Shown here: positions 1-64,000 of the stretch, in pieces
How the letters are laid out: every line of letters starts with the position of its first letter
Numbering within the stretch: position 1 is the first letter of the stretch
Origin: Elizabethkingia bruuniana
GTDB lineage: Bacteria > Bacteroidota > Bacteroidia > Flavobacteriales > Weeksellaceae
Reading direction: 5' to 3'
NCBI RefSeq assembly: GCF_002024805.1
Contig: NZ_CP014337.1
Span: 4,092,001 to 4,156,000, forward strand
DNA: 64,000 bases
Position numbers and translations under genes: made by a program
The notes under the pieces: generated by a model
The model's input: the letters and a program-made list of their open reading frames with translations, nothing else
Told to the model about the DNA's origin: nothing
The model's database searches: none

Positions 1-1050
1 AAAGAATTTAAAGATTTTACTTACGGAACCGAATTAGTCCGATGGGCAAAGGAGGCATATCAGGAAGGGAGATCGCTAACCCTCGCTACAAGAATTTTGG
101 TTAACCGGATTTTTGGAGATTCAGGATTGCTTATCCTTAATGGAGATGATAAGAAACTAAAAGCATTGGCGGCTCCAGTTTTCAGAAAAGAACTGCTGGA
201 AAATAGTCTTTATGAGAATTCTAAAGAAACTGTTGATGTTCTGATCAATAAATATGGTAAGGTTCAGGTTAATCCAAGGGAAATAAACCTCTTTTACCTT
301 AGAGATGATTCCAGAGACAGAATTGAAAAGACAGGCAGATCCTATCATGTTGTAGATACAGAGATTAGTTTTAGTGAAGAAGAAATATTAGCAGAACTGA
401 ATACTAATCCTCAGCGGTTTAGCCCAAATGCAGTTTTGAGACCAGCATATCAGGAAACTGTTTTGCCTAATATTATTTATATAGGTGGAAATGCAGAGAT
501 TATGTACTGGCTGGAACTTAAGAAATTCTTTGAAGCAATAGATGTAGAGTTTCCTATTTTAGTACCCAGAAATTCACTGGCCTTTATCACAGAAAAAACA
601 CTTCGTAAGATCCAAAAACTGGACTTATGTGTAGAAAATTTCTTTGGAAATTATCAGGAAGTTGTTCACAGTAAACTGCTTGGGAAAACATCTCTTCAGC
701 CATTGCTGGAAGAAAAAGAAGAGAATATTAAATCCATGTTCAGCGAGCTGAAAAAGCAAGCTGAAACAACCGATAAGACATTTGGTAACCTTGTAGCAGC
801 GGAAGAAGTTCGTCAGCTTAAATCTTTCGAAAAAATGCATAAAAGATTGCTGCGTGCAGAAAAAATTGTGCAGGCAGATCTCTATCAGCGCTACAACCAA
901 TTATATGAAGTAGTAAACCCTGCCGGAGTATGGCAGGAACGTAAAATTAATTTTAGTAACTTCTATGCTGAAAATGGACGCGACTGGCTTAATACTTGTT
1001 ACGAGAATATCGAAGTTGCCCACCCTGAATTAACAGTGGTGGTTTTATAA
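1..1050 (+). CDS. bshC: BshC, bacillithiol biosynthesis cysteine-adding enzyme (3' part)
   Basis: The frame is open back to base 1, so this is the C-terminal 349 codons of a protein whose family is usually about 530 residues; the start lies outside the window. BshC is the putative cysteine ligase that completes bacillithiol, the low-molecular-weight thiol of many Bacteroidota and Firmicutes. Family support comes from the C-terminal stretch PAGVWQERKINFSNFY, the PNIIYIGGNAEIMYW block and the long charged helical region before it. A TTG at 97 is only an internal Leu codon. The stop is followed within 14 bases by a promoter for the next gene, so the two may be separately transcribed. Confidence 0.88.
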   Translation, partial: KEFKDFTYGTELVRWAKEAYQEGRSLTLATRILVNRIFGDSGLLILNGDDKKLKALAAPVFRKELLENSLYENSKETVDVLINKYGKVQVNPREINLFYLRDDSRDRIEKTGRSYHVVDTEISFSEEEILAELNTNPQRFSPNAVLRPAYQETVLPNIIYIGGNAEIMYWLELKKFFEAIDVEFPILVPRNSLAFITEKTLRKIQKLDLCVENFFGNYQEVVHSKLLGKTSLQPLLEEKEENIKSMFSELKKQAETTDKTFGNLVAAEEVRQLKSFEKMHKRLLRAEKIVQADLYQRYNQLYEVVNPAGVWQERKINFSNFYAENGRDWLNTCYENIEVAHPELTVVVL

Positions 1051-1063
1051 AAACAAAAAAGTT

Positions 1064-1071
1064 TATTTTTG
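1064..1071 (+). promoter_or_regulatory. -7 promoter element for the LysM gene
   Basis: TATTTTTG matches the Bacteroidota -7 consensus TAnnTTTG and lies 17 bases before the ATG at 1089, just after the bshC stop. Confidence 0.6.
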
Positions 1072-1088
1072 CATAATAATATACGCTA

Positions 1089-2990
1089 ATGAAGAAATTA
1101 TTTATATCAGCATTATCTGTTTTCTGGCTTTCTGCATCTGCACAAAAGACACATACAGTAATAGCTAAAGATAATCCGTATAGCATTTCCAAAAAGTATG
1201 GTCTTACGCTGGATCAGTTCTATGCACTGAATCCGGATGTGAAAAACAAAACTTTGGATATTGGAGATATTGTGGTGATATCCAAAACAGGAAAAAATGT
1301 TACTGAAACAGTAACAACCAAAACAACTACAGGACAGATAGCTGTAAAACAAGGACAATCCTTGTATGCTATTTCAAGAGATTATCATGTTTCATTAGCA
1401 GATATTAAAAAACTGAACCCTGAATTAGGAGAAGGACTGCAAATCGGACAGAAGATTAATCTGCCTGCTGCAAATATAAAGAAATACGGTGTTGCTGAAG
1501 TTACTGCTGAGCCTTTAGTTCAGGAGAAGAAGCGCGAAGAAAAGCCTGTAGAAATATCTGCTAAAGCAGAAAATTATCTGGTACAGCCAAAAGATACCTA
1601 CTATAAGATTACCAAGAAATTCAATATTTCCCAGAAAGATTTATTCCGTATGAATCCTGGGTTGGAAGAAAAAGGACTACAGCCCGGAGTACCCATCGTC
1701 GTAGGAAGTGGAAGTGTTGCAGTAGAAACTATAAAACCTGAAGAAAAGCCAAAGATTTCAGACGTAGGTATTACCCCGATAGAGCAGCCTAAACGTGAAA
1801 CTATAAAAACTGAGGCTGCTGCAGACGATATTACCTATACCGTTCAGCCAGGAGATACTATTTTTGGTATTCTGAATAAATTCGGTGTAAGTCTGGATCA
1901 GTTAATAGAACTGAATCCTCAGCTTTCAAACGGATTAAAAGCCGGAATGGTACTTAAAATTAAAAAATCTAGCGATAGCTCATTTATCAAGTCTTCAGGT
2001 GATGCGCTGAACGTTGTTCTGTTGTTGCCGTTCGGATTCGATACCAATGATGCTAAATACAGAACTGCAGCGCTTGACTTTTTAACAGGTGCTAAACTGG
2101 CAATCCAAAGAAATGTAGCGAAAGGACAAAAGTTAAATATTAATGTAATTGACGAAGGGAGCGAATCTTCATTCCAGAAAGCATTAACTTCCATTAATAA
2201 GGACAATACAGATCTTATTGTAGGACCATTCTTCAAGTCTGATGTTGTAGAGCTTATGTCTTATGTGTCTTCAAAGAAAATTCCGGTAATATCCCCTTTT
2301 GCAAATTCTAAGGATTTGTACAAATATGGAAATCTTATCATTATAGAAACAGATGCTTCTATCTACGCAGAGAGAATTGCTAAAGAGATTTCGGACTCTT
2401 ATAATGGAGAAAAAATATACATCGTAGGAGATGCTTATGCTGAAGATATTCGCACAAGATTAGAAAAGTCTCTTAAAAAACCAAATATCGCTATTGTAGC
2501 AAATCCTAATGATATTCAGGTTGATAAGAACATGATGACGGGACAGTCCGCTCCTGTAATTGCAGTTCTGGCATCTGATAACGAGGCTACAAAATCTTCT
2601 TTTACCAACAGAATGGTTTCTTTAGGTAAAGAAGTTTCAGGAGTAAAGGCATTCAGTATGTTCTATTCCAATGACTTTGATAAAAAAGAAGCTGACCTGG
2701 GGAAAGTAAACATGGTTTACATTATGGACAGAAAAATTAATACTGACGGAAACTTCGAGAAAGAAGTATTGGCACAGTATAATGCTAAGTTCTGTAAGTC
2801 CCCGTCTAAATATGCGGTTGTAGGATTTGATGTAATGAACGATGCACTTTCCAGAGAAAATTCCAAAGGAGAAATTTTCAGACAAATGGGCAAAAGTCAG
2901 ACGCATTTGGCAACCAAATTTGAATACGAAAAAACAAAAGAAGGCGCTTATGTTAATAAAGGATATCGTGTAATACGACTAAATCCTTAA
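1089..2990 (+). CDS. Secreted protein with four LysM domains and a periplasmic-binding-like C-terminal domain
   Basis: A 633-residue exported protein with a signal peptide ending near SASA/Q. Four LysM peptidoglycan-binding modules are visible at about 22-65, 82-126, 161-206 and 248-292, each with the usual pattern (xTVxxGDTxxxI..KF...xxxLxxLNP..). Residues from about 305 to the end (NVVLLLPFGF, LIVGPFFKSDVVELM, VIAVLASDNEA) resemble a type-1 periplasmic-binding fold of the Leu/Ile/Val-binding kind. Inference: it anchors to the wall and senses or binds a ligand there, or supports cell-wall synthesis as LpoA-type proteins do; no substrate can be read from the sequence. Confidence 0.85.
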   Translation: MKKLFISALSVFWLSASAQKTHTVIAKDNPYSISKKYGLTLDQFYALNPDVKNKTLDIGDIVVISKTGKNVTETVTTKTTTGQIAVKQGQSLYAISRDYHVSLADIKKLNPELGEGLQIGQKINLPAANIKKYGVAEVTAEPLVQEKKREEKPVEISAKAENYLVQPKDTYYKITKKFNISQKDLFRMNPGLEEKGLQPGVPIVVGSGSVAVETIKPEEKPKISDVGITPIEQPKRETIKTEAAADDITYTVQPGDTIFGILNKFGVSLDQLIELNPQLSNGLKAGMVLKIKKSSDSSFIKSSGDALNVVLLLPFGFDTNDAKYRTAALDFLTGAKLAIQRNVAKGQKLNINVIDEGSESSFQKALTSINKDNTDLIVGPFFKSDVVELMSYVSSKKIPVISPFANSKDLYKYGNLIIIETDASIYAERIAKEISDSYNGEKIYIVGDAYAEDIRTRLEKSLKKPNIAIVANPNDIQVDKNMMTGQSAPVIAVLASDNEATKSSFTNRMVSLGKEVSGVKAFSMFYSNDFDKKEADLGKVNMVYIMDRKINTDGNFEKEVLAQYNAKFCKSPSKYAVVGFDVMNDALSRENSKGEIFRQMGKSQTHLATKFEYEKTKEGAYVNKGYRVIRLNP

Positions 2991-3049
2991 TTAGAAGTGC
3001 TATACTACTAAATTTTAAGTAGGTTTTACAAACAAAATAATTTAAACGA

Positions 3050-3925
3050 ATGAAAGCATTAGTATTTCCTGGACAAGGTTCACAGTTTGTTGGAATGGGA
3101 TTGGACCTTTACGATAGCCGTAAGGAAATTAAAGATTTAATGGAATCGGCTAACGATATTCTGGGATTTGATATTCTTTCCACGATGTTCAAAGGTACAG
3201 ATGAGGACCTGAAAAAAACTAAAGTAACACAACCTGCTATCTTTATTCACTCTATTGCAGCAGTTAAGGCTGTAGATGCGCTTGGAGCTCAGATGGTTGC
3301 AGGGCATTCTTTAGGGGAATTTTCAGCTTTAGTAGCAAATGGTGTTCTTTCTTTTGAAGATGGGCTGCGTTTGGTATCAAAAAGAGCTTTGGCAATGCAG
3401 GCTGCTTGCGACGCTAATCCATCATCTATGGCAGCTATTTTAGGTCTTGATGATGATAAAGTTGAAGAGATTTGTGCTTCTGTAGAAGGAATTGTTGTTC
3501 CTGCTAATTATAATTGCCCGGGACAATTGGTGATTTCTGGTGAAACCCAGGCTGTTGAGGAAGCTATGGTCAAGCTAAAAGAAGCTGGTGCCAAGAGAGC
3601 TTTATTATTACCGGTAAACGGAGCTTTCCATTCTCCTTTAATGCAGCCGGCTCAGGAAGAATTAGCAAAAGCTATTAATACAACAAAATTCAACAAGCCT
3701 ATTATTCCGGTATATCAGAATATTACGACTACAGCGGTTTCTGATCCTGAAGAGATTAAACAAAATCTTATCAAGCAACTTACAGGACCAGTAAAATGGA
3801 CACAGTCTGTAAGAAATATGATAAAAGACGGAGCTACTAACTTTGTTGAGGTTGGACCAGGTAAAACCCTACAAGGGCTGATCAAAAAAATAGATTCGGC
3901 AGTCGAAACATCTTCTGCATTTTAA
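3050..3925 (+). CDS. fabD: Malonyl-CoA:ACP transacylase FabD
   Basis: FabD moves malonyl from CoA to acyl carrier protein, supplying the extender unit for type II fatty-acid synthesis in the cytoplasm. The 291-residue length is normal. Visible active-site features are GQGSQ near residue 8, the nucleophile elbow GHSLGE with Ser87, a conserved Arg after it (SKRALAMQ) and the catalytic His194 in GAFHSPLM. A terminator hairpin follows 15 bases after the stop, so it appears to be a single-gene unit. Confidence 0.96.
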   Translation: MKALVFPGQGSQFVGMGLDLYDSRKEIKDLMESANDILGFDILSTMFKGTDEDLKKTKVTQPAIFIHSIAAVKAVDALGAQMVAGHSLGEFSALVANGVLSFEDGLRLVSKRALAMQAACDANPSSMAAILGLDDDKVEEICASVEGIVVPANYNCPGQLVISGETQAVEEAMVKLKEAGAKRALLLPVNGAFHSPLMQPAQEELAKAINTTKFNKPIIPVYQNITTTAVSDPEEIKQNLIKQLTGPVKWTQSVRNMIKDGATNFVEVGPGKTLQGLIKKIDSAVETSSAF

Positions 3926-3940
3926 TCAGAATAAAAATAA

Positions 3941-3970
3941 AGAGGCACAAAGTAATTTGTGTCTCTTCTT
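3941..3970 (+). terminator. Terminator after fabD
   Basis: Stem 3941-3951 (AGAGGCACAAA) pairs with 3956-3966 (TTTGTGTCTCT, one G-U pair) around a GTAA loop, followed by a short T-rich run. Confidence 0.6.
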
Positions 3971-3982
3971 TAATGACCCATT

Positions 3983-4894
3983 TTGGATAAACAACATTTT
4001 TTCTCTCACGGCAAATTATTACTGACATCCGAGTATTTTGTTCTGGACGGAGCAAAAGCTCTGGCTATTCCGACCAAACTAGGACAGGATCTTTCAGCTG
4101 AAATAATCGCTGATCATAAATCTCAAATCCATTGGGAAACATATCGGGAGGGAAAGTTGTGGTTAAAAACTTGTATAGATTACAATAATCTTAGCATTTT
4201 GGAAACCAATATAGAATCAGCTTCTGATTTTATTCTTAAAATTTTTAAAACACTTAAAGAATTAGATTCTGTAAAATTATCCAATGATGATTCTTATAGA
4301 TTGAAATCTAATGTACAGTTTCCCGAGAACTTTGGACTGGGCAGCAGCTCTACCCTTATGAATAACGTGGCAAACTGGGGAGATGTAGATGCATTTGTCC
4401 TAAATGATACTGCTTTAGGGGGAAGTGGTTATGATATCGCAGTAGCGAAAGCCGGATCTCCAATTATTTATACCCGGAATGGTGGAAAGAAAACTGTTGA
4501 AACTGTAAATTATTCACCAAGCTTCAAAGACCAGCTTTTATTCGTTCACCTGAACAAAAAGCAAGACTCGCGTGAAGGAATTACGATGTATAAGCAGATG
4601 GAAAAATCTCAGGATTTAATTCATTATTTTTCACAGCTTACTGATAAGATTCTTATAAGTGAAAATTTAGAAAATTTTTCGCTTATAATGGAAGATCATG
4701 AAAAAACTATGAGCAATTTCCTTAAAATACCCACAGTTAAAGAAAAATATTTCAAAAATGCCCCTTCGTTCTTCAAAAGTTTGGGTGCATGGGGTGGAGA
4801 TTTCATTTTGACCACAAAATTCTGTGATTACGAAAACTATTTTCTGCATAACGGATTCCCTAATTTCTTTTCTTATGAAAATTTAATTTTCTGA
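3983..4894 (+). CDS. GYDIA-type GHMP kinase
   Basis: A 303-residue GHMP-superfamily small-molecule kinase of the type named for its GYDIA motif, present at about residues 149-153 in GGSGYDIA; the ATP-binding loop is GLGSSSTL at about 115-122. The superfamily includes mevalonate, phosphomevalonate and homoserine kinases; the substrate of this branch cannot be read from the sequence. The frame has stops at 3971 and 3974, so translation must begin at TTG 3983 or ATT 3980; the N-terminus (DKQHFFSHGKLLLTSEYFVLDGAKALAIP) has the usual GHMP first strand, which supports the TTG start. Confidence 0.85.
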   Translation: MDKQHFFSHGKLLLTSEYFVLDGAKALAIPTKLGQDLSAEIIADHKSQIHWETYREGKLWLKTCIDYNNLSILETNIESASDFILKIFKTLKELDSVKLSNDDSYRLKSNVQFPENFGLGSSSTLMNNVANWGDVDAFVLNDTALGGSGYDIAVAKAGSPIIYTRNGGKKTVETVNYSPSFKDQLLFVHLNKKQDSREGITMYKQMEKSQDLIHYFSQLTDKILISENLENFSLIMEDHEKTMSNFLKIPTVKEKYFKNAPSFFKSLGAWGGDFILTTKFCDYENYFLHNGFPNFFSYENLIF

Positions 4895-4989
4895 TAATCA
4901 GTATTTTGTTTACTTTTTTGTAAGATGATGAATATCATTGAGGCTACTTATTAAATTTTATTAACTTTAGCCAATTGAAAAGTAAAGTA

Positions 4990-6573
4990 ATGAGATCATT
5001 AGAAAAATTCGGAATTAAAAATGACAATGTTAAATGGCAATTGTCTCCAGAAGAACTGGTACAGGAAACTGTTAATCTCAAACAGGGTTTTGTTGCAAAA
5101 TCTGGCGCTTTAGCAATTAACACAGGAGAATTTACAGGACGTTCTCCTAAAGACAGATTCATCGTAAAAGATGAAGTTACTGCAGACAGAGTATGGTGGG
5201 ATGGAAAAGTAAACCTTCCTTTTGACAGTGAAAAATTTGATGCATTATATGACAGAGTAGCAGAATATGCTTCCGAGATTCCTTTATATGCAAGAGAAGC
5301 GTTCGCTGTTGCAGATAAGCGCTACCAGGTAAAAATTACTGCAGTTACCGAATTCCCTTGGTCTAATCAGTTTGTATATAATATGTTTATCCGCCCTACG
5401 GTAGATGAACTTGAATCTTTTGGTGAAACCGACTGGTTGATTCTTTGTATACCAAGCTTTAAAGCAGATCCGGAAAGAGACGGAACAAGACAACATAATT
5501 TCTCTATTCTTAATTTCAAGAGAAAGATTGCTCTGATCGGTGGTTCAGCTTATACCGGTGAAATGAAAAAAGGTATTTTCTCTGCACTTAACTTTACACT
5601 ACCTGTTCAGCAGAATGTATTGCCAATGCACTGTTCAGCTAATGCCGGAGCAGATGGAGAAACAGCTATTTTCTTTGGTCTGTCAGGTACTGGTAAAACA
5701 ACCCTTTCAGCAGATCCTAACAGAAAACTAATCGGTGATGATGAACACGGATGGACTCCGGATAATACTGTATTCAATATTGAAGGTGGATGTTATGCTA
5801 AAGCTATTGACCTTTCTGCAGAGAAAGAACCAGATATCTATGGTGCAATAAAGCCAGGTGCTATTCTTGAAAATGTATTTTTTGATGAGAATGGTGAGGC
5901 AGATTATACAAACGACAGCATTACACCTAATACACGTGTAAGCTATCCGATTGATTTTATTAACAATATTCAGGTTCCTTCTATCGGAAAGAATCCTAAA
6001 AATATTTTCTTCCTGACATTTGACGCATTTGGTGTATTGCCTCCAATCTCTAGACTTACTCCGGAGCAGGCAGCATATCACTTTATTTCAGGATATACTT
6101 CCAAAGTTGCAGGTACTGAGGTTGGAGTAACAGAACCACAAACTACATTCTCTGTATGTTTCGGTGCTGCGTTTATGCCTCTTCACCCAACTGAATATGG
6201 GAAAATGTTATCTGAAAAAATAAAAAGTGCAGATGCAAAAGTTTGGTTGGTAAATACAGGCTTCAATGGTAAAATGAAGCGTATGAGCCTTAAAGATACA
6301 AGGGCTCTTATCTCCGCTGCATTAGATGGTAAATTAAATGATGTAGATTACAAAGAAAGTCCTATCTTTAAGGTACAGATTCCTGTATCATGTGAAGGTG
6401 TTTCCGACGAGTCTATGTTGCTGCCGGAAAACAGCTGGGATTCTTACGATGCTTATATTGAGAAAGCAAGATCTTTGGCATCAGCTTTCCATAAAAACTT
6501 CGAAAGATTCGATGATATTAAAGATGAAAGCATCTTAGCAGGAGCTCCAAGAAAAGAAGCAGAAGTGATTTAA
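4990..6573 (+). CDS. pckA: Phosphoenolpyruvate carboxykinase (ATP)
   Basis: ATP-dependent PEP carboxykinase converts oxaloacetate to PEP, the entry step of gluconeogenesis, and can run in reverse for CO2 fixation. The 527-residue protein shows the P-loop GLSGTGKTTLS near 231-241, the metal/ATP segment LIGDDEHGW just after it, the substrate motif TGRSPKDRF near the N-terminus and HCSANAG before the P-loop. The frame could begin at TTG 4975, but ATG 4990 is preferred because MRSLEKFGI is a normal N-terminus for the family. A strong terminator follows. Confidence 0.96.
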   Translation: MRSLEKFGIKNDNVKWQLSPEELVQETVNLKQGFVAKSGALAINTGEFTGRSPKDRFIVKDEVTADRVWWDGKVNLPFDSEKFDALYDRVAEYASEIPLYAREAFAVADKRYQVKITAVTEFPWSNQFVYNMFIRPTVDELESFGETDWLILCIPSFKADPERDGTRQHNFSILNFKRKIALIGGSAYTGEMKKGIFSALNFTLPVQQNVLPMHCSANAGADGETAIFFGLSGTGKTTLSADPNRKLIGDDEHGWTPDNTVFNIEGGCYAKAIDLSAEKEPDIYGAIKPGAILENVFFDENGEADYTNDSITPNTRVSYPIDFINNIQVPSIGKNPKNIFFLTFDAFGVLPPISRLTPEQAAYHFISGYTSKVAGTEVGVTEPQTTFSVCFGAAFMPLHPTEYGKMLSEKIKSADAKVWLVNTGFNGKMKRMSLKDTRALISAALDGKLNDVDYKESPIFKVQIPVSCEGVSDESMLLPENSWDSYDAYIEKARSLASAFHKNFERFDDIKDESILAGAPRKEAEVI

Positions 6574-6595
6574 GATAAACTTTTCTTAAGTTAAG

Positions 6596-6628
6596 AATCC
6601 TCAGTTAATTTTAACTGAGGATTTTTTG
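6596..6628 (+). terminator. Strong terminator after pckA
   Basis: A perfect 13-bp stem (6596-6608 with 6611-6623, AATCCTCAGTTAA) with a two-base loop and a run of six T. It lies between convergent pckA and aroQ and could act on both strands. Confidence 0.85.
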
Positions 6629-6654
6629 TTTGTATTTGTAAAAGTAGATGTCTT

Positions 6655-7065
6655 TTAGTGGAGTAAGTGCAATAAAGCCAGTCTGTATCCCTTCATTCCA
6701 AATCCTGAAAGAATAGCATCGGTATATGTTGCTGTTACCGATTTCTGACGAAATTCCTCACGCTTGTATATGTTGCTGATATGAACTTCTATTTTAGGCT
6801 TTCGAATATTTTTAAGGCAATCAGCCAAAGCATAAGAATAATGGGTGAAAGCTCCAAAGTTAACAACAAGGGCATCGAAATCATCTTCTTGTATTTTGTT
6901 GATAAGCTCCCCTTCAATATTTGACTGGTAATACAATATCTCATCCTGAACAAATTCTTGTCTCAGCTCTTGTAGATAGTCCTCCATAGAGGTTGTTCCA
7001 TATATTTCAGGCTCCCTTGTTCCCAAAAGGTTTAGGTTCGGGCCGTTGACAATTAATATTTTCAT
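6655..7065 (-). CDS. aroQ: Type II 3-dehydroquinate dehydratase AroQ
   Basis: Catalyses the third step of the shikimate pathway, dehydration of 3-dehydroquinate. The 136-residue length fits the small dodecameric type II class. Visible motifs are NGPNLNLLGTREPEIYG with the catalytic Tyr, NFGAFTHYSYAL (usually NPGAFTH; Phe here in place of Pro) and EVHISNIYKREEFRQKS. It converges on pckA and is transcribed alone. Confidence 0.94.
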   Translation of the reverse strand: MKILIVNGPNLNLLGTREPEIYGTTSMEDYLQELRQEFVQDEILYYQSNIEGELINKIQEDDFDALVVNFGAFTHYSYALADCLKNIRKPKIEVHISNIYKREEFRQKSVTATYTDAILSGFGMKGYRLALLHLLH

Positions 7066-7324
7066 AGGATAAATTTAGATGTTTTTACAAAAACAACCAA
7101 AATCCAATACCTATTATGTATTAATGAGGCTAAAAACCTGAAATTAACTGTAAATAACATGCTGTGTTCACCTATTACTAACGATCGTTTGTTAAATACT
7201 TATTTTACATGATATTTATCAGTTTTCAATTTTATTGGATTTTCCTCATTGCTTTATTTAACAGTATTTTATGAATTTTTCAATTTCTATTTAGTTAAAA
7301 TTCTTAACAAATCTAAAAATCTAC

Positions 7325-7355
7325 TTGTTTGATAGATGTTATGTTTATAACTTTG
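7325..7355 (+). promoter_or_regulatory. Promoter of the SAM-riboswitch/SusCD transcript
   Basis: A -33 TTG (7325-7327) is followed after 20 bases by TAACTTTG (7348-7355), a match to the Bacteroidota consensus TTG...TAnnTTTG. Transcription would start near 7361, just upstream of the riboswitch. The rest of 7066-7324 is AT-rich and shows no other clear feature. Confidence 0.65.
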
Positions 7356-7373
7356 TCGCATAATTATAACCAA

Positions 7374-7467
7374 GCTTATAAAGAAAGATGGAGGGAACTG
7401 ACCCAATGATATCTTGACAACCTGCTCGATGCAAGGTGTTACATTCAGCCTTTAAGGAAAGATAAGC
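7374..7467 (+). promoter_or_regulatory. SAM-I (S-box) riboswitch
   Basis: The aptamer has the S-box signature in order: P1 GCTTAT (7374-7379) closing with ATAAGC (7462-7467); the conserved GATGGAGGGAACTGACCC segment; a TGATATCTTGACAACC segment where the S-box has TGAAACCCGGCAACC; then GCAAGGTGTTACATTCAGCC, equivalent to AAGGTGCTAATTCC. S-box RNAs bind S-adenosylmethionine and usually turn genes off when SAM is plentiful. Here the RNA lies directly before a terminator and the SusC gene. Confidence 0.93.
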
Positions 7468-7492
7468 AATAGGTATTTTGTATTTATAAATG

Positions 7493-7527
7493 CCCTTTGC
7501 TGTCTATTATGCAAAGGGAATTTTTTT
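7493..7527 (+). terminator. Riboswitch-controlled intrinsic terminator
   Basis: CCCTTTGC (7493-7500) pairs with GCAAAGGG (7511-7518), followed by seven T (7521-7527), 25 bases after the aptamer and 24 bases before the SusC start. This is the expected expression platform of a transcription-terminating S-box. Confidence 0.9.
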
Positions 7528-7551
7528 GATAGATAATTAAAAAATATTAAT

Positions 7552-10470
7552 ATGTTTATAAAATCAGCAATAGAAGCTAATATTAGAATACCGATAGGGG
7601 TAGCGGTATTCTTCCTGGGGGTTTCAGGGATCTATGGTCAGAATACAAAAGGGAAGAAAGACTCTCTTCGGGAAAAAGAAATTGATGAAGTAGTAGTAGT
7701 TGCTTATGGAAAGGCAAAGAGATCCAGCTATACTGGATCTGTGGCAACAGTTTCCGGCAGCAAAATTGAAACCAGACCAATTACCAACATTACCAAAGCT
7801 TTGGAAGGGCAGGTTCCTGGATTACAGGCTGTGAGTGCTTCAGGGCAACCAGGTGAAACAGCGGCAATCAGAATTAGAGGGATTGGTTCTATAAGTGCAT
7901 CCAGTTCTCCGCTTTATGTAGTGGACGGTATTCCTTATGATGGAAATATAAATGCTATAAATCCTAATGATGTAGAATCTATCAGTGTGCTAAAAGATGC
8001 AACGGCAAGTGCGCTGTATGGCTCCAGAGGTGCAAATGGGATTATTGTAATTACCACTAAATCCGGAAAAAAAGGAGAGTCAAAAATTAACTTCAATATT
8101 AGCCAGGGATTTTCCGGGCGTGCTGTAAAAGATTATAAGCAGGTAAATACAGATCAGTACTTTCAGTTATACTGGGAAGCTCTAAGGAACGGTTATGTAT
8201 CCCCTAAAATTTCTCAGAGCCAGGCGGCACAAATGGCAACAGACAATCTTATTTCCAGTTTAGGGATTAATCCATACGGTCCTGCTTATCCTAAACCGGT
8301 TGGTCTGGATGGTAAATTGTTGCCAGGAGCTACCGCTTTATGGAATGATGACTGGCGCGACGTGTTACAAAGAACTGCATCAAGAAGCCAGGTGGATTTA
8401 GACTTAAGTGGAGGTAATGAAAAAGGAAACTATTTCTTCTCCCTGGGTTATTTGGATGAGAAAGGGATGGCTATAGAATCCGGATTTAAAAGATACAGTG
8501 CCAGGTTAAAAGTAAACTCACAAGTGAAAAGCTGGTTGAATGCCGGAGCCAACTTAAGCTACGTTAATACGCTTCAGCAGGCACCACCTGCATCGGATTC
8601 CAGAACAGACAATGTGATAAATGCTGCCAGGGTAATCCCTTCATTCTATCCTTATTATGAAAGGAATGAAAATGGAAGCTATGTTTTGGATAAAAATGGA
8701 AACAGAATATACGATTTTGGTAAATACAGACCTACCAGTGCTTTACAGAATGAGAACGCAGCAGCAACACTTCCTCTGGATAAAAATGAAAGAAAAATTG
8801 ATAATTTCTCTGGTAAAGGATTCTTAGAATTTATTTTCCTTCCGGAACTTAGATTCAAATCAAGCTTGTCTGTGGATTTAGTAAGTCTTAATACACATTA
8901 TTACACCAACCTACTTTTAGGGCAAGGAAAAGAAACTGGTGGGTCCGTATCCAAAAGTAGTGACAGAACGCTTTCTTATACAACCAGTAATATTTTAACC
9001 TACGATAAAAAATTTGGACAGCACCATTTTAATGTATTGGCAGGACAAGAATTTTACCAGTATGAGTATCAGGTTATTTCAGGTAACAGAAGTCAGTTCT
9101 CTCTGCCGGGATATTATGAGCCAGATGCCGCAGCACTATTAGGTGGATTTAGCGGAAATAGTGATAAGAGATCATTATTGAGTTTCTTAGGTAAAGTGGA
9201 ATATGATTATCAGAATAAATATTTCCTGGCCGGATCAGTAAGAGCAGACGGATCTTCAAGATTCTCTCCTAAAAATCGTTGGGGAACATTTTGGTCAGTT
9301 GGTGGATCCTGGAAACTTTCGAGCGAAGATTTTGTGAAGAATCTGAACTTTTTTGACCAGTTGACATTGCGTGCCAGCTATGGAGGGCAAGGTAATGATG
9401 GACTAAGTACATTGTACGCATATCAGAGTTTATATGCTTTTTATAACAATCTTGGTGAAGGAGGGACTGCTGCAAGCAGACTACCAACACCAGACTTGAA
9501 ATGGGAGACTAACCTGAACCTGAATGTAGGATTAGAATTTGCTATTCTGAATAACCGAATCAGAGGTAATGTAGAATACTTTAAAAGACAGAGTAAAGAT
9601 TTATTATTTACAATGCCACTGGCACCATCTGTAGGATTCAACGGTTATTCCGATAATATTGGTGAGCTGCAGAATACCGGATTCGAGATTAGCCTGCAGA
9701 CAACACCCATAAAAACAGAAAATTTCCGTTGGGATTTGGATATCAATGCTACTACTACAAAAAATAAGATTACAAAATTACCAAAAGGTTCTATTGTTAG
9801 TGGAACAAAGCTACTGCAGGTAGGAGGATCTGTATATGACTTCTTTATTCCGACATGGGCAGGAGTGGATCCTAACAACGGAGCTCCATTATGGATAACA
9901 CAAACGACAGATGCTAACGGAAATATAGTAGAGGGAACAACTTCAGAGTATTCCAAAGCAACCAAAATGCTGCAAGGCTCCTCGCTGCCTAAATGGATAG
10001 GAGGTATTAGTACGTCTATAACCTATAAAAACTTCGATTTCTCTGCACTATTATCATACAGTATAGGCGGAAAAATCCTGGATAGCGATTATACAATGCT
10101 ATTGTCAAACGGGAATACTGCAGGAAGAGCTTGGGGTGAAGAAATACTGAACAGATGGACACCTGAGAACCGAAATACAGATGTTCCGGCACTTAGTACC
10201 ACAACCAATAACTGGACTTCTACATCAACCAGATTCCTTTATTCCGGAACCTATGCAAGACTTAAAAATGTGAGTATAGGCTATACGTTGCCGAAAGATA
10301 CTTTCGCTAATCTGGGACTTCAGAGATTCAGAATTTACCTGCAGGGCGAGAATTTATTAACATTCTACGGACATAAAGGAATGGATCCCGAACAGACAGT
10401 TGACGGAACAACCTATTACAGATATCCGGCAATGAGAACAGTGACTTTCGGATTACAGGCAACATTTTAA
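7552..10470 (+). CDS. SusC/RagA-type TonB-dependent outer-membrane transporter under SAM-riboswitch control
   Basis: A 972-residue TonB-dependent receptor. After a signal peptide ending near GIYGQ there is a short TonB-box-like segment (EIDEVVVVAYG), the plug domain at about 45-165 with the SusC-family LYVVDGIPYDG and LKDATASALYGSRGANGIIVITTK motifs, then the beta barrel with a terminal Phe. It lacks the N-terminal carboxypeptidase-like domain common in SusC proteins. With the SusD lipoprotein 15 bases downstream it forms a lidded importer. The S-box leader suggests a methionine- or sulfur-related substrate, such as a peptide or sulfur compound, rather than a glycan; that is inference. Confidence 0.95.
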   Translation: MFIKSAIEANIRIPIGVAVFFLGVSGIYGQNTKGKKDSLREKEIDEVVVVAYGKAKRSSYTGSVATVSGSKIETRPITNITKALEGQVPGLQAVSASGQPGETAAIRIRGIGSISASSSPLYVVDGIPYDGNINAINPNDVESISVLKDATASALYGSRGANGIIVITTKSGKKGESKINFNISQGFSGRAVKDYKQVNTDQYFQLYWEALRNGYVSPKISQSQAAQMATDNLISSLGINPYGPAYPKPVGLDGKLLPGATALWNDDWRDVLQRTASRSQVDLDLSGGNEKGNYFFSLGYLDEKGMAIESGFKRYSARLKVNSQVKSWLNAGANLSYVNTLQQAPPASDSRTDNVINAARVIPSFYPYYERNENGSYVLDKNGNRIYDFGKYRPTSALQNENAAATLPLDKNERKIDNFSGKGFLEFIFLPELRFKSSLSVDLVSLNTHYYTNLLLGQGKETGGSVSKSSDRTLSYTTSNILTYDKKFGQHHFNVLAGQEFYQYEYQVISGNRSQFSLPGYYEPDAAALLGGFSGNSDKRSLLSFLGKVEYDYQNKYFLAGSVRADGSSRFSPKNRWGTFWSVGGSWKLSSEDFVKNLNFFDQLTLRASYGGQGNDGLSTLYAYQSLYAFYNNLGEGGTAASRLPTPDLKWETNLNLNVGLEFAILNNRIRGNVEYFKRQSKDLLFTMPLAPSVGFNGYSDNIGELQNTGFEISLQTTPIKTENFRWDLDINATTTKNKITKLPKGSIVSGTKLLQVGGSVYDFFIPTWAGVDPNNGAPLWITQTTDANGNIVEGTTSEYSKATKMLQGSSLPKWIGGISTSITYKNFDFSALLSYSIGGKILDSDYTMLLSNGNTAGRAWGEEILNRWTPENRNTDVPALSTTTNNWTSTSTRFLYSGTYARLKNVSIGYTLPKDTFANLGLQRFRIYLQGENLLTFYGHKGMDPEQTVDGTTYYRYPAMRTVTFGLQATF

Positions 10471-10485
10471 TTAAAAATAAAAGAC

Positions 10486-11979
10486 ATGACAAAAATAAAA
10501 TATACATTGTTTCTGGCTTTTGCAGCTTCTGTTTTTATAAGTTGTGAGAGTGAGTTGGAAACAGCGCCTACTAACCAGGCAAATGAAGAAGAGGTTTTTA
10601 AAACTGCGGATAATGCAGAAACGGTAGTTAATGGGGCCTGGGCAAAATTTAATGATGACGGAACTACCTATGCAAATATTGGCTACTCTACGGTACTTCG
10701 AGCAAGTGATGCAATGGGAAGTGATGTTGCGGTACTGACTAATAAATATGGATTCAACTCTGCTTATGCATTTACAGATCTTGTAAATAATACCGGATCA
10801 CGTACTTTATTTGTTTGGAATCTGTTTTACTCTGCAATAAACAACATGAACAATGTGCTCAGCAGAATAGATAATATAGAAGGTTCACAGGAAAAGAAAG
10901 ATCAGGTAAAAGGACAGGCAAAAGCTTTCAGAGCTTTTTGTTACCTTAATCTGGCAAGTTTTTATCAGTTTAGCTATCAGAAAGACAAAACAGCCTTAAC
11001 AGTGCCAATTTATACCCAGCCGGCTACTATTAATTCGGTAGGTAATAATAGAGCGAGTCTCGAAGAACTTTATACCCTTATAAAAAGTGATCTTCTGGAT
11101 GCTAAAAATTTACTGAAAAGCTATAAGCGAAACAACAAAGATAAGATCGATCTGTCTGTTGTTAATGGGCTTTTAGCGAGAACTTACCTGAATACGGGAG
11201 AATGGCTGAAAGCTGCTGATGCTGCAAATACAGCAAGAACAGGATATGCTTTTATGCCAACTGAAAAATATTCAGAAGGTTTCAACGATATTGGTAACTC
11301 CGAGTGGATTTGGGGGCATGGACAAACGCAAGAGCAATCTAGTGAAAGTTATGCATTCCACTATCTGGATGTATCTTCTTCCGGTAGTTACTATTATAGC
11401 TTTATGGCAGATCCGTTCTTTAAAGATTTATTTGATACAAATGATATAAGATATCAGTTATTCGAATGGGACGGATTAAAAGGACGTGAAGGTCTACTGA
11501 GATATAAAAAGTTCAAATTCAAACCGAATTTAATTGCTGATATTGTATACATGAGATCTGCTGAAATGTATCTGATTGCAGCAGAAGGCTACGCAAGATC
11601 CGGAAATGCATCTGAAGCAGTAGCGAACCTGAATCTTCTAAAGGCTGCCAGAAAAGCAAATCTTTATAATGGAAGTCTGAATACAGAAGCGGTTCTAAAA
11701 GAAGTGCTGATTGAAAGGCGAAAAGAATTATTCGGCGAAGGGTTTTCATTATCCGATATTATCCGTACTCAGGGAAAAGTTGTAAGAAATCCTTATACAA
11801 CCGCCGATGGAAAGCCTATAAAAGTTAAAGTGACGACACCTGATGGTACAGTAAAAGAGGTAGATGCAAGAGGACATTCTGTATTTACTTTCCCTGATAA
11901 AACTGAATTTGTGCCTAATAGTCGCTATTACATATTCCCAATACCACAAAAAGAAACGGAAAGCAATCCTAATCTTTAA
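10486..11979 (+). CDS. SusD/RagB-type nutrient-binding lipoprotein
   Basis: A 497-residue surface lipoprotein and partner of the preceding SusC. It has a lipobox (VFISC, Cys20) and the SusD architecture: TPR-like helices with AFRAFCYLNLASFYQ and the C-terminal RSAEMYLIAAEGYARSGN ... LIERRKELFGEGF ... DIIRTQG blocks, ending in the usual SRYYIFPIPQKE motif. It shares the riboswitch-controlled transcript and ends at a strong terminator, so the unit is just these two genes. Confidence 0.95.
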   Translation: MTKIKYTLFLAFAASVFISCESELETAPTNQANEEEVFKTADNAETVVNGAWAKFNDDGTTYANIGYSTVLRASDAMGSDVAVLTNKYGFNSAYAFTDLVNNTGSRTLFVWNLFYSAINNMNNVLSRIDNIEGSQEKKDQVKGQAKAFRAFCYLNLASFYQFSYQKDKTALTVPIYTQPATINSVGNNRASLEELYTLIKSDLLDAKNLLKSYKRNNKDKIDLSVVNGLLARTYLNTGEWLKAADAANTARTGYAFMPTEKYSEGFNDIGNSEWIWGHGQTQEQSSESYAFHYLDVSSSGSYYYSFMADPFFKDLFDTNDIRYQLFEWDGLKGREGLLRYKKFKFKPNLIADIVYMRSAEMYLIAAEGYARSGNASEAVANLNLLKAARKANLYNGSLNTEAVLKEVLIERRKELFGEGFSLSDIIRTQGKVVRNPYTTADGKPIKVKVTTPDGTVKEVDARGHSVFTFPDKTEFVPNSRYYIFPIPQKETESNPNL

Positions 11980-12008
11980 TTATTATCTTACTTTACTTTT
12001 AAATCGGA

Positions 12009-12040
12009 TTCCGGGAATTATTATTCCCGGAATTTTTTTT
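12009..12040 (+). terminator. Terminator after the first SusCD pair
   Basis: Stem TTCCGGGAAT (12009-12018) with ATTCCCGGAA (12023-12032) and a run of eight T. Confidence 0.88.
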
Positions 12041-12138
12041 GTAACTGTCTGGTTTGGAATTATGAAGGTAAAATAATAATTTTGCTGTTTCAATATATCG
12101 AAATATACTGTATCATGTATTTTCTTTCCGCGTAAATA

Positions 12139-12225
12139 CCATATTACGAATTAGTATCTGAAGTTACTAAGGGATGTTTGCAGACAATAATGTCTGTAAT
12201 ATTATTGTACCCTGTCGTAATATGG
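12139..12225 (+). other. Possible structured RNA leader or small inverted-repeat element
   Basis: An 11-bp perfect inverted repeat, CCATATTACGA (12139-12149) and TCGTAATATGG (12215-12225), encloses two hairpins: TTAGTA/TACTAA (12151-12156 with 12165-12170) and CAGACA/TGTCTG (12181-12186 with 12191-12196). Together they can form a three-way junction of 87 bases in the gap between the SusD terminator and the MutS2-like gene. I do not recognise a known riboswitch consensus. A miniature transposon remnant is the alternative, although no target duplication is obvious. Confidence 0.45.
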
Positions 12226-12274
12226 GAAATCTCAGTTTTATTTAACACATATTTTTTTATTAATCATATATCGG

Positions 12275-12293
12275 CTTATCAGGTTCTGATGAG
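12275..12293 (+). other. Hairpin just before the MutS2-like gene
   Basis: CTTATCAG (12275-12282) pairs with CTGATGAG (12286-12293, one G-U pair) around GTT, ending 30 bases before the ATG. There is no T run, so it is not an intrinsic terminator. Confidence 0.4.
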
Positions 12294-12323
12294 AAAACCG
12301 GTATTATTAAACTTTATGAGATT

Positions 12324-14213
12324 ATGATTTACCCGGATAATTTTGAAGAAAAAATAGGAATTAATACAATCCGAGAATTTATTATAGAAAAATGCCATAG
12401 TGTACTTGGAGCAGAAAAAGTGACATCAATGGCATTTTCATCCGATTATACAACAGTTTCAGCATGGCTGGAACAAACACATGAATTTTTACAGATTGTG
12501 CAGAGCAAAGAAGATTTTCCGGCAGATAACTATCTGGATCTTCGGCAAACTCTGATTAATATAGACAAAGACCCGACAGTATGGTTGTCGGAGGATGATG
12601 TTTCCGGACTTGGAAATTCCCTTATGACTATTGATCGTATTGTAGATTTTTTAAACAATACCAGAACGGCAGATGGTAGTCTGAAATATCCGATGCTTCA
12701 TGCTATGAGTGGAGAAATAAAAACATTTTCACAATTTGTACAAAAAGCATATTCTATATTGGACAAATCCGGACGTATAAAAGATAATGCTTCACATCTG
12801 TTGGCGGACATCCGTAAAAATAAAACAGAAGCTGCTAAAGAGATTACGAGAAAGATGCAGGCAGCTATTCGCAGTGCACAGTCGCAAGGTATTGTTTCAA
12901 AAGAAGTATTCTCAGATATGCGCAATGGCTATTTGGTGATTCCTGTAAATGCTTCCTATAAAAGAAGAATAAAAGGTGAGGTACGGGGAGATTCCGGAAG
13001 TGGTAGAACTGTGTATATAGAACCGGAAGCAGTAGTGGAGGCAACAAACAGACTTAAGGAGCTGGAAGCCGATGAACGTTGGGAAGTCATAAGGATATTA
13101 ACAGAGTTTACCAATATGTTAAGACCAGAAGTTGCGGACCTGTTGATATCATATGATTTTCTGGGGACTATTGATTTTATCAGAGCAAAGGCCTTATTTT
13201 CTGCACGTATAAATGCTGTAAAACCTGTTTTTGAAAATAAACAGCAGGTGAATTGGATCCAGGCTGTGCACCCATTACTCAATATCACTCTGAGGCAGCA
13301 GAATAAAAAAGCTGCTCCGTTAGATATTATCCTGAACCAGGAAAACAGAATACTTGTAGTGTCCGGTGTTAATGCGGGAGGGAAGTCTTTGTGTCTAAAA
13401 ACAGCAGCATTGCTTCAGTATATGCTTCAGTGTGGATTACTAATTCCGGTTAGATCTGACTCGCATGCAGGAATTTTCGGCCATATTTTTATGGATATAG
13501 GAGATGGACAAAGTATAGAAAACAGCCTTAGTACTTATACTTCGCATCTGAAGAATATGAAATTCTTCGTGGAGCATAATGATGATAAAACACTTTTGTT
13601 GATAGATGAGTTTGGAAGTGGAACAGAGCCGCAAATAGGAGGGGCTATTGCAGAAACATTGTTGGAAAGATTTAACCGTAAGCGCAGCTTTGGACTTATT
13701 ACAACACACTTTCAGAATCTAAAACAATTTGCCTATGAAACTAAAGGTATTGTTAATGGAGCAATGTTGTATGATGTTGAAGAAATGAAGCCTTTATACA
13801 AATTGGCTATAGGGAGTCCGGGGAGCTCTTTTGCGATTGAAGTAGCGCGAAAAACAGGACTTCCCGAAGATATTATTATAGATTCGGCAGAAAGAATAGG
13901 AACTGAGTTTGTTAATATGGATAATCTCCTGCAGTCAATAGTAAGGGACAGACTTTATTGGGAGAAAAAAAGAAATGAAACAGATGAGTCAGAAGAGCGA
14001 TTGTATGGTAATTGTGTACGAAAAACTTTAAATGAAAATAGAGAGAGTGAAACTACTGCAGAAATTTTAGTTGTTGGAATTGGAGATAAAGTAAAGTTGG
14101 AAGGTCAGACAGCTATAGGAACTGTTTTGGATATAAAAGGCAAACAAGCTACAGTTGTATTTGGGGTTATAAAAAGTATAGTCAAGTATGAACGTCTGAT
14201 CCGCTTTGAATAA
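12324..14213 (+). CDS. MutS2-like ATPase lacking the Smr domain
   Basis: A 629-residue MutS-family ABC-type ATPase. The lever/clamp region carries the MutS2 signature GSGRTVYIEPEAVVEATN. The ATPase has Walker A SGVNAGGKS at about 349-357, Walker B LLLIDEFGSGTEP at about 424-436 and the switch His in LITTHFQNLK. The last 40 residues (IGDKVKLEGQTAIGTVLDI) form the small KOW-like domain that precedes the Smr nuclease in full MutS2 (about 780 residues), but the protein stops there. There is no mismatch-recognition domain I. MutS2 proteins act on branched DNA or on stalled, collided ribosomes; without Smr this one probably cannot cut nucleic acid itself. Confidence 0.85.
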   Translation: MIYPDNFEEKIGINTIREFIIEKCHSVLGAEKVTSMAFSSDYTTVSAWLEQTHEFLQIVQSKEDFPADNYLDLRQTLINIDKDPTVWLSEDDVSGLGNSLMTIDRIVDFLNNTRTADGSLKYPMLHAMSGEIKTFSQFVQKAYSILDKSGRIKDNASHLLADIRKNKTEAAKEITRKMQAAIRSAQSQGIVSKEVFSDMRNGYLVIPVNASYKRRIKGEVRGDSGSGRTVYIEPEAVVEATNRLKELEADERWEVIRILTEFTNMLRPEVADLLISYDFLGTIDFIRAKALFSARINAVKPVFENKQQVNWIQAVHPLLNITLRQQNKKAAPLDIILNQENRILVVSGVNAGGKSLCLKTAALLQYMLQCGLLIPVRSDSHAGIFGHIFMDIGDGQSIENSLSTYTSHLKNMKFFVEHNDDKTLLLIDEFGSGTEPQIGGAIAETLLERFNRKRSFGLITTHFQNLKQFAYETKGIVNGAMLYDVEEMKPLYKLAIGSPGSSFAIEVARKTGLPEDIIIDSAERIGTEFVNMDNLLQSIVRDRLYWEKKRNETDESEERLYGNCVRKTLNENRESETTAEILVVGIGDKVKLEGQTAIGTVLDIKGKQATVVFGVIKSIVKYERLIRFE

Positions 14214-14233
14214 CCAGATATCCGGTATTAGAA

Positions 14234-14268
14234 AAAACCAGAGGACTAATGTTCTCTGGTTTTTATTT
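14234..14268. terminator. Bidirectional terminator between convergent genes
   Basis: AAAACCAGAG (14234-14243) pairs with CTCTGGTTTT (14254-14263); there are A and T runs on both sides, so it can end both the MutS2-like gene and the mannose operon. Confidence 0.75.
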
Positions 14269-14275
14269 TATAATC

Positions 14276-15631
14276 TTATTCCTTTGTCCAGCTTGCTTCT
14301 ATTTCTTCCAGTGTTTTGCCTTTAGTCTCAGGAATGCTTTTCCGAATGAATAGAAAGGTGAGTACAGAGATCAGAGTGTATAACCAGAAAGTATAAGCGC
14401 TGCCTATAGATCCTATTAGGATAGGAAAGGTCTGGGATACAAGAAATACAGCCAGCCACAGAAAAAAAGTAGCAATAGACATTGCCGTTGCCCGAGATCT
14501 TGTGGGGAAAATTTCAGCAATAACCACGAATGTAAGCGGGCCAAGCGACATGGCAAAAAAGGCGATATAACCCAGTATTGCAATAAGAACCAGATAACCC
14601 TGCTGTTGTGTATAAAATGCAAGACCTACAATAAAAAGACATATGGTCATGCCAGAAATACCTGAGAGTAATAGCTTTTTTCGTCCCCAAGAGTCTACAT
14701 ATTTTATGGCGACAAGAGTGAAAGCAACATTAATAACACCTACGAGTATGGTTTGTATAAATGCGGAATCCGTACCTGTGCCTGTTGATTTAAAAATCTC
14801 CGGTGCATAATACATTATCGCATTGATCCCAGTAAATTGTGAAAATACAGCTAGAAATATACCGGTAATCAGAGCTTTTTTTAATTTGGGGCCTTTTAGT
14901 GTGGCTAAAGAAAAAGGAGCTTCATCCTTCAGGGATTCATTAATAGAGTTGAGTTCCTTTTGTGCAGCTGTATTACCGTTGATCTGGCTTAGAATAGCCA
15001 AAGCTTCAGATTGTTTCTTTTGACTGGCAAGCCAACGCGGACTTTCAGGTACAGTTAGCAATAACAGTATAAAAATTATGGAAGGAATAACGCCGGAACC
15101 AAACATCCACCGCCATCCTGTAGAAATATTCCAAGCTTCATTGTGTATGCCTGCAATGTATGCGTTTACAAAATAAATAACAAGAATTCCGGTAACAATC
15201 CCAAGCTGAAAAACAGAAATTAATCGACCTCTTACTGAAGCCGGAGCCATTTCGGAAATATACATAGGGGAAAGCATTGACGCAATGCCTATTCCCATTC
15301 CTCCTATAATACGGAACAGAACAAAAACCCATAGGTTAGGAGCTATTGCTGTACCAATAGAAGAAATAGTAAAGAGTACAGCTGACAGCATTAGTATCTT
15401 TTTTCGCCCTGCACAATCACTGAGCTTACCAGAATACATAGCGCCTGCAATGCATCCTAATAATGCGCAGGAGGCGACCCACCCTGTCATAATATCTGAA
15501 AGATTATAAAAGCTGCGCATAAAACCTATAGCGCCCGATATTACAGCGGTATCATAGCCAAATAATAATCCGCCAACAGAAGCCACAAGAGTGGCTTTGT
15601 AAATAATGCCTGAATTAATTGCTGATTGCAT
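14276..15631 (-). CDS. MFS sugar porter (GLUT/XylE-type)
   Basis: A 451-residue inner-membrane sugar:proton symporter with twelve predicted membrane segments. Family motifs are GGLLFGYDTAVISGA in helix 1, DCAGRKKILM after helix 2, VPESPRWLASQ before the central loop, DSWGRKKLLL in the second half and the terminal PETKGKTLEEIE. It is the last gene of the ROK kinase-isomerase-porter run, starting 5 bases after the isomerase stop. The context points to mannose or a related hexose as substrate; the sequence alone does not fix this. Confidence 0.93.
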   Translation of the reverse strand: MQSAINSGIIYKATLVASVGGLLFGYDTAVISGAIGFMRSFYNLSDIMTGWVASCALLGCIAGAMYSGKLSDCAGRKKILMLSAVLFTISSIGTAIAPNLWVFVLFRIIGGMGIGIASMLSPMYISEMAPASVRGRLISVFQLGIVTGILVIYFVNAYIAGIHNEAWNISTGWRWMFGSGVIPSIIFILLLLTVPESPRWLASQKKQSEALAILSQINGNTAAQKELNSINESLKDEAPFSLATLKGPKLKKALITGIFLAVFSQFTGINAIMYYAPEIFKSTGTGTDSAFIQTILVGVINVAFTLVAIKYVDSWGRKKLLLSGISGMTICLFIVGLAFYTQQQGYLVLIAILGYIAFFAMSLGPLTFVVIAEIFPTRSRATAMSIATFFLWLAVFLVSQTFPILIGSIGSAYTFWLYTLISVLTFLFIRKSIPETKGKTLEEIEASWTKE

Positions 15632-15636
15632 ACCGT

Positions 15637-17391
15637 CTATTTTAAAACTTTTTCAGCAATCATATTTGTACGTATGCTTGCTTTTATTGTTGCGCATTCC
15701 TGACCGGTACTTTCTCCATGCGGTGTTATCGTGTAAGTATCAATATTCGCCGGTACTATGAATGTTTCTGCATAATGGATAATATAAGGTTCAAAGCTGT
15801 TGTCAGGGCTTTCTACAATAACTTCTCTGCCTTCTATAAGATTAATGACGTTAACTACGCCTCTGGTATGGTGAACTACCTTTTTAGTAAACCAATGCCT
15901 CCTGGTTTCGATGAAAGATAGAGCATCCAATCCTGTACGTTCTTCCCGCCATCCGTCACCGTCAGAAACAGATTCTGTAAGGTTTAGTATATTCTCTTTT
16001 GTCCACGATGTTGTACGATCCCATTGTATTACGTTTTTACCATGTTCCAAAGATATTGGACGCGGTTTGCCATCAAGTCCCATGCGGCCCCAATCCCATA
16101 GCTTGAATGTGAAAATGTAGGGGGTGGCACTAATTTCTAAAACAACGGTGTTTGCTCCCGAACAATGTACTGTCCCTGCAGGTATGGATACATGATCGTG
16201 TTTATGAACATCCCATTTCTGTACATATTTTTCTGCATCAAAAATTATATTGTCGTTTTGTGCAGCTTCCAGATCTTTCATCATCTCATCGGGATTAATA
16301 TTTTCTTTTAATCCAAGGTACACAAAAGAATCTTCTCCGGCATCTAGTATATAATAGCTTTCATCTTGTGTATAAGACATGCCAAATTTTTCTTTGATAT
16401 ACTCTTTTAGGGGGTGTACCTGTAGGCTGAGGTTACCTCCTTCCATAGTGTCCAGAAAGTCGAAACGGATAGGGAATTCATCACCAAATCCTTTGTATAC
16501 TTGTTTTCCTAATAAAGCTTCCGATTGGAAAAATACCAGATTTACAGATGGTATTTCCACTATCTGATCACCGAACCCTAACAAGAGACTATTTTCTTCC
16601 GGAACACAATCGAATCCCCATGCATAGTTAGGCAGACTTCTGTCCAGATCACAAACTTCTTTCAGCCATTGTCCTCCCCATGGACCGGGGTCAAAAAACG
16701 GAACGACTCTGAATGGACGTTTTATGGTTTCCTGCATAGCATCGTATAAAGCATTGGTACTTATCATTTTTGGCTGATGAGGTTTGGTTGTGTCCAGAAA
16801 GAGTTGGCAGTTGCTTAATATTCGTTTTTTATAACGGTCGCATACGCGCCAGTCTACAAAATATGCATGCTTATATTTATAGGCGAAAGAGTCGGTATAA
16901 TTAGTTTTGCCCAGGTTACAGACAGTATCTTTACGGTAGCGTAATTGTATTTCCCATCGTGGCATGTCTGCATAAATGCAAAGATCTGCCTGTCGTGCTA
17001 TTAACGTAGCTCCGGGGCCGGTAACGATTATAAGATTATTGGTAGCGGCTATACGATTACGAAGGCTGTTTACTTTAGAAATATCAAAATAATTTTCCAG
17101 CTCCAGTGATGTTAAATTACCAAATACAGGGTCGTCTGTTACAAAGGCTTGTACCAGTGCAGAAATTTCGCTTTCCGGTTTCATTGCCTCTATGGTATTT
17201 ATGATTAATTCCGGCTTTAGTAATTCTTGTAATGAAACGTTAATCTCCTCGGTATATACACCGGAATAACATTCAATAGCTATTACCTTAGGTGCGCGTG
17301 TCTCAATTTCCTCTGCAATGTTTTCCCATCCGCTTATACAGTTGTGATTTTGTATTTCGATGACAGGGAATTTATTAAAATTTGATTTCAT
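15637..17391 (-). CDS. Class I mannose-6-phosphate isomerase with an extra N-terminal domain
   Basis: Residues from about 215 to 584 form a cupin-type phosphomannose isomerase that interconverts mannose-6-P and fructose-6-P. Metal-site and core segments are LSLQVHPLKEY near 323, ESYYILDAGEDSFVYLGL and IPAGTVHCSG near 405. The first 210 or so residues (KVIAIECYSGVYTEEI, NNLIIVTGPGATLIARQADLCIYAD) are not part of a standard isomerase of roughly 320-400 residues and resemble a nucleotide-kinase-like alpha/beta fold, but the usual P-loop is not evident. It lies 14 bases after ROK, so product and substrate enzymes are adjacent. The fusion is in frame with no sign of error. Confidence 0.85.
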   Translation of the reverse strand: MKSNFNKFPVIEIQNHNCISGWENIAEEIETRAPKVIAIECYSGVYTEEINVSLQELLKPELIINTIEAMKPESEISALVQAFVTDDPVFGNLTSLELENYFDISKVNSLRNRIAATNNLIIVTGPGATLIARQADLCIYADMPRWEIQLRYRKDTVCNLGKTNYTDSFAYKYKHAYFVDWRVCDRYKKRILSNCQLFLDTTKPHQPKMISTNALYDAMQETIKRPFRVVPFFDPGPWGGQWLKEVCDLDRSLPNYAWGFDCVPEENSLLLGFGDQIVEIPSVNLVFFQSEALLGKQVYKGFGDEFPIRFDFLDTMEGGNLSLQVHPLKEYIKEKFGMSYTQDESYYILDAGEDSFVYLGLKENINPDEMMKDLEAAQNDNIIFDAEKYVQKWDVHKHDHVSIPAGTVHCSGANTVVLEISATPYIFTFKLWDWGRMGLDGKPRPISLEHGKNVIQWDRTTSWTKENILNLTESVSDGDGWREERTGLDALSFIETRRHWFTKKVVHHTRGVVNVINLIEGREVIVESPDNSFEPYIIHYAETFIVPANIDTYTITPHGESTGQECATIKASIRTNMIAEKVLK

Positions 17392-17405
17392 TTGTATTCT
17401 TTTAT

Positions 17406-18347
17406 TTATCCATTATTTACCACATGGGCGATGCCTAGTAACGCTGCAGTTGCCGGGAATTTCCCTTCCCTGATGTCAACTTTTCCCCAAGGAGTCCACG
17501 CATGAGTTTCAACCTGTTTTCTGATATAGGGAATGATGTAATTGCTGCTTGCCATAATCCCGCCAGTAAGCACCAGTATTTCCGGATCGTAAGCATGGAT
17601 GAGATTGATGGCAGAAGCTGACCATGCCTGTAGGCTCTGGTCTCGCAGATGTATAGCAGTTGCATCTCCTTCTCCGGCCAATCTGAAGATGAGCTCGTAA
17701 TCAATTACCGGAAAATCTGCCAGCCTGCTTTTTGTGAAACCCTTTTCTGATTTTGCAATGTTGGTAATATTCCAGGTAGAAGCTTCTGTTTCTACACATC
17801 CCTTATTTCCGCAGTTACACATCCTGCCTTTATAATTGATAACAAAATGTCCGCCCATTATACCTGCGGTGAAGTGTTTGCCTCTTAGTAATCGACCTTC
17901 TGTGACCGCTGCACTTCCTATTCCTGTACCTAGTGTCATCAGTATTACATTGTCAGCATCTTTTGCGTTTCCATATTTCCATTCTCCGAGAAGAGCGGAG
18001 CGGGCATCGTTTTCTATAAAAAAAGGAATTCCGAATGTTAGTAAGCACCATTCTTCCAAATTTATACCCGGTGCATCACTGAATTTTTTATCCACAGATA
18101 GTATCCTTTTTCTATGGTTATCAACAATTCCTGGTGAAGAAATACCAAGCCCAGATACTCTTGTAATGGGAGTTTCTGTTCTTTCCAATAGCTTATCCAC
18201 AATTTCTTTTATAAGGGGCAGTCTTGGTCTCAGACCTTCTCCTGAATAAGAATCTATAGAAGCTGATGCCAGAATAGTATCTTGATGAACAATTCCAATT
18301 TTTATTTTGGTGCCACCCATGTCTATGGCAATAACTGGTTTTGACAT
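17406..18347 (-). CDS. ROK-family sugar kinase
   Basis: A 313-residue cytoplasmic ROK kinase. The phosphate loop DMGGTKIKIG is at 9-18, the second ATP motif is LGTGIGSAAV, the substrate/metal region ends in GIMGGHFVI and the zinc-binding signature is CNCGNKGC near 176-183. Followed directly by a mannose-6-P isomerase and a sugar porter, it most likely phosphorylates mannose (or glucose/fructose). The 5' part of the gene carries two perfect DnaA boxes and one near-match, and appears to be the parent of decayed copies found upstream. Confidence 0.92.
   Translation of the reverse strand: MSKPVIAIDMGGTKIKIGIVHQDTILASASIDSYSGEGLRPRLPLIKEIVDKLLERTETPITRVSGLGISSPGIVDNHRKRILSVDKKFSDAPGINLEEWCLLTFGIPFFIENDARSALLGEWKYGNAKDADNVILMTLGTGIGSAAVTEGRLLRGKHFTAGIMGGHFVINYKGRMCNCGNKGCVETEASTWNITNIAKSEKGFTKSRLADFPVIDYELIFRLAGEGDATAIHLRDQSLQAWSASAINLIHAYDPEILVLTGGIMASSNYIIPYIRKQVETHAWTPWGKVDIREGKFPATAALLGIAHVVNNG
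18088..18201 (+). repeat. DnaA-box triad A (inside the ROK gene)
   Basis: TTATCCACA at 18088-18096, TTATCAACA (one mismatch) at 18118-18126 and TTATCCACA at 18193-18201. Start-to-start spacing is 30 and 75 bases. In the ROK reading frame the boxes encode IVDK, GIVDN and SVDKK. Confidence 0.85.
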
Positions 18348-18352
18348 TTTTT

Positions 18353-18607
18353 TTAGTTTTTATTTACGGAATAATGCTGTTTTTTATCCACAAAAGGGGC
18401 TGTTTCCACATGCTTATCCACAATATTTGGTGAATAAAAAATAAGCTCCGATCTACTTATACCGAGGATTTTCTGATGCTGGCTCAGTTTATCCACAATT
18501 TCTACTGTATGAGAATTCCAAACTGGATATTTTCTACCGGATATCATGTTCAGATAAGAAACTGGGACTATATTTTTGTCTGAAATTCTCTTTTTGGTTT
18601 TTGCCAT
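18353..18607 (-). CDS. Small ORF of 84 codons, probably a decayed ROK-gene duplicate
   Basis: The frame ends 5 bases before the ROK start and has a purine-rich GAGGTAAAGAAA before its ATG, so it could be translated. However, its residues from about 23 onward align without gaps to ROK residues from about 35 onward: SG...EIVDKL...SP.IVD.H...VDKK fall at identical spacing. I therefore read it as a diverged copy of part of the ROK gene that carries DnaA-box triad B. A segment LGISRSELI looks like a ribbon-helix-helix DNA-binding motif, which is the main argument for a genuine small regulator. Confidence 0.35.
   Translation of the reverse strand: MAKTKKRISDKNIVPVSYLNMISGRKYPVWNSHTVEIVDKLSQHQKILGISRSELIFYSPNIVDKHVETAPFVDKKQHYSVNKN
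18384..18497 (+). repeat. DnaA-box triad B
   Basis: Perfect TTATCCACA at 18384-18392, 18414-18422 and 18489-18497, with the same 30/75 spacing as triad A and 296 bases from it. It lies inside the 84-codon reading frame. Confidence 0.9.
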
Positions 18608-18659
18608 TTTCTTTACCTCTGAAAGTTGCTAATTTTGATATAAGCCATAGCTCTTATTT

Positions 18660-18803
18660 ATACAGCGGAACTTTATATTTTTATCCACAAAAAGAGTTCT
18701 TTTTACATGCTTATCCACAGCATTTGGTTAATAAATATTCTTGAATTATCCCTTTGTTATGGAGGTTTTTATATTTCTTAACAGTTTATCCACAATTTGC
18801 TTT
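18660..18803 (-). pseudogene. Decayed ROK-kinase fragment (second upstream copy)
   Basis: Read leftward in the frame of triad C, the translation begins IVDKLLRNIKTSITKG and continues, through two stop codons, to PNAVDKHVKRTLFVDK. The ROK protein has IVDKLLERTETPITR ... PGIVDNHRKRILSVDK at the same spacing. This is a stop-interrupted remnant of the ROK 5' region, the outermost of three tandem copies. Confidence 0.6.
18681..18794 (+). repeat. DnaA-box triad C
   Basis: Perfect TTATCCACA at 18681-18689, 18711-18719 and 18786-18794, again 30/75 spacing, 297 bases from triad B. Against triad B I count 27/27 identical bases in the boxes and 48/87 between them. Confidence 0.9.
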
Positions 18804-18967
18804 GTATGGTATGATCATATATAAAATTATAAGGTATCGGATAAGTAAATTAGTCTTATGCTACTATATACCTGTACAATTTCGATCTCTTTTATTCACA
18901 CATTGATAGCTTTAATAAGTTTTGATATTATTTCTGATTGTATATAATGCTGTCTGGAATATTTTAT

Positions 18968-21900
18968 TTATGGAATTACCTTTATTTCAATCACATCCAT
19001 GCTATTTAGACTAACTGAATCGTTTATAAATATTTCTTTTCCTGTTTTATTATAAATCAGCTTAGAAGGTTTTAACCTTTCCCATGTAAATGTGGTTGTC
19101 TGCTCTTTTTCATCCGGATTATAAAGTCTTATAATAAAGCTTTGATCGTTCTGAGGAGTTATACTAGTCACCACAATTTTATCATTCTTCATGTGGAAAA
19201 GACTTCCTTTGATATCTGCTTTTTCGATTACAGGAATGGCAATAAGAGGTTGAGTAAACGCGGCTGCATACTTTTCATTCTCCACGGAATTAAAAGTATC
19301 GTGAGGACGGAGTGCGTAGCGGTAATGTACGGGGCCTTCCTGATCTGCTTTGTAGTTGGTATGCCAGTAATTGTTCATCGCATAGCTAAACCAGTTAGTA
19401 GTTCCGAGAGTGCCTTTATCTTTCCATTTCTTATGACTATTATCGATAAGCATTCTTTCATCTATCATTTCTGCAGCTTCCGTTAGCGGTGTTTCTATCA
19501 TCATCCACTGGATTCCTTTCTGCCCGGAAGAAGCATCTACCCAACGGCGGCTATACCAATAATCCATATTAGATCCTGGTAGTTGATCGGTAAGGTATTT
19601 CATAATGCCATAACCGGCATCGGCTGTAATATTTTTGAAACCAGAATTGAACGGAAAACCGAAATGAACAGACTCTTTAGTTCGGACAGGTTTTTTGTCT
19701 ATAATATTCTCTAATAATGCTTCATCACTATCTTTATATAGAGTGATAATTCTTTCCAGTTTGTTAGCTCCGGGAGCATCTGCGGTTAATAAAACCTTTA
19801 CCATTACAGGCCCGTTTTCCAATATTTTTGTCTGTACTTCAGTGTTTGATTTGGCTTCATTGGGATCGGATCCCGGTACATACCAGTAACTGTTCAGTCC
19901 CTGATTTTTAAAACTTCCTGCATAATTAGTGGTACCATTATCTGTAAAATGGGTAATGCTTCCGGTTTTATTATCCCAGGTCAGTGTTATTTTTCCGTTT
20001 GATACACTATTGTTGGTAACTACAAACGGTGTGGTTGCTAATGTTTTATTTTTAATAATAGTATAAACTGCGGAACCTAATGCCGGAATATTCTTAGCCA
20101 TAAATACCATTGTACCATTTTCCAGTTTTTGTAGTGGTATTTTGTTGCCTGCTGCATCTTGGACACTATTGCCTTCTGCTGTCGCAGGAATAGTTGCAAC
20201 TCCGTTACGTGTCCAGGACGAAGTATTGAAAACCTCAATCTTTTTAGATCCCGGATTAGTCAGAGGTTGTAATAAATCTTTTTCCAATTGATTGGCAAGA
20301 GAGTTTCCGTCAAGTGAAAATTGTCTTTTTACCTTCCATTGATCGGTAACAAATGGTAGGTCAGGAGCTGTAATGCTATTGAAAGCTCCCCATGTGTGTT
20401 CATGAAAAAGAATTACATTCCTCCACGCATCATAAAAATGCTGACTGTTGTACAGGCGGGGATTTAGCATAGAATAAAGAGTGGTTAGCTGCTGTAGTTT
20501 CAGTCCGCTGTTTCTGTTTATTCCTTCTTCTTTAGCTGTGGACATTGCACCATCTTCCCAATGTGGACTGATATCGCCTTTTACAACCGGAAGCTGGTCA
20601 CCATATTTTTTTTCAAATACTTCAAACATTTTCTCATTAGTGCTCAGTACAATTTTTGGTGAAGTATATTTTTTATTCCATTCATCTACAAACTTTGATA
20701 TTGATGGATCAATAGGTCCGTTGTCTGATACAATATTGTAGCGCCATTGTACGATATCATATGGGTAATTGGTTCGGGTAAGATCATCAAGGTATTCTGC
20801 AATTTTTTTCTGGCCAGTTTCGAATACCGCTCCGGGATGAATGCCATGCCATGATGAGTAACCTCTTCCTGCAGTCCAGAATAATATTTTTTCTTTTCCG
20901 GAAGGAGATAGCCACCATACGGGTTTATCTCCCCAGTTTTTTACAAAATTTCCAACACGGTCACCCAGGTAAGGATTAGTTTTCCCTAAATAATTGGGAC
21001 CACTGGAGAAATATTTTACACCTGAAGTGGTTAACGCAGGAACTAGAGACCATGCAAACCCCGGAACGTCAGACATCATTGCACTGTTGATCTTAAGGCC
21101 ATACTCCTTCTCCAGCTTCTGTGCGTATTCGGTATAGTGAAATAGCTCTTCCGGCTGGCTAAGTCCTGTCAGTATATTACCATACATAACAGAAAGTCCG
21201 ATTCCTCCATCTTTTACAGCTTTTACAAAAGCCTTTTTATCTTCGGGTGTAGCCTTTTGCATAAAATTCTCTACATCCCATAGCGCTTCTACATTCCATT
21301 TAAAACGAGCCTCTTCAGGAAGATTTCGGGTTTCATCAATCATCCTCAGAGCATCGTAAATATTTTTGGTATGAATCTTTTCCACTTCTGCCTGTAAATG
21401 AGAGTATCCTACATCAGTATGAGAATGATGAATGAAATATAAAGTACGTGGAACAATAGTACCTGCCTGTATAGTTTTGCGCAGAAGTTCTTTTTTTCCT
21501 GAGGTTACGGTTAGTTGTACATTGCCTCCGGTTTGTGAAAGCGTTACCGGAATGTCAAATGTTTTAATACCATCTGGCATTGTAAAAGAAAAACTCTCCT
21601 TGTTGTCGATTTTTGCAGTGATTTTCTCTTCCGGACCGAAATGCAGTGTAGTGAGATTAATTAGCCGTTTACCGTCTTTCAGGATGAAAGGAGTTGCGCT
21701 GGCATCCATTTTTTCCTGGAACGTAAATTTATAAGTCATGAACCAATCCCTGCTGTTTTGTGCCTGTCCTACCAGTTTTAATCGAAGGGGCTTTCCGGGG
21801 GTTACTTTATTTATAGGAACTCTTAGATAGGCAATGCCGTATGAGTCTTTCAGTCCGTCCATTTTTGTCTGGTTAAAAACAAAAGCAGTACTGTCTGCAG

Positions 21901-22306
21901 CTTTGGAAATCCATGTCGGATGCTGGTTGGCAGGGTAGGTGCTAAGAGTTAGTGCTTTTTGATCGTTTATATACAAATCAAAATTACGGACACCACCACT
22001 GCTGCCTGAAGAATGTGATACCAGCCAGTTGAAATATATATACGGGCCTGAATTTTTTTGAGGGACTTTGGCGGTCTCCCATTCTATTGTTTTGGCTCCG
22101 TCCGTTGTTCTGGTGAGCAATGCACGGGTTGCGTGATCCGGAAATGCAGAAAAATAATCAATATTCTCACCGCTTATTTCATTTTCATATCCGTTTATAG
22201 CATTTATATTGCCAAAATACGGAACCTTTTTTTGGGCATAAATAAAATTGCCTGCCATACAGAAGGACATTAGCAAAAGAAAATACCTGTAATACATGAG
22301 CTTCAT
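18968..22306 (-). CDS. Secreted GH38 alpha-mannosidase
   Basis: A 1112-residue exported glycoside hydrolase family 38 protein that would remove alpha-linked mannose, for example from host N-glycans. After a signal peptide (cleaved near FIYAQ) comes a carbohydrate-binding-like beta domain to about 285, then the catalytic domain opening with the zinc motif HHSHTDVGYSH near 290 and the probable nucleophile Asp in MMSDVPGFAWS near 411. The C-terminal half is the beta-sandwich typical of GH38. It starts 55 bases after the GntR stop, so it is probably co-transcribed with the regulator, and it precedes the mannose kinase/isomerase/porter genes. Confidence 0.92.
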   Translation of the reverse strand: MKLMYYRYFLLLMSFCMAGNFIYAQKKVPYFGNINAINGYENEISGENIDYFSAFPDHATRALLTRTTDGAKTIEWETAKVPQKNSGPYIYFNWLVSHSSGSSGGVRNFDLYINDQKALTLSTYPANQHPTWISKAADSTAFVFNQTKMDGLKDSYGIAYLRVPINKVTPGKPLRLKLVGQAQNSRDWFMTYKFTFQEKMDASATPFILKDGKRLINLTTLHFGPEEKITAKIDNKESFSFTMPDGIKTFDIPVTLSQTGGNVQLTVTSGKKELLRKTIQAGTIVPRTLYFIHHSHTDVGYSHLQAEVEKIHTKNIYDALRMIDETRNLPEEARFKWNVEALWDVENFMQKATPEDKKAFVKAVKDGGIGLSVMYGNILTGLSQPEELFHYTEYAQKLEKEYGLKINSAMMSDVPGFAWSLVPALTTSGVKYFSSGPNYLGKTNPYLGDRVGNFVKNWGDKPVWWLSPSGKEKILFWTAGRGYSSWHGIHPGAVFETGQKKIAEYLDDLTRTNYPYDIVQWRYNIVSDNGPIDPSISKFVDEWNKKYTSPKIVLSTNEKMFEVFEKKYGDQLPVVKGDISPHWEDGAMSTAKEEGINRNSGLKLQQLTTLYSMLNPRLYNSQHFYDAWRNVILFHEHTWGAFNSITAPDLPFVTDQWKVKRQFSLDGNSLANQLEKDLLQPLTNPGSKKIEVFNTSSWTRNGVATIPATAEGNSVQDAAGNKIPLQKLENGTMVFMAKNIPALGSAVYTIIKNKTLATTPFVVTNNSVSNGKITLTWDNKTGSITHFTDNGTTNYAGSFKNQGLNSYWYVPGSDPNEAKSNTEVQTKILENGPVMVKVLLTADAPGANKLERIITLYKDSDEALLENIIDKKPVRTKESVHFGFPFNSGFKNITADAGYGIMKYLTDQLPGSNMDYWYSRRWVDASSGQKGIQWMMIETPLTEAAEMIDERMLIDNSHKKWKDKGTLGTTNWFSYAMNNYWHTNYKADQEGPVHYRYALRPHDTFNSVENEKYAAAFTQPLIAIPVIEKADIKGSLFHMKNDKIVVTSITPQNDQSFIIRLYNPDEKEQTTTFTWERLKPSKLIYNKTGKEIFINDSVSLNSMDVIEIKVIP

Positions 22307-22361
22307 TTTTTATGGTTATATGTTAGAATGTTTGAACATATTAAAAGCTAAAAAAATAAAA

Positions 22362-23123
22362 TCAACTTTCCACAGACTTATTTATATCTATGGTATAGGT
22401 GAATTTGTCAGAACGGTAATAGCCTACATTATATTCTACAGGCTTTCCGTTTATATCATAAACAAAACGTTCTCTTTTTAATAAAGGAAAAGTAGCAGGC
22501 ACTTTTAGCTTTTTCCCTATTACAGCACCAGCATGGCAGGCACTTATGTTTTCGCGTGAGCGGTCTACTATAACTCCGAAATGATCTTGAAGCATGCTGT
22601 ATAATGGCATATCAAAATCATCATTTTTATTGACTCCGATTCTTGGATGAAAATAACTTTCGAAGTAAACAATAGGGTCTCCCGAGTTTTCTCCTTTTAG
22701 TTTGGAGAGCTTGAATATTTTTTTATCTGGCGTAATGCTGAAGAAATTGCAGATTTCTTCATTTGGCTGTATTTCTTCGGTCTTTAATAACTGATTGATA
22801 ACATTGATTCCCTTCTCCTGCATTTCTCTGGTAAAACTATACCAATGGTCTAGTCCGGTTACAAGGCTTTTCTTTTCCGCAACACGTGTACCTACTCCTT
22901 TTTTACGTATAATGAGGCCTTCGTGCTCCAGTTTGTTTGTTGCCTGGCGGATGGTATTACGAGATACCCCCCAAAGGTTAGCTAGATCTACTTCTTTTGG
23001 TAACAAAGCCCCCTTTTTATAAACTTCCATTTTGATTAGTTTGCGAAAAAGTTCTTCTACCTGTACATGTAGAGGCAGTTTGCTGTTGTGATCAATTGTA
23101 AAGTTTTTAGCTAGTATGTTCAT
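22362..23123 (-). CDS. GntR/UTRA-family transcriptional regulator
   Basis: A 253-residue HutC-type regulator. The N-terminal winged helix-turn-helix (about 12-80: PLHVQVEELFRKLI, LANLWGVSRNTIRQAT, EGLIIRKKGVGTRV) is followed by a UTRA ligand-binding domain ending in RERFVYDINGKPVEYNVGYY. The position at the head of the mannosidase and mannose-catabolism genes suggests that it responds to mannose or a phosphorylated derivative. No operator was confidently identified; the upstream gap to the RiPP-like terminator is about 85 bases. Confidence 0.92.
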   Translation of the reverse strand: MNILAKNFTIDHNSKLPLHVQVEELFRKLIKMEVYKKGALLPKEVDLANLWGVSRNTIRQATNKLEHEGLIIRKKGVGTRVAEKKSLVTGLDHWYSFTREMQEKGINVINQLLKTEEIQPNEEICNFFSITPDKKIFKLSKLKGENSGDPIVYFESYFHPRIGVNKNDDFDMPLYSMLQDHFGVIVDRSRENISACHAGAVIGKKLKVPATFPLLKRERFVYDINGKPVEYNVGYYRSDKFTYTIDINKSVES

Positions 23124-23206
23124 ACATATGAGAAAGTACGAAGATAGAAAATATTTTTATATTAATACTTCATATACTGAGAATAATTGATAGTTTATTA
23201 AATAAA

Positions 23207-23232
23207 ATAAAAAAGGGTGCAAAGCACCCTTT
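23207..23232 (-). terminator. Terminator after the small GG-leader peptide gene
   Basis: AGGGTGC (23214-23220) pairs with GCACCCT (23224-23230) around a three-base loop; read leftward it ends in a T run. Confidence 0.8.
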
Positions 23233-23256
23233 CAGTATTTTTGAGGTTATTTATGA

Positions 23257-23478
23257 TTAACGACACTGTTTTCTGGCATTTTGCTCAGCTAATACACAAT
23301 TAGCGGCAGATCCCTTTACGATAAGATCGGGATTGTTGTCACAACGATATTCTACGAAACATATAACTTCATTCCAAGTAGAAAAAATGACCTCTCCTCC
23401 AAATACATTTTTTAATTGTTCTCTGTTTAATTGCTTTTCAGGAGTTAAATTTACCTGATTTAATTTGATTTTTTTCAT
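23257..23478 (-). CDS. Double-glycine-leader peptide, RiPP/bacteriocin-like precursor
   Basis: A 73-residue peptide. Residues 1-28 form a leader with LNREQLKNVFGG, ending in the Gly-Gly cleavage site used by C39-peptidase exporters. The 45-residue core after it contains four Cys (40, 46, 61, 72), aromatic and charged residues, and ends in QCR. Flavobacterial precursors of modified peptides have this leader style. Its two upstream neighbours on the same strand are LanC-like and glycosyltransferase-like, which supports a ribosomally made, modified peptide. No exporter, protease or LanB/radical-SAM enzyme is in the window, so processing would have to be done elsewhere. Confidence 0.75.
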   Translation of the reverse strand: MKKIKLNQVNLTPEKQLNREQLKNVFGGEVIFSTWNEVICFVEYRCDNNPDLIVKGSAANCVLAEQNARKQCR

Positions 23479-23493
23479 GATATAAAGATTTAA

Positions 23494-23522
23494 AAGATGG
23501 CAGTTTTTGTAGGGGCCATCTT
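23494..23522 (-). other. Leader hairpin before the precursor gene
   Basis: AAGATGGC (23494-23501) pairs with GCCATCTT (23515-23522). It lies 15 bases before the precursor ATG and, read leftward, is followed by TTTT, so it may act as a weak attenuator between the LanC-like gene and the precursor. Confidence 0.45.
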
Positions 23523-23621
23523 GGGTTATTTTGTAATTCGACTACAATTTATGTATTATTTTTTAAATCACTACAAAGTGAGCGATTTTTATAATTTATT
23601 CTGAATAAAATGATGCTATAC

Positions 23622-24395
23622 CTATTGATTGTTTGTATTTGTTAGATTATATATGATATTATTGATGTCTAATGTCTCTTTTAAATCACTGTAATTGACT
23701 TTGGGCAGATCAATTTCTAATTGTGTAATAAAAACTTTGTAGTTCTTATTTTTAACAGCTTGCCATAACCTTTTTTGGGATTGTTTTTTTAGGTTACTAT
23801 CAGGCTGAAGATTGTTTTGCGTATATTTTATAAAATGGTATAATTGATCTGGTAGCTGATCACTAATGATCTTATTATTTATATAATTGGATAGATAACT
23901 AAATTTCAGCAATATCTTACAACTATTTTCTATCTGTTTTTGGGTAAGTTCTTTTTGAGAAATATAATAGCCAATAAGTGTATTAAGCTTTTCTACCATC
24001 AGATTAATACATTCTTGATGAAGGAATTTTCTGAACTGTTGTTCATTGAAATTTTTATTACGGTGTCTTATAATATGATAATCAATAAAGCCCAATAAAG
24101 TATTTACATCCGTATTTTGTTCTGATAATTCCTGTAGTGTCAATTTGTAAATCTGATCGTCAAAGTCTTCCAGAATATCATCAGAGTCAATATCGATTAA
24201 TCTTTCCTGATGAAGAAATGCTACGAGCCATCCGAAACCTGTAATACCAGTATCGAAGCTATAGTCTGTTGATGTCGTAATCTCCTCTGAAACTATATTT
24301 AGGAGTTTTAGTCCTTCATCTCTGTTTTTCTTTTCCGGTGATAGAAACAAAATAAGTGCATCTCCGGATAAACCATTAATTAATCCTGTTTTCAT
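23622..24395 (-). CDS. Truncated LanC-like protein
   Basis: A 257-residue protein whose first 80 residues match the opening helical repeats of LanC-type cyclases: GLINGLSGDALILF followed by FDTGITGFGWLVAFL and DSDDILEDFDDQI. True LanC proteins are about 400 residues and carry Cys, Cys-His zinc ligands in the C-terminal half; none is present here, so it is unlikely to be an active lanthionine cyclase and may instead bind or deliver the peptide. It overlaps the upstream glycosyltransferase-like gene by 4 bases (ATGA), a sign of translational coupling. Confidence 0.55.
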   Translation of the reverse strand: MKTGLINGLSGDALILFLSPEKKNRDEGLKLLNIVSEEITTSTDYSFDTGITGFGWLVAFLHQERLIDIDSDDILEDFDDQIYKLTLQELSEQNTDVNTLLGFIDYHIIRHRNKNFNEQQFRKFLHQECINLMVEKLNTLIGYYISQKELTQKQIENSCKILLKFSYLSNYINNKIISDQLPDQLYHFIKYTQNNLQPDSNLKKQSQKRLWQAVKNKNYKVFITQLEIDLPKVNYSDLKETLDINNIIYNLTNTNNQ

Positions 24396-25747
24396 GATAA
24401 TTCAAATACGGTGTTTGTTATTTCCAAAACTTTTTTATCTGTTGAATCACAGTTAGGATATTTTATATTTATAGTAACTGGAAGGTCTAAAATTTGAAAT
24501 TTTCCTTTGTTCTGACTTAATATTTCTGCATCTTGAACTTTATTAAAAACTTCACTTATTAATAAATCTACGTGGTATATATGATGAAGCTGTATTTCTG
24601 TGAACTGATTTTCTCCAATGAGTTTGTCAATTTTTTGTAATAATTCCGGAGGGATAATCAAGTTTTGAGGTATCGTTAGTACAGGCTTACAAAATGTTGC
24701 TATGTCAGCTGAAAAAAAATACTTTTCAACATATTTTTTCTGAATTTCTGTTTGTTCATCAGGTGAAAGAACTATATTTTCTAAAATTATTCTTTTTGTG
24801 TCCAGTTCTTCTTTTCTTCTTTTTATTAACTCAACAATAGGATAGCTACAATTTGATGGAGGGATTGAATCTATATTATCATCATACCAAGGAGTATGGT
24901 GAACGTAATCTCTTTTATAAAAATAATTTTCTTTGTCCGTATGTAAACCTGCATAGTGAAGAATTGCTTTATTGCTCCATTCTTTGATGTCATCTGTTGG
25001 CCATGAAAAATTTAATTCCTGAAGAATTTTAATTTCTCTGTCTAAATATATAAGATTCCAGAGAAGTGACCACATATCCGAGCACCAGGCTTGAATTTTT
25101 TTTTGCTGGTAATCCGGATTAATAATTGATTTCTGAAGTTCTTCTGTATTGTAGTCGGATAGTATTGTATATATAGTTTCAGAATCTGAATAAACTTTTC
25201 TCCAGAAATGGGAATCTACATTCTTTAGTATGTACTGTGCTCCACCAGCATTCTCATCAATATTTGTTACGTCTTGCACACTGATTCCTACAGTTGAAGT
25301 AATTTTCTTAAATACCTTTTCGTCTGTATGGGATAGAATATAAACACTGTCAAGATATGAACGAGTGTCTGAAACATAATTAATATGGTCGTTTAATTCC
25401 TGATTAATAGATGGTATCCTGCTGAAGAGGATATCAGAGTCATGATAAAATATCGTTTCATTTCGGATATCAGGATTTTCTATCCAATGCTTTTCAAGTA
25501 AGTGGGGGCGTATAGAAGATTCGTATTTTGGGTTATTTCGGGTGTCCGGATATACAAAGAAATGAGCGAAATCTTTATTTTCTTTTATAAAGATCTTAGA
25601 ATTTTCTTTTAATTCGGTCAGAGGGTTATAGCCAATGATAACATGAATATCGTCTTTTTTTATTCCCAGAGACTGAAAGTTTCTTAATTGTATTTCCAAT
25701 TGCCAGAGAAAATAAATCTGATCGGGCTGTGCAGAAATATAAATCAT
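24392..25747 (-). CDS. Glycosyltransferase-like protein with a DxD motif, RiPP-like locus
   Basis: A 451-residue cytoplasmic protein with no signal peptide. The first 270 residues look like a GT-A fold: a beta start (MIYISAQPDQIYFLWQLEIQ), then IFYHDSDILF with the DxD metal motif near 101-105, YVSDTRSYLDS, ENAGGAQYIL and an LHYAG segment. The C-terminal 150 residues are unassigned. I do not recognise a named family. The tight coupling to the LanC-like gene and the nearby precursor suggest that it modifies the peptide or a partner, but this is inference. It is the first gene of its operon. Confidence 0.55.
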   Translation of the reverse strand: MIYISAQPDQIYFLWQLEIQLRNFQSLGIKKDDIHVIIGYNPLTELKENSKIFIKENKDFAHFFVYPDTRNNPKYESSIRPHLLEKHWIENPDIRNETIFYHDSDILFSRIPSINQELNDHINYVSDTRSYLDSVYILSHTDEKVFKKITSTVGISVQDVTNIDENAGGAQYILKNVDSHFWRKVYSDSETIYTILSDYNTEELQKSIINPDYQQKKIQAWCSDMWSLLWNLIYLDREIKILQELNFSWPTDDIKEWSNKAILHYAGLHTDKENYFYKRDYVHHTPWYDDNIDSIPPSNCSYPIVELIKRRKEELDTKRIILENIVLSPDEQTEIQKKYVEKYFFSADIATFCKPVLTIPQNLIIPPELLQKIDKLIGENQFTEIQLHHIYHVDLLISEVFNKVQDAEILSQNKGKFQILDLPVTINIKYPNCDSTDKKVLEITNTVFELS

Positions 25748-25909
25748 CAGGCTAGATTAGAAATATGATACTACATTATAAGCTAAGGCAAATACTTTTT
25801 TATTTAAAAGTGATGTGGTGTGATTCATGGTTTTTAGTTTTTCATTATAAAAATAAGAAAATATCTTTAGCCATGAATAGAATAGATAATGGAAAATATG
25901 AGAATAAAA

Positions 25910-25937
25910 AAAGCTCTCAACATTTGTTGAGAGCTTT
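25910..25937 (-). terminator. Terminator of the rpsT-tRNA-Glu transcript
   Basis: AAAGCTCTCAAC (25910-25921) pairs with GTTGAGAGCTTT (25926-25937); read leftward it is followed by seven T. It overlaps the encoded CCA end of the tRNA by one base. Confidence 0.85.
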
Positions 25938-26011
25938 GGTAGCCCGTAGGGGAATCGAACCCCTCTTACCAGAATGAAAATCTGAGGTCCTAACCGATAG
26001 ACGAACGGGCC
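25937..26011 (-). tRNA. tRNA-Glu (anticodon TTC), CCA encoded
   Basis: Read on the minus strand: acceptor arm GGCCCGT/ACGGGCT (G1-U72 wobble), anticodon loop TTTTCAT with TTC flanked by TCAGA/TCTGG, and T arm AGGGGTTCGATTCCCCT. Discriminator A and then CCA are encoded (25937-25940). It starts 12 bases after the rpsT stop and is probably released from the same transcript. Confidence 0.95.
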
Positions 26012-26023
26012 TTAAATTTTATA

Positions 26024-26278
26024 TTAAGCTAACTTATTAACGTGCTTAGTTAGTTTACTTTTCAAGTTAGCTGCCTTATTCTTGTGAATAATGTTCTTTT
26101 TTACTAACTTATCTAGTAAAGAGATTACTTTTGGCAATTGCTCAGTAGCAGAAGCCTTTTCAGTCTCACTTCTTAACACTTTAACCGCAGTTCTAGCTGT
26201 CTTGTGATAATATCTGTTTCTTAATCTCCTAACGTTGTTTTGTCTAATTCTTTTAAGAGCTGATTTATGATTTGCCAT
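26024..26278 (-). CDS. rpsT: 30S ribosomal protein S20
   Basis: An 84-residue basic helical protein of normal length that binds 16S rRNA early in 30S assembly. It opens with the S20 signature [18 protein letters not shown] and continues [16 protein letters not shown], with [17 protein letters not shown] near the end. It sits between two tRNA-Glu genes on the same strand and has its own promoter. Confidence 0.96.
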
Positions 26279-26296
26279 AACTTTTTAAAACTTTTG

Positions 26297-26304
26297 CAAA
26301 GATA
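26297..26304 (-). promoter_or_regulatory. -7 element for rpsT
   Basis: Read leftward this is TATCTTTG, 18 bases before the rpsT start. Confidence 0.65.
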
Positions 26305-26348
26305 TAAAAATCTTTTTAATTACCAAAATAATTTTTACAAAAAACTTG

Positions 26349-26420
26349 TAGCCTATAGGGGAATCGAACCCCTGTTGCAAGAATGAAAATCTTGAGTCCT
26401 AACCACTAGACGAATAGGCC
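26349..26420 (-). tRNA. tRNA-Glu (anticodon TTC), CCA not encoded
   Basis: Minus-strand acceptor GGCCTAT/ATAGGCT (again G1-U72), anticodon loop TTTTCAT between CAAGA/TCTTG, T arm identical to the other copy, discriminator A followed by CAA rather than CCA. The acceptor and anticodon stems differ by compensated changes from the copy at 25937-26011, so both look functional. Confidence 0.95.
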
Positions 26421-26438
26421 ATTTGATTTTTGTGAGTG

Positions 26439-26446
26439 CAAATATA
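26439..26446 (-). promoter_or_regulatory. -7 element for the upstream tRNA-Glu
   Basis: Read leftward this is TATATTTG, 18 bases before the tRNA 5' end. Confidence 0.65.
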
Positions 26447-26481
26447 GAACGTTTTTTTGATACTGCAAAATAATTTTTCAA

Positions 26482-27780
26482 TTATTCTGTAACTTTTTCA
26501 ATAATTGTGTTCTTAATGCCTTTCTCTTCTAGTGTTTTTTGGAGCTTAATAGCCGCTTCCAGGGTGTTTACCTTGCCAAAAGTATAGTAGAATGTACCAT
26601 CTCTTTTGTCACGCTTAATGTCTTTAAGAGTCTGAAGTATATAGGAAGAACTATTGAGTTTCTCCTTAGAAACTGTAACTTCTATAGTGTAATAGCCTTT
26701 TGCGATAACAGCATTGGGAACAAAACCAATGGCAACGGCGTTCATAAAGCCAGCGTCTTTAGCTGTTTTTATATTTCCGTCTTTTACAGATGCCAGATTC
26801 GTAGTGGCATAATAATATTTATAAAATACCCCTTCTTTTACCGGAAGTATATAGTTGAGTCCTCTCAGGGCAGGGTCATTTTCGTTGTACCTGTTCTGGG
26901 TTGTCATTAAGAGTATTCTGAAGTCATTTTTCAGAGGAGTCTCTACTTTTACAGGTTTAGCTTCTTCTACGCTTACAGAGCCTCTGTTTCGTTCAACGGC
27001 TTTCTTGTAATTGATGATTGCTTCATAAATAGATTCTGCTATTTCCTGCTGTCCTTTTTCAGAAATCAGGTATTGTGCTTCCTCGTAATTGTTCACAAAG
27101 CCTGTTTCTACAAGAATGGAAGGCATGGCATTAAGTCGTAAAACGTGTAGGTTGGCTTGTTTTACTCCACGGGAAAGTCTTTTATCTTTTTTCTCAAAAT
27201 TTTCTTCCACCATACTACCGATAAGCAAACTGCTTTCCAAATACTTGCTTTGCTGAAGTTTCAGGGCAATAAGTGATTCCGGAGAGTTTGGATCATATGA
27301 GGCGAAGTTCTGTCGGTCTTCTTTGTCCAGATAAATTACCGAGTTTTCTCGCTTGGCAACCTCCAGATTTGTGCTATTCTGGTTGGGTCCTTGTATATAA
27401 GTCTCAGTGCCATATGCGGAACCATTGTTAGTTCCCGTTGCATTACAGTGGATGGAAACAAATAAATCGGCTTTGCTCCTGTTGGCTAGATTCGTTCTTT
27501 CTGTTAGTGAAGGAAGTACATCCGACGTCCTGGTAAAAATAACCTTTATGTCTTTATTCTTCTCGAGAAGCTTACCTAATTTTAGCCCAACGGCTAAAAC
27601 GACATGATCCTCTCTTACTTCACCCAGATCAGAATAAGTTCTGGCCGAGCCATTCTTACTTCCGTGTCCGGGATCTATAACAAGTGTAAATTTTTTTTGA
27701 GCCGAAAGGCTGATAAAAAGGACGCCTGCAAGCAGGAATAAATATTTTTTAAGATTAAATAAGGGGTTATTCATCTTCAT
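26482..27780 (-). CDS. N-acetylmuramoyl-L-alanine amidase (AmiC type) with C-terminal SPOR-like region
   Basis: A 432-residue exported zinc amidase that cuts the peptide from the glycan strand of peptidoglycan, mainly at cell division. The signal peptide ends near SLSAQ. The Amidase_3 domain spans about 28-265 with LVIDPGHGSKN (first zinc His), SIHCNATG (second His) and a catalytic-Glu segment PSILVETGFVNN. Residues from about 290 (ENDPALRGLNYILPVKEGVFYKYYY ... FYYTFGKVNTLEAAIKLQKTLEEKG) look like a SPOR-type module. It is divergent from lptD with 45 bases between the starts, giving a shared envelope-biogenesis promoter region. Confidence 0.9.
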   Translation of the reverse strand: MKMNNPLFNLKKYLFLLAGVLFISLSAQKKFTLVIDPGHGSKNGSARTYSDLGEVREDHVVLAVGLKLGKLLEKNKDIKVIFTRTSDVLPSLTERTNLANRSKADLFVSIHCNATGTNNGSAYGTETYIQGPNQNSTNLEVAKRENSVIYLDKEDRQNFASYDPNSPESLIALKLQQSKYLESSLLIGSMVEENFEKKDKRLSRGVKQANLHVLRLNAMPSILVETGFVNNYEEAQYLISEKGQQEIAESIYEAIINYKKAVERNRGSVSVEEAKPVKVETPLKNDFRILLMTTQNRYNENDPALRGLNYILPVKEGVFYKYYYATTNLASVKDGNIKTAKDAGFMNAVAIGFVPNAVIAKGYYTIEVTVSKEKLNSSSYILQTLKDIKRDKRDGTFYYTFGKVNTLEAAIKLQKTLEEKGIKNTIIEKVTE

Positions 27781-27794
27781 TTTTTAAATTTTGC

Positions 27795-27802
27795 TAATTT
27801 TG
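27795..27802 (+). promoter_or_regulatory. Likely -7 element for lptD
   Basis: TAATTTTG lies 23 bases before the TTG start at 27826. A second match, TAGATTTG at 27821-27828, overlaps that TTG; if it were the real promoter the start codon would have to lie further in. Confidence 0.5.
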
Positions 27803-27825
27803 ACCCGAATAATTATAGAATAGAT

Positions 27826-30432
27826 TTGGGTTCAAACGGTTTCAAAAATACCTTACATATTTTAATTTTCCTAATTTTTAACAGTTTTTTAGCACAGAAT
27901 ACTAAGCAAACTGTTAAGGGAAAAAAGGTTGTATCAGACACTATAGCGGTAAAAACGGATAGTATAAAGTCAGATTCTCTGCTTAAAACAGAGAAGATTG
28001 CTGACGTAGTAAAAACCAAAGCAGATAACAATAAGAGTGATGTCCCTAAAAAGATGACAATCCTGAATAAAAATGCTACGGTAGTATATCAGGATACTCA
28101 GATTGATGCTGATTATATCTCTATAGACTGGGACAAGAATCAGATTTTTGCAAGAGGAAAACTTAATGATAAAGGAAAGATTGTTTCTCCGGTAATTACT
28201 ACTCAGGGAGGAAAAAAATATGAAACCGAAAGTCTTAATTACAACTATAAAACCAATAAGGCAATAGCTTATAATACTCGTACTGAGGAGAGTGAGGGGG
28301 CTATTGTTGCGAGTAAGACTAAGAAAGCGAATGACTCGATATATTATCTGAGGCAGGGGAAATATACAACGGATGAATATTTCCTGAAGAAAAAGGATTC
28401 CATGTCCGATTATTATCTGTTGGCACCTAAAATCAAGATGATAAAAGGAAAGGAGAGTTCACGGGTTATTACCGGGCCTATCCAGATGTATATTGAAAAT
28501 GTACCAACGCCTTTAGTGCTTCCGTTTGCAATTCTTCCGTTTTCCGAAAAAAGGAGTGCCGGCATTCTGATTCCTAGTTTTGGTGAAAGAGAAGATGTAG
28601 GATTCTTTCTGAATGGATTAGGTTATTATCAGCCAATAGGCGAGCACTTTGACCTTAAAATTCTTAGTGATATTTATACTAAAGGAAGCTGGAACTTGCG
28701 ACCTGAAATAGGTTATAAGAAAAATTACCGCTATACCGGTAACTTTATAGCAGAATTCGGATCACGTATCGTAGGGATTAAAGGACTTGATGGATATTCA
28801 CAAAGTAGTACATACAGAATCGGATGGAGGCATTCCCAGGATACAAAGGCTAATCCGTATTTTAACTTTTCTGCATCAGTAGATATTGTAAGTACCAAGT
28901 TCTATAACAATACCCTTAATAATAATTATATCTTCCAGGGTAATGCACTTAATACACAACAAAGTTCTTCTATTTCCTTTACCAAAAGGTTTCTGAATCT
29001 ACCAGTTACGATTAACGGAACGGCATCTTATTCTCAGAACTTTGCAACAGGTTTGGTTGATCTTCGTTTGCCTCAATTAACGGTAAATGTTAACCAGTTT
29101 TATCTGTTTAAACCGAAAACCGGAGTAAGAACAGGTCTGCTGGAGAATATTAATGTGAATACAAATTTGTCATTTACTAACTACGTAAACGCTAAGCAGG
29201 ATGAGTTGTTCACTAAATCGATGTTTGACAAAATGCAAACAGGATTGCAGAATACAATAGGGTTGACAACCAATACACCATTATTCAAATACTTTACGTT
29301 TTCACTTAGTGCTAATGTAAATAACGTTATGACAACCAAGACACTGGACAGAAATTATAATCCTGTTACCGATAAAATTGATAATAATTATAAAAAGAAT
29401 ATATCCGGATTCAGTACGTTTACAACTTCAGCAAGTTTGCAGACGGTACTGTACGGGATGCTGAAATTTAATAAAAATTCCAAGGTTCAGGCAATAAGAC
29501 ACATGGTGACACCGAGTATCAGCTTTAATTATGCACCGGACTTCAGTTCTCAGTCATGGGGATATTATAATGAATATTATGACAGAACAGGTATGCTGGT
29601 GCCTTATTCTATTTTTGAAGGGGGTATTTATGGATCTCCCGGAACAGGATTAACACAGTCTGTAGGCTTTAATATTAATAACAGCCTGGAGATGAAAGTT
29701 AAGTCTAAAAAAGACTCTACGGGAGTTGAAAAAGTGAAAATCTTTGAAAACCTGAACATTTCCGGGAACTATAATTTTGCAGCTCCAAAGTATAAATGGT
29801 CAATGATTAGTATCAACACACAGTCTTCATTCTTTAAGAATAAGCTGAATGTAAATATGTCTATGATGTTGGATCCTTATAAAACTGAATTTTTACCAGG
29901 CATAGAGCAGGGAATAAGAACTGAAAAGTTTGGGGCATTTAGTATTGCTAATTTCAATGCGCAATTGTCATTACCTTTATCTGAAGCTATTCTGGGGGAA
30001 AGTAAAGATCCTGCGAAAGAATACAAGACCAAAGGGGAAATACGTTACGAAAATTATTATTTCGACGACAACTACTATGCAAGGTTCAAGCAGCCATGGA
30101 CGTTAAATGTGAATGCACAATATAGTTATAATAAAGGATTAACCCGTACCGGAACAAAGACTTTCTCAGTAGGATTGGATGGAAGTATAAAACTTACGCC
30201 TTACTGGAACATCAATGGTAGCACTTATTATGACGTTGTTACAGGACAGTTAGCTTATACTCGTATAGGGTTTTCCAGAGATCAGCGAAGCTTTACAATT
30301 AACTTCAACTGGGTTCCTACCGGAGGACCGTATAAGGTTTATGACTTCTTTATCGGGATTAAAGCAAATATCCTGAGAGACGCAGTGAAGTATAAATCAA
30401 GGAGTTTCCCTAATACAACAAGTTCGTTCTAA
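27826..30432 (+). CDS. lptD: LPS-assembly outer-membrane protein LptD
   Basis: An 868-residue outer-membrane barrel that inserts lipopolysaccharide into the outer leaflet. The N-terminal region to about 290 is the periplasmic beta-jellyroll (TVVYQDTQIDADYISIDWDKN, ARGKLNDKG), followed by the conserved lid region PTPLVLPFAILPFSEKRSAGILIPSFGERED and a long barrel rich in alternating aromatic strands. No ATG occurs near the start of the frame; TTG 27826 is chosen because it places a signal peptide (LHILIFLIFNSFLAQ) at the N-terminus. It is divergent from the amidase. Confidence 0.9.
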   Translation: MGSNGFKNTLHILIFLIFNSFLAQNTKQTVKGKKVVSDTIAVKTDSIKSDSLLKTEKIADVVKTKADNNKSDVPKKMTILNKNATVVYQDTQIDADYISIDWDKNQIFARGKLNDKGKIVSPVITTQGGKKYETESLNYNYKTNKAIAYNTRTEESEGAIVASKTKKANDSIYYLRQGKYTTDEYFLKKKDSMSDYYLLAPKIKMIKGKESSRVITGPIQMYIENVPTPLVLPFAILPFSEKRSAGILIPSFGEREDVGFFLNGLGYYQPIGEHFDLKILSDIYTKGSWNLRPEIGYKKNYRYTGNFIAEFGSRIVGIKGLDGYSQSSTYRIGWRHSQDTKANPYFNFSASVDIVSTKFYNNTLNNNYIFQGNALNTQQSSSISFTKRFLNLPVTINGTASYSQNFATGLVDLRLPQLTVNVNQFYLFKPKTGVRTGLLENINVNTNLSFTNYVNAKQDELFTKSMFDKMQTGLQNTIGLTTNTPLFKYFTFSLSANVNNVMTTKTLDRNYNPVTDKIDNNYKKNISGFSTFTTSASLQTVLYGMLKFNKNSKVQAIRHMVTPSISFNYAPDFSSQSWGYYNEYYDRTGMLVPYSIFEGGIYGSPGTGLTQSVGFNINNSLEMKVKSKKDSTGVEKVKIFENLNISGNYNFAAPKYKWSMISINTQSSFFKNKLNVNMSMMLDPYKTEFLPGIEQGIRTEKFGAFSIANFNAQLSLPLSEAILGESKDPAKEYKTKGEIRYENYYFDDNYYARFKQPWTLNVNAQYSYNKGLTRTGTKTFSVGLDGSIKLTPYWNINGSTYYDVVTGQLAYTRIGFSRDQRSFTINFNWVPTGGPYKVYDFFIGIKANILRDAVKYKSRSFPNTTSSF

Positions 30433-30458
30433 TTTTATATATTTGACGAAAAATAATC

Positions 30459-30839
30459 ATGAAAGAAATTATTTCTACAGACAATGCGCCGGCGGCAATC
30501 GGACCTTATTCGCAAGCGAATATGATCAATGGTGTTTTGTATATTTCGGGACAGATTCCAATGGATCCTGCAACAGGGAAAATACTTGATGGTATCGAAA
30601 AAGAAACGCATCAGGTAATGAAAAATCTGCAGGCGATTCTTGATGCTGCAGGATTAACATTCAGAGATGTTGTAAAGTCTACTATCTTTCTTAAGAATAT
30701 GGATGATTTTGCTGTGATGAATGATATTTATGCATCTTACCTTGATTCTTCTTGCTATCCGGCAAGAGAAACGGTTCAGGTTTCATGTCTTCCTAAGAAT
30801 GTGAATGTAGAAATTTCTATGATTGCACATAAGGGTTAA
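30459..30839 (+). CDS. ridA: RidA-family enamine/imine deaminase
   Basis: A 126-residue cytoplasmic protein that hydrolyses reactive 2-aminoacrylate-type enamines made by PLP enzymes such as threonine dehydratase. It has the family pattern: AIGPYSQA at the N-terminus, LYISGQIPMDPATG, and a C-terminal YPARETVQVSCLPKNVNVEISMIA with the Arg that binds the substrate carboxylate and the conserved Glu. It lies 26 bases after lptD on the same strand, with no terminator between them. Confidence 0.95.
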   Translation: MKEIISTDNAPAAIGPYSQANMINGVLYISGQIPMDPATGKILDGIEKETHQVMKNLQAILDAAGLTFRDVVKSTIFLKNMDDFAVMNDIYASYLDSSCYPARETVQVSCLPKNVNVEISMIAHKG

Positions 30840-30845
30840 TAGAAC

Positions 30846-31280
30846 GTGAATTTTTTAAGAAATACATTTGGTGTTATTCTGGGGTTGTTTGTTGCGGCCC
30901 TGATTATTACTCTTGGGGTTCGGCTGAATCCTGCCTGGATTACCTATGAGCAATTTGCACCTTTTAAAAGATGGGAATACCTTCTTTATAGTGTCAGAAA
31001 TAAGGATTATTTCTTCGTTGCATTATTAGTGTCTTCGGGTATAGGAGCGATGATAGGCGGAGTGGTAACAGCACTTGTAGTAAAGTATGCTAAAGTTGCA
31101 TATGCTATTCTTATTGGCTTTATATTGCTATTTATTGCTATGCTGGATGTTATTATATTCCCGTTTCATCCTACGTTTTATAAAATTTCTATTTTTCTTA
31201 TATTTTTCCCGTTTTCATGGATTGGTGGCAAAATTGTTGAAATTGCCACAAATCGTTTTCAAAAAATGAAAAAAAAATAA
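30846..31280 (+). CDS. Small membrane protein of unknown function
   Basis: A 144-residue protein with four hydrophobic helices (about 7-25, 55-80, 84-103 and 110-132) and a Lys-rich end. It starts at GTG, 6 bases after the ridA stop, so it is probably the last gene of the lptD-ridA transcript. The spacer before the second helix is polar (RNKDYFF). I recognise no family. A terminator follows at 31365. Confidence 0.6.
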   Translation: MNFLRNTFGVILGLFVAALIITLGVRLNPAWITYEQFAPFKRWEYLLYSVRNKDYFFVALLVSSGIGAMIGGVVTALVVKYAKVAYAILIGFILLFIAMLDVIIFPFHPTFYKISIFLIFFPFSWIGGKIVEIATNRFQKMKKK

Positions 31281-31364
31281 TTTTATTTTTCTTATTGTAG
31301 TAAATATATAATTTGAATTTTGCTTTGCAAAAGTAAAATTATTTAAAAATTAACATAAATTAAG

Positions 31365-31393
31365 AGCGTATACTTTGATATACGCTTTTTTTT
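31365..31393 (+). terminator. Terminator after the lptD-ridA operon
   Basis: AGCGTATA (31365-31372) pairs with TATACGCT (31379-31386), followed by a run of nine T. Confidence 0.85.
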
Positions 31394-31395
31394 TA

Positions 31396-31403
31396 TATTT
31401 TTG
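31396..31403 (+). promoter_or_regulatory. -7 element for the second SusCD pair
   Basis: TATTTTTG lies 30 bases before the SusC start and immediately after the preceding terminator. No riboswitch or long leader is present, unlike the first pair. Confidence 0.6.
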
Positions 31404-31433
31404 AAACAGTTAAAAAATAATAACCTGTAATCT

Positions 31434-34310
31434 ATGAAGACTCAAATCAAAAATTTTGGGAAGGCTGGTGTGTGCTTTTTTCTGATGTCCGGAATGGTAC
31501 ATGCTCAGACTACAAAAAAAGATTCCCTGAATGAAAAAAAGATCGAGGAAGTTGTTGTCGTTGGGTACAAAAAACAACGTAAAGAAACGCTTACATCTTC
31601 TGTAGCAACTGTAAATTCTGAACAACTTCAGGATGTAACCAGTGCAAACTTCCAAACAATGCTTCAAGGTAAGATGCCCGGAGTTGTGGCAGCTGTATCT
31701 AGTGGGCAGCCTGGCTCGAAACCAACTATGCGTATTCGTGGTATAGCGAGTATATCAGCTAATAATGACCCATTATATGTGGTGGATGGTGTAATAGTCC
31801 ATGGAAATGCTGATATAGCTCCAGATCAGATTGAAGATGTTACTGTATTAAAAGATGCTGCGGCTACAGCATTATATGGATCCAGAGGAGCTGCTGGTGT
31901 TATTGTTATAACAACAAAAGCTGGGAAAGGTAACTCTATTAATGTAAGGATGAATAATTCATTCAATTTCTTTAATATGGGACCTTTGAAAGTTATGAAT
32001 TCTCAACAGCTCAAAGATCATTTTATGGAATATTTGGATAATAATCCAAATTTGAAACTTTTTGGGGCAGATGGAGTTCTGTCTCAGCAGTATGGGAAAA
32101 CTCTTAACAGCTGGGATGATATTAAAAATGATTTTAATTGGAAAGACCTTGCAACCCAGGTAGGTGTTGTTCATAACTATGATGTTAGCTTTAATAAGTC
32201 ATCTGAGGGAAGCAAAACTTATCTAAATGCAGGCTATTATAATGAAGAAGGTACGATTAAAGGTTATAAATTAGAAAGATTAACCGTAAGATTGAACCAT
32301 GAAACACAACTTTATAAATGGTTGAAGGTTAGTCCAAAGTTATACTTTATGTATGATAAAACTTTTGATCAACAATATAGCTTGTTTGATGGGTTTTATA
32401 AACTGCCATGGGATTCTCCATATAACCCGGATGGATCTTTGTATTATGTTACATCTAGTAATAATGCATCATGGTTTAGTAGGGATAGAGGGAATTACCT
32501 GATTGACCGAAATAAGTATTACAGCAAAGCTAATACTTTTAACGCCCAAGGAAACTTGGATTTCGAAGTAAAACTTCTTAAAAATTTGAAATTTATTTCT
32601 ACCAACTCTTTAACTTATTATAATTATGATGGTTTTTCATACAATGATCCATCTATGTTATCAGAGGTTACAACAGGAGGAAGAATGAGCCAGTCTAATG
32701 CTATCAGATGGACGAGTTATACAAACCAAATGTTGCGTTATGAAAATACATGGAATGATAAACACAGATTAAATGCTTTAGTGGCGTATGAATATCAGGA
32801 TTACATGTATAAAGCTAATGGCGCTAGAGTTAAGAATATTATAGTAGGTTCTGAGGTTTTATCTAATTCGGCAGAGGCAGATGGAGTACCTACTGGACAG
32901 AGAAATGAATACGCTTTTCAATCATACTTATCTAATGCCGAGTACTCTTATGATGATAAATATCTATTACAGGGATCTGTAAGGGTAGATCAATCGTCTC
33001 GTTTTACTTCACAAAATAAAACCGGGGTTTTCTGGGCTGTAAGTACAGGTTGGAATGTTGCAAATGAAAGATTTTTCCAATCTCTAAAATCTACAGTTAA
33101 TAAGTGGAAAGTAAGAGGTAGTTACGGAGCACAAGGAAATGCTCCGACTAATTATTATGCTACTTATAATAAAAGTACATCAGTGCCTTATAATGGAAAT
33201 ATAGGTTTATATCCAACTCAGGCTGGTAATAATAACCTAAAATGGGAGACTATTTATCAGTTAGATTTAGGAACAGATATCTCATTCCTGAATAATAGAA
33301 TTAATGTTGTATTTGACTGGTATAATAAAGATACTAAAGACTTAATTACATCTCTTCAATTACCTTGGATTACAGGATTTAATAGTAAAACAGTAAATAT
33401 TGGTACTATTAGAAACAGAGGTGTGGAATTGGCAATTGATGCTGATATTATAAGAAACAGTAATGTTCGTTGGAATGTAGGCTTCAATATTGCGAAGAAT
33501 AAAGCTACTTATGTAGATCTTTATAACGGAAGTTATAAAAGTGGAATGTACAGAGTTGCTGTTGGAGAAAAAATGTATACTTATGAACTTAGAGAATGGG
33601 CGGGGGTTGATGCTTCTAATGGGAACCCATTATGGAATGCTTACTATGACTCTGCAGGAAAGAGAATTGCAAATTTAACGGATTATATGAATGCTAATCC
33701 TGGAGCAAGTGTAACTAGTAAAACGACGAATAATTATGATCAGGCAACTTATGTTCATCTTAAAGATAAGTCTCGTTTGCCAGATTTTACAGGTGGTTTT
33801 AATACTTCAGTAAGTTACAAAGGCTTTACTTTAGCTGCAAGTGCTTATTTCTCTGTTGGTGGCTATTTGTATAATGGACAACGTTCAAGCTTCTTAGATG
33901 CAGATGGTACTTATCCATATTATAATGTAATGGTGCCAGATAAAGATTGGATAAGATGGAGTCCTAAGAATACACCTGAGCAGAATGCTAAAGCAACACA
34001 CCCTTCTCTTATTTATGAAGATACAAGAAAAGGACGTTATGAATCTACAAGGTACTTAGAAAAAGGAGATTTCCTTAAGATAAGAAGTATCAGTCTTTCA
34101 TACGATGTGCCTAAAAGTTTTATTCCAGGTAATACATTTAAAAGTGCAAGAATATCTGTGAATGCTGAAAATATGTTTATGATTACTGGATATTCTGGGC
34201 AAACTCCTGAAATGGACTTCTTAGGAAGTAATTCCGGTGGAGATGGATTTGCTTATACAGGCTATCCTGCCCCAAGAACTATAACCGTGGGATTAAATGT
34301 ATCATTCTAA
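31434..34310 (+). CDS. SusC/RagA-type TonB-dependent outer-membrane transporter
   Basis: A 958-residue TonB-dependent receptor with a signal peptide ending near GMVHAQ, a TonB-box-like KIEEVVVVGYKKQRKE segment, plug motifs PLYVVDGVIVHG and LKDAAATALYGSRGAAGVIVITTK, and a barrel ending in Phe. As in the first pair, the carboxypeptidase-like N-terminal domain is missing. It is paired with the SusD lipoprotein 12 bases downstream. No regulator or hydrolase is next to it, so neither a sugar nor a peptide substrate can be assigned. Confidence 0.95.
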   Translation: MKTQIKNFGKAGVCFFLMSGMVHAQTTKKDSLNEKKIEEVVVVGYKKQRKETLTSSVATVNSEQLQDVTSANFQTMLQGKMPGVVAAVSSGQPGSKPTMRIRGIASISANNDPLYVVDGVIVHGNADIAPDQIEDVTVLKDAAATALYGSRGAAGVIVITTKAGKGNSINVRMNNSFNFFNMGPLKVMNSQQLKDHFMEYLDNNPNLKLFGADGVLSQQYGKTLNSWDDIKNDFNWKDLATQVGVVHNYDVSFNKSSEGSKTYLNAGYYNEEGTIKGYKLERLTVRLNHETQLYKWLKVSPKLYFMYDKTFDQQYSLFDGFYKLPWDSPYNPDGSLYYVTSSNNASWFSRDRGNYLIDRNKYYSKANTFNAQGNLDFEVKLLKNLKFISTNSLTYYNYDGFSYNDPSMLSEVTTGGRMSQSNAIRWTSYTNQMLRYENTWNDKHRLNALVAYEYQDYMYKANGARVKNIIVGSEVLSNSAEADGVPTGQRNEYAFQSYLSNAEYSYDDKYLLQGSVRVDQSSRFTSQNKTGVFWAVSTGWNVANERFFQSLKSTVNKWKVRGSYGAQGNAPTNYYATYNKSTSVPYNGNIGLYPTQAGNNNLKWETIYQLDLGTDISFLNNRINVVFDWYNKDTKDLITSLQLPWITGFNSKTVNIGTIRNRGVELAIDADIIRNSNVRWNVGFNIAKNKATYVDLYNGSYKSGMYRVAVGEKMYTYELREWAGVDASNGNPLWNAYYDSAGKRIANLTDYMNANPGASVTSKTTNNYDQATYVHLKDKSRLPDFTGGFNTSVSYKGFTLAASAYFSVGGYLYNGQRSSFLDADGTYPYYNVMVPDKDWIRWSPKNTPEQNAKATHPSLIYEDTRKGRYESTRYLEKGDFLKIRSISLSYDVPKSFIPGNTFKSARISVNAENMFMITGYSGQTPEMDFLGSNSGGDGFAYTGYPAPRTITVGLNVSF

Positions 34311-34322
34311 TTAATTGAAAAA

Positions 34323-36032
34323 ATGAAAAAAATAATATTATCATCAATCGCCCTTATTGGTTTAATAGGGTGTAATATAGATAGAGCTCCTTATGATGGT
34401 GGAATAACGGATCAGGTTGTAACGAGCGAAACAGGATTAAAACAATTGCTTAATGGTATTTATGCTAAAGTAAGAGGAGGAGATGTTATTAATCAGAAAG
34501 GTAGCGATTACGGGATAAGTATGAACTACTATAGAAATGGTACTTATGGAGCCGATGAAGTGAATCTGAGTGGAACTACAACAGACCCTCTAATGGGGTA
34601 TTATAGCTTAGTCAGAGATGCTTCTAATGCAAGAATGGTTGTTGCGTGGAATGATGGGTTCAGTGCTATAAATGCAATAAATAGTATTTTCAAAAATCTG
34701 AATGAAGGAAGATCAGAAGCTTTAGACCATATGTTGGGGGAGGCTTATTACCTGAGAGCATTTATTAATTTTAATATGTTACTTCATTATTCTAAACCTT
34801 ATAATCAGGGACGAGGGAATTTAGGTATCCCATTGAAGTATACAACCGATGAAAGTGATCGTCCAAATAGGGCTACTGTAGGCGAGTCGTATGACGCAGT
34901 TGTAAAAGATTTATTGAGTGCAGAACGTTTAATGACAGGTGATAGCAAAAATAATATAAAGGCAACTCAGGCTGCGGCACAAGCACTTTTAGCAAGAGTT
35001 TATCTTTATATGGATAATAATCCAAAAGCTTTGGAATATGCGGATAAAGTTATCAGTAGCGGTAAATATTCTTTAGTTTCTACTGCTGAATTACCAACTT
35101 ATGCTCAAAAAGTACCGGAAAATAACTCCGAAACAATTTTTGCGGTTAGGTATGATACATCTTCAACCTATATTTATAATCCTGACTATATGCTAGGGTC
35201 TATGTATACGGTGATTAATAATGAAGGCTGGGGAGAAATGTATGCTGCAGATCCTTATATACAGTTATTGCAAAGGTTTCCTCAGGATGTTAGAAATAAA
35301 TTTATACAGCAGGATTATAAATTAGATACACAAACGAAGAAAAAAGCTCCGGTAGTATATTGGACTGAATATGTTGCTAGCCGTTTTAGATATGAATATA
35401 AATTTTACCCAGCTAACGTAGACGCAAATGGTAATTATATTTCGTTTACAAAAGATGGTAATACCTATCCTATAAGTTCCGAAGACGTAAATTATGGAGG
35501 ACCTACTTATACAAAGTATTTCACTACTATCAATGGTCAAAAACAATATCTGACTCGTGATTATGAAATGAATAATAGAGGAGGTTTCCCTAAATATTAT
35601 ATCAATAAACTTTCTTTACAGGAGGGTTACTCTCAACTGTATTCACCAGTAATTTCAAGATTGGCGGAGTTATATTTAATCAGAGCAGAAGTTAAAGCGA
35701 AATCGGGAGATATTACAGGGGCATTGAATGATGTTAATATAATCAGAAGAAGAGCAAATGCTCCGGAGTTTGCAAGTTTGCCTGCGGGAAAAACAGCTCT
35801 GGATGTTGTTTTGGATGAAAGATGGCTAGAGTTTGCTTTTGAATCACAGCGTAAATTCGATTTGATCAGAAATAATCGTGCAATTGATAGAAAATTCCCA
35901 GGAGTGCATCTTAACGAAACAAGGATGAAGCTAGGGAAAGAAATAATTCAACCAACAGATAATGACCTGCAATGTGATATTCCACAAAGTCAGATTAATC
36001 TACAACCAGGATTGCAACAGAATCCTCTATAA
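34323..36032 (+). CDS. SusD/RagB-type nutrient-binding lipoprotein
   Basis: A 569-residue surface lipoprotein with lipobox IGLIGC (Cys17). SusD features are the GEAYYLRAFINFNMLLHYSKPYN helix pair, AQALLARVYLYMDN, the C-terminal RLAELYLIRAEVKAKSGD and LDERWLEFAFESQRKFDLIRN, and the terminal DIPQSQINLQPGLQQNP. It is longer than the first SusD (497 residues), mainly in the middle loops around 330-430. It closes a two-gene unit ended by a strong terminator. Confidence 0.95.
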   Translation: MKKIILSSIALIGLIGCNIDRAPYDGGITDQVVTSETGLKQLLNGIYAKVRGGDVINQKGSDYGISMNYYRNGTYGADEVNLSGTTTDPLMGYYSLVRDASNARMVVAWNDGFSAINAINSIFKNLNEGRSEALDHMLGEAYYLRAFINFNMLLHYSKPYNQGRGNLGIPLKYTTDESDRPNRATVGESYDAVVKDLLSAERLMTGDSKNNIKATQAAAQALLARVYLYMDNNPKALEYADKVISSGKYSLVSTAELPTYAQKVPENNSETIFAVRYDTSSTYIYNPDYMLGSMYTVINNEGWGEMYAADPYIQLLQRFPQDVRNKFIQQDYKLDTQTKKKAPVVYWTEYVASRFRYEYKFYPANVDANGNYISFTKDGNTYPISSEDVNYGGPTYTKYFTTINGQKQYLTRDYEMNNRGGFPKYYINKLSLQEGYSQLYSPVISRLAELYLIRAEVKAKSGDITGALNDVNIIRRRANAPEFASLPAGKTALDVVLDERWLEFAFESQRKFDLIRNNRAIDRKFPGVHLNETRMKLGKEIIQPTDNDLQCDIPQSQINLQPGLQQNPL

Positions 36033-36036
36033 ACAA

Positions 36037-36067
36037 AACCCCGGAAGCATTGCTTCCGGGGTTTTTA
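36037..36067 (+). terminator. Strong terminator after the second SusCD pair
   Basis: AAACCCCGGAAGC (36037-36049) pairs perfectly with GCTTCCGGGGTTT (36053-36065) around a three-base loop, followed by T residues. Confidence 0.9.
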
Positions 36068-36099
36068 TGTGTCAATTATTCTATTAATCCTTATTCAGA

Positions 36100-37623
36100 T
36101 TAAGGCATTTTGAAACCTCTGCTGGTCATTCTGCCATTATCATCAAGATATTTTACATTCACCTGACCTTTATAGTTGTTCAGGATTTTCTCAACATCTT
36201 TTTTAGAATTTACAGGTTTACCATTGATCTCGGTGATAATGTTTCTTTCACCGATACCAATTGAAGCTAATAAACCACTGTCGGTAACATTTGTAACACC
36301 TACACCACTGTCTAAGCCAAAGTATACTTTGTCACGTTCAGTTAAAGGCTGGAAATCTGCCCCAAGCTTTTCAGCTACAGGTAAATCAGCTTTGCTGCGG
36401 AATTTAGTATTTCCATCCTGATCTTTTAAGGTTACAGATGTAGTATTTTCCTTACCATTTCTTTGGTAGCTTACTTTTACAACATCTCCAGGTCTTTTAC
36501 TACCGATAGCAAGAGAAAGATCTGCAAAGTTTGTAATGTTTTGTCCGTCTATTTTAGTGATGATATCACCTTTCTTGATTCCCGCATCCAATGCACCGCT
36601 ATTGTCAGCAACATTAATAACATACATACCAATTCCCGGTTTTATGTTCGTTTTGTATTGCTGGTTATATTGTCTGATAAGCATTTCGTCAGAAAGATCC
36701 AGATTGCTTACACCCAAGAAGCCTCTCTGTACAATACCAAACTTCTTAATATCTTCTACAACTTTTCTGGCAAGATTAGAAGGTACTGCGAATCCATAAC
36801 CTTCATAGTAACCTGATGAAGATGAAATTGCAGAGTTAATACCAATTAAATCTCCGTTGATATTAATTAATGCACCACCACTATTTCCTCTGTTAATTAC
36901 AGCATCAGTCTGGATGAATGATTCTATCGGAGTTTTACTTTGCTGGCTTAGTAAGTCTATACTTCTTCCTTTTGCAGAAATGATCCCGGCAGTAACAGTA
37001 GAGTTAAGACCTAAAGGATTACCAATAGCTAATACCCATTGCCCAACTTCTGCTAAATCTGAGTTAGCAAAATTTAGGTAAGGAAGGCCTTTGTCTTCAA
37101 TTTTCAAAAGAGCAATATCTGTACTAGGGTCAGTTCCTATCAGGTTTGCGGTGTAGCTTTTCTTATTGCTTAGTACAACTTCCAGTTTGTTAGCATTGGC
37201 TACAACGTGGTTGTTGGTAATAATATAGCCATCCGGAGAAATAATAACTCCCGAACCAAGACCTGAAGGCATATCCTTTGGCGGTTGCTGCTGCTGAGGT
37301 TGCTGTTGTTTTCTGCCTCCGAACGGATCACCGAAAAAGAAGTCGAACAGATCCTGATCCATTCCACGGTTTCTTCCGGCATTGCTCTGGTAGTTCTTAA
37401 TTGTGACAACGGCAGGAACTGCAGTTTTGGATGCTTTTACAAAGTCATCACCTAATGCCACTGCGTTCAGGCTGGCAAATTGCCCGTCTTTTCTTGAAGA
37501 ATGGAAATAATTGAAATCTCCATTTGTATCATGATTACTGTCAAAGTAGTGAAGGGTGCCTACAGTAGTCGCTGCAGAAAGGACTCCTACTACAGCCAAC
37601 GGCATAATTTTTTTGAAATCCAT
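36100..37623 (-). CDS. HtrA/Deg-family periplasmic serine protease
   Basis: A 507-residue envelope protease/chaperone that degrades misfolded exported proteins. An N-terminal membrane anchor or signal (IMPLAVVGVLSAATTVGTL) is followed by a Gln/Pro-rich linker (KQQQPQQQQPPK, about 105-117) and a trypsin-like domain with His in ITNNHVVAN near 141, Asp in STDIALLK near 171 and Ser in NRGNSGGALIN near 248. Two PDZ domains follow (about 310-400 and 420-505). It is transcribed alone. Upstream, 37624-37911 separates it from the divergent trhO gene. Confidence 0.94.
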   Translation of the reverse strand: MDFKKIMPLAVVGVLSAATTVGTLHYFDSNHDTNGDFNYFHSSRKDGQFASLNAVALGDDFVKASKTAVPAVVTIKNYQSNAGRNRGMDQDLFDFFFGDPFGGRKQQQPQQQQPPKDMPSGLGSGVIISPDGYIITNNHVVANANKLEVVLSNKKSYTANLIGTDPSTDIALLKIEDKGLPYLNFANSDLAEVGQWVLAIGNPLGLNSTVTAGIISAKGRSIDLLSQQSKTPIESFIQTDAVINRGNSGGALININGDLIGINSAISSSSGYYEGYGFAVPSNLARKVVEDIKKFGIVQRGFLGVSNLDLSDEMLIRQYNQQYKTNIKPGIGMYVINVADNSGALDAGIKKGDIITKIDGQNITNFADLSLAIGSKRPGDVVKVSYQRNGKENTTSVTLKDQDGNTKFRSKADLPVAEKLGADFQPLTERDKVYFGLDSGVGVTNVTDSGLLASIGIGERNIITEINGKPVNSKKDVEKILNNYKGQVNVKYLDDNGRMTSRGFKMP

Positions 37624-37870
37624 TTTATTATAGTACTTTTTTTATTTATTATTGAGTAATCAAATTTAAGGCAAATGTTGATGTATTTTTCTTAAAAGGG
37701 CTTACTTTAACTAAGTTTAACAAGTGTTTTGAAATTTTAATTGTTATGAATGTAATCTTAACGGGATATTATTAGATTATTGAAATATTTACTCAAATAA
37801 TTATCCTTGTTTATAGGGGTGTTGAAAGTTGTAGTAGTATCGGATCAAATATATTCAATTGAAAAATCAC

Positions 37871-37878
37871 TATATTTG
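37871..37878 (+). promoter_or_regulatory. -7 element for trhO
   Basis: TATATTTG lies 33 bases before the trhO ATG, in the 288-base divergent gap. I see no other clear element in that gap. Confidence 0.65.
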
Positions 37879-37911
37879 CAAAAATATTTTCTCACTTAAA
37901 ACGTTTATAGC

Positions 37912-39282
37912 ATGCAACTGTATAACACATTAAGCGCAGAAGAAAGAGCTCAACTTATTGATGAAGCTGGTAAGGAACGCCTTACATTGTCTTTCTATGC
38001 GTATGCCAAAATTGAAGATCCCAAAAAATTTCGCGACGAATTATTTATAGCCTGGAATGCCCTAGATGCACTTGGCCGTATTTATGTGGCGACTGAAGGA
38101 ATTAATGCTCAGATGAGTGTTCCTGCTGATCAATTTGAGGCTTTTCGTGATACGCTTGAAGTCTATGATTTTATGAAAGGTATTCGCTTGAATGTAGCGG
38201 TGGAGCAAGACAATCACTCTTTTTTAAAGTTGACGATAAAAGTCAGAAATAAAATTGTTGCGGATGGTTTAAACGATGATACTTTTGATGTTACTAATAA
38301 AGGTGTTCACCTAAAAGCTCAAGAGTTTAATGATATGCTTGATGACCCTAATACTATTGTTGTTGATTTTAGAAATCACTACGAAAGTGAAGTTGGGCAT
38401 TTTGAAGGAGCGATTACTCCGGATGTGGAAAACTTTAGAGAAAGTTTACCAATTATCAACGATCAATTACAGGATTTTAAAGAAGATAAAAACCTGCTGA
38501 TGTATTGTACAGGCGGAATCCGTTGTGAAAAAGCCAGTGCTTACTTCAAACATCAAGGTTTTAAAAACGTTTACCAATTGGAAGGCGGAATTATTGAATA
38601 TACCCGTCAGATAAAGGAAGAAGGAATCAAAAGTAAATTTATTGGTAAAAACTTTGTATTTGACCACCGATTAGGAGAAAGAATTACGGATGATATCATT
38701 TCGCAATGTCACCAGTGTGGTAAACCTTGTGATAATCATACGAATTGTGCTAATGATGCTTGTCATCTATTGTTTATCCAATGTGATGATTGTAAAGCAG
38801 CAATGGAAAACTGTTGTTCTACAGAATGTCTGGAAACAATCCATTTACCTTTGGAAGAGCAGGTTGCACAAAGAAAAGGCTTACAGGTTGGAAATAAGGT
38901 TTTCAGAAAAGGGAAATCTGATGCTTTGAAATTTAAACATTCAGGTGATTTGTCAACACAGCCTTTAGCGCAAGCTACAGCAAAACCTGAAACGAAAGAT
39001 ATTCGTCAGAAAATAAAAGTTAAAAAGACTTTGATTGGAAAAGCTGAACATTATTATTCAAAATCAAAAATTGCACAGTTTTTAATTGAGAATAAAGAAC
39101 TTTCGGTTGGAGATAAAGTATTGATTTCTGGACCAACAACAGGTGATCAGGAAATTACAATTACTCAGATCCATGTAAATGGAGGTCCTTGTGAAACTGC
39201 AAAAGTAGGAGATCAGATCACTTTTGAGCTTCCTTTCAGAGTTCGATTGTCGGACAAACTATACAAAATAGTTCAGGCTTAA
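37912..39282 (+). CDS. trhO: tRNA uridine-34 hydroxylase TrhO with a C-terminal extension
   Basis: TrhO (YceA) hydroxylates U34 of certain tRNAs, the first step of the oxygen-dependent route to 5-oxyacetyl/methoxyuridine. The usual core is present: an acylphosphatase-like N-terminal part with VATEGINAQMSVP, a rhodanese domain (about 125-225) with the active Cys in CTGGIRCEKA, and a Cys-rich region at about 264-310. At 456 residues it is roughly 110 longer than typical members. The added segment (about 355-456; KVKKTLIGKAEHYYSKSKIAQF ... GDKVLISGPTTG) resembles the beta-barrel domain at the end of U32-type peptidases. Confidence 0.9.
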   Translation: MQLYNTLSAEERAQLIDEAGKERLTLSFYAYAKIEDPKKFRDELFIAWNALDALGRIYVATEGINAQMSVPADQFEAFRDTLEVYDFMKGIRLNVAVEQDNHSFLKLTIKVRNKIVADGLNDDTFDVTNKGVHLKAQEFNDMLDDPNTIVVDFRNHYESEVGHFEGAITPDVENFRESLPIINDQLQDFKEDKNLLMYCTGGIRCEKASAYFKHQGFKNVYQLEGGIIEYTRQIKEEGIKSKFIGKNFVFDHRLGERITDDIISQCHQCGKPCDNHTNCANDACHLLFIQCDDCKAAMENCCSTECLETIHLPLEEQVAQRKGLQVGNKVFRKGKSDALKFKHSGDLSTQPLAQATAKPETKDIRQKIKVKKTLIGKAEHYYSKSKIAQFLIENKELSVGDKVLISGPTTGDQEITITQIHVNGGPCETAKVGDQITFELPFRVRLSDKLYKIVQA

Positions 39283-39303
39283 ACTTTAGAATAGAGCCTG
39301 GTT

Positions 39304-39378
39304 ATGTTAGAAAAAGGTTTCTTTACAGTAAAAACTCCTACCGAAGATGCTTTTGATCTGGCAGAAGCCTGTATGTAA
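39304..39378 (+). CDS. 24-codon ORF, possible gene remnant
   Basis: An ATG frame between trhO and the cyclo-ligase gene encodes MLEKGFFTVKTPTEDAFDLA plus four residues. The GFFTVKTP segment recalls the start of delta-1-pyrroline-5-carboxylate dehydrogenase (GFFTVPTP), but nothing else of that enzyme is present. It is either a short remnant or untranslated spacer. Confidence 0.2.
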   Translation: MLEKGFFTVKTPTEDAFDLAEACM

Positions 39379-39407
39379 TTATTATCTCTGTTAAATCAGT
39401 ATGAAAG

Positions 39408-40001
39408 ATGTTTAGTTCATTAAAATCAGAACTTAGAAAAAAATATTTAAAAGAAAGAAAAGCAATGTCTCCTGAGGACGTTGCTTTTTTGTCTGGAAAG
39501 ATATTTAGTCAGTATCTTTTACAATTTAATGTTCCTGAAAACCAGAGTATTCATATCTTCCTGCCCATCTCTGCTAAAAATGAAATTAATACCCATCTTT
39601 GGATTGACTATTTCTGGAAGAACAACATCAATGTCTTTATTCCCAAGATGGTAGGAGATGAGATTATCTCAATAGCTTATAGATCAGATACAGAACTTGC
39701 ACTAAATTCATGGGGAATATGGGAACCTGTTTCAAATATTGCTGAAAATGTTGAATTCGATCAGGTTATCACACCATTGCTCTATGCCGATAAACAAGGT
39801 AATAGAATAGGCTATGGTAAAGGTTTCTATGACAGATTTTTCAGTTCTGTCAAAAATCCGGTATTGAAAATTGGGATCAACTATTTTGCTCCTGATGAAT
39901 TAATTCAGGATGTAGATCGGTTTGATATAAAGCTGGATTATTTAGTCTTACCAGACAGAATACTGTCTTTCTTAGGCGGACCTTTAAACTCCACGAAATA
40001 G
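39408..40001 (+). CDS. 5-formyltetrahydrofolate cyclo-ligase
   Basis: A 197-residue enzyme that returns 5-formyl-THF to the active folate pool with ATP. It has the N-terminal basic helix LRKKYLKERKAMS, the strand IHIFLPISAKNEINT, the phosphate-binding signature GNRIGYGKGFYDRFF near 133-147 and the conserved GINYFAP and KLDYLVLPD segments near the C-terminus. Its 3' end overlaps the convergent lipoprotein gene by 64 bases. Confidence 0.92.
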   Translation: MFSSLKSELRKKYLKERKAMSPEDVAFLSGKIFSQYLLQFNVPENQSIHIFLPISAKNEINTHLWIDYFWKNNINVFIPKMVGDEIISIAYRSDTELALNSWGIWEPVSNIAENVEFDQVITPLLYADKQGNRIGYGKGFYDRFFSSVKNPVLKIGINYFAPDELIQDVDRFDIKLDYLVLPDRILSFLGGPLNSTK

Positions 40002-40540
40002 AATTTGAATTCACTTTTGAATTTCTTTTCTTTTGCAGGAGCCTCTTTTAGTGCATATTGTACTTCTTTATTAAGGTAACCAATATATTTTCTTTCCTTA
40101 TCGTAGTAATCCATTTTATACTTTGCAAAGTCCAATGTATCCTTAGCGCTGATATGTTTGGAAGTAGATACATCACTAATTTTGACAAAGCGAGCTTTCA
40201 AACTGTCTAATTGCTTTATGAAAGGCATTATTTTAGTGGAATCAGGCTTCTCGAAATATTCCTGAATCTGATTATACAATGTAATGTCAATATCTGAATC
40301 CTTATTTCCTGCTGCATAATTGGTTCCCAGATCATATACCTCTTGTAGCTTCAGAGCCGTAATATTATTAATGGTTTGAAGGCTGTCCAGCTCTATTGGT
40401 GAAAATGTAGTTGTATTATTATTATACTTTACGGTTTCCAGAGAGTTTTTACCCTTATATTTTTCTTTACAGGCGGCTAATCCTACAACGAGAATTATTG
40501 TAACAGCTATTATATTGAATATATTATGAACCCTTTTCAT
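39938..40540 (-). CDS. Lipoprotein of unknown function
   Basis: A 200-residue protein with a signal peptide and lipobox VGLAAC (Cys24). The mature part is charged and mostly helical (SLQTINNITALKLQEVYDLG, IKQLDSLKARF), with no family I recognise. It overlaps the upstream membrane-protein gene by 17 bases on the same strand, so the two are translated together, and converges with the folate gene with a 64-base overlap, which forces its last 21 codons to share sequence with that enzyme. Confidence 0.7.
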   Translation of the reverse strand: MKRVHNIFNIIAVTIILVVGLAACKEKYKGKNSLETVKYNNNTTTFSPIELDSLQTINNITALKLQEVYDLGTNYAAGNKDSDIDITLYNQIQEYFEKPDSTKIMPFIKQLDSLKARFVKISDVSTSKHISAKDTLDFAKYKMDYYDKERKYIGYLNKEVQYALKEAPAKEKKFKSEFKFYFVEFKGPPKKDSILSGKTK

Positions 40541-41627
40541 TGTTTCTGATTCTGAATTTGATTAATACTATTTTTCCATTGGAAGAGATTTTAGTCTCTA
40601 TAACGTCCAGGTTCTCCAATGAGGTTGTAGGAAGCGAAAGAAAGTTAATGTAACGTTGCTTGCTCATAGTTTCCACATTGAAATACTGATTGTCAAATAC
40701 CTGGTATATAACCGCATCATTGCTGATCAGGTTCTCCAGTTGGGCTCTTCTACTCTTAAAGTCTTTGGATCTGGAATAGGAATATAACATCATATTATAT
40801 TCATTCGGTTTTAACTGAATTATTTCAGTTTCTGGCGCATTTTCCAGGTTTCTTATTATGGTGTCAGTACGGTAGAATACAGAACTAATCACCATTTTAA
40901 GTGTCTTATCCTTTGTAGGGTATACAAAGGCTTCATTCGGTTTTACTCTGTAGGTAAGAGGTGATTCACCTGCCTTTAATACTTTTATTTCTACCTCATT
41001 TTGCACAGGCTGGCTTCTGTCTGCATCTGTAAACTTAAATGTATAAGTCTTTGTGAAGAAGCTGTCTGCAAAGGTTAAAGCTGCAACAAATATTGCAAGA
41101 ACAGCGGAAATGCCGATCCATAAGTATTTCTTTACCTTGGATATAATTGGTTTTGAAGCTGGTTTGCTATTGCTTGTAGTTACTTCTGGTAATGAGTTCT
41201 GTGGCTGAATGGCCGGAGAGCTTTCTTTTTCACTAATGACAGGGACTTTGTATTCCTCTTCAACAAAACTTTCCACTTGAGGTTCTTTAGTTTCAGAAAG
41301 GCTGTTTTCGTTTTCTAAAAGAAGCTCTTCAGCAAATGCATGATTTTTCTTAAAGTCATACCATGAGCTATAACCTGCATATATCGAAAGTATATTCAGC
41401 ATATCAATACGTGGTAATTTAGCCGTTGGAGAAGTTTTGAAATAAGTATAAAACGACTTCTCGCTAATGTTACCTTTTGCATTTTTTCTGAGGTCCTCCT
41501 GGAAATAAATGATATCAATGCCTTTCCATTTAGAAATTTCATCATAGGAAGGCGTGTGATTTTCCAGATATTTGGCCTGAACTTCAGATTTTAGCTGTTC
41601 GAAATGTAATAATTCTAAATCAGTCAA
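40524..41627 (-). CDS. Single-span membrane protein with a cytoplasmic helical domain
   Basis: A 367-residue protein with one membrane helix at about 168-190 (LWIGISAVLAIFVAALTF). The first 95 residues are a compact soluble domain (SKWKGIDIIYFQEDL, ISEKSFYTYFKTSPTAKLPRIDMLNILSIYAG) that looks helix-turn-helix-like; it is followed by a Pro/Glu-rich linker. The 170 residues after the helix should be periplasmic beta structure. Such a layout is typical of membrane sensors or anti-sigma-like regulators, but no named family is recognised. It is the first gene of a two-gene unit with the lipoprotein. Confidence 0.65.
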   Translation of the reverse strand: MTDLELLHFEQLKSEVQAKYLENHTPSYDEISKWKGIDIIYFQEDLRKNAKGNISEKSFYTYFKTSPTAKLPRIDMLNILSIYAGYSSWYDFKKNHAFAEELLLENENSLSETKEPQVESFVEEEYKVPVISEKESSPAIQPQNSLPEVTTSNSKPASKPIISKVKKYLWIGISAVLAIFVAALTFADSFFTKTYTFKFTDADRSQPVQNEVEIKVLKAGESPLTYRVKPNEAFVYPTKDKTLKMVISSVFYRTDTIIRNLENAPETEIIQLKPNEYNMMLYSYSRSKDFKSRRAQLENLISNDAVIYQVFDNQYFNVETMSKQRYINFLSLPTTSLENLDVIETKISSNGKIVLIKFRIRNNEKGS

Positions 41628-41687
41628 AAATTTATTTTTTATTTAATCTATTGATTATCAGTTATATTATTTTGTAAAATAGTTTTA

Positions 41688-41695
41688 CAAAGGTA
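41688..41695 (-). promoter_or_regulatory. -7 element for the membrane-protein/lipoprotein pair
   Basis: Read leftward this is TACCTTTG, 60 bases before the start at 41627. Confidence 0.6.
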
Positions 41696-41733
41696 TTACA
41701 ATTAATTTTCTCAGACAAATTTTATTGCTGCCA

Positions 41734-41741
41734 TACCTTTG
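41734..41741 (+). promoter_or_regulatory. -7 element for the small lipoprotein gene
   Basis: TACCTTTG on the plus strand, the same sequence as the divergent promoter 38 bases away; it lies 68 bases before the ATG at 41810, so the transcript has a long AT-rich leader. Confidence 0.6.
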
Positions 41742-41809
41742 TCTTGTTCAAATAGAGAACACATTACAATTTAGAAAAATATTTTTAACAAAATTAAATT
41801 TAATTTATT

Positions 41810-42076
41810 ATGAAAAAGTCATTCTTAAACATCGCTGCTGCTGCTGCTATCGTTGCTATCTCTTTAGTATCTTGTAAAAAAACTGAAGCTACTGCTACAG
41901 AAGGTTCAGCTGATTCTACTAAAGTAGATTCTACTAAAGTTGACTCTACTGTTACTACAACTGTAGATTCTACTAAAGCTGTTGCTCCAACTGCAGATTC
42001 TACTAAAGCTGACGCTACTAAAAAAGTAGAAGAAACTAAGACTACTGAAGTTAAGAAAGAAGAAGTTAAAAAATAA
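41810..42076 (+). CDS. Small low-complexity lipoprotein
   Basis: An 88-residue protein with a signal peptide and lipobox SLVSC (Cys22). The mature 66 residues are almost only Thr, Ser, Asp, Lys, Ala, Val and Glu in imperfect repeats of the type (V/A)DSTK (TKVDSTKVDSTVTTTVDSTK), ending KKVEETKTTEVKKEEVKK. It has no aromatic residue after Phe5. The DNA repeats GATTCTACTAAAG several times. It is likely an abundant disordered envelope lipoprotein that could sit on or span the periplasm; no function is known to me. Confidence 0.75.
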   Translation: MKKSFLNIAAAAAIVAISLVSCKKTEATATEGSADSTKVDSTKVDSTVTTTVDSTKAVAPTADSTKADATKKVEETKTTEVKKEEVKK

Positions 42077-42097
42077 TTTCTTACAAAGATAATTATT

Positions 42098-42121
42098 AAG
42101 CCGCTCTCGAGCGGCTTTTTT
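42098..42121 (+). terminator. Terminator after the small lipoprotein gene
   Basis: GCCGCTC (42100-42106) pairs with GAGCGGC (42109-42115), followed by a long T run. Confidence 0.88.
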
Positions 42122-42146
42122 TATGCATTATGATTATATTGTCATA

Positions 42147-42180
42147 AAAAAATCCCCTAAATAAGTTTAAGGGATTTTTT
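42147..42180 (-). terminator. Terminator after the RNA methyltransferase gene
   Basis: An AAATCCCCTAAA/TTTAAGGGATTT-type stem (about 42149-42178) with T runs on both strands, 15 bases after the stop at 42195. Confidence 0.75.
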
Positions 42181-42194
42181 GTTTATAGATGGTT

Positions 42195-42959
42195 TTATAT
42201 CTTTTGTCTCAGGAACTCATAACATGTAATTGCTACAGCATTACTCAGGTTAAGAGAGTCTATACTACCCGTCATCGGGATCAGGTAATTGTTGCCTTTA
42301 TCTTTCCAAAAATCACTTAATCCGGAATGTTCTGTACCAAAGCAGGCAACTGTCTTCTTATTAAAATCTGCATTTTGAATCTGTTTGGTATTGTCATCCA
42401 TAAATGTTGTGATGATCTGATAATTGTACTGTTTAAAGAAATCCATTGCTGACTCATTATCTGTCTGGAAGAAGTTCATTCCGAACAGACAGCCAACACT
42501 GGAGCGTATTACGTTTGGATTGTAGAAATCAGTTTTGGGATCAGTAATAATGATAGCGTCTATTCCAAAAGCTTCACAACTTCTAAGTACAGCACCAAGA
42601 TTGCCAGGTTTTTCTACACTTTCCAGAAGGATAATTCCGGAATTAGGTTTTGGAGTAAAGTGTTCTAATGATTTTTGTTTTTCCTGATAAACTCCAATAA
42701 TGCCTTCTGAAGTCCCTCTGTATGCAATTGCTTCATAAACCTTTGCAGAAACATTATTAATTACGGCAGAGGGGATGGTTCCTTGGAATATATCATTGCA
42801 GATAAAGAATTCTGTAGGAGTATAGCCAAACTGAATAGCTCTTTCATTTTCCTGAACACCTTCTACAATGAAAACACCACTTTTACGGCGTTCATTGTTT
42901 TTGGACATCAGTCTGGTTAATTTTTTTATTTTATCGTTCTGTATACTTTCTATTTGCAT
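42195..42959 (-). CDS. SpoU/TrmH-family RNA 2'-O-methyltransferase
   Basis: A 254-residue SPOUT-fold enzyme that methylates ribose 2'-OH in rRNA or tRNA with SAM. The N-terminal substrate-binding domain (KIKKLTRLMSKNNERRKSGVFIVEG) is followed by the knotted domain with the three family motifs: LLESVEKPGNLGAVLRS, FYNPNVIRSSVGCLFG and the C-terminal IPMTGSIDSLNLSNAVAI. The exact nucleotide target cannot be told from sequence. It is transcribed alone. Confidence 0.92.
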   Translation of the reverse strand: MQIESIQNDKIKKLTRLMSKNNERRKSGVFIVEGVQENERAIQFGYTPTEFFICNDIFQGTIPSAVINNVSAKVYEAIAYRGTSEGIIGVYQEKQKSLEHFTPKPNSGIILLESVEKPGNLGAVLRSCEAFGIDAIIITDPKTDFYNPNVIRSSVGCLFGMNFFQTDNESAMDFFKQYNYQIITTFMDDNTKQIQNADFNKKTVACFGTEHSGLSDFWKDKGNNYLIPMTGSIDSLNLSNAVAITCYEFLRQKI

Positions 42960-43047
42960 TTTGCAAAACTATGCAAAATTTATCATTAGAAAGGTTTCCT
43001 TGCTGTTTCATGAAGCGGGATAATGATTCTTTTTGTACAGATAATTT

Positions 43048-43458
43048 CTATGGTGCAGATCTTCTGTTGGATATTATCGTCCAGAGGTTCCCAATGAACT
43101 GAGAAATGCTGCTTGCCAGCCATAGATAATATCCTAAACCATAAGAGGTGATCGCGGCTTTGCCTCCGCCTTCGTTAACTGTAATAGTGCTGACAGAAAG
43201 ATAAGAAAGGCTTAAAATAAAGGTGATTAGGCTTAGGGGGAAAGATATTTTGGGCTGTTTTATTAAAAGAAATAACCATGAAATAAATAAAAGAGGATTT
43301 GCCAGCCAGGCAATTCCTCCTTCAAAAACTTCGGCCCAGCCTAACAATATACATGCTATAGAAAGCATATAGTCACTTCCCATATTAACGGCAGTCTGCG
43401 TTAATGACGCAACAAAGAGTGCAATACTTATAGTCAGTGTCAGGCTTTGTGGTTTCAT
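43048..43458 (-). CDS. Small membrane protein of unknown function
   Basis: A 136-residue protein with four hydrophobic segments (about 8-24, 28-45, 50-85 and 107-124). The Trp/Leu-rich region GWAEVFEGGIAWLANPLLFISWLFLL is distinctive, but I recognise no family. Its start codon directly abuts the rmuC stop (43459), so it is translated from the rmuC message. Confidence 0.65.
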   Translation of the reverse strand: MKPQSLTLTISIALFVASLTQTAVNMGSDYMLSIACILLGWAEVFEGGIAWLANPLLFISWLFLLIKQPKISFPLSLITFILSLSYLSVSTITVNEGGGKAAITSYGLGYYLWLASSISQFIGNLWTIISNRRSAP

Positions 43459-44955
43459 TTATTCTTCAATACTTTCACTGTTTTCAATAAGACTTTGTGG
43501 AAGTTCTTTCTTGCTTTTAATCCCCAGCGCTCTCAGTTTTTGAGTTTGTATTACAAGATTGTCGTTTCCTGTGGAAAGTTGTTTGTATGCATCTGTATAT
43601 GCATTTCTAGCCTGGTCAAGTCCTTTTCCTACTTTTTCTAAATTTTCTACAAAACCTACAAACTTATCATACAACTTAGCCCCTCTGTCAGCGATCTCCA
43701 TTGTATTTCTGTTTTGGTATTCCCGTTTCCATAGATCAGCAATCAGCTTAAGGGAAGTAATAAGATTGCTTGGATTCAATAATAGAATTCTCCTTTCGTA
43801 GGCGTAGTTCCACAGGTTCTGATCAGCCTGCATTGCTGCAATATAGGCTGGTTCACTTGGAATAAACATCATGACGAAGTCCAGAGATTTTCCATAATCG
43901 TCATAGGCTTTCTGACTAAGCTGCTGGATATGGTTTTTAATGGATGCTAAATGCTGGTTGAGTTTTATTGCATAGATTTCAGGATCAGTTTCATCTACAA
44001 GTTCTGTGAAAGCTGTTAGAGAAACTTTGGAATCTATAATCACATTTCTTTCATCAGGATACTTTATAACGGCGTCCGGACGCATTTTTTTTCCGGAGAA
44101 TTCAGAATAGATGGCCTTGTTGTTCTCATCACGGAGTTCATGTTCAAGATAATACTCTCTTCCTTTTACCAGTCCGGATTTTTCCAGAATGCTTTCCAGG
44201 ATCATTTCTCCCCAATTTCCCTGGGTTTTGCTTTCGCCTTTCAAGGCTCTTGTCAACTTTTTAGCATCTTCAGAAATTTGCTGATTTAATTCTGCAAGTT
44301 CTCTTACTTTTTCTGCTAACGAAAAACGCTCCTTATTTTCCTTTTCGTATGCTTCGTTGACTCTGTTTTTTAAGTCAGCAATCTTCTCCTGAAAAGGTTC
44401 AAGAATTGTTTTAAGGTTGTTCTGATTAAGAGTGGTGAATTTCTCGGTCTTTTCTTCCAGAATTTTATTGGCTAGGTTTTCAAATTGAAGTTTTGCTTCT
44501 TCCTGAATTTTAGTTACCTCTTCTTTCTGGGTTTCAAGGGATTTCTGTAAACTTTCATTAATAGCCGATAGTTCAGAATTTTTGGCAAATAATGTTTGTT
44601 TATCAGATATAAGGTTTTCAATCTGAGAGACTTGTTTTGTGTTTATTTGTTTCTGTTCCTGAGATTGAGAGTTAAGAGCCGAGTATTCAGCTGATATTTT
44701 TGCAAACTCGTTTTTCAGATCGCTTAATAGATCTGATTGCTGCTGGCTGAGTTCCTTTTCTTTATTAATAATCTGAGCGAGCTCCTGATTTTTCAGATTA
44801 AGGTTTTCCAGATCTGATACACTTTTAATGTATGAATTGTTTAATTCGTTATATGAGTTTCTGGAAATGGAAGATGATTTTGAAATAAAATACAAAATTA
44901 CAGCACCAATAATTCCGCCAACAATAAATCCAATAAGTAAATAAGTTATTTCCAT
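43459..44955 (-). CDS. rmuC: RmuC-family DNA recombination protein
   Basis: A 498-residue protein with an N-terminal membrane helix (YLLIGFIVGGIIGAVILYF), a long coiled coil (about 30-195, rich in Gln, Glu, Lys, Leu) and the RmuC nuclease-like domain: TQGNWGEMILESILEKSGL near 245, MRPDAVIKYPDERNVIIDSKVSL near 290 and FVMMFIPSEPAYIAA near 350. In E. coli RmuC limits inversions at short inverted repeats. Length and layout are normal. Confidence 0.93.
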   Translation of the reverse strand: MEITYLLIGFIVGGIIGAVILYFISKSSSISRNSYNELNNSYIKSVSDLENLNLKNQELAQIINKEKELSQQQSDLLSDLKNEFAKISAEYSALNSQSQEQKQINTKQVSQIENLISDKQTLFAKNSELSAINESLQKSLETQKEEVTKIQEEAKLQFENLANKILEEKTEKFTTLNQNNLKTILEPFQEKIADLKNRVNEAYEKENKERFSLAEKVRELAELNQQISEDAKKLTRALKGESKTQGNWGEMILESILEKSGLVKGREYYLEHELRDENNKAIYSEFSGKKMRPDAVIKYPDERNVIIDSKVSLTAFTELVDETDPEIYAIKLNQHLASIKNHIQQLSQKAYDDYGKSLDFVMMFIPSEPAYIAAMQADQNLWNYAYERRILLLNPSNLITSLKLIADLWKREYQNRNTMEIADRGAKLYDKFVGFVENLEKVGKGLDQARNAYTDAYKQLSTGNDNLVIQTQKLRALGIKSKKELPQSLIENSESIEE

Positions 44956-45075
44956 CTTTCAAAATTACAAAATATTGTGTGGCAATATAAAACTAATTAT
45001 AAAGGTATTCTTTACTGAAAACCGTAAAATAATGGTTTATCTGCTGATAATTAAGAAGAAAGAAAAGAAAAATAT

Positions 45076-45564
45076 TTAATGATTCAGTTGCCAGAATCCC
45101 CAAGATAAAACCATATTGAAAGTGTCCCATAATAAAGTGGGAAGTATGAGGTAGCTTGCCGTTTTAGAGACTCGCTTGAAGAGAAAGAATAAAATTATGG
45201 TCATTACCCATGTAATGACATTTACAATAACTGCAAGATCTAATAATTTGAAGTTAAAGAAAATAATGAACCATAGAGATATAAGCACGAAAATGATATA
45301 ATAATAGATGAGTGCTCTCTGACGATGTTTGAAACGGGTTTCCTTAGCTTTCCAGATGAAATAAAATGCGAAGCCGGAAAAGAAATACATTAAAAATATA
45401 GTCCGGAATAAAAAGTTAGAAGGGGGAGTGAAGAGCGGTTTGTCCAAATGATTGTACCATACATTAAATGAATTGGCAGGCGTTAAAGCGTGTATAATGA
45501 AAAATACAAACACATGAAAGGATATACATGCAGCTAAAGCCTTCCAGTCAATTTGTCTTTTCAT
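45076..45564 (-). CDS. TspO/MBR-family membrane protein
   Basis: A 162-residue protein with five hydrophobic helices. The TspO signature appears after helix 1 as WYNHLDKPLFTPP, and the last helix ends WDTFNMVLSWGFWQLNH. TspO proteins bind porphyrins and are linked to stress responses. The frame extends to a TTG at 45588, but that TTG lies inside a perfect -7 element (TAAATTTG), so ATG 45564, preceded by AAAGAGAAG, is taken as the start. Membership is somewhat divergent from classical tryptophan-rich TspO. Confidence 0.75.
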   Translation of the reverse strand: MKRQIDWKALAACISFHVFVFFIIHALTPANSFNVWYNHLDKPLFTPPSNFLFRTIFLMYFFSGFAFYFIWKAKETRFKHRQRALIYYYIIFVLISLWFIIFFNFKLLDLAVIVNVITWVMTIILFFLFKRVSKTASYLILPTLLWDTFNMVLSWGFWQLNH

Positions 45565-45585
45565 ATGCTCTTCTCTTTGGTTGTG

Positions 45586-45593
45586 CAAATTTA
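45586..45593 (-). promoter_or_regulatory. -7 element for the TspO-like gene; decides its start
   Basis: Read leftward this is TAAATTTG, ending 21 bases before ATG 45564. It overlaps the alternative TTG start, which would therefore lie upstream of the transcript. Confidence 0.7.
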
Positions 45594-45595
45594 CT

Positions 45596-45631
45596 CAAAA
45601 ATAGAAAAGAAAATCACTAAGGATTTTCTTT
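45596..45631 (-). terminator. Terminator after pncB
   Basis: AAAGAAAATC (45606-45615) pairs with GATTTTCTTT (45622-45631); read leftward a T-rich tail follows. Confidence 0.65.
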
Positions 45632-45677
45632 AACTATTTTTTATAATTTTTTAATACAAATGAAGGTATGGACTCTG

Positions 45678-46865
45678 TTAATCTCTTATCTGAAGAAATT
45701 CTTTGGCAAGTTCTATCATTTTAGGATCTCCGGTATATTTACCCTTCTCATCAGAAAGTTTTACGGTTGGAATCCATTCGTTGTTAATTCCTTTTACACT
45801 GATAAGCTTCATTACGATGTTGCTTGGCGCAAGACCAACGTCGTTAGTCAGATTGGTTCCGATACCGAAAGAAATGCCAATTCTGCCACGGCAGGCTTTA
45901 GTGATTTCTTCAACTTTCTCAGGGTTCAGGGCATCAGAGAAAATAATGTATTTAAATAATGGATTGATGCCGTGCTTTTTATAATGTTCTATAGTTTTGT
46001 TAGCAAATTCAATAGGATCTCCACTGTCGTGTCTTACGCCGTCGAATAGTTTTGCAAATTTTTTATCGAACTGCTGAAAGAATACATCTGTAGTGTAAGT
46101 GTCGGAAAGAGCAACTCCCAGATCACCACGGTAAACATCCACCCAGTGTTCCAGGGAAAGAGAATTGGCCATCTTGAAACCATATTCTGCTGCATGGAAC
46201 ATAAACCATTCGTGGGCATGTGTGCCAATTGGTTTTACATTGTACAGCATAGCCATGTGTACATTGGAAGATCCTGTAAAGGTAGAGTCTTCCATCGATG
46301 TAAGTGCCTGCATAACCAATCGGTGTACCCTGTAAGAGTGTCTTCTTCTCGTTCCGAATTCTGCAAAAGGAACCTGAAGTGTTTTGAACTTTTTCTCTTT
46401 CTCTATAGTCTTCTGGATGATTGTTTCGTCATCTTCTCTTTGAAGGCCTTTCATCGAGTAATAAAGTTCACTGATCAAACATAATAAAGGAACTTCCCAC
46501 AAGATTGTCCGATACCATAATCCTGAAACCTGTACCTCCAGGCTTGTTCCTTCTTGTTTAATGTGTACTTCGGATGGGTCGTAGCGATAGCCTTCCAGAA
46601 AGTCTATATAGGGTAGGTCCAGATATGGACATGTTTTTTTTAAGAATTGTTTTTCTTCTTTGGTAAGCCTTAGTTGAGACATTGCATTGACAGCTTTTTT
46701 CAGCTCGTCCGCAAAGCCTTCAGGGTATTCGTGTTTACCACGATTTATAAAATCATATTTTACAACTTCACTTGGAAACAGCTTTACAACAGCACATTGC
46801 ATGGTGAATTTGTAAAAATCATTATCTAATAGGGAAACCAATCTTACGTTATGATCTTCTAACAT
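45678..46865 (-). CDS. pncB: Nicotinate phosphoribosyltransferase
   Basis: A 395-residue NAD-salvage enzyme that joins nicotinate and PRPP to nicotinate mononucleotide using ATP. The N-terminus LVSLLDNDFYKFTMQCAV is characteristic, followed by FAEFGTRRRHSYRVHRLV, the histidine segment PIGTHAHEWFMFHAA that carries the phosphorylatable His, and the PRPP-binding region FDGVRHDSGDPIEF. Length is normal. It lies between dps and the TspO gene, each with its own terminator. Confidence 0.95.
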   Translation of the reverse strand: MLEDHNVRLVSLLDNDFYKFTMQCAVVKLFPSEVVKYDFINRGKHEYPEGFADELKKAVNAMSQLRLTKEEKQFLKKTCPYLDLPYIDFLEGYRYDPSEVHIKQEGTSLEVQVSGLWYRTILWEVPLLCLISELYYSMKGLQREDDETIIQKTIEKEKKFKTLQVPFAEFGTRRRHSYRVHRLVMQALTSMEDSTFTGSSNVHMAMLYNVKPIGTHAHEWFMFHAAEYGFKMANSLSLEHWVDVYRGDLGVALSDTYTTDVFFQQFDKKFAKLFDGVRHDSGDPIEFANKTIEHYKKHGINPLFKYIIFSDALNPEKVEEITKACRGRIGISFGIGTNLTNDVGLAPSNIVMKLISVKGINNEWIPTVKLSDEKGKYTGDPKMIELAKEFLQIRD

Positions 46866-46916
46866 CTTCGTTTATTTATGCTAATATAAGGAAGATAGAT
46901 GAAAGATTATAGAAAT

Positions 46917-46949
46917 AAAAAGCAGCCTCTTTATTTTTAAAGAGGCTGC
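46917..46949 (-). terminator. Terminator after dps
   Basis: GCAGCCTCTTTA (46922-46933) pairs with TAAAGAGGCTGC (46938-46949); read leftward it ends in TTTTTATTT. Confidence 0.85.
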
Positions 46950-46981
46950 ATTGTTGTATATACTATATGATATAAATGGGT

Positions 46982-47458
46982 TTATTTTCCAAGGAAAGAG
47001 CTGTACATCCATACTTCTTTTTCCTGTTCTGTAATATAATCGCTCATTAAAGAGTTTGTGCCTTCGTCACCTGCTTCGTCTGTAATGTCTAGCAATTCTC
47101 TCTGAAGTTCAATAATCTTTTTGAAAGAAGCAAGAATGTCTTCAACACATTTGCGGCCATCGCTTACTTCGTTGCTCTCTTTAATAGATGAGTTTTTAAT
47201 ATAGAATGAATAGTTATGCTGTGGTTGTGCACCTAGTGTAAGGATTCTTTCAGCAATTTCATCGATCTTTAATATAAGGCTGTTGTAAAGTTCCTCGAAT
47301 TTTGGGTGAAGTGTGAAAAATAAATCACCTTTTATATTCCAGTGTGCTCCACGTGTATTCTGATAAAATATTGAATAGTTAGACAATAAAACATTTAGTC
47401 TTTCAGCAATGTTCTTGCAATCTTCAGCTTTTAGTCCTATTAAATTAGAATTTTTCAT
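46982..47458 (-). CDS. Dps-family DNA-protection/ferritin-like protein
   Basis: A 158-residue ferritin-like protein that oxidises iron with peroxide and shields DNA during stress. The ferroxidase signature is visible: NTRGAHWNIKGDLFFTLHPKFEELY with conserved His and Asp/Glu, then DEIAERILTLGAQP. The frame continues to a GTG at 47494, but that codon lies within a -7 element (TAAATTTG), so ATG 47458 (MKNSNLIGLKAEDCKNI) is the start. It stands alone with a promoter and a terminator. Confidence 0.94.
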   Translation of the reverse strand: MKNSNLIGLKAEDCKNIAERLNVLLSNYSIFYQNTRGAHWNIKGDLFFTLHPKFEELYNSLILKIDEIAERILTLGAQPQHNYSFYIKNSSIKESNEVSDGRKCVEDILASFKKIIELQRELLDITDEAGDEGTNSLMSDYITEQEKEVWMYSSFLGK

Positions 47459-47493
47459 TTGTATTATTTTATTAATGTTAATATTTCGATACA

Positions 47494-47501
47494 CAAATTT
47501 A
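47494..47501 (-). promoter_or_regulatory. -7 element for dps; decides its start
   Basis: Read leftward this is TAAATTTG, 35 bases before ATG 47458, overlapping the rejected GTG start. Confidence 0.7.
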
Positions 47502-47656
47502 ATAAATTAAAACTATTGATTTGTTTTATTTTGATAGATTAAATCTAACTAAAAGATAAACATTGAAAGTTGCTGTGGATAATTATGAAAAAGTGTGTTA
47601 AATACTTTTAATGATTCTGTAATATTATGTTCATCGTCTTAACAGGAGAGGAAGGT

Positions 47657-47664
47657 TATTTTTG
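47657..47664 (+). promoter_or_regulatory. -7 element for the phosphatase-like lipoprotein; decides its start
   Basis: TATTTTTG, 36 bases before ATG 47701; the in-frame TTG at 47662 falls inside it and cannot be translated. Confidence 0.7.
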
Positions 47665-47700
47665 CGGTCATATAAAACACCAATCACAAAATATTTTATA

Positions 47701-48663
47701 ATGAAGAAATTTACATTACTATTTCCTCTTATTTCATTATTATTATCATTTTCATGTAATGATAATAATAATGAGTCATTTGAGTCCGCTCAAAAGGTGG
47801 CAGAAAAGTACCAGACTAAAAATGTTGTCCTGCTTGTAGTAGATGGTCCCCGTATCTCCGAGACCTGGGAGGCTGCCAATAAAGAAAATATTCCGAACAG
47901 AGTAAATCTTTTACAACAGGGAGTTTTTATCAGTGACTTCAAAAATAATGGTACAACTAATACCAATCCGGGGCATAGTGCAATGTGTAGTGGAGTCTAT
48001 GAGTCCATCCAAAATAATGGGAAAGAGCTGCCAGGCTTTCCGTCAGTAATGCAGCAGTGGCTGAAGTATACCGGAGCGGATAAGACTAAAGCTTGGGTGA
48101 TTGCTTCTAAAGACAAACTTGAAGTCCTGAATAATTGTAAGCTTGATGGTTGGAAAGATAAGTTTCAACCTAGTGCAGATTGTGGTATTAGCGGTAATGG
48201 ATCCGACTATCGTGAGGATGCTGTAACTGTAGCGAATACAAAAGAGGTAATGAAAAAGTATAGCCCTAATATTATTGTGATAAATTTGAAAGATGTAGAT
48301 TCCTATGGGCACAATAATAATTGGAAGGAATATATTAAGGCTATAAAAACAACAGATGCTTCAATTAAAGAAATATGGGATTATATCCAATCTTTGCCTT
48401 CATATAAAGATAAGACCACATTAATTGTAAGTAACGATCACGGAAGGCATATTGACAGTAAAGGCGGATTCCAGAATCATGGTGATGACTGCACAGGTTG
48501 CAGACATATTGAATTTTTTGCAATGGGCCCGGATTTTAAAAAGAATGCTACCATTAATACGGGTAACTACGAGCAAATAGATATTGCAAATACGATTGCA
48601 GAACTTCTACAATTTCCGCTGCAATATTCAAAAGGAAAAGTAATAAAAGATGTATTTAAATAA
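47701..48663 (+). CDS. Alkaline-phosphatase-superfamily lipoprotein
   Basis: A 320-residue lipoprotein (lipobox LLSFSC) of the type I phosphodiesterase/alkaline-phosphatase superfamily, which hydrolyses phosphate esters with two zinc ions. Metal and catalytic segments are VVLLVVDGPRISETW (first Asp), TTNTNPGHSAMCSG (probable nucleophile Thr), NLKDVDSYGHNN, IVSNDHGRH and NHGDDCTGCRHIEFFAMGP. The Cys pair in CTGC is unusual. The mature start is Asn/Asp-rich (NDNNNE), as expected for an exposed linker. The specific substrate cannot be inferred. Confidence 0.82.
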   Translation: MKKFTLLFPLISLLLSFSCNDNNNESFESAQKVAEKYQTKNVVLLVVDGPRISETWEAANKENIPNRVNLLQQGVFISDFKNNGTTNTNPGHSAMCSGVYESIQNNGKELPGFPSVMQQWLKYTGADKTKAWVIASKDKLEVLNNCKLDGWKDKFQPSADCGISGNGSDYREDAVTVANTKEVMKKYSPNIIVINLKDVDSYGHNNNWKEYIKAIKTTDASIKEIWDYIQSLPSYKDKTTLIVSNDHGRHIDSKGGFQNHGDDCTGCRHIEFFAMGPDFKKNATINTGNYEQIDIANTIAELLQFPLQYSKGKVIKDVFK

Positions 48664-48751
48664 GTGAAGAAATAATGAGCTTTAGAATTGTAATGATATG
48701 GTTTACAAATTTTAATACTGATTTTTCTGCACGAAATAAAAACATAATTGT

Positions 48752-48781
48752 TTGTAAATCAAAAAATAATTTATATTTTTG
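48752..48781 (+). promoter_or_regulatory. Promoter of the rpsL operon
   Basis: A -33 TTG (48752-48754) and a -7 TATTTTTG (48774-48781) with a 19-base spacer, 32 bases before rpsL. Confidence 0.7.
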
Positions 48782-48813
48782 CATCCTCAAATAAAAAATA
48801 ATAAAGCAATTAC

Positions 48814-49221
48814 ATGCCTACTATTCAACAATTAGTTAGAAAAGGAAGAGCCACGCTTACTAAGAAGAGTAAATCGGCTGCTTTGGAATCATGTCCACAA
48901 AGAAGAGGCGTATGTACGAGAGTATATACAACCACGCCTAAGAAACCTAACTCAGCTTTGAGAAAAGTTGCGAGAGTTAGACTTTCTAATGGTAAAGAGG
49001 TTAACGCCTACATCCCGGGAGAAGGACATAATCTTCAAGAGCACTCGATAGTATTGGTAAGAGGCGGAAGGGTGAAAGACCTACCGGGAGTTAGATATCA
49101 CATTGTACGTGGTGCTTTAGATACTGCGGGAGTTAACGGAAGACTTCAGAGAAGATCTAAGTACGGAGCTAAGAGACCTAAACCAGGACAAGCGCCTGCA
49201 GCTACAGGTAAGAAAAAGTAA
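48814..49221 (+). CDS. rpsL: 30S ribosomal protein S12
   Basis: A 135-residue S12, the decoding-centre protein, of usual length with a short Lys/Pro/Ala tail. Characteristic segments are the start [37 protein letters not shown], which contains the lysine associated with streptomycin response, and [14 protein letters not shown]. First gene of the str-type operon; 22 bases to rpsG. Confidence 0.98.
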
Positions 49222-49243
49222 TCATTAAATTAGGAACAGTACA

Positions 49244-49720
49244 ATGAGAAAGACAAAAGCTAAAAAAAGACCTTTGCTACCAGATCCAAAGTTTAATGAT
49301 CAATTGGTAACAAGATTTGTAAATAACCTGATGTTAGACGGTAAGAAGTCTATCGCTTTCAGAATTTTCTATGATGCATTAGAAATCGTTGAAAAGAAGA
49401 AAGAAGATCAGGAAAAAACTTCCCTTGAAATTTGGAAAGATGCGTTAACTAACGTAATGCCACACGTAGAGGTAAGATCTAGAAGAGTTGGAGGAGCTAA
49501 CTTCCAAATTCCAATGCCTATCCGTGCAGATAGAAAAATCTCTATGGCAATGAAGTGGTTAATTAAGTATGCTACTGCCAGAAATGATAAGTCTATGGCT
49601 CAGAAATTAGCTGCAGAGATTGTTGCTGCTGCTAAAGAAGAAGGTGCTGCTGTTAAGAAAAAGACAGATACGCACAAAATGGCTGAGGCTAACAAAGCAT
49701 TCTCACACTTTAAATTTTAA
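49244..49720 (+). CDS. rpsG: 30S ribosomal protein S7
   Basis: A 158-residue S7 that organises the 16S 3' major domain and contacts E-site tRNA. Recognised by [40 protein letters not shown], the [20 protein letters not shown] signature and the C-terminal [13 protein letters not shown]. Eight bases separate it from fusA. Confidence 0.98.
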
Positions 49721-49728
49721 TTTGTAAG

Positions 49729-51846
49729 ATGAGTAGAGATCTTAAATACACAAGAAATATTGGTATCGCTGCACACATCGATGCTGGTAAAACTACTACA
49801 ACTGAGCGTATCCTTTTCTATACAGGAAAAACTCACAAGATTGGTGAAGTTCACGAAGGTGCTTCTACCATGGACTGGATGGAGCAGGAAGCTGAAAGAG
49901 GTATTACTATTACTTCTGCTGCTACAACTTGTAGCTGGAACTTCCCTACAGACCAAGGTAAATCTTTACCAGAAACTAAAGGATACCACTTCAACATCAT
50001 CGATACACCGGGACACGTTGACTTCACAGTAGAAGTAAACCGTTCTTTAAGAGTATTAGATGGTTTAGTATTCTTATTCTCTGCAGTAGATGGAGTAGAG
50101 CCTCAGTCAGAAACCAACTGGAGACTTGCTGACAACTACAAAGTTGCTAGAATGGGATTCGTAAACAAAATGGACAGACAAGGTGCTGACTTCCTTAACG
50201 TGGTAAACCAGGTTAAAGATATGTTAGGATCTAACGCAGTTCCAATTGTATTACCTATCGGTGCTGAAGAGGACTTCAAAGGTGTTGTAGACCTTATTAA
50301 GAACAGAGCAATTGTATGGGATGAGGCTGGACAAGGTGCTACTTTCGAAGTAGTTCCAATTCCTGAGGACATGAAAGCTGAAGTTCTTGAATACAGAGAG
50401 AAATTAGTTGAAGCTGTTGCTGACTATGATGAGACTTTGATGGAGAAATTCTTCGAAGATCCGGATTCAATCTCTGAGGACGAAATCAACGAAGCTTTAA
50501 GAAAAGCTACAATTGATCTTTCTATTATCCCAATGACTTGTGGATCATCTTTCAAAAATAAAGGTGTTCAGTTCATGCTGGATGCTGTATGTAAATATCT
50601 TCCTTCTCCAATGGATAAAGACGATATCAAAGGTACAGACCCAAGAACTGATGAAGAAATTACAAGAAAACCAGACGTTAAAGAACCATTCGCAGCTTTA
50701 GCATTTAAAATTGCTACTGACCCATTCGTAGGTCGTTTAGCATTCTTCAGAGCTTACTCTGGTAGACTAGATGCAGGTTCTTATGTTCTTAACACAAGAT
50801 CTGGTAATAAAGAAAGAATTTCAAGAATCTATCAGATGCACGCTAACAAGCAAAACCCTGTTGAGTATATCGAGGCAGGAGATATTGGTGCAGCTGTAGG
50901 TTTCAAGGATATTAAAACTGGTGATACTCTATCTGATGAAAAGAACCCTATCGTTCTTGAATCTATGATCTTCCCAGATCCGGTAATCGGTATCGCTGTT
51001 GAGCCTAAAACTAAAGCAGACCAGGATAAACTTGGTAACGCATTAGCTAAGCTTGCTGAAGAAGATCCAACTTTCCAGGTTAAAACTGATGAGGCTTCTG
51101 GCCAAACGATTATCTCTGGTATGGGTGAGCTTCACTTAGATATCATTGTAGACCGTTTAAGAAGAGAATTCAAAGTTGAAGTTAACCAAGGTCAGCCTCA
51201 GGTTGAGTACAAAGAATCTCTTACTGCTACTGCTAACCACAGAGAAGTTTACAAAAAACAAACTGGTGGTCGTGGTAAATTCGCAGATATCGTATTCGAA
51301 ATCGGTCCTGCAGAAGAAGGTAAGTTAGGTCTTGAATTCATCAACGAAATTAAAGGTGGTAACATTCCAAGAGAATTTGTTCCTTCTGTAGAAAAAGGTT
51401 TCAAAGAGGCTATGAAAAATGGTCCTTTAGCTGGATTCGAAATTGAAGGTATCAAAGTAACTCTTAAGGATGGATCTTTCCACCCGGTTGACTCCGATCA
51501 GTTATCTTTCGAATTAGCTGCGAAGCTAGGTTTCAAAGAAGCTGGTAGAGCTGCTAAGCCTGTAATCATGGAGCCTATTATGAAACTTGAAGTTGTAACT
51601 CCTGAGGAGTACATGGGGGACATCGTAGGTGACCTTAACAGAAGAAGAGGTACAGTAAACGGTATGGATGACAGAAATAACGCTAAAGTTATCAAAGCAT
51701 TCGTTCCATTATCAGAAATGTTCGGTTATGTAACTTCATTAAGAACATTATCTTCTGGTAGAGCTACTTCTTCTATGGAATTTGAGAAATACGAACCAGC
51801 TCCAAGCAATGTTGCTGAGGATGTAATCGCAAAAGCTAGAGGTTAA
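49729..51846 (+). CDS. fusA: Translation elongation factor G
   Basis: A 705-residue GTPase that drives ribosomal translocation. The G domain shows [16 protein letters not shown] (P-loop), the switch region [25 protein letters not shown] and [10 protein letters not shown]. Domains II-V follow, with [14 protein letters not shown] and [12 protein letters not shown]. Length is normal. It uses few, well-repeated codons (GAA, AAA, GCT, GGT), as expected of a highly expressed gene. Confidence 0.98.
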
Positions 51847-51864
51847 TTTTAAATTAGATTAAAA

Positions 51865-52170
51865 ATGTCACAACGAATCAGAATAAAGCTAAAATCTTAC
51901 GATTACAACTTAGTTGATAAATCTGCTGAGAAAATCGTAAAAACAGTAAAGGCTACAGGGGCTATCGTAAACGGGCCTATCCCTTTACCAACAAATAAAA
52001 GAATCTTCACTGTGTTGAGATCTCCACACGTAAACAAGAAATCAAGAGAACAGTTCCAACTTTCTGCTCACAAGAGATTGATGGATATCTATTCTTCTTC
52101 TTCTAAAACTGTGGATGCTCTAATGAAGTTAGAACTTCCTAGCGGTGTAGACGTAGAAATTAAAGTGTGA
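51865..52170 (+). CDS. rpsJ: 30S ribosomal protein S10
   Basis: A 101-residue S10 (NusE), also part of the antitermination complex. Family segments are [52 protein letters not shown] and [21 protein letters not shown]. It is 18 bases after fusA but is followed by a strong terminator instead of rplC, so the S10 ribosomal operon is interrupted at this point. Confidence 0.98.
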
Positions 52171-52198
52171 TAACGTGCATACTTTGCCGTGATAATAG

Positions 52199-52232
52199 AA
52201 ACACCACATTCGAAAGAATGTGGTGTTTTTTT
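52199..52232 (+). terminator. Strong terminator after rpsJ
   Basis: A perfect 13-bp stem (52199-52211 with 52216-52228, AACACCACATTC core) with a GAAA tetraloop and a seven-base T run. Confidence 0.92.
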
Positions 52233-52288
52233 ATGTACTGTTGCCACGATAAAATTTTTCTCTAATTTTAGAGAAATAATATACATAT

Positions 52289-53113
52289 ATGAAATATATT
52301 CTTCTCATTCTAAGTTTCTGCGTTTCAGTTATGCAAGGGCAGGTACATAAGTTTATTTACCAGTACAAATACAAATCAGATTCTTTGAGTAGCCATTATG
52401 ATGAAGTAAAAATGATTCTGGAAGTATTACCGAATACTGTGAAGTTTTATGATAATGAATATATAAGTATGGATTCTATTAACATGAAAGGTGGGCAGAT
52501 GGAAGGTTATACAGGTGCTCCGATGTTGGAGCGTAAAAGGAATACTTTTAATAATATAAGCAGAGAACAACTAGATTTCAACAGTTTTTCACTGGCTAGT
52601 ACCGACAAGATGGACTGGAGGCTTACCAAAGAAACTAAGATAAAGGACGGATACCAGCTACAAAAAGCTACTACAAAATTTGGAGGACGCAATTGGGTTG
52701 CCTGGTTTTGTAAAGAAGTAAATATAGATGAAGGACCTTATAAGTTTCGAGGCTTACCGGGACTTATTTTTGAAGTTGAAGATACTGGACATAACTTCAT
52801 TTTCAATCTTGTGAAAAGTACAAATGAGAAGGCTGCATACAATACAACTAATTTCTTCGAAACCGCCTATGGTAAGAAACCAGTGCCAATTACATTAGAA
52901 AAGTATCAGCAAAAACTTTTAGAAACATATAATGATCCTCTACAGTGGGCCAGAGAAAACTTTGTAGAGGGAAAGTCTCAGTCTGCTGTAATGGGAATAA
53001 GGATTACTAAAAAAGAGCAGTTTAAGGAGCTTTCTGTAAAAATGCAGGAGAAGATCAGAAGAGAGTATAATCCTATCGAATTAGATAAAGCTGTAAAATA
53101 CCCAATCAAATAA
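52289..53113 (+). CDS. GLPGLI-family exported protein (copy 1)
   Basis: A 274-residue protein with a signal peptide ending near VMQGQ. It carries the family motif as RGLPGLIFEVEDTG near 155-168, preceded by the conserved GGRNWVAWFCKEVNIDEGPYKF segment. GLPGLI proteins are common in Bacteroidota, often near TonB transport genes; their function is unknown. It is followed 7 bases later by a paralogue, so the two form a tandem operon. Confidence 0.9.
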   Translation: MKYILLILSFCVSVMQGQVHKFIYQYKYKSDSLSSHYDEVKMILEVLPNTVKFYDNEYISMDSINMKGGQMEGYTGAPMLERKRNTFNNISREQLDFNSFSLASTDKMDWRLTKETKIKDGYQLQKATTKFGGRNWVAWFCKEVNIDEGPYKFRGLPGLIFEVEDTGHNFIFNLVKSTNEKAAYNTTNFFETAYGKKPVPITLEKYQQKLLETYNDPLQWARENFVEGKSQSAVMGIRITKKEQFKELSVKMQEKIRREYNPIELDKAVKYPIK

Positions 53114-53120
53114 ATATAGA

Positions 53121-53942
53121 ATGAAAAAAATATTACTATTCCTATGTTGCTCAATACTACTTGCTGCACAGACACATCGTTTTATTTATGAAGTCCATAT
53201 CAAAAAGGATTCGACAAGTACAGAAAGATTAAAAGATAATTACATTGTGGATGTTAATCCGGATAATGTCTATTATTATAATTATAGCTTCTATGTCGCA
53301 GACTCTGTGCAAAAATTAAATTCTAATGAAGGAATTCCTGTACCAAGAGATCTTAATTTGTATATGCATCCTTCAAAAAATGATAAATATGTGCATTATG
53401 AGATGATGGGGTTTAATATTTTTAAGATGGAGCAAACGGATAAACAAGATTGGAAGCTTCATACAGAGAATAAAACTTTTCAGGGATATAATCTTCAAAA
53501 GGCAACTGCCAGATGGGGTGGGCGAAATTGGACTGCATGGTTTGCGGCTGATATTCCTTTTCAGGAAGGACCCTATAAGTTTCATGGTTTACCAGGTATG
53601 ATTGTAGAAATAGAAGATGACAAGGGAAATTTTAAATTTGTTCTGGTCAAGTATAACAGAATTAAAAATACTCAAAACCTAGACATATTTAATTTTATGG
53701 GAGGTAAAGCTGTTCCTATCACAAGAGATAAATACGTAAAATTGAAGCTGGATTTTTACAGTGATCCCTTAATGGAGGTAAATAATGGTAAACTTGATTT
53801 ATCTAAGACACAAGCTCTGGTATTGGAGGATGGAACAATGGTTACCAAAGACAATTTAAAAGAGGTTACAGAAAAGCAAAGGAAAATAATTAAGAAATAT
53901 AATAACCCGATAGAACTGGATAAGGCAATTAAATATAATTAG
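53121..53942 (+). CDS. GLPGLI-family exported protein (copy 2)
   Basis: A 273-residue paralogue of the preceding protein: signal peptide ending near SILLAAQ, motif HGLPGMIVEIEDDKG at the same position (Met for Leu in the signature), GGRNWTAWFAADIPFQEGPYKF before it and an equivalent C-terminus (KKYNNPIELDKAIKYN against REYNPIELDKAVKYPIK). Sequence outside these blocks has diverged widely, so the duplication is old. Confidence 0.9.
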   Translation: MKKILLFLCCSILLAAQTHRFIYEVHIKKDSTSTERLKDNYIVDVNPDNVYYYNYSFYVADSVQKLNSNEGIPVPRDLNLYMHPSKNDKYVHYEMMGFNIFKMEQTDKQDWKLHTENKTFQGYNLQKATARWGGRNWTAWFAADIPFQEGPYKFHGLPGMIVEIEDDKGNFKFVLVKYNRIKNTQNLDIFNFMGGKAVPITRDKYVKLKLDFYSDPLMEVNNGKLDLSKTQALVLEDGTMVTKDNLKEVTEKQRKIIKKYNNPIELDKAIKYN

Positions 53943-54013
53943 GGTGAGATAAATAACTCCACTTTTTAATATTTTTTTCAGGGTATTTTAATTTGGTTTT
54001 AAGCAAGGGAAAA

Positions 54014-54021
54014 TACCTTTG
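54014..54021 (+). promoter_or_regulatory. -7 element of the hydroxylase gene, almost touching its ATG
   Basis: TACCTTTG ends 7 bases before ATG 54029. With a transcription start 5-7 bases after this element, the mRNA would have almost no leader. Confidence 0.5.
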
Positions 54022-54028
54022 CAAGCCT

Positions 54029-54841
54029 ATGAAAGAATTATTATTAAGAGACGGAGAAAAGATTCAGATTGCTATTTTCTTCATGTTGTTTTTTGTTGGG
54101 TGGAATCTTGAAAATTTTATCTCTTCGGGACTTGATTATAAAAAATGGAAACATGCCTTTACCAACATGCCATTTATTTTTACCAGCCTGCCTGCAGAAC
54201 TTATTCTGAGTGTACTGTTTGTTAAGACAATTGCATGGACGCAGTTACATCATTTTGGTGTTATCTACCTTTTGCCTTTAGATGGTCATCCTGTATTATT
54301 GTTTGTGGTCAGTTTTCTGCTTTTAGATCTTGGTGAATATATCTACCATGTTGTTGCACATAAAGTAAGGCCATTGTGGAGTTTTCATGCTGTACACCAT
54401 AGTGATAAAGTCATGGATATATCGACAACATTAAGAGAGCATCCCGGGGATAATCTTTTAAGAATGTTGCTGACATTGCTTTGGGTATTTCTTTCCGGAA
54501 GTTTGTTCTGGGTACTTATCCTTCGTCAGATTATTCAGTTGTTTTTTAGCCTTTTCAGCCATCTTAATTTTCGTCTTCCGGAAAAAACAGACCGTATTGT
54601 AAGTTTGCTTTTCAATACACCCAATTTTCATCATGTTCACCACCATCATAAGCTTCCGTTAACAGATTGCAACTATGGAGATGTTCTGACTATATGGGAT
54701 AGGATTTTTGGAACTTACAGAAGAGCTGAAGCGCACGAAATTGTATTTGGTGTGGATTATTACCCAAAGAAAGTAGAAACAAGTGACTTCAAAACGCTTT
54801 TTGTATTACCTTTTAGAAAACTGAAGAAAAAGTATTTTTAA
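54029..54841 (+). CDS. Fatty-acid-hydroxylase/sterol-desaturase-family membrane enzyme
   Basis: A 270-residue membrane di-iron oxidase with four hydrophobic segments. The three histidine clusters that hold the iron are present: HVVAH, then HAVHH (SFHAVHHSDKVMD), and FHHVHHHHKLP near 205, with NYGDVLTIWDRIFGTY after it. Related bacterial enzymes hydroxylate or desaturate lipids, carotenoids or sphingolipid-like bases. The frame can be extended to TTG 53993, but ATG 54029 (MKELLLRDGEKIQI) follows the promoter element and is preferred. Confidence 0.85.
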   Translation: MKELLLRDGEKIQIAIFFMLFFVGWNLENFISSGLDYKKWKHAFTNMPFIFTSLPAELILSVLFVKTIAWTQLHHFGVIYLLPLDGHPVLLFVVSFLLLDLGEYIYHVVAHKVRPLWSFHAVHHSDKVMDISTTLREHPGDNLLRMLLTLLWVFLSGSLFWVLILRQIIQLFFSLFSHLNFRLPEKTDRIVSLLFNTPNFHHVHHHHKLPLTDCNYGDVLTIWDRIFGTYRRAEAHEIVFGVDYYPKKVETSDFKTLFVLPFRKLKKKYF

Positions 54842-54893
54842 ATCAATTTTACATTGATTTACAGATTCTGTTTTTATTATATTATTCTCTGAT

Positions 54894-54936
54894 AAAGGAT
54901 TGTAACTTGAAAGTTATAATCCTTTATTTTTTTTAT
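54894..54936 (+). terminator. Terminator after the hydroxylase gene, overlapping the convergent stop
   Basis: AAAGGATTGTAAC (54894-54906) pairs imperfectly with GTTATAATCCTTT (54913-54925), then eight T. The right arm contains the stop of the minus-strand gene at 54914. Confidence 0.75.
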
Positions 54937-55630
54937 GGTACTCCTTTTTATAGTTTTCTATTTCAGTTTTTTCATCAAACTGTATAACGAGATCTTTTTG
55001 CTTTGTCTTAGTCACTTCGCCATCACTTCCATCTTCAGAATCTTTTTCTTCTTTTTCCATATCCTCAATTGTACCGGAATAATTGAGCTCAATTTTATTA
55101 CCAATACGATAGACTAAACCCTTTACTGAATCCTTTATTGCCGGAATTATAAAAGGAACAGTATTCAATCTAGATGTTGTATCAATGCAAACTGTTTCAT
55201 TGTTGTTTTTGCCATCCTTATTGGTTATAGAATATACATCACATTGTTTGGATTTTATAGTTTCTTTCTTGTTTGTTCTTTTTACCAGAAGAGTATTTTT
55301 AAAATCTGTTAAGTCAAGATCCGGATCATCATTATTCTTATACTTGTTCCTGTCAAAGGTGTCTTCAATAGCAATTTTAAAGACTTTCCCATCATCTGAA
55401 TATACCGCATAAAAATGCTTATTTACATTTAAAGAAGCAGTGTTTCCCATAGGAGTTGCTACGACAAAGAGATTAGCTGAATAATCTGATGTGGAAAAAA
55501 TATTTAGAAAATTGGAGTAAAAATCGTCTTTAATCCTGTAGGATACTGCATTCTCCAGTTTATATGTTTGCATCTGTGAGAAAGCCAATAAAGAAATAAA
55601 TGAAAATAATAAGCCGAATGTCTTTTTCAT
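54914..55630 (-). CDS. Exported protein of unknown function
   Basis: A 238-residue protein with a signal peptide (LLFSFISLLAFSQ). The mature part is beta-rich and very polar; a C-terminal stretch is acidic/lysine-rich (DMEKEEKDSEDGSDGEVTKTK). There are two Cys (KSKQCDVYSITN and NNETVCIDTT), which could be disulfide-bonded. It resembles exported GLPGLI-like sandwich proteins in general style, but the signature motif is absent. Its stop lies within the convergent terminator. Confidence 0.65.
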   Translation of the reverse strand: MKKTFGLLFSFISLLAFSQMQTYKLENAVSYRIKDDFYSNFLNIFSTSDYSANLFVVATPMGNTASLNVNKHFYAVYSDDGKVFKIAIEDTFDRNKYKNNDDPDLDLTDFKNTLLVKRTNKKETIKSKQCDVYSITNKDGKNNNETVCIDTTSRLNTVPFIIPAIKDSVKGLVYRIGNKIELNYSGTIEDMEKEEKDSEDGSDGEVTKTKQKDLVIQFDEKTEIENYKKEYHKKNKGL

Positions 55631-55798
55631 ATTTGTTTTTTATGTGGTGAAAGTAGCGAAAAGCCTGAATATTTAATATGTTTTGGAGCAGATAAACTGC
55701 TAAAATCACTGTTTTCAGGGATTAAATGTCACAATTTATAACGGTTAATTAATTGAAGAGTAGTACTTTTGATAGAATAAAACAAATAACCATAAACT

Positions 55799-58777
55799 AT
55801 GAAAACAGCATACTCTAAAAAATTAGGGCTGTCCGTACTTTCATTTCTGGGTATTGCTATACATGCTCAGCATATTTATCCTCCTCAAAAAGAACTTTGG
55901 AATCCCGATAAATTGGGTAATAAAAGAGCAGTTGTGAAATTTGAAGGAAAATCTAAAGTTGCAAAAGCTATAATTCCGTGGAGAAATCCCGAAATAAAAG
56001 AAGGACAACGGATTTTAGTAGTAGACAGTACTTCACAGAAACAATATGAAGTAAGTGCTTATCTCAATATCAACAGAGAGCAGGGAGAAGTTCTTTTCGA
56101 CCCTGTTTCCGGAAAAGGGACATACTATATTTATTATCTTCCTTATGAGTTGAAGGCCAGTGAAAATTACCCGCAGGCTGTTTATCTCAAGAAAACAGTT
56201 TCCGGTACTTCGGATGTAAAAGGAAGTGAAGTAGCAAAGTTTATGCGGATAGATGCTGTAGACAGATTTAACGAGAACAATCCTATGGAAATTCTCGCTT
56301 CAAAAACTGAGATAGACCAGTATCTGAAAAAACATGCAAACGATGCCTATCTGGTATTCCCGGAATCCAGAGAGAATCCAGTAAAGATGAATGAGCTTCC
56401 ACAGATATGGGTAGATCCTAAGAGGGATAACAGCAAATTTGCCGGAAAGACTGACAAAGGAGAGTTCTATGCTTTTCAGTTGGGTGTATTGGCAAAAGAT
56501 ACTGAGCTTAAAAATGTAAAAGTTACTGCAACAGATCTCATTTCCCCTGCGGGTAAAATAAGTGCATCGCTTTTTACTTCTATCAATACAGATGGTACCA
56601 GCTATGAAGGAAAACCTCTGAAGTTTGCTGTAAATGTAGCACCAGGTAATATTCAGCCTATTTGGTGTGGATTCGATATTCCTGCAGATGTTCCTGCCGG
56701 GACTTACAAAGCTGTTGTAACTATTCAGCCTGAGAATGCACCAGCACAAAATATTCCGGTAGAAATTAGTATCTCCGGTACTGTTGCACAACATAAAGGT
56801 TATGATGAACCCTGGAAGATGACGCGTCTTCCATGGCTTAATTCTACGATGGCACAAGAGAATACGGTAATCAAGCCTTATACACCATTAATATATAATA
56901 CAGCTAATCGTGAAATTTCTCTGTTAGGAAGAAAGGTAATTCTTTCGTCCGATGGACTTCCAGCAAAAATACAGACATTCTTTACTCAGGAGATGACGGA
57001 AATCTCGGCAAAAGCTAATGAAGTATTGGCTTCACCAGTTAAATTTAATATAGTAAATGCTAACGGAACTCCCGAGAAGTTTAGTCAGGCAGAATTTAAG
57101 CTGGACAAAAAAGAAGAAGGATTGTACAGTTGGCATTCGCAAAGCCAGGGACAGAACCTGAAAATGGAAATAGAAGGATCCCTGGAGTTTGATGGCTTTA
57201 TGGAATATAAAGTAAAAGTAACGGCATTGAATGATGTAGAGCTAAAGGATATCTCTATGCAGATTCCGTTTTCATCTTATGCATCCAAGTACCTGATGGG
57301 GCTCGGCGAGAAAGGAGGCAATCGTCCTGAAAATTTCTCATGGAAATGGGATGTGGCTAAAAAGAATCAGGATGGTGCCTGGTTGGGTAATGTAAATGCC
57401 GGGCTACAGTTCAGCCTTCGGGATGAAAAATACTCGCGCCCGCTGAATACTAATTTCTACCTGCAAAAGCCTCTGATACTTCCGGGTTCATGGGGAAATA
57501 ATAACAAGGGTGGAATTAATATTACAGAAGACAAATCCGGAGTAATTGTTAATAATTACAGCGGAAGCCGAAACCTGAAAAAAGGGGAAGAGTTGTATTA
57601 TAACTTCCATTTACTGATCACACCTTTCCATACTATAAATACAGAATGGCAATGGGAAAACAGATTTTACCATAAATATGTTCCGATAGAAAAGGCCAAA
57701 GAGAGTGGTGCCAACGTAATCAATATTCACCATGGTACTGATATCAATCCATATATCAATTACCCTTTCATTGCTACAAAAGAAATGAAAGATTATATCA
57801 GCAAGGCACACCAGAGCGGGCTGAAGGTGAAAATCTACAATACCATCCGTGAGGTTTCCAACAGAATGTACGAGCTATATCCTGTAAGAAGTTTGGGCCA
57901 CGAAGTTTTTTCTGCCGGAAGGGGTGGTGGTTATTCATGGCTGCAGGAACATCTTCATAACGATTATATTGCCGCATGGTATGTTCCGGAATTTAAAGAT
58001 GCAGCTATTATCAATAGTGGTATGAACCGTTGGCATAATTACTACGTAGAAGGTATGAACTGGCTGGTTGATAATATTGGTATTGACGGAATCTACCTGG
58101 ATGATGTAGCTTTCGACAGAGTAACAATGAAGCGAGTGAAAAAAGTGATGACAAAAAACGGACATCCGGGTATTATAGATCTGCATTCTGCCAATCAGTT
58201 TAATGATAAAGACGGCTTCAACAATAGTGCTAATCTTTATATGGAACATTTCCCGTATCTGAACAGATTATGGTTTGGGGAGTACTTCGATTATGAGAAG
58301 AACAAACCAGATTTTTTCCTTACAGAAGTTAGTGGTATTCCTTTCGGTTTAATGGGAGAAATGTTACAGAATGACGGAAACCAATGGAGAGGAATGATCT
58401 TCGGGATGACAAACAGGTTGGGCTGGTCGGATAAAAGTAACCCAACCCATCTGTGGAAGGCATGGGATAATTTCGGAATTAAAGGATCCAAAATGATCGG
58501 CTACTGGGTAGATAACAATCCGATAAAAACCGACAATAAGGAAGTTCTTGCAACAGTTTACAAGAAAGACAACAAAGTTATGGTAGCATTGGCAAGCTGG
58601 GCTTCTGGTGATACTTCTGTAAAACTAAATATAGACTGGAAGAAACTAGGAATTAATCCTAAGAAAGCTGTAATAAAAGCACAGGCTATTGAAGGCTTCC
58701 AGGAAGCTAAAACGTTTAGTATAAATGATGCTATTCCGGTTGCGCAAAACAAAGGCTGGCTATTGGTTATTGAATAA
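55799..58777 (+). CDS. Secreted glycoside-hydrolase-like protein (992 residues)
   Basis: Signal peptide ending near AIHAQ. Residues 30-330 are beta-sandwich modules (VTATDLISPAGKI, PAGTYKAVVTIQPENAP). The C-terminal half contains a TIM-barrel-like region with ANVINIHHGTDINPYINYP near 638, GLKVKIYNTIREVSNRMYELYP, and a likely active-site strand NIGIDGIYLDDVAFDR near 759-775, followed by IIDLHSANQFND and FLTEVSGIPFGLMGEM. I cannot assign a GH family with certainty; it resembles uncharacterised GH123-like proteins of Bacteroidota. It is transcribed alone. Confidence 0.7.
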   Translation: MKTAYSKKLGLSVLSFLGIAIHAQHIYPPQKELWNPDKLGNKRAVVKFEGKSKVAKAIIPWRNPEIKEGQRILVVDSTSQKQYEVSAYLNINREQGEVLFDPVSGKGTYYIYYLPYELKASENYPQAVYLKKTVSGTSDVKGSEVAKFMRIDAVDRFNENNPMEILASKTEIDQYLKKHANDAYLVFPESRENPVKMNELPQIWVDPKRDNSKFAGKTDKGEFYAFQLGVLAKDTELKNVKVTATDLISPAGKISASLFTSINTDGTSYEGKPLKFAVNVAPGNIQPIWCGFDIPADVPAGTYKAVVTIQPENAPAQNIPVEISISGTVAQHKGYDEPWKMTRLPWLNSTMAQENTVIKPYTPLIYNTANREISLLGRKVILSSDGLPAKIQTFFTQEMTEISAKANEVLASPVKFNIVNANGTPEKFSQAEFKLDKKEEGLYSWHSQSQGQNLKMEIEGSLEFDGFMEYKVKVTALNDVELKDISMQIPFSSYASKYLMGLGEKGGNRPENFSWKWDVAKKNQDGAWLGNVNAGLQFSLRDEKYSRPLNTNFYLQKPLILPGSWGNNNKGGINITEDKSGVIVNNYSGSRNLKKGEELYYNFHLLITPFHTINTEWQWENRFYHKYVPIEKAKESGANVINIHHGTDINPYINYPFIATKEMKDYISKAHQSGLKVKIYNTIREVSNRMYELYPVRSLGHEVFSAGRGGGYSWLQEHLHNDYIAAWYVPEFKDAAIINSGMNRWHNYYVEGMNWLVDNIGIDGIYLDDVAFDRVTMKRVKKVMTKNGHPGIIDLHSANQFNDKDGFNNSANLYMEHFPYLNRLWFGEYFDYEKNKPDFFLTEVSGIPFGLMGEMLQNDGNQWRGMIFGMTNRLGWSDKSNPTHLWKAWDNFGIKGSKMIGYWVDNNPIKTDNKEVLATVYKKDNKVMVALASWASGDTSVKLNIDWKKLGINPKKAVIKAQAIEGFQEAKTFSINDAIPVAQNKGWLLVIE

Positions 58778-58800
58778 AGAATATGACCAGATAAATTATG

Positions 58801-58835
58801 AACCTTACAGAAACAAAATCTGTAAGGTTTTTTTT
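58801..58835 (+). terminator. Terminator after the 992-residue gene
   Basis: AACCTTACAG (58801-58810) pairs with CTGTAAGGTT (58820-58829), then a run of T. Confidence 0.88.
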
Positions 58836-58846
58836 TACAGAATAGC

Positions 58847-58854
58847 TATATTTG
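58847..58854 (+). promoter_or_regulatory. -7 element for the permuted-papain lipoprotein; decides its start
   Basis: TATATTTG ends 9 bases before ATG 58864. The earlier TTG (58852) lies in the element, so it cannot be the start; the leader would be only a few bases long. Confidence 0.55.
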
Positions 58855-58863
58855 CCGTTGCAA

Positions 58864-59508
58864 ATGAGAAGCTTAAAGATAATATTATTAGGGATCATAC
58901 TTTTTGTTTTAGGATCCTGTGCAACAAAATATGGTATGCAGTTAGAGAACGGAGATCTTTTGCTGGTTTCGGCCAATGGTAGTACACTGTCAGGTGCTAT
59001 AGACCGGGTGACTCAGACAGATAAATCAACACACTATTCCCATATCGGGATGTTAGAAAAAGAAGGTAAAAACTATTGGGTTTTGCATGCCGGTACCCGG
59101 AACGGATCTGAAAGAGTTCCTTTGGACCACTTCCTTCGGGACGAACAGAATGATAACAACCATGTAGATGTATACCGCCTGAGAACAGCTTATCGTAAAA
59201 GTATTCCCAATGCTATTATCGTTGCTAAAAATTGGCTGGGAAGACCATACAATTATAGTTATATCCTTTCCGATGATCAGTTATACTGTTCCGATTTTGT
59301 TCACAGGAGTTTTGCCAGAGATTCCATTTTTCAGTTAGAGCCAATGACTTTTGTCAATCCTAAAACCGGTAAAACCGATGTTGCATGGGAAGCTTTTTAT
59401 AAAAAACAAAACCTGGAAGTACCGGAAGGCAAGCCAGGATGTAACCCCAATGGGATGGCTGCTTCGCCTAAAATAAAATTTCTTGGGAAAATAAAAGAAC
59501 AGAAGTAA
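58864..59508 (+). CDS. YiiX/YebB-like permuted papain-fold lipoprotein
   Basis: A 214-residue lipoprotein with lipobox VLGSC. It belongs to the circularly permuted NlpC/P60 (papain-like) group: the His comes first, in STHYSHIGMLEKEG, and the Cys later, in QLYCSDFVHRSFAR near 142-155. Other family segments are ENGDLLLVSANGS at the start of the domain and NWLGRPYNYSYILS. Such enzymes are thought to cut peptidoglycan peptides or lipid/protein amides. It is convergent with the large minus-strand gene. Confidence 0.85.
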   Translation: MRSLKIILLGIILFVLGSCATKYGMQLENGDLLLVSANGSTLSGAIDRVTQTDKSTHYSHIGMLEKEGKNYWVLHAGTRNGSERVPLDHFLRDEQNDNNHVDVYRLRTAYRKSIPNAIIVAKNWLGRPYNYSYILSDDQLYCSDFVHRSFARDSIFQLEPMTFVNPKTGKTDVAWEAFYKKQNLEVPEGKPGCNPNGMAASPKIKFLGKIKEQK

Positions 59509-59523
59509 TTAATAAATATAAAC

Positions 59524-59548
59524 ATGACGCTAAGATTCTTAGCGCCAT
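59524..59548. terminator. Bidirectional terminator between convergent genes
   Basis: TGACGCTAAG and CTTAGCGCCA (about 59525-59547) form a near-perfect stem in the 63-base gap, AT-rich on both sides. Confidence 0.6.
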
Positions 59549-59571
59549 ATTTATTTATAGAGGTATTTTGA

Positions 59572-62079
59572 TTACTTACTCATGTAATAATCAAAATACA
59601 GACAATTAGTTTCTAAAGCTTTTACTGTAGAAGTGTTATTGTAATTCTTTTTCAGTTCAGCAAAGTAAGTCCGGAACTTCTGATTCTTTGTTGTTAGCAA
59701 CATATTATCAAACTTCTTCATTTTAGCATCATAATCCTTATCACTGTATGAGGTATTCGAATTTTGTGCTGCTTCCCACTGATAGTATTTCCCCTGTTCA
59801 GCCTGCGCCATTTGGAAGAGAATCTTGGCTTTGTCCTCTTTATTTGGAGACTGTTGTAAAGCTTTCTGGAAATAGCCGATAGCAATATCAAAATTATCGG
59901 GCTCTACATAGTGAGCGTCCAGGAAGTTCTTATAATAGAAGTGGAAAGGTTGACCTTTGGAGTTGTCAAAATGAAACTTCTGACCGTTAGCGTTATCAAC
60001 ATCCATTACAAAAATATGGCGATAATATCCTAAAATGGAAGTGTTATACATAAGATTACCGATCAGACGATTGGCCATTTTAGCTTTGTCACTATTTCCT
60101 TCACCAATCTTTTTCAGTTGTATAAGAGCTTCGGTAAGCTGCATCTTATTCATATCCTTGGTAAGGAAAGGGAAGGCAGAAGTATCTTCTGCAATCATAG
60201 TTTCATTTGGAGCACTTTCATAGCTTACCCATTTATTTCTTCCGAATACCAATGACGGAATATTGTTGTATCCATCGTATACCCCAGATTTATAAACCAT
60301 CAGACTTGGATGGTAATTTCCCTTATCATCATACATGGCTTCAGTTCTTGGAATACCTTTGAAGTTTTTTGACTTTTGGTAGAAAGAGAGGGCTTTCTGA
60401 AAATCACCTGTACGCATGGCACGGTCTCCATAGATAATATTAAAGAAAGAGTCTATATCACCAACATTGTCAAAGCTTTTGGTGATATATTTTTCAAGAG
60501 CTGTTTTATTTGGTTTTTTATAGAACGCCTGAACTTTGGCTACCAGATCCGAGTTAGGATTATATTGCAGATCGGAAAGTTTGTTATTCAGCAGGAAGGA
60601 TTTAGCATCCTGATGTTCCATGAAGTAACGGTTGGCCAGTATGTCTATGATGAAATCTCTGGTCTGCATGTGTTTCCATGCATATCTGTCATCGGTGTTT
60701 TGATTTTCTTTAAAAACCTCACTGTATTTTGTAAGCAGGCTGTTCTCGAATTCCGGAGTTATCTTCTTTTGAGAAAGGATATCATTCAGCATTTTCATTT
60801 TTGTAATCTGCTGTTGATATTCGGGGTTAGAAGTAGATATTTTATTCAGGATAGCAACGCTCGATACATAATCACTTTGTAAAAACTTCAGATAGGCAAT
60901 TGAGATATTCCAGAACGCTTTGTCCTGGCTTTTTGCTTTGGCATTTTGCAAAGTTTTATCTAATGCTGTTATAAAGTTTCCACCTCCTTTGTCCTGATAA
61001 GAATATGTTGAATCATAGAACGGAAGTTTGTTGGTTTTATACTGGCAGTTAAGATCGTAACAATAAATATTCGTTGGCAGGTAATTCCGTTCCAGTTGGT
61101 TGATGCCTCTTACTGCAAGAACTTTCAGGATTTCCGAATCAGCATTGTTGGCGATCATTTTATCCATAATAGGTACAGGATTGTTATACTCGTTATAAGC
61201 TAAAAGGAAATAGGCCATGTTCTTTTCTTCAGGTGTCTTAGCTCTTGCCAACAGACTTTTGAAATCGTTGGCTTCTGTAAGTTTTAGTGAAGAATAAACA
61301 GATTCTTTATTGGTTTTTCTATGAATAAATACCTGAAAGAAATCCCAGTTTGCCTCATCCTTTTTCTTTAATCCTCTTAGTGCACCCGCTTTTTGGTCAA
61401 GTGCATCCCAGTAGATTGCATTTTTTAGCTTCAAAGGTGTAGCGTAGGTGTTGAATGCCTTAACCGCTTCATCAAATTTTAGATTATAGTGATTAAATCT
61501 TATCAGCTGGTAGGCATATCTTAGTTTTATATCTGCTCCTTTTGCTGTATTATAACCATCCATTAAGGATTTTACAGTAGCAGTATAGTTCAGATCGGAT
61601 GCATTGCGTTGACCATCTGAGTGTGTTGAATAAAAAGAGTCTTTGCTCGGAACATATTTTACAAACATATAAGGCTCCAGTTCCTTCGCTTTTGCCAGGT
61701 AATCTAATCCGTCCCTGTATTTGATATAGAAATCTTTTCCCAGTTTTTTTGAAAGCTGGTGTGTAAGATCTCCTTTTTTCCAGTTTTGTAGATGCTTCAA
61801 TCCAACAACCTTCACCAGGGCATTGGTTTCTTCATAAGACAGCTGATTGTTGAAGTATTTCTCCCAGTCTTTTATATTTTCATCTTCTGCTTTTAGTTTG
61901 CTTTCCGGTTCATAATATGCATAGTCATAAGACAATAAAAACGGAAAGTATTCAGGACGCTGAATAATTTCCTGTCCAAACAGATTGAAATAAATACCAT
62001 CTGTGTCTGAATCAGCACATGCAGAAGCCTGATTGTACATCAGAAAGCATAGTGCAACGGAAGTTAATATCTTTTTCAT
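59572..62079 (-). CDS. Large exported protein of unknown function (835 residues)
   Basis: Signal peptide MKKILTSVALCFLMYNQASA followed by CADSD; Cys21 may be lipidated or may be the first mature residue. The body is mostly helical and has TPR-like stretches (RTGDFQKALSFYQKSKNFKG, NFDIAIGYFQKALQQSPNKEDKAKILFQMAQAEQGKYY), so it probably forms a protein-binding scaffold. I recognise no family for the N-terminal 300 residues. The 325-residue lipoprotein gene starts upstream, and its stop is only 9 bases before this start, so the two form an operon. Confidence 0.7.
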   Translation of the reverse strand: MKKILTSVALCFLMYNQASACADSDTDGIYFNLFGQEIIQRPEYFPFLLSYDYAYYEPESKLKAEDENIKDWEKYFNNQLSYEETNALVKVVGLKHLQNWKKGDLTHQLSKKLGKDFYIKYRDGLDYLAKAKELEPYMFVKYVPSKDSFYSTHSDGQRNASDLNYTATVKSLMDGYNTAKGADIKLRYAYQLIRFNHYNLKFDEAVKAFNTYATPLKLKNAIYWDALDQKAGALRGLKKKDEANWDFFQVFIHRKTNKESVYSSLKLTEANDFKSLLARAKTPEEKNMAYFLLAYNEYNNPVPIMDKMIANNADSEILKVLAVRGINQLERNYLPTNIYCYDLNCQYKTNKLPFYDSTYSYQDKGGGNFITALDKTLQNAKAKSQDKAFWNISIAYLKFLQSDYVSSVAILNKISTSNPEYQQQITKMKMLNDILSQKKITPEFENSLLTKYSEVFKENQNTDDRYAWKHMQTRDFIIDILANRYFMEHQDAKSFLLNNKLSDLQYNPNSDLVAKVQAFYKKPNKTALEKYITKSFDNVGDIDSFFNIIYGDRAMRTGDFQKALSFYQKSKNFKGIPRTEAMYDDKGNYHPSLMVYKSGVYDGYNNIPSLVFGRNKWVSYESAPNETMIAEDTSAFPFLTKDMNKMQLTEALIQLKKIGEGNSDKAKMANRLIGNLMYNTSILGYYRHIFVMDVDNANGQKFHFDNSKGQPFHFYYKNFLDAHYVEPDNFDIAIGYFQKALQQSPNKEDKAKILFQMAQAEQGKYYQWEAAQNSNTSYSDKDYDAKMKKFDNMLLTTKNQKFRTYFAELKKNYNNTSTVKALETNCLYFDYYMSK

Positions 62080-62088
62080 AATTGGTTT

Positions 62089-63060
62089 TTAGTATTGATA
62101 GTGTAAAAATCGTGAATCTAAATGATAATAAATAATGTTGTAGTTATTTAATTTTTTGCTCAGGAAGCCTTTTACCTGATCCAGATCTTTTTGGGAGATC
62201 TCTTCTACTTTGATCTGAAAGCCTTTACTCAGGTAGAAACCTTCGTAAAAGTGATCTTCTTCAACCTGGTAGACATGTTCAGCTACTTTCTTGAACTTTG
62301 GATCTGTCTTCAGGTTTTCTTCTGATACGGCATTTATGAGTTTATGTTTTCCCAAATGGTTGGTTACAATTCCCCATGAATAAATAGGCAATGCAATATC
62401 CAGTTTTAGTGGATAGTCACCTATACCGGATAGATAATTCTTCAGTGTTGCAACATCCAGGATCGAGTTTTCCGGTTTATCTTCCAGAGGAGAAGAAGTA
62501 GAGTAGCACATCAGATAGCCTTTACTTACGGGTGGAATACCGGTATTCTTTTTGTCCTTTACCTGATGAAGGCGTATGGTACACGAAATGTCTTTTCCCG
62601 AAATCTGTTTTAGTTTTTTCAGAAAAGCAAAATAATCAGCCTTAGTTCCTGCTGTCCAGTCGCTGTCAATCTGAATTTCGTTAATGGTATTAAAAGCATT
62701 TTCTTTACTGACTCTTTGGATGAATTCGTTGGTCTTTGCTGCAAGAAAGTCTAGTTCTTCAGGTGTTATATTTTCCCACACCCTGTTCATAATAAAAACA
62801 ACAGGAACTATCTTTTGCTGAATACTCTGCTTAGATGTCAAAATCCCTACGGGTTGAAAGCGTCCGTTAACTTTGTCAATATCAAAATATCGGGTGTACA
62901 ATATCGGAGTAGTGGCTTTTTCCAAAGCCTGCTTTTCTGTCTGATTGAGTTCGAAATTAGTTCTCCAGTAGTAGAAAGTATATGGATGTGTTTTTTCTCC
63001 TTTTTTGCAAGACCATGTAAATAAGGAGATTAATAACAGGAGAAGTAAACTTTTTTTCAT
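62089..63060 (-). CDS. Lipoprotein of unknown function, TIM-barrel-like
   Basis: A 323-residue protein with lipobox LFTWSC. Internal blocks PYTFYYWRTNFEL, PILYTRYFDIDKV, IVPVVFIMNRVWE, EIQIDSDWT and LKLDIALPIYSWGIV read like successive strands of a TIM barrel; QIDSDWT resembles an acidic catalytic strand. It may act on a polysaccharide, as the neighbouring beta-galactosidase does, but no family is assigned. ATG 63060 is chosen over TTG 63066, which lies in a promoter-like element. Confidence 0.65.
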   Translation of the reverse strand: MKKSLLLLLLISLFTWSCKKGEKTHPYTFYYWRTNFELNQTEKQALEKATTPILYTRYFDIDKVNGRFQPVGILTSKQSIQQKIVPVVFIMNRVWENITPEELDFLAAKTNEFIQRVSKENAFNTINEIQIDSDWTAGTKADYFAFLKKLKQISGKDISCTIRLHQVKDKKNTGIPPVSKGYLMCYSTSSPLEDKPENSILDVATLKNYLSGIGDYPLKLDIALPIYSWGIVTNHLGKHKLINAVSEENLKTDPKFKKVAEHVYQVEEDHFYEGFYLSKGFQIKVEEISQKDLDQVKGFLSKKLNNYNIIYYHLDSRFLHYQY

Positions 63061-63063
63061 ACT

Positions 63064-63071
63064 CAAATGTA
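63064..63071 (-). promoter_or_regulatory. -7-like element directly before the lipoprotein start
   Basis: Read leftward this is TACATTTG, only 3 bases before ATG 63060; if used, the mRNA is leaderless. Confidence 0.35.
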
Positions 63072-63133
63072 TTGAATTATTATAAGTATTACAGGCCTGT
63101 AATTCAGTTTATCATAAATAGGAAAACCGGATA

Positions 63134-63170
63134 ATAATAAAGGCGGTCTTATACAGACCGCCTTTATTAT
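63134..63170 (-). terminator. Terminator after the beta-galactosidase gene
   Basis: AGGCGGTCT (63141-63149) pairs with AGACCGCCT (63155-63163), extended by AT pairs on each side. Confidence 0.8.
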
Positions 63171-63184
63171 TATGAATATACTAT

Positions 63185-64000
63185 TTATTGCTTTACAGGA
63201 GTTATGGTAAATTGATAATTATAATCCTGATAATTTAGTCGATACGCTTCCATGGGTAGAGCGCCCCAGCTATCTATACATCCTAAGCCCATTTGCTGCA
63301 AATCTATACTCAGTACGGTATATGGTCTTGGTATTAATGATCCTGAATGAGATTGTTTCTTTGCAATACCATCATCCAGATCTCCGTCTAAGAATGGCCT
63401 TGCTGTAAAATTGAGAGAAGCTTCACTGCTAAATTTAAGGCCTGTTCCGTTAGAAGAAGTTAGTGTGAACCAACGCACATCCGACTTGTTACCACTCTCT
63501 TGTGGCCTTACATACGGATGAACCTGATCTTTTACTGTACTTTGATAGAGTCCTATAAATGTACTTTCTTTTCTGTCCTGATAATTTTCACCCGGACCAC
63601 GACCGTACCAGTTGACTTTTTCATAAGATTCAGGAAGTACTAACTGCATACCGAATTTAGGGAGCATAGGCATTTTGGCAGTTAGTTCCTGATGTTTCAT
63701 AGTCTGAGTTACATCTATTTGACCAGAAGCAGCAATTCTGTATACAATATTCAATATTGCATTTACATAAGGCAGGTTGTAGGTTGCTGTTATTTTATTA
63801 GCCTTACCTTCATTTTCTGAAAGAAGAGAAGTTAGTTCATATTCATAGCTGGCACGTTTCCAGTTTTGTAACTTTTGCTGAAGTCCTGCTCCGAAGTCAT
63901 TATCTGTAGGTGGTCGCCAGAAATTTGGCTTCAGGGCGAATCCTTTCTCCATGAAGTCAGTACCATTAATGATATAATGATGTATCAATCCGTCTTTACG
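63185..64000 (-). CDS. GH2 beta-galactosidase, C-terminal part (cut by window edge)
   Basis: The frame is open to base 64000, so only the last 271 residues of a roughly 1000-residue enzyme are seen. They correspond to the C-terminal beta-sandwich (Bgal small chain) of family GH2: FWRPPTDNDFGAG, the sugar-cradling NWYGRGPGENYQDR, YVRPQESGNKSDVRW and a terminal DSWGALPMEAYRL. The catalytic acids lie outside the window, so activity cannot be judged here. It is followed by a terminator and then the lipoprotein operon on the same strand. Confidence 0.9.
   Translation of the reverse strand, partial: RKDGLIHHYIINGTDFMEKGFALKPNFWRPPTDNDFGAGLQQKLQNWKRASYEYELTSLLSENEGKANKITATYNLPYVNAILNIVYRIAASGQIDVTQTMKHQELTAKMPMLPKFGMQLVLPESYEKVNWYGRGPGENYQDRKESTFIGLYQSTVKDQVHPYVRPQESGNKSDVRWFTLTSSNGTGLKFSSEASLNFTARPFLDGDLDDGIAKKQSHSGSLIPRPYTVLSIDLQQMGLGCIDSWGALPMEAYRLNYQDYNYQFTITPVKQ

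Follow-up and report, generated by a model that had tools for sequence, protein, structure and literature searches.

The closest described counterparts of the locus considered here come from E. coli and B. subtilis. The datA site of E. coli is a DnaA-box cluster of ~1 kb that lies off oriC on one replichore at a position conserved among relatives (PMC5295017, PMC4585315), and it also acts via ATP hydrolysis (PMC5295017). In B. subtilis, consensus DnaA boxes are grouped in six clusters (DBCs) outside the origin; their joint removal leads to early initiation, which has been read as titration, and the same review also describes these clusters as having no significant role in initiation (PMC5295017). 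The DARS1 and DARS2 sites of E. coli contain intergenic three-box core units off oriC (PMC4585315 and PMC5742627), and DnaA boxes across the E. coli chromosome show an origin-centred enrichment that has likewise been interpreted as titration (PMC12371093). A narrow search of the open-licence literature, outside which most subscription journals fall, turned up no Bacteroidota site described as titrating DnaA among the papers listed, as judged by their titles and the opening lines of their abstracts.

Herein we put forward a hypothetical function for an array of box-like 9-mers in Elizabethkingia bruuniana. The array lies in a window, meaning the whole 64-kb stretch of DNA that was analysed, which spans positions 4,092,001-4,156,000 of the chromosome, a single contig 4,433,522 bp in length. 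We propose, with somewhat more confidence than doubt, that the array is a cluster of DnaA boxes that lies away from the origin and serves to titrate DnaA. It resembles datA in its approximate size, its location off oriC on one replichore and a position conserved among relatives, it resembles the B. subtilis clusters in that consensus boxes are concentrated outside the origin, and it resembles DARS1 and DARS2 in its intergenic three-box units, a likeness in box number. Unlike datA, the array consists of ten boxes in a single orientation, eight of them perfect, and is derived from a kinase gene, and unlike the six B. subtilis clusters it is one array built of regular three-box units. By analogy, its mode of action likely resembles that of datA or of the B. 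subtilis clusters, and we assign it to neither group.

Table 1. Features of the array, its gene neighborhood and the probable origin (positions refer to the window except where marked as chromosomal).
Feature	Position	Strand	Remarks
Sugar transporter	14276-15631	-	
584-aa protein	15637-17391	-	Without Pfam match
ROK-family kinase gene	17406..18347	-	Pfam PF00480, E 3.1e-48; source of the repeated piece
Triad A	18088..18201	+	TTATCCACA 18088, TTATCAACA 18118, TTATCCACA 18193; within ROK kinase gene
GH38-ROK gap	18348..18967	.	620 bp, ~two extra 297-bp units
84-aa open frame over triad B	18353..18607	-	No Pfam match; judged non-gene
Triad B	18384..18497	+	TTATCCACA 18384, 18414, 18489; gap 5' of ROK gene
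Triad C	18681..18794	+	TTATCCACA 18681, 18711, 18786; same gap as triad B
AT-rich stretch adjoining triad C	18841..18960	.	31 G+C of 120, counted for this stretch by itself
Tenth box, TTATTCACA	18892..18900	+	Not in phase with the 297-bp units
Glycosyl hydrolase 38 (alpha-mannosidase family) gene, upstream	18968..22306	-	Pfam PF01074, PF07748
GntR/UTRA regulator	22362-23123	-	
Probable oriC	3,741,477-3,742,119 (chromosome)		643-bp gap, pgk-like/rpiB-like genes; outside window

The ten boxes of the array occupy 813 bp (Table 1). Eight are perfect copies of TTATCCACA on the + strand and TTATCAACA is the sole near-box within the three triads, which have the same 30/75 bp spacing in every case and follow one another at 296 and 297 bp. 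All of these positions and distances, together with the AT-rich stretch beside triad C, had been given in the original prediction and were reproduced on recounting, to which we add the tenth box, missing from that prediction, whose sequence in both E. miricola and E. occulta is TTATCCACA. The window holds nine perfect TTATCCACA copies, the ninth at 47574 on the opposite strand, while 100 shuffles of the window gave a mean of 0.72 and a maximum of 5, with 0 of 100 reaching nine. Moreover, eight of the 159 copies in the genome fall within 0.7 kb at the array, which is the largest cluster among the 155 places listed, the runner-up having three.

Conservation is concentrated on the boxes themselves. 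Across four aligned species, none of the 54 positions of the intergenic boxes (triads B and C) varies compared with 148 of the 566 other gap positions, six randomly placed 9-mers were all invariant in only 1 of 100,000 draws, and the eight placements of a 30/75 triad that were invariant (of 506) each lie ≤3 bp from triad B or C. The same applies to triad A inside the kinase gene (0/27 box positions versus 17/87 spacer positions), and the distances between boxes differ by no more than 1 bp among the four species. It should be noted that the four species are closely related, with ROK proteins 94-96% identical in the E. miricola, E. occulta and E. sp. YR214 loci, so that the conservation represents few independent changes. 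Selection on the boxes had been predicted from the comparison of triads B and C, in which 27 of 27 box positions but only 48 of 87 spacer positions are identical (15/21 plus 33/66; our count is the same), and the four-species comparison supports it. We rejected gene conversion as an explanation for the identical boxes of B and C, since 39 of the 87 positions in the spacers between them differ. The exact array pattern occurs in 4 of the 99 genomes searched, comprising four of the six from Elizabethkingia and none of the 93 from other relatives. Its absence from two of the six genus genomes implies that not every member of the genus needs it; both are fragmented drafts (2.2 Mb in 390 contigs and 2.7 Mb in 690), and a ROK match was found in neither of them.

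The gap between the alpha-mannosidase and ROK genes provides insight into how the array may have arisen. It measures 619-629 bp in the four Elizabethkingia loci versus 8-207 bp in ten loci of Chryseobacterium, a ten-locus count that leaves out seven distant ROK loci (26-44% identity), and in Elizabethkingia it contains two copies, both diverged, of a portion of the ROK kinase gene. Segments of the gap are 69-70% identical to that gene over 124-132 bp, and pairwise identity of the spacers between units (42, 47 and 48 of 87) exceeds that of all 20,000 shuffles in each comparison (averages 22.7-24.8, peaks 40-43; for B versus C, a mean of 24.0 with 0/20,000 reaching 48). Clear homology is limited to ~150 bp per unit, and hence triplication of the full 297-bp stretch is something we infer from length and spacing. 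A mobile repeat was considered and rejected: with the 620-bp gap as the query against 120 genomes, matches were to its own counterpart in the four carriers and to the ROK gene, and of the remaining 116 genomes four had one gap match each, covering 25-63 query positions. No TTATCCACA box was found in the gap or the ROK gene of the ten Chryseobacterium loci, six of which have one TTATCCACA farther upstream, inside the upstream gene. In all ten the site of the first box encodes SIDKKF, versus SVDKKF, and the three boxes of triad A correspond to V-D-K, V-D-N and V-D-K codons when read on the minus strand. We propose that the ROK gene supplied a piece bearing a near-box and two perfect boxes, which tandem repetition upstream of the gene turned into three units of ~297 bp, that the two extra copies then ceased coding, and that selection kept or perfected their boxes.

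The loss of coding in this scheme is suggested by how the copies have changed. A kinase-like frame across triad B is open in all four species, and the corresponding frame across triad C is open in two of four, being interrupted in the genome of the window by two stops and in E. miricola by one stop plus a frameshift. Spacer changes per codon position are 7/8/7 in triad B and 8/9/11 in triad C (29 sites each), showing no periodicity, unlike the ROK gene with its clear pattern of 13, 3 and 28 (~139 sites each). Copies B and C are therefore most likely non-coding and were rejected as genes, a judgment that follows from the codon-position counts alone given the open frames in four of four and two of four species. 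The 84-aa frame over triad B has an ATG that is GTG in E. miricola and is lost in the other two relatives. These data also bear on a broader explanation, namely that the boxes are a product of chance, as a neutral relic of the kinase repeat, or are conserved because they belong to a translated or structured leader. The copies do stem from coding sequence whose V-D-K codons yield the 9-mer, the kinase-like frame is still open to the extent just given, and the RNA has a predicted fold of -92.4 kcal/mol. Nevertheless, the contrast between invariant boxes and variable surroundings speaks against these readings, the lack of codon periodicity and the interrupted copy C disfavor a peptide, and the fold has a z-score of only -1.26 (10 of 100 shuffles fold equally well), a covariation term of -0.38 and two-sided changes in 1 of 122 pairs. 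With no Rfam family at the array and covariation near zero, we rejected an RNA element, and we regard this whole group of explanations as very unlikely.

The original prediction offered two readings, a replication origin or a DnaA reservoir, of which the first is not supported by the analysis and the second is compatible with it, with DnaA binding as a predicted property. A skew minimum at the locus had been named as a sign of an origin. Instead, cumulative skew over the contiguous 3.30-3.775 Mb region reaches its minimum near 3.73 Mb. Elsewhere skew was sampled in the window and in 20 further 15-kb stretches; it is negative in all eight stretches from 1.76 to 3.30 Mb and positive in all five from 3.52 to 4.30 Mb, among them the window with a mean of +0.070, and six of the other eight stretches are positive, those at 0 and 0.88 Mb being slightly negative. 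Close to the minimum, an inverted pair of boxes, TTATCCACA-CTC-TGTGGATAA at 3,741,722/3,741,734, lies in a 643-bp gap between pgk-like and rpiB-like genes, which were recognised by eye, and with mnmG ~3-5 kb from the pair. This region is matched in all six genus genomes, the weakest match covering 59 query positions in one of them, and the inverted TTATCCACA pair is present in all five that were inspected; the dnaA gene of the genome under study is at 1.556 Mb. We conclude that the gap at 3.742 Mb is the probable oriC. It is similar to the region predicted by Ori-Finder in E. meningoseptica, which is 649 bp long with three TTATCCACA-like boxes and lies away from dnaA (PMC8994065).

The array has dense boxes, an AT-rich stretch and a shallow local dip in skew at 16-22 kb of the window (bins of -0.055, -0.047 and -0.005, among six negative bins of 32 overall), all of which could be expected of a chromosomal origin or a second origin. 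The dip, however, coincides with minus-strand genes, the array is missing from two of six genus genomes where the 3.742-Mb region is matched in six of six, and the published E. meningoseptica prediction resembles the 643-bp region instead (PMC8994065). Taken with the skew minimum near 3.73 Mb and a conserved box pair with origin-type neighbors at 3.742 Mb, this makes an origin at the array most unlikely, and we attach next to no probability to it, although the sampling of most of the chromosome formally leaves room for a second minimum. The orientation of the ribosomal cluster, from which an origin to the left had been argued, agrees with this assignment: the + strand of the window carries RpsL- and FusA-like motifs at ~48.9 and ~50.0 kb, and the probable oriC is ~369 kb to the left, outside the window. 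A distance of 368.7 kb, or ~8% of the chromosome, separates the array from the probable oriC, and the corresponding distances are ~332, 351 and 315 kb in three relatives (one contig each).

Based on these data we now propose a mechanism for the array. DnaA is the likely ligand because the probable oriC has the repeated 9-mer as its conserved box and because the DnaA of the host genome carries the usual helix-turn-helix signature. DnaA most likely binds the array, and titration would be the effect. With ~8% of the chromosome between it and oriC, the array would be duplicated early in each round of replication, and the newly made sites would lower free DnaA and so help prevent re-initiation. By analogy with datA and the B. 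subtilis clusters, a dense cluster of this kind on one arm, replicated early and held by selection, fits titration (PMC5295017, PMC4585315). A related possibility is that the array shifts the nucleotide state of DnaA as datA or DARS sites do, by ATP hydrolysis or ADP release, beyond mere binding. Clustered boxes on one replichore at ~8% of the chromosome from oriC, and at a similar distance in three relatives, would suit such a site as well; against it, datA and DARS2 require IHF sites, and DARS2 also Fis (PMC4585315, PMC5295017), and we consider this reading improbable.

The main rival to titration is local control of transcription, in which DnaA bound to the array represses, pauses or tunes expression of the ROK kinase and later genes and thereby ties sugar use to the level of DnaA. 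The array extends from the region immediately 5' of the ROK gene into the gene itself, amid consecutive minus-strand genes, and it sits in a probable transcription unit; we infer that the genes for the GntR/UTRA regulator, the GH38 enzyme, the ROK kinase, the 584-aa protein (whose second half is, to our eye, isomerase-like) and the transporter form one operon. DnaA is moreover a known transcription factor (PMC4447404). However, sigma-70-like sites in the gap number 7 versus 7.5 expected and terminator-like sites 2 versus 1.4, so that neither a promoter nor a terminator stands out above chance. The promoter-like motif TAnnTTTG, in its exact form, was not found on the coding strand of the gap, and ten boxes within 0.8 kb, three of them intragenic, would be unusual for a promoter switch. 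We view local control as unlikely, if less so than the other alternatives. A connection to metabolism can also be imagined within the titration mechanism. Since some of the boxes precede the ROK gene in a sugar operon and others are within it, transcribing the operon could strip DnaA from the array and set it free, such that sugar supply would raise free DnaA and advance initiation, an extension that we offer as a long shot.

Titration by the array would take place on a chromosome in which the 9-mer is itself unevenly distributed. There are 159 copies of TTATCCACA compared with 42 of the reversed 9-mer used as a control, and 113 of the 151 copies outside the array lie 0.4-1.2 Mb from oriC on both arms, a zone that makes up 36% of the chromosome (binomial p 5e-22). 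For the control, 19 of 42 copies are in the same zone (p 0.26; TTATCCACA versus control, Fisher p 6e-4); these values apply to a zone picked after the data were seen and to one control 9-mer. The array, at 0.37 Mb from oriC, is just outside the zone. The box-rich regions run from ~2.54 to 3.34 Mb and from 4.14 Mb across the end of the record to 0.51 Mb, boxes are sparse near the terminus, and 31 of the 38 boxes inspected (in 20 stretches) fall within stop-free frames that are 171 codons or longer. The uneven spread is reminiscent of E. coli; the difference from the pattern there (PMC12371093) is that here boxes are dense at 0.4-1.2 Mb on either side of oriC and are accompanied by one compact array. 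If the titration reading holds, the array would be a compact and removable candidate for the control of initiation beyond the models built on E. coli and B. subtilis, and would illustrate a route by which such sites are born, in which box-bearing coding DNA is copied, ceases to code and has its boxes kept. Together with the box-rich zones flanking oriC, it would make the titration model testable in another phylum.

Three further observations were made in the course of the analysis. In another genus of the same family, eight of the 11 matches to a triple box show the arrangement TTATCCACA-AC-TTATCCACA-[CT]G-TTATCCACA next to a gene that carries a cysteine-synthase-like motif, and the triple-box matches come from 10 of 197 genomes, all of that single genus. 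We rejected these triple boxes as an oriC, with no Pgk or RpiB motif found nearby, and they are a candidate for a second, different origin-distal cluster or for a DnaA-controlled promoter. Within the window itself, there is a SAM riboswitch at 7373-7468 on the + strand (RF00162, 64.8 bits), and two tRNA-Glu (ttc) genes are located ~0.3 kb apart on the minus strand, at 25937-26011 and 26348-26420.
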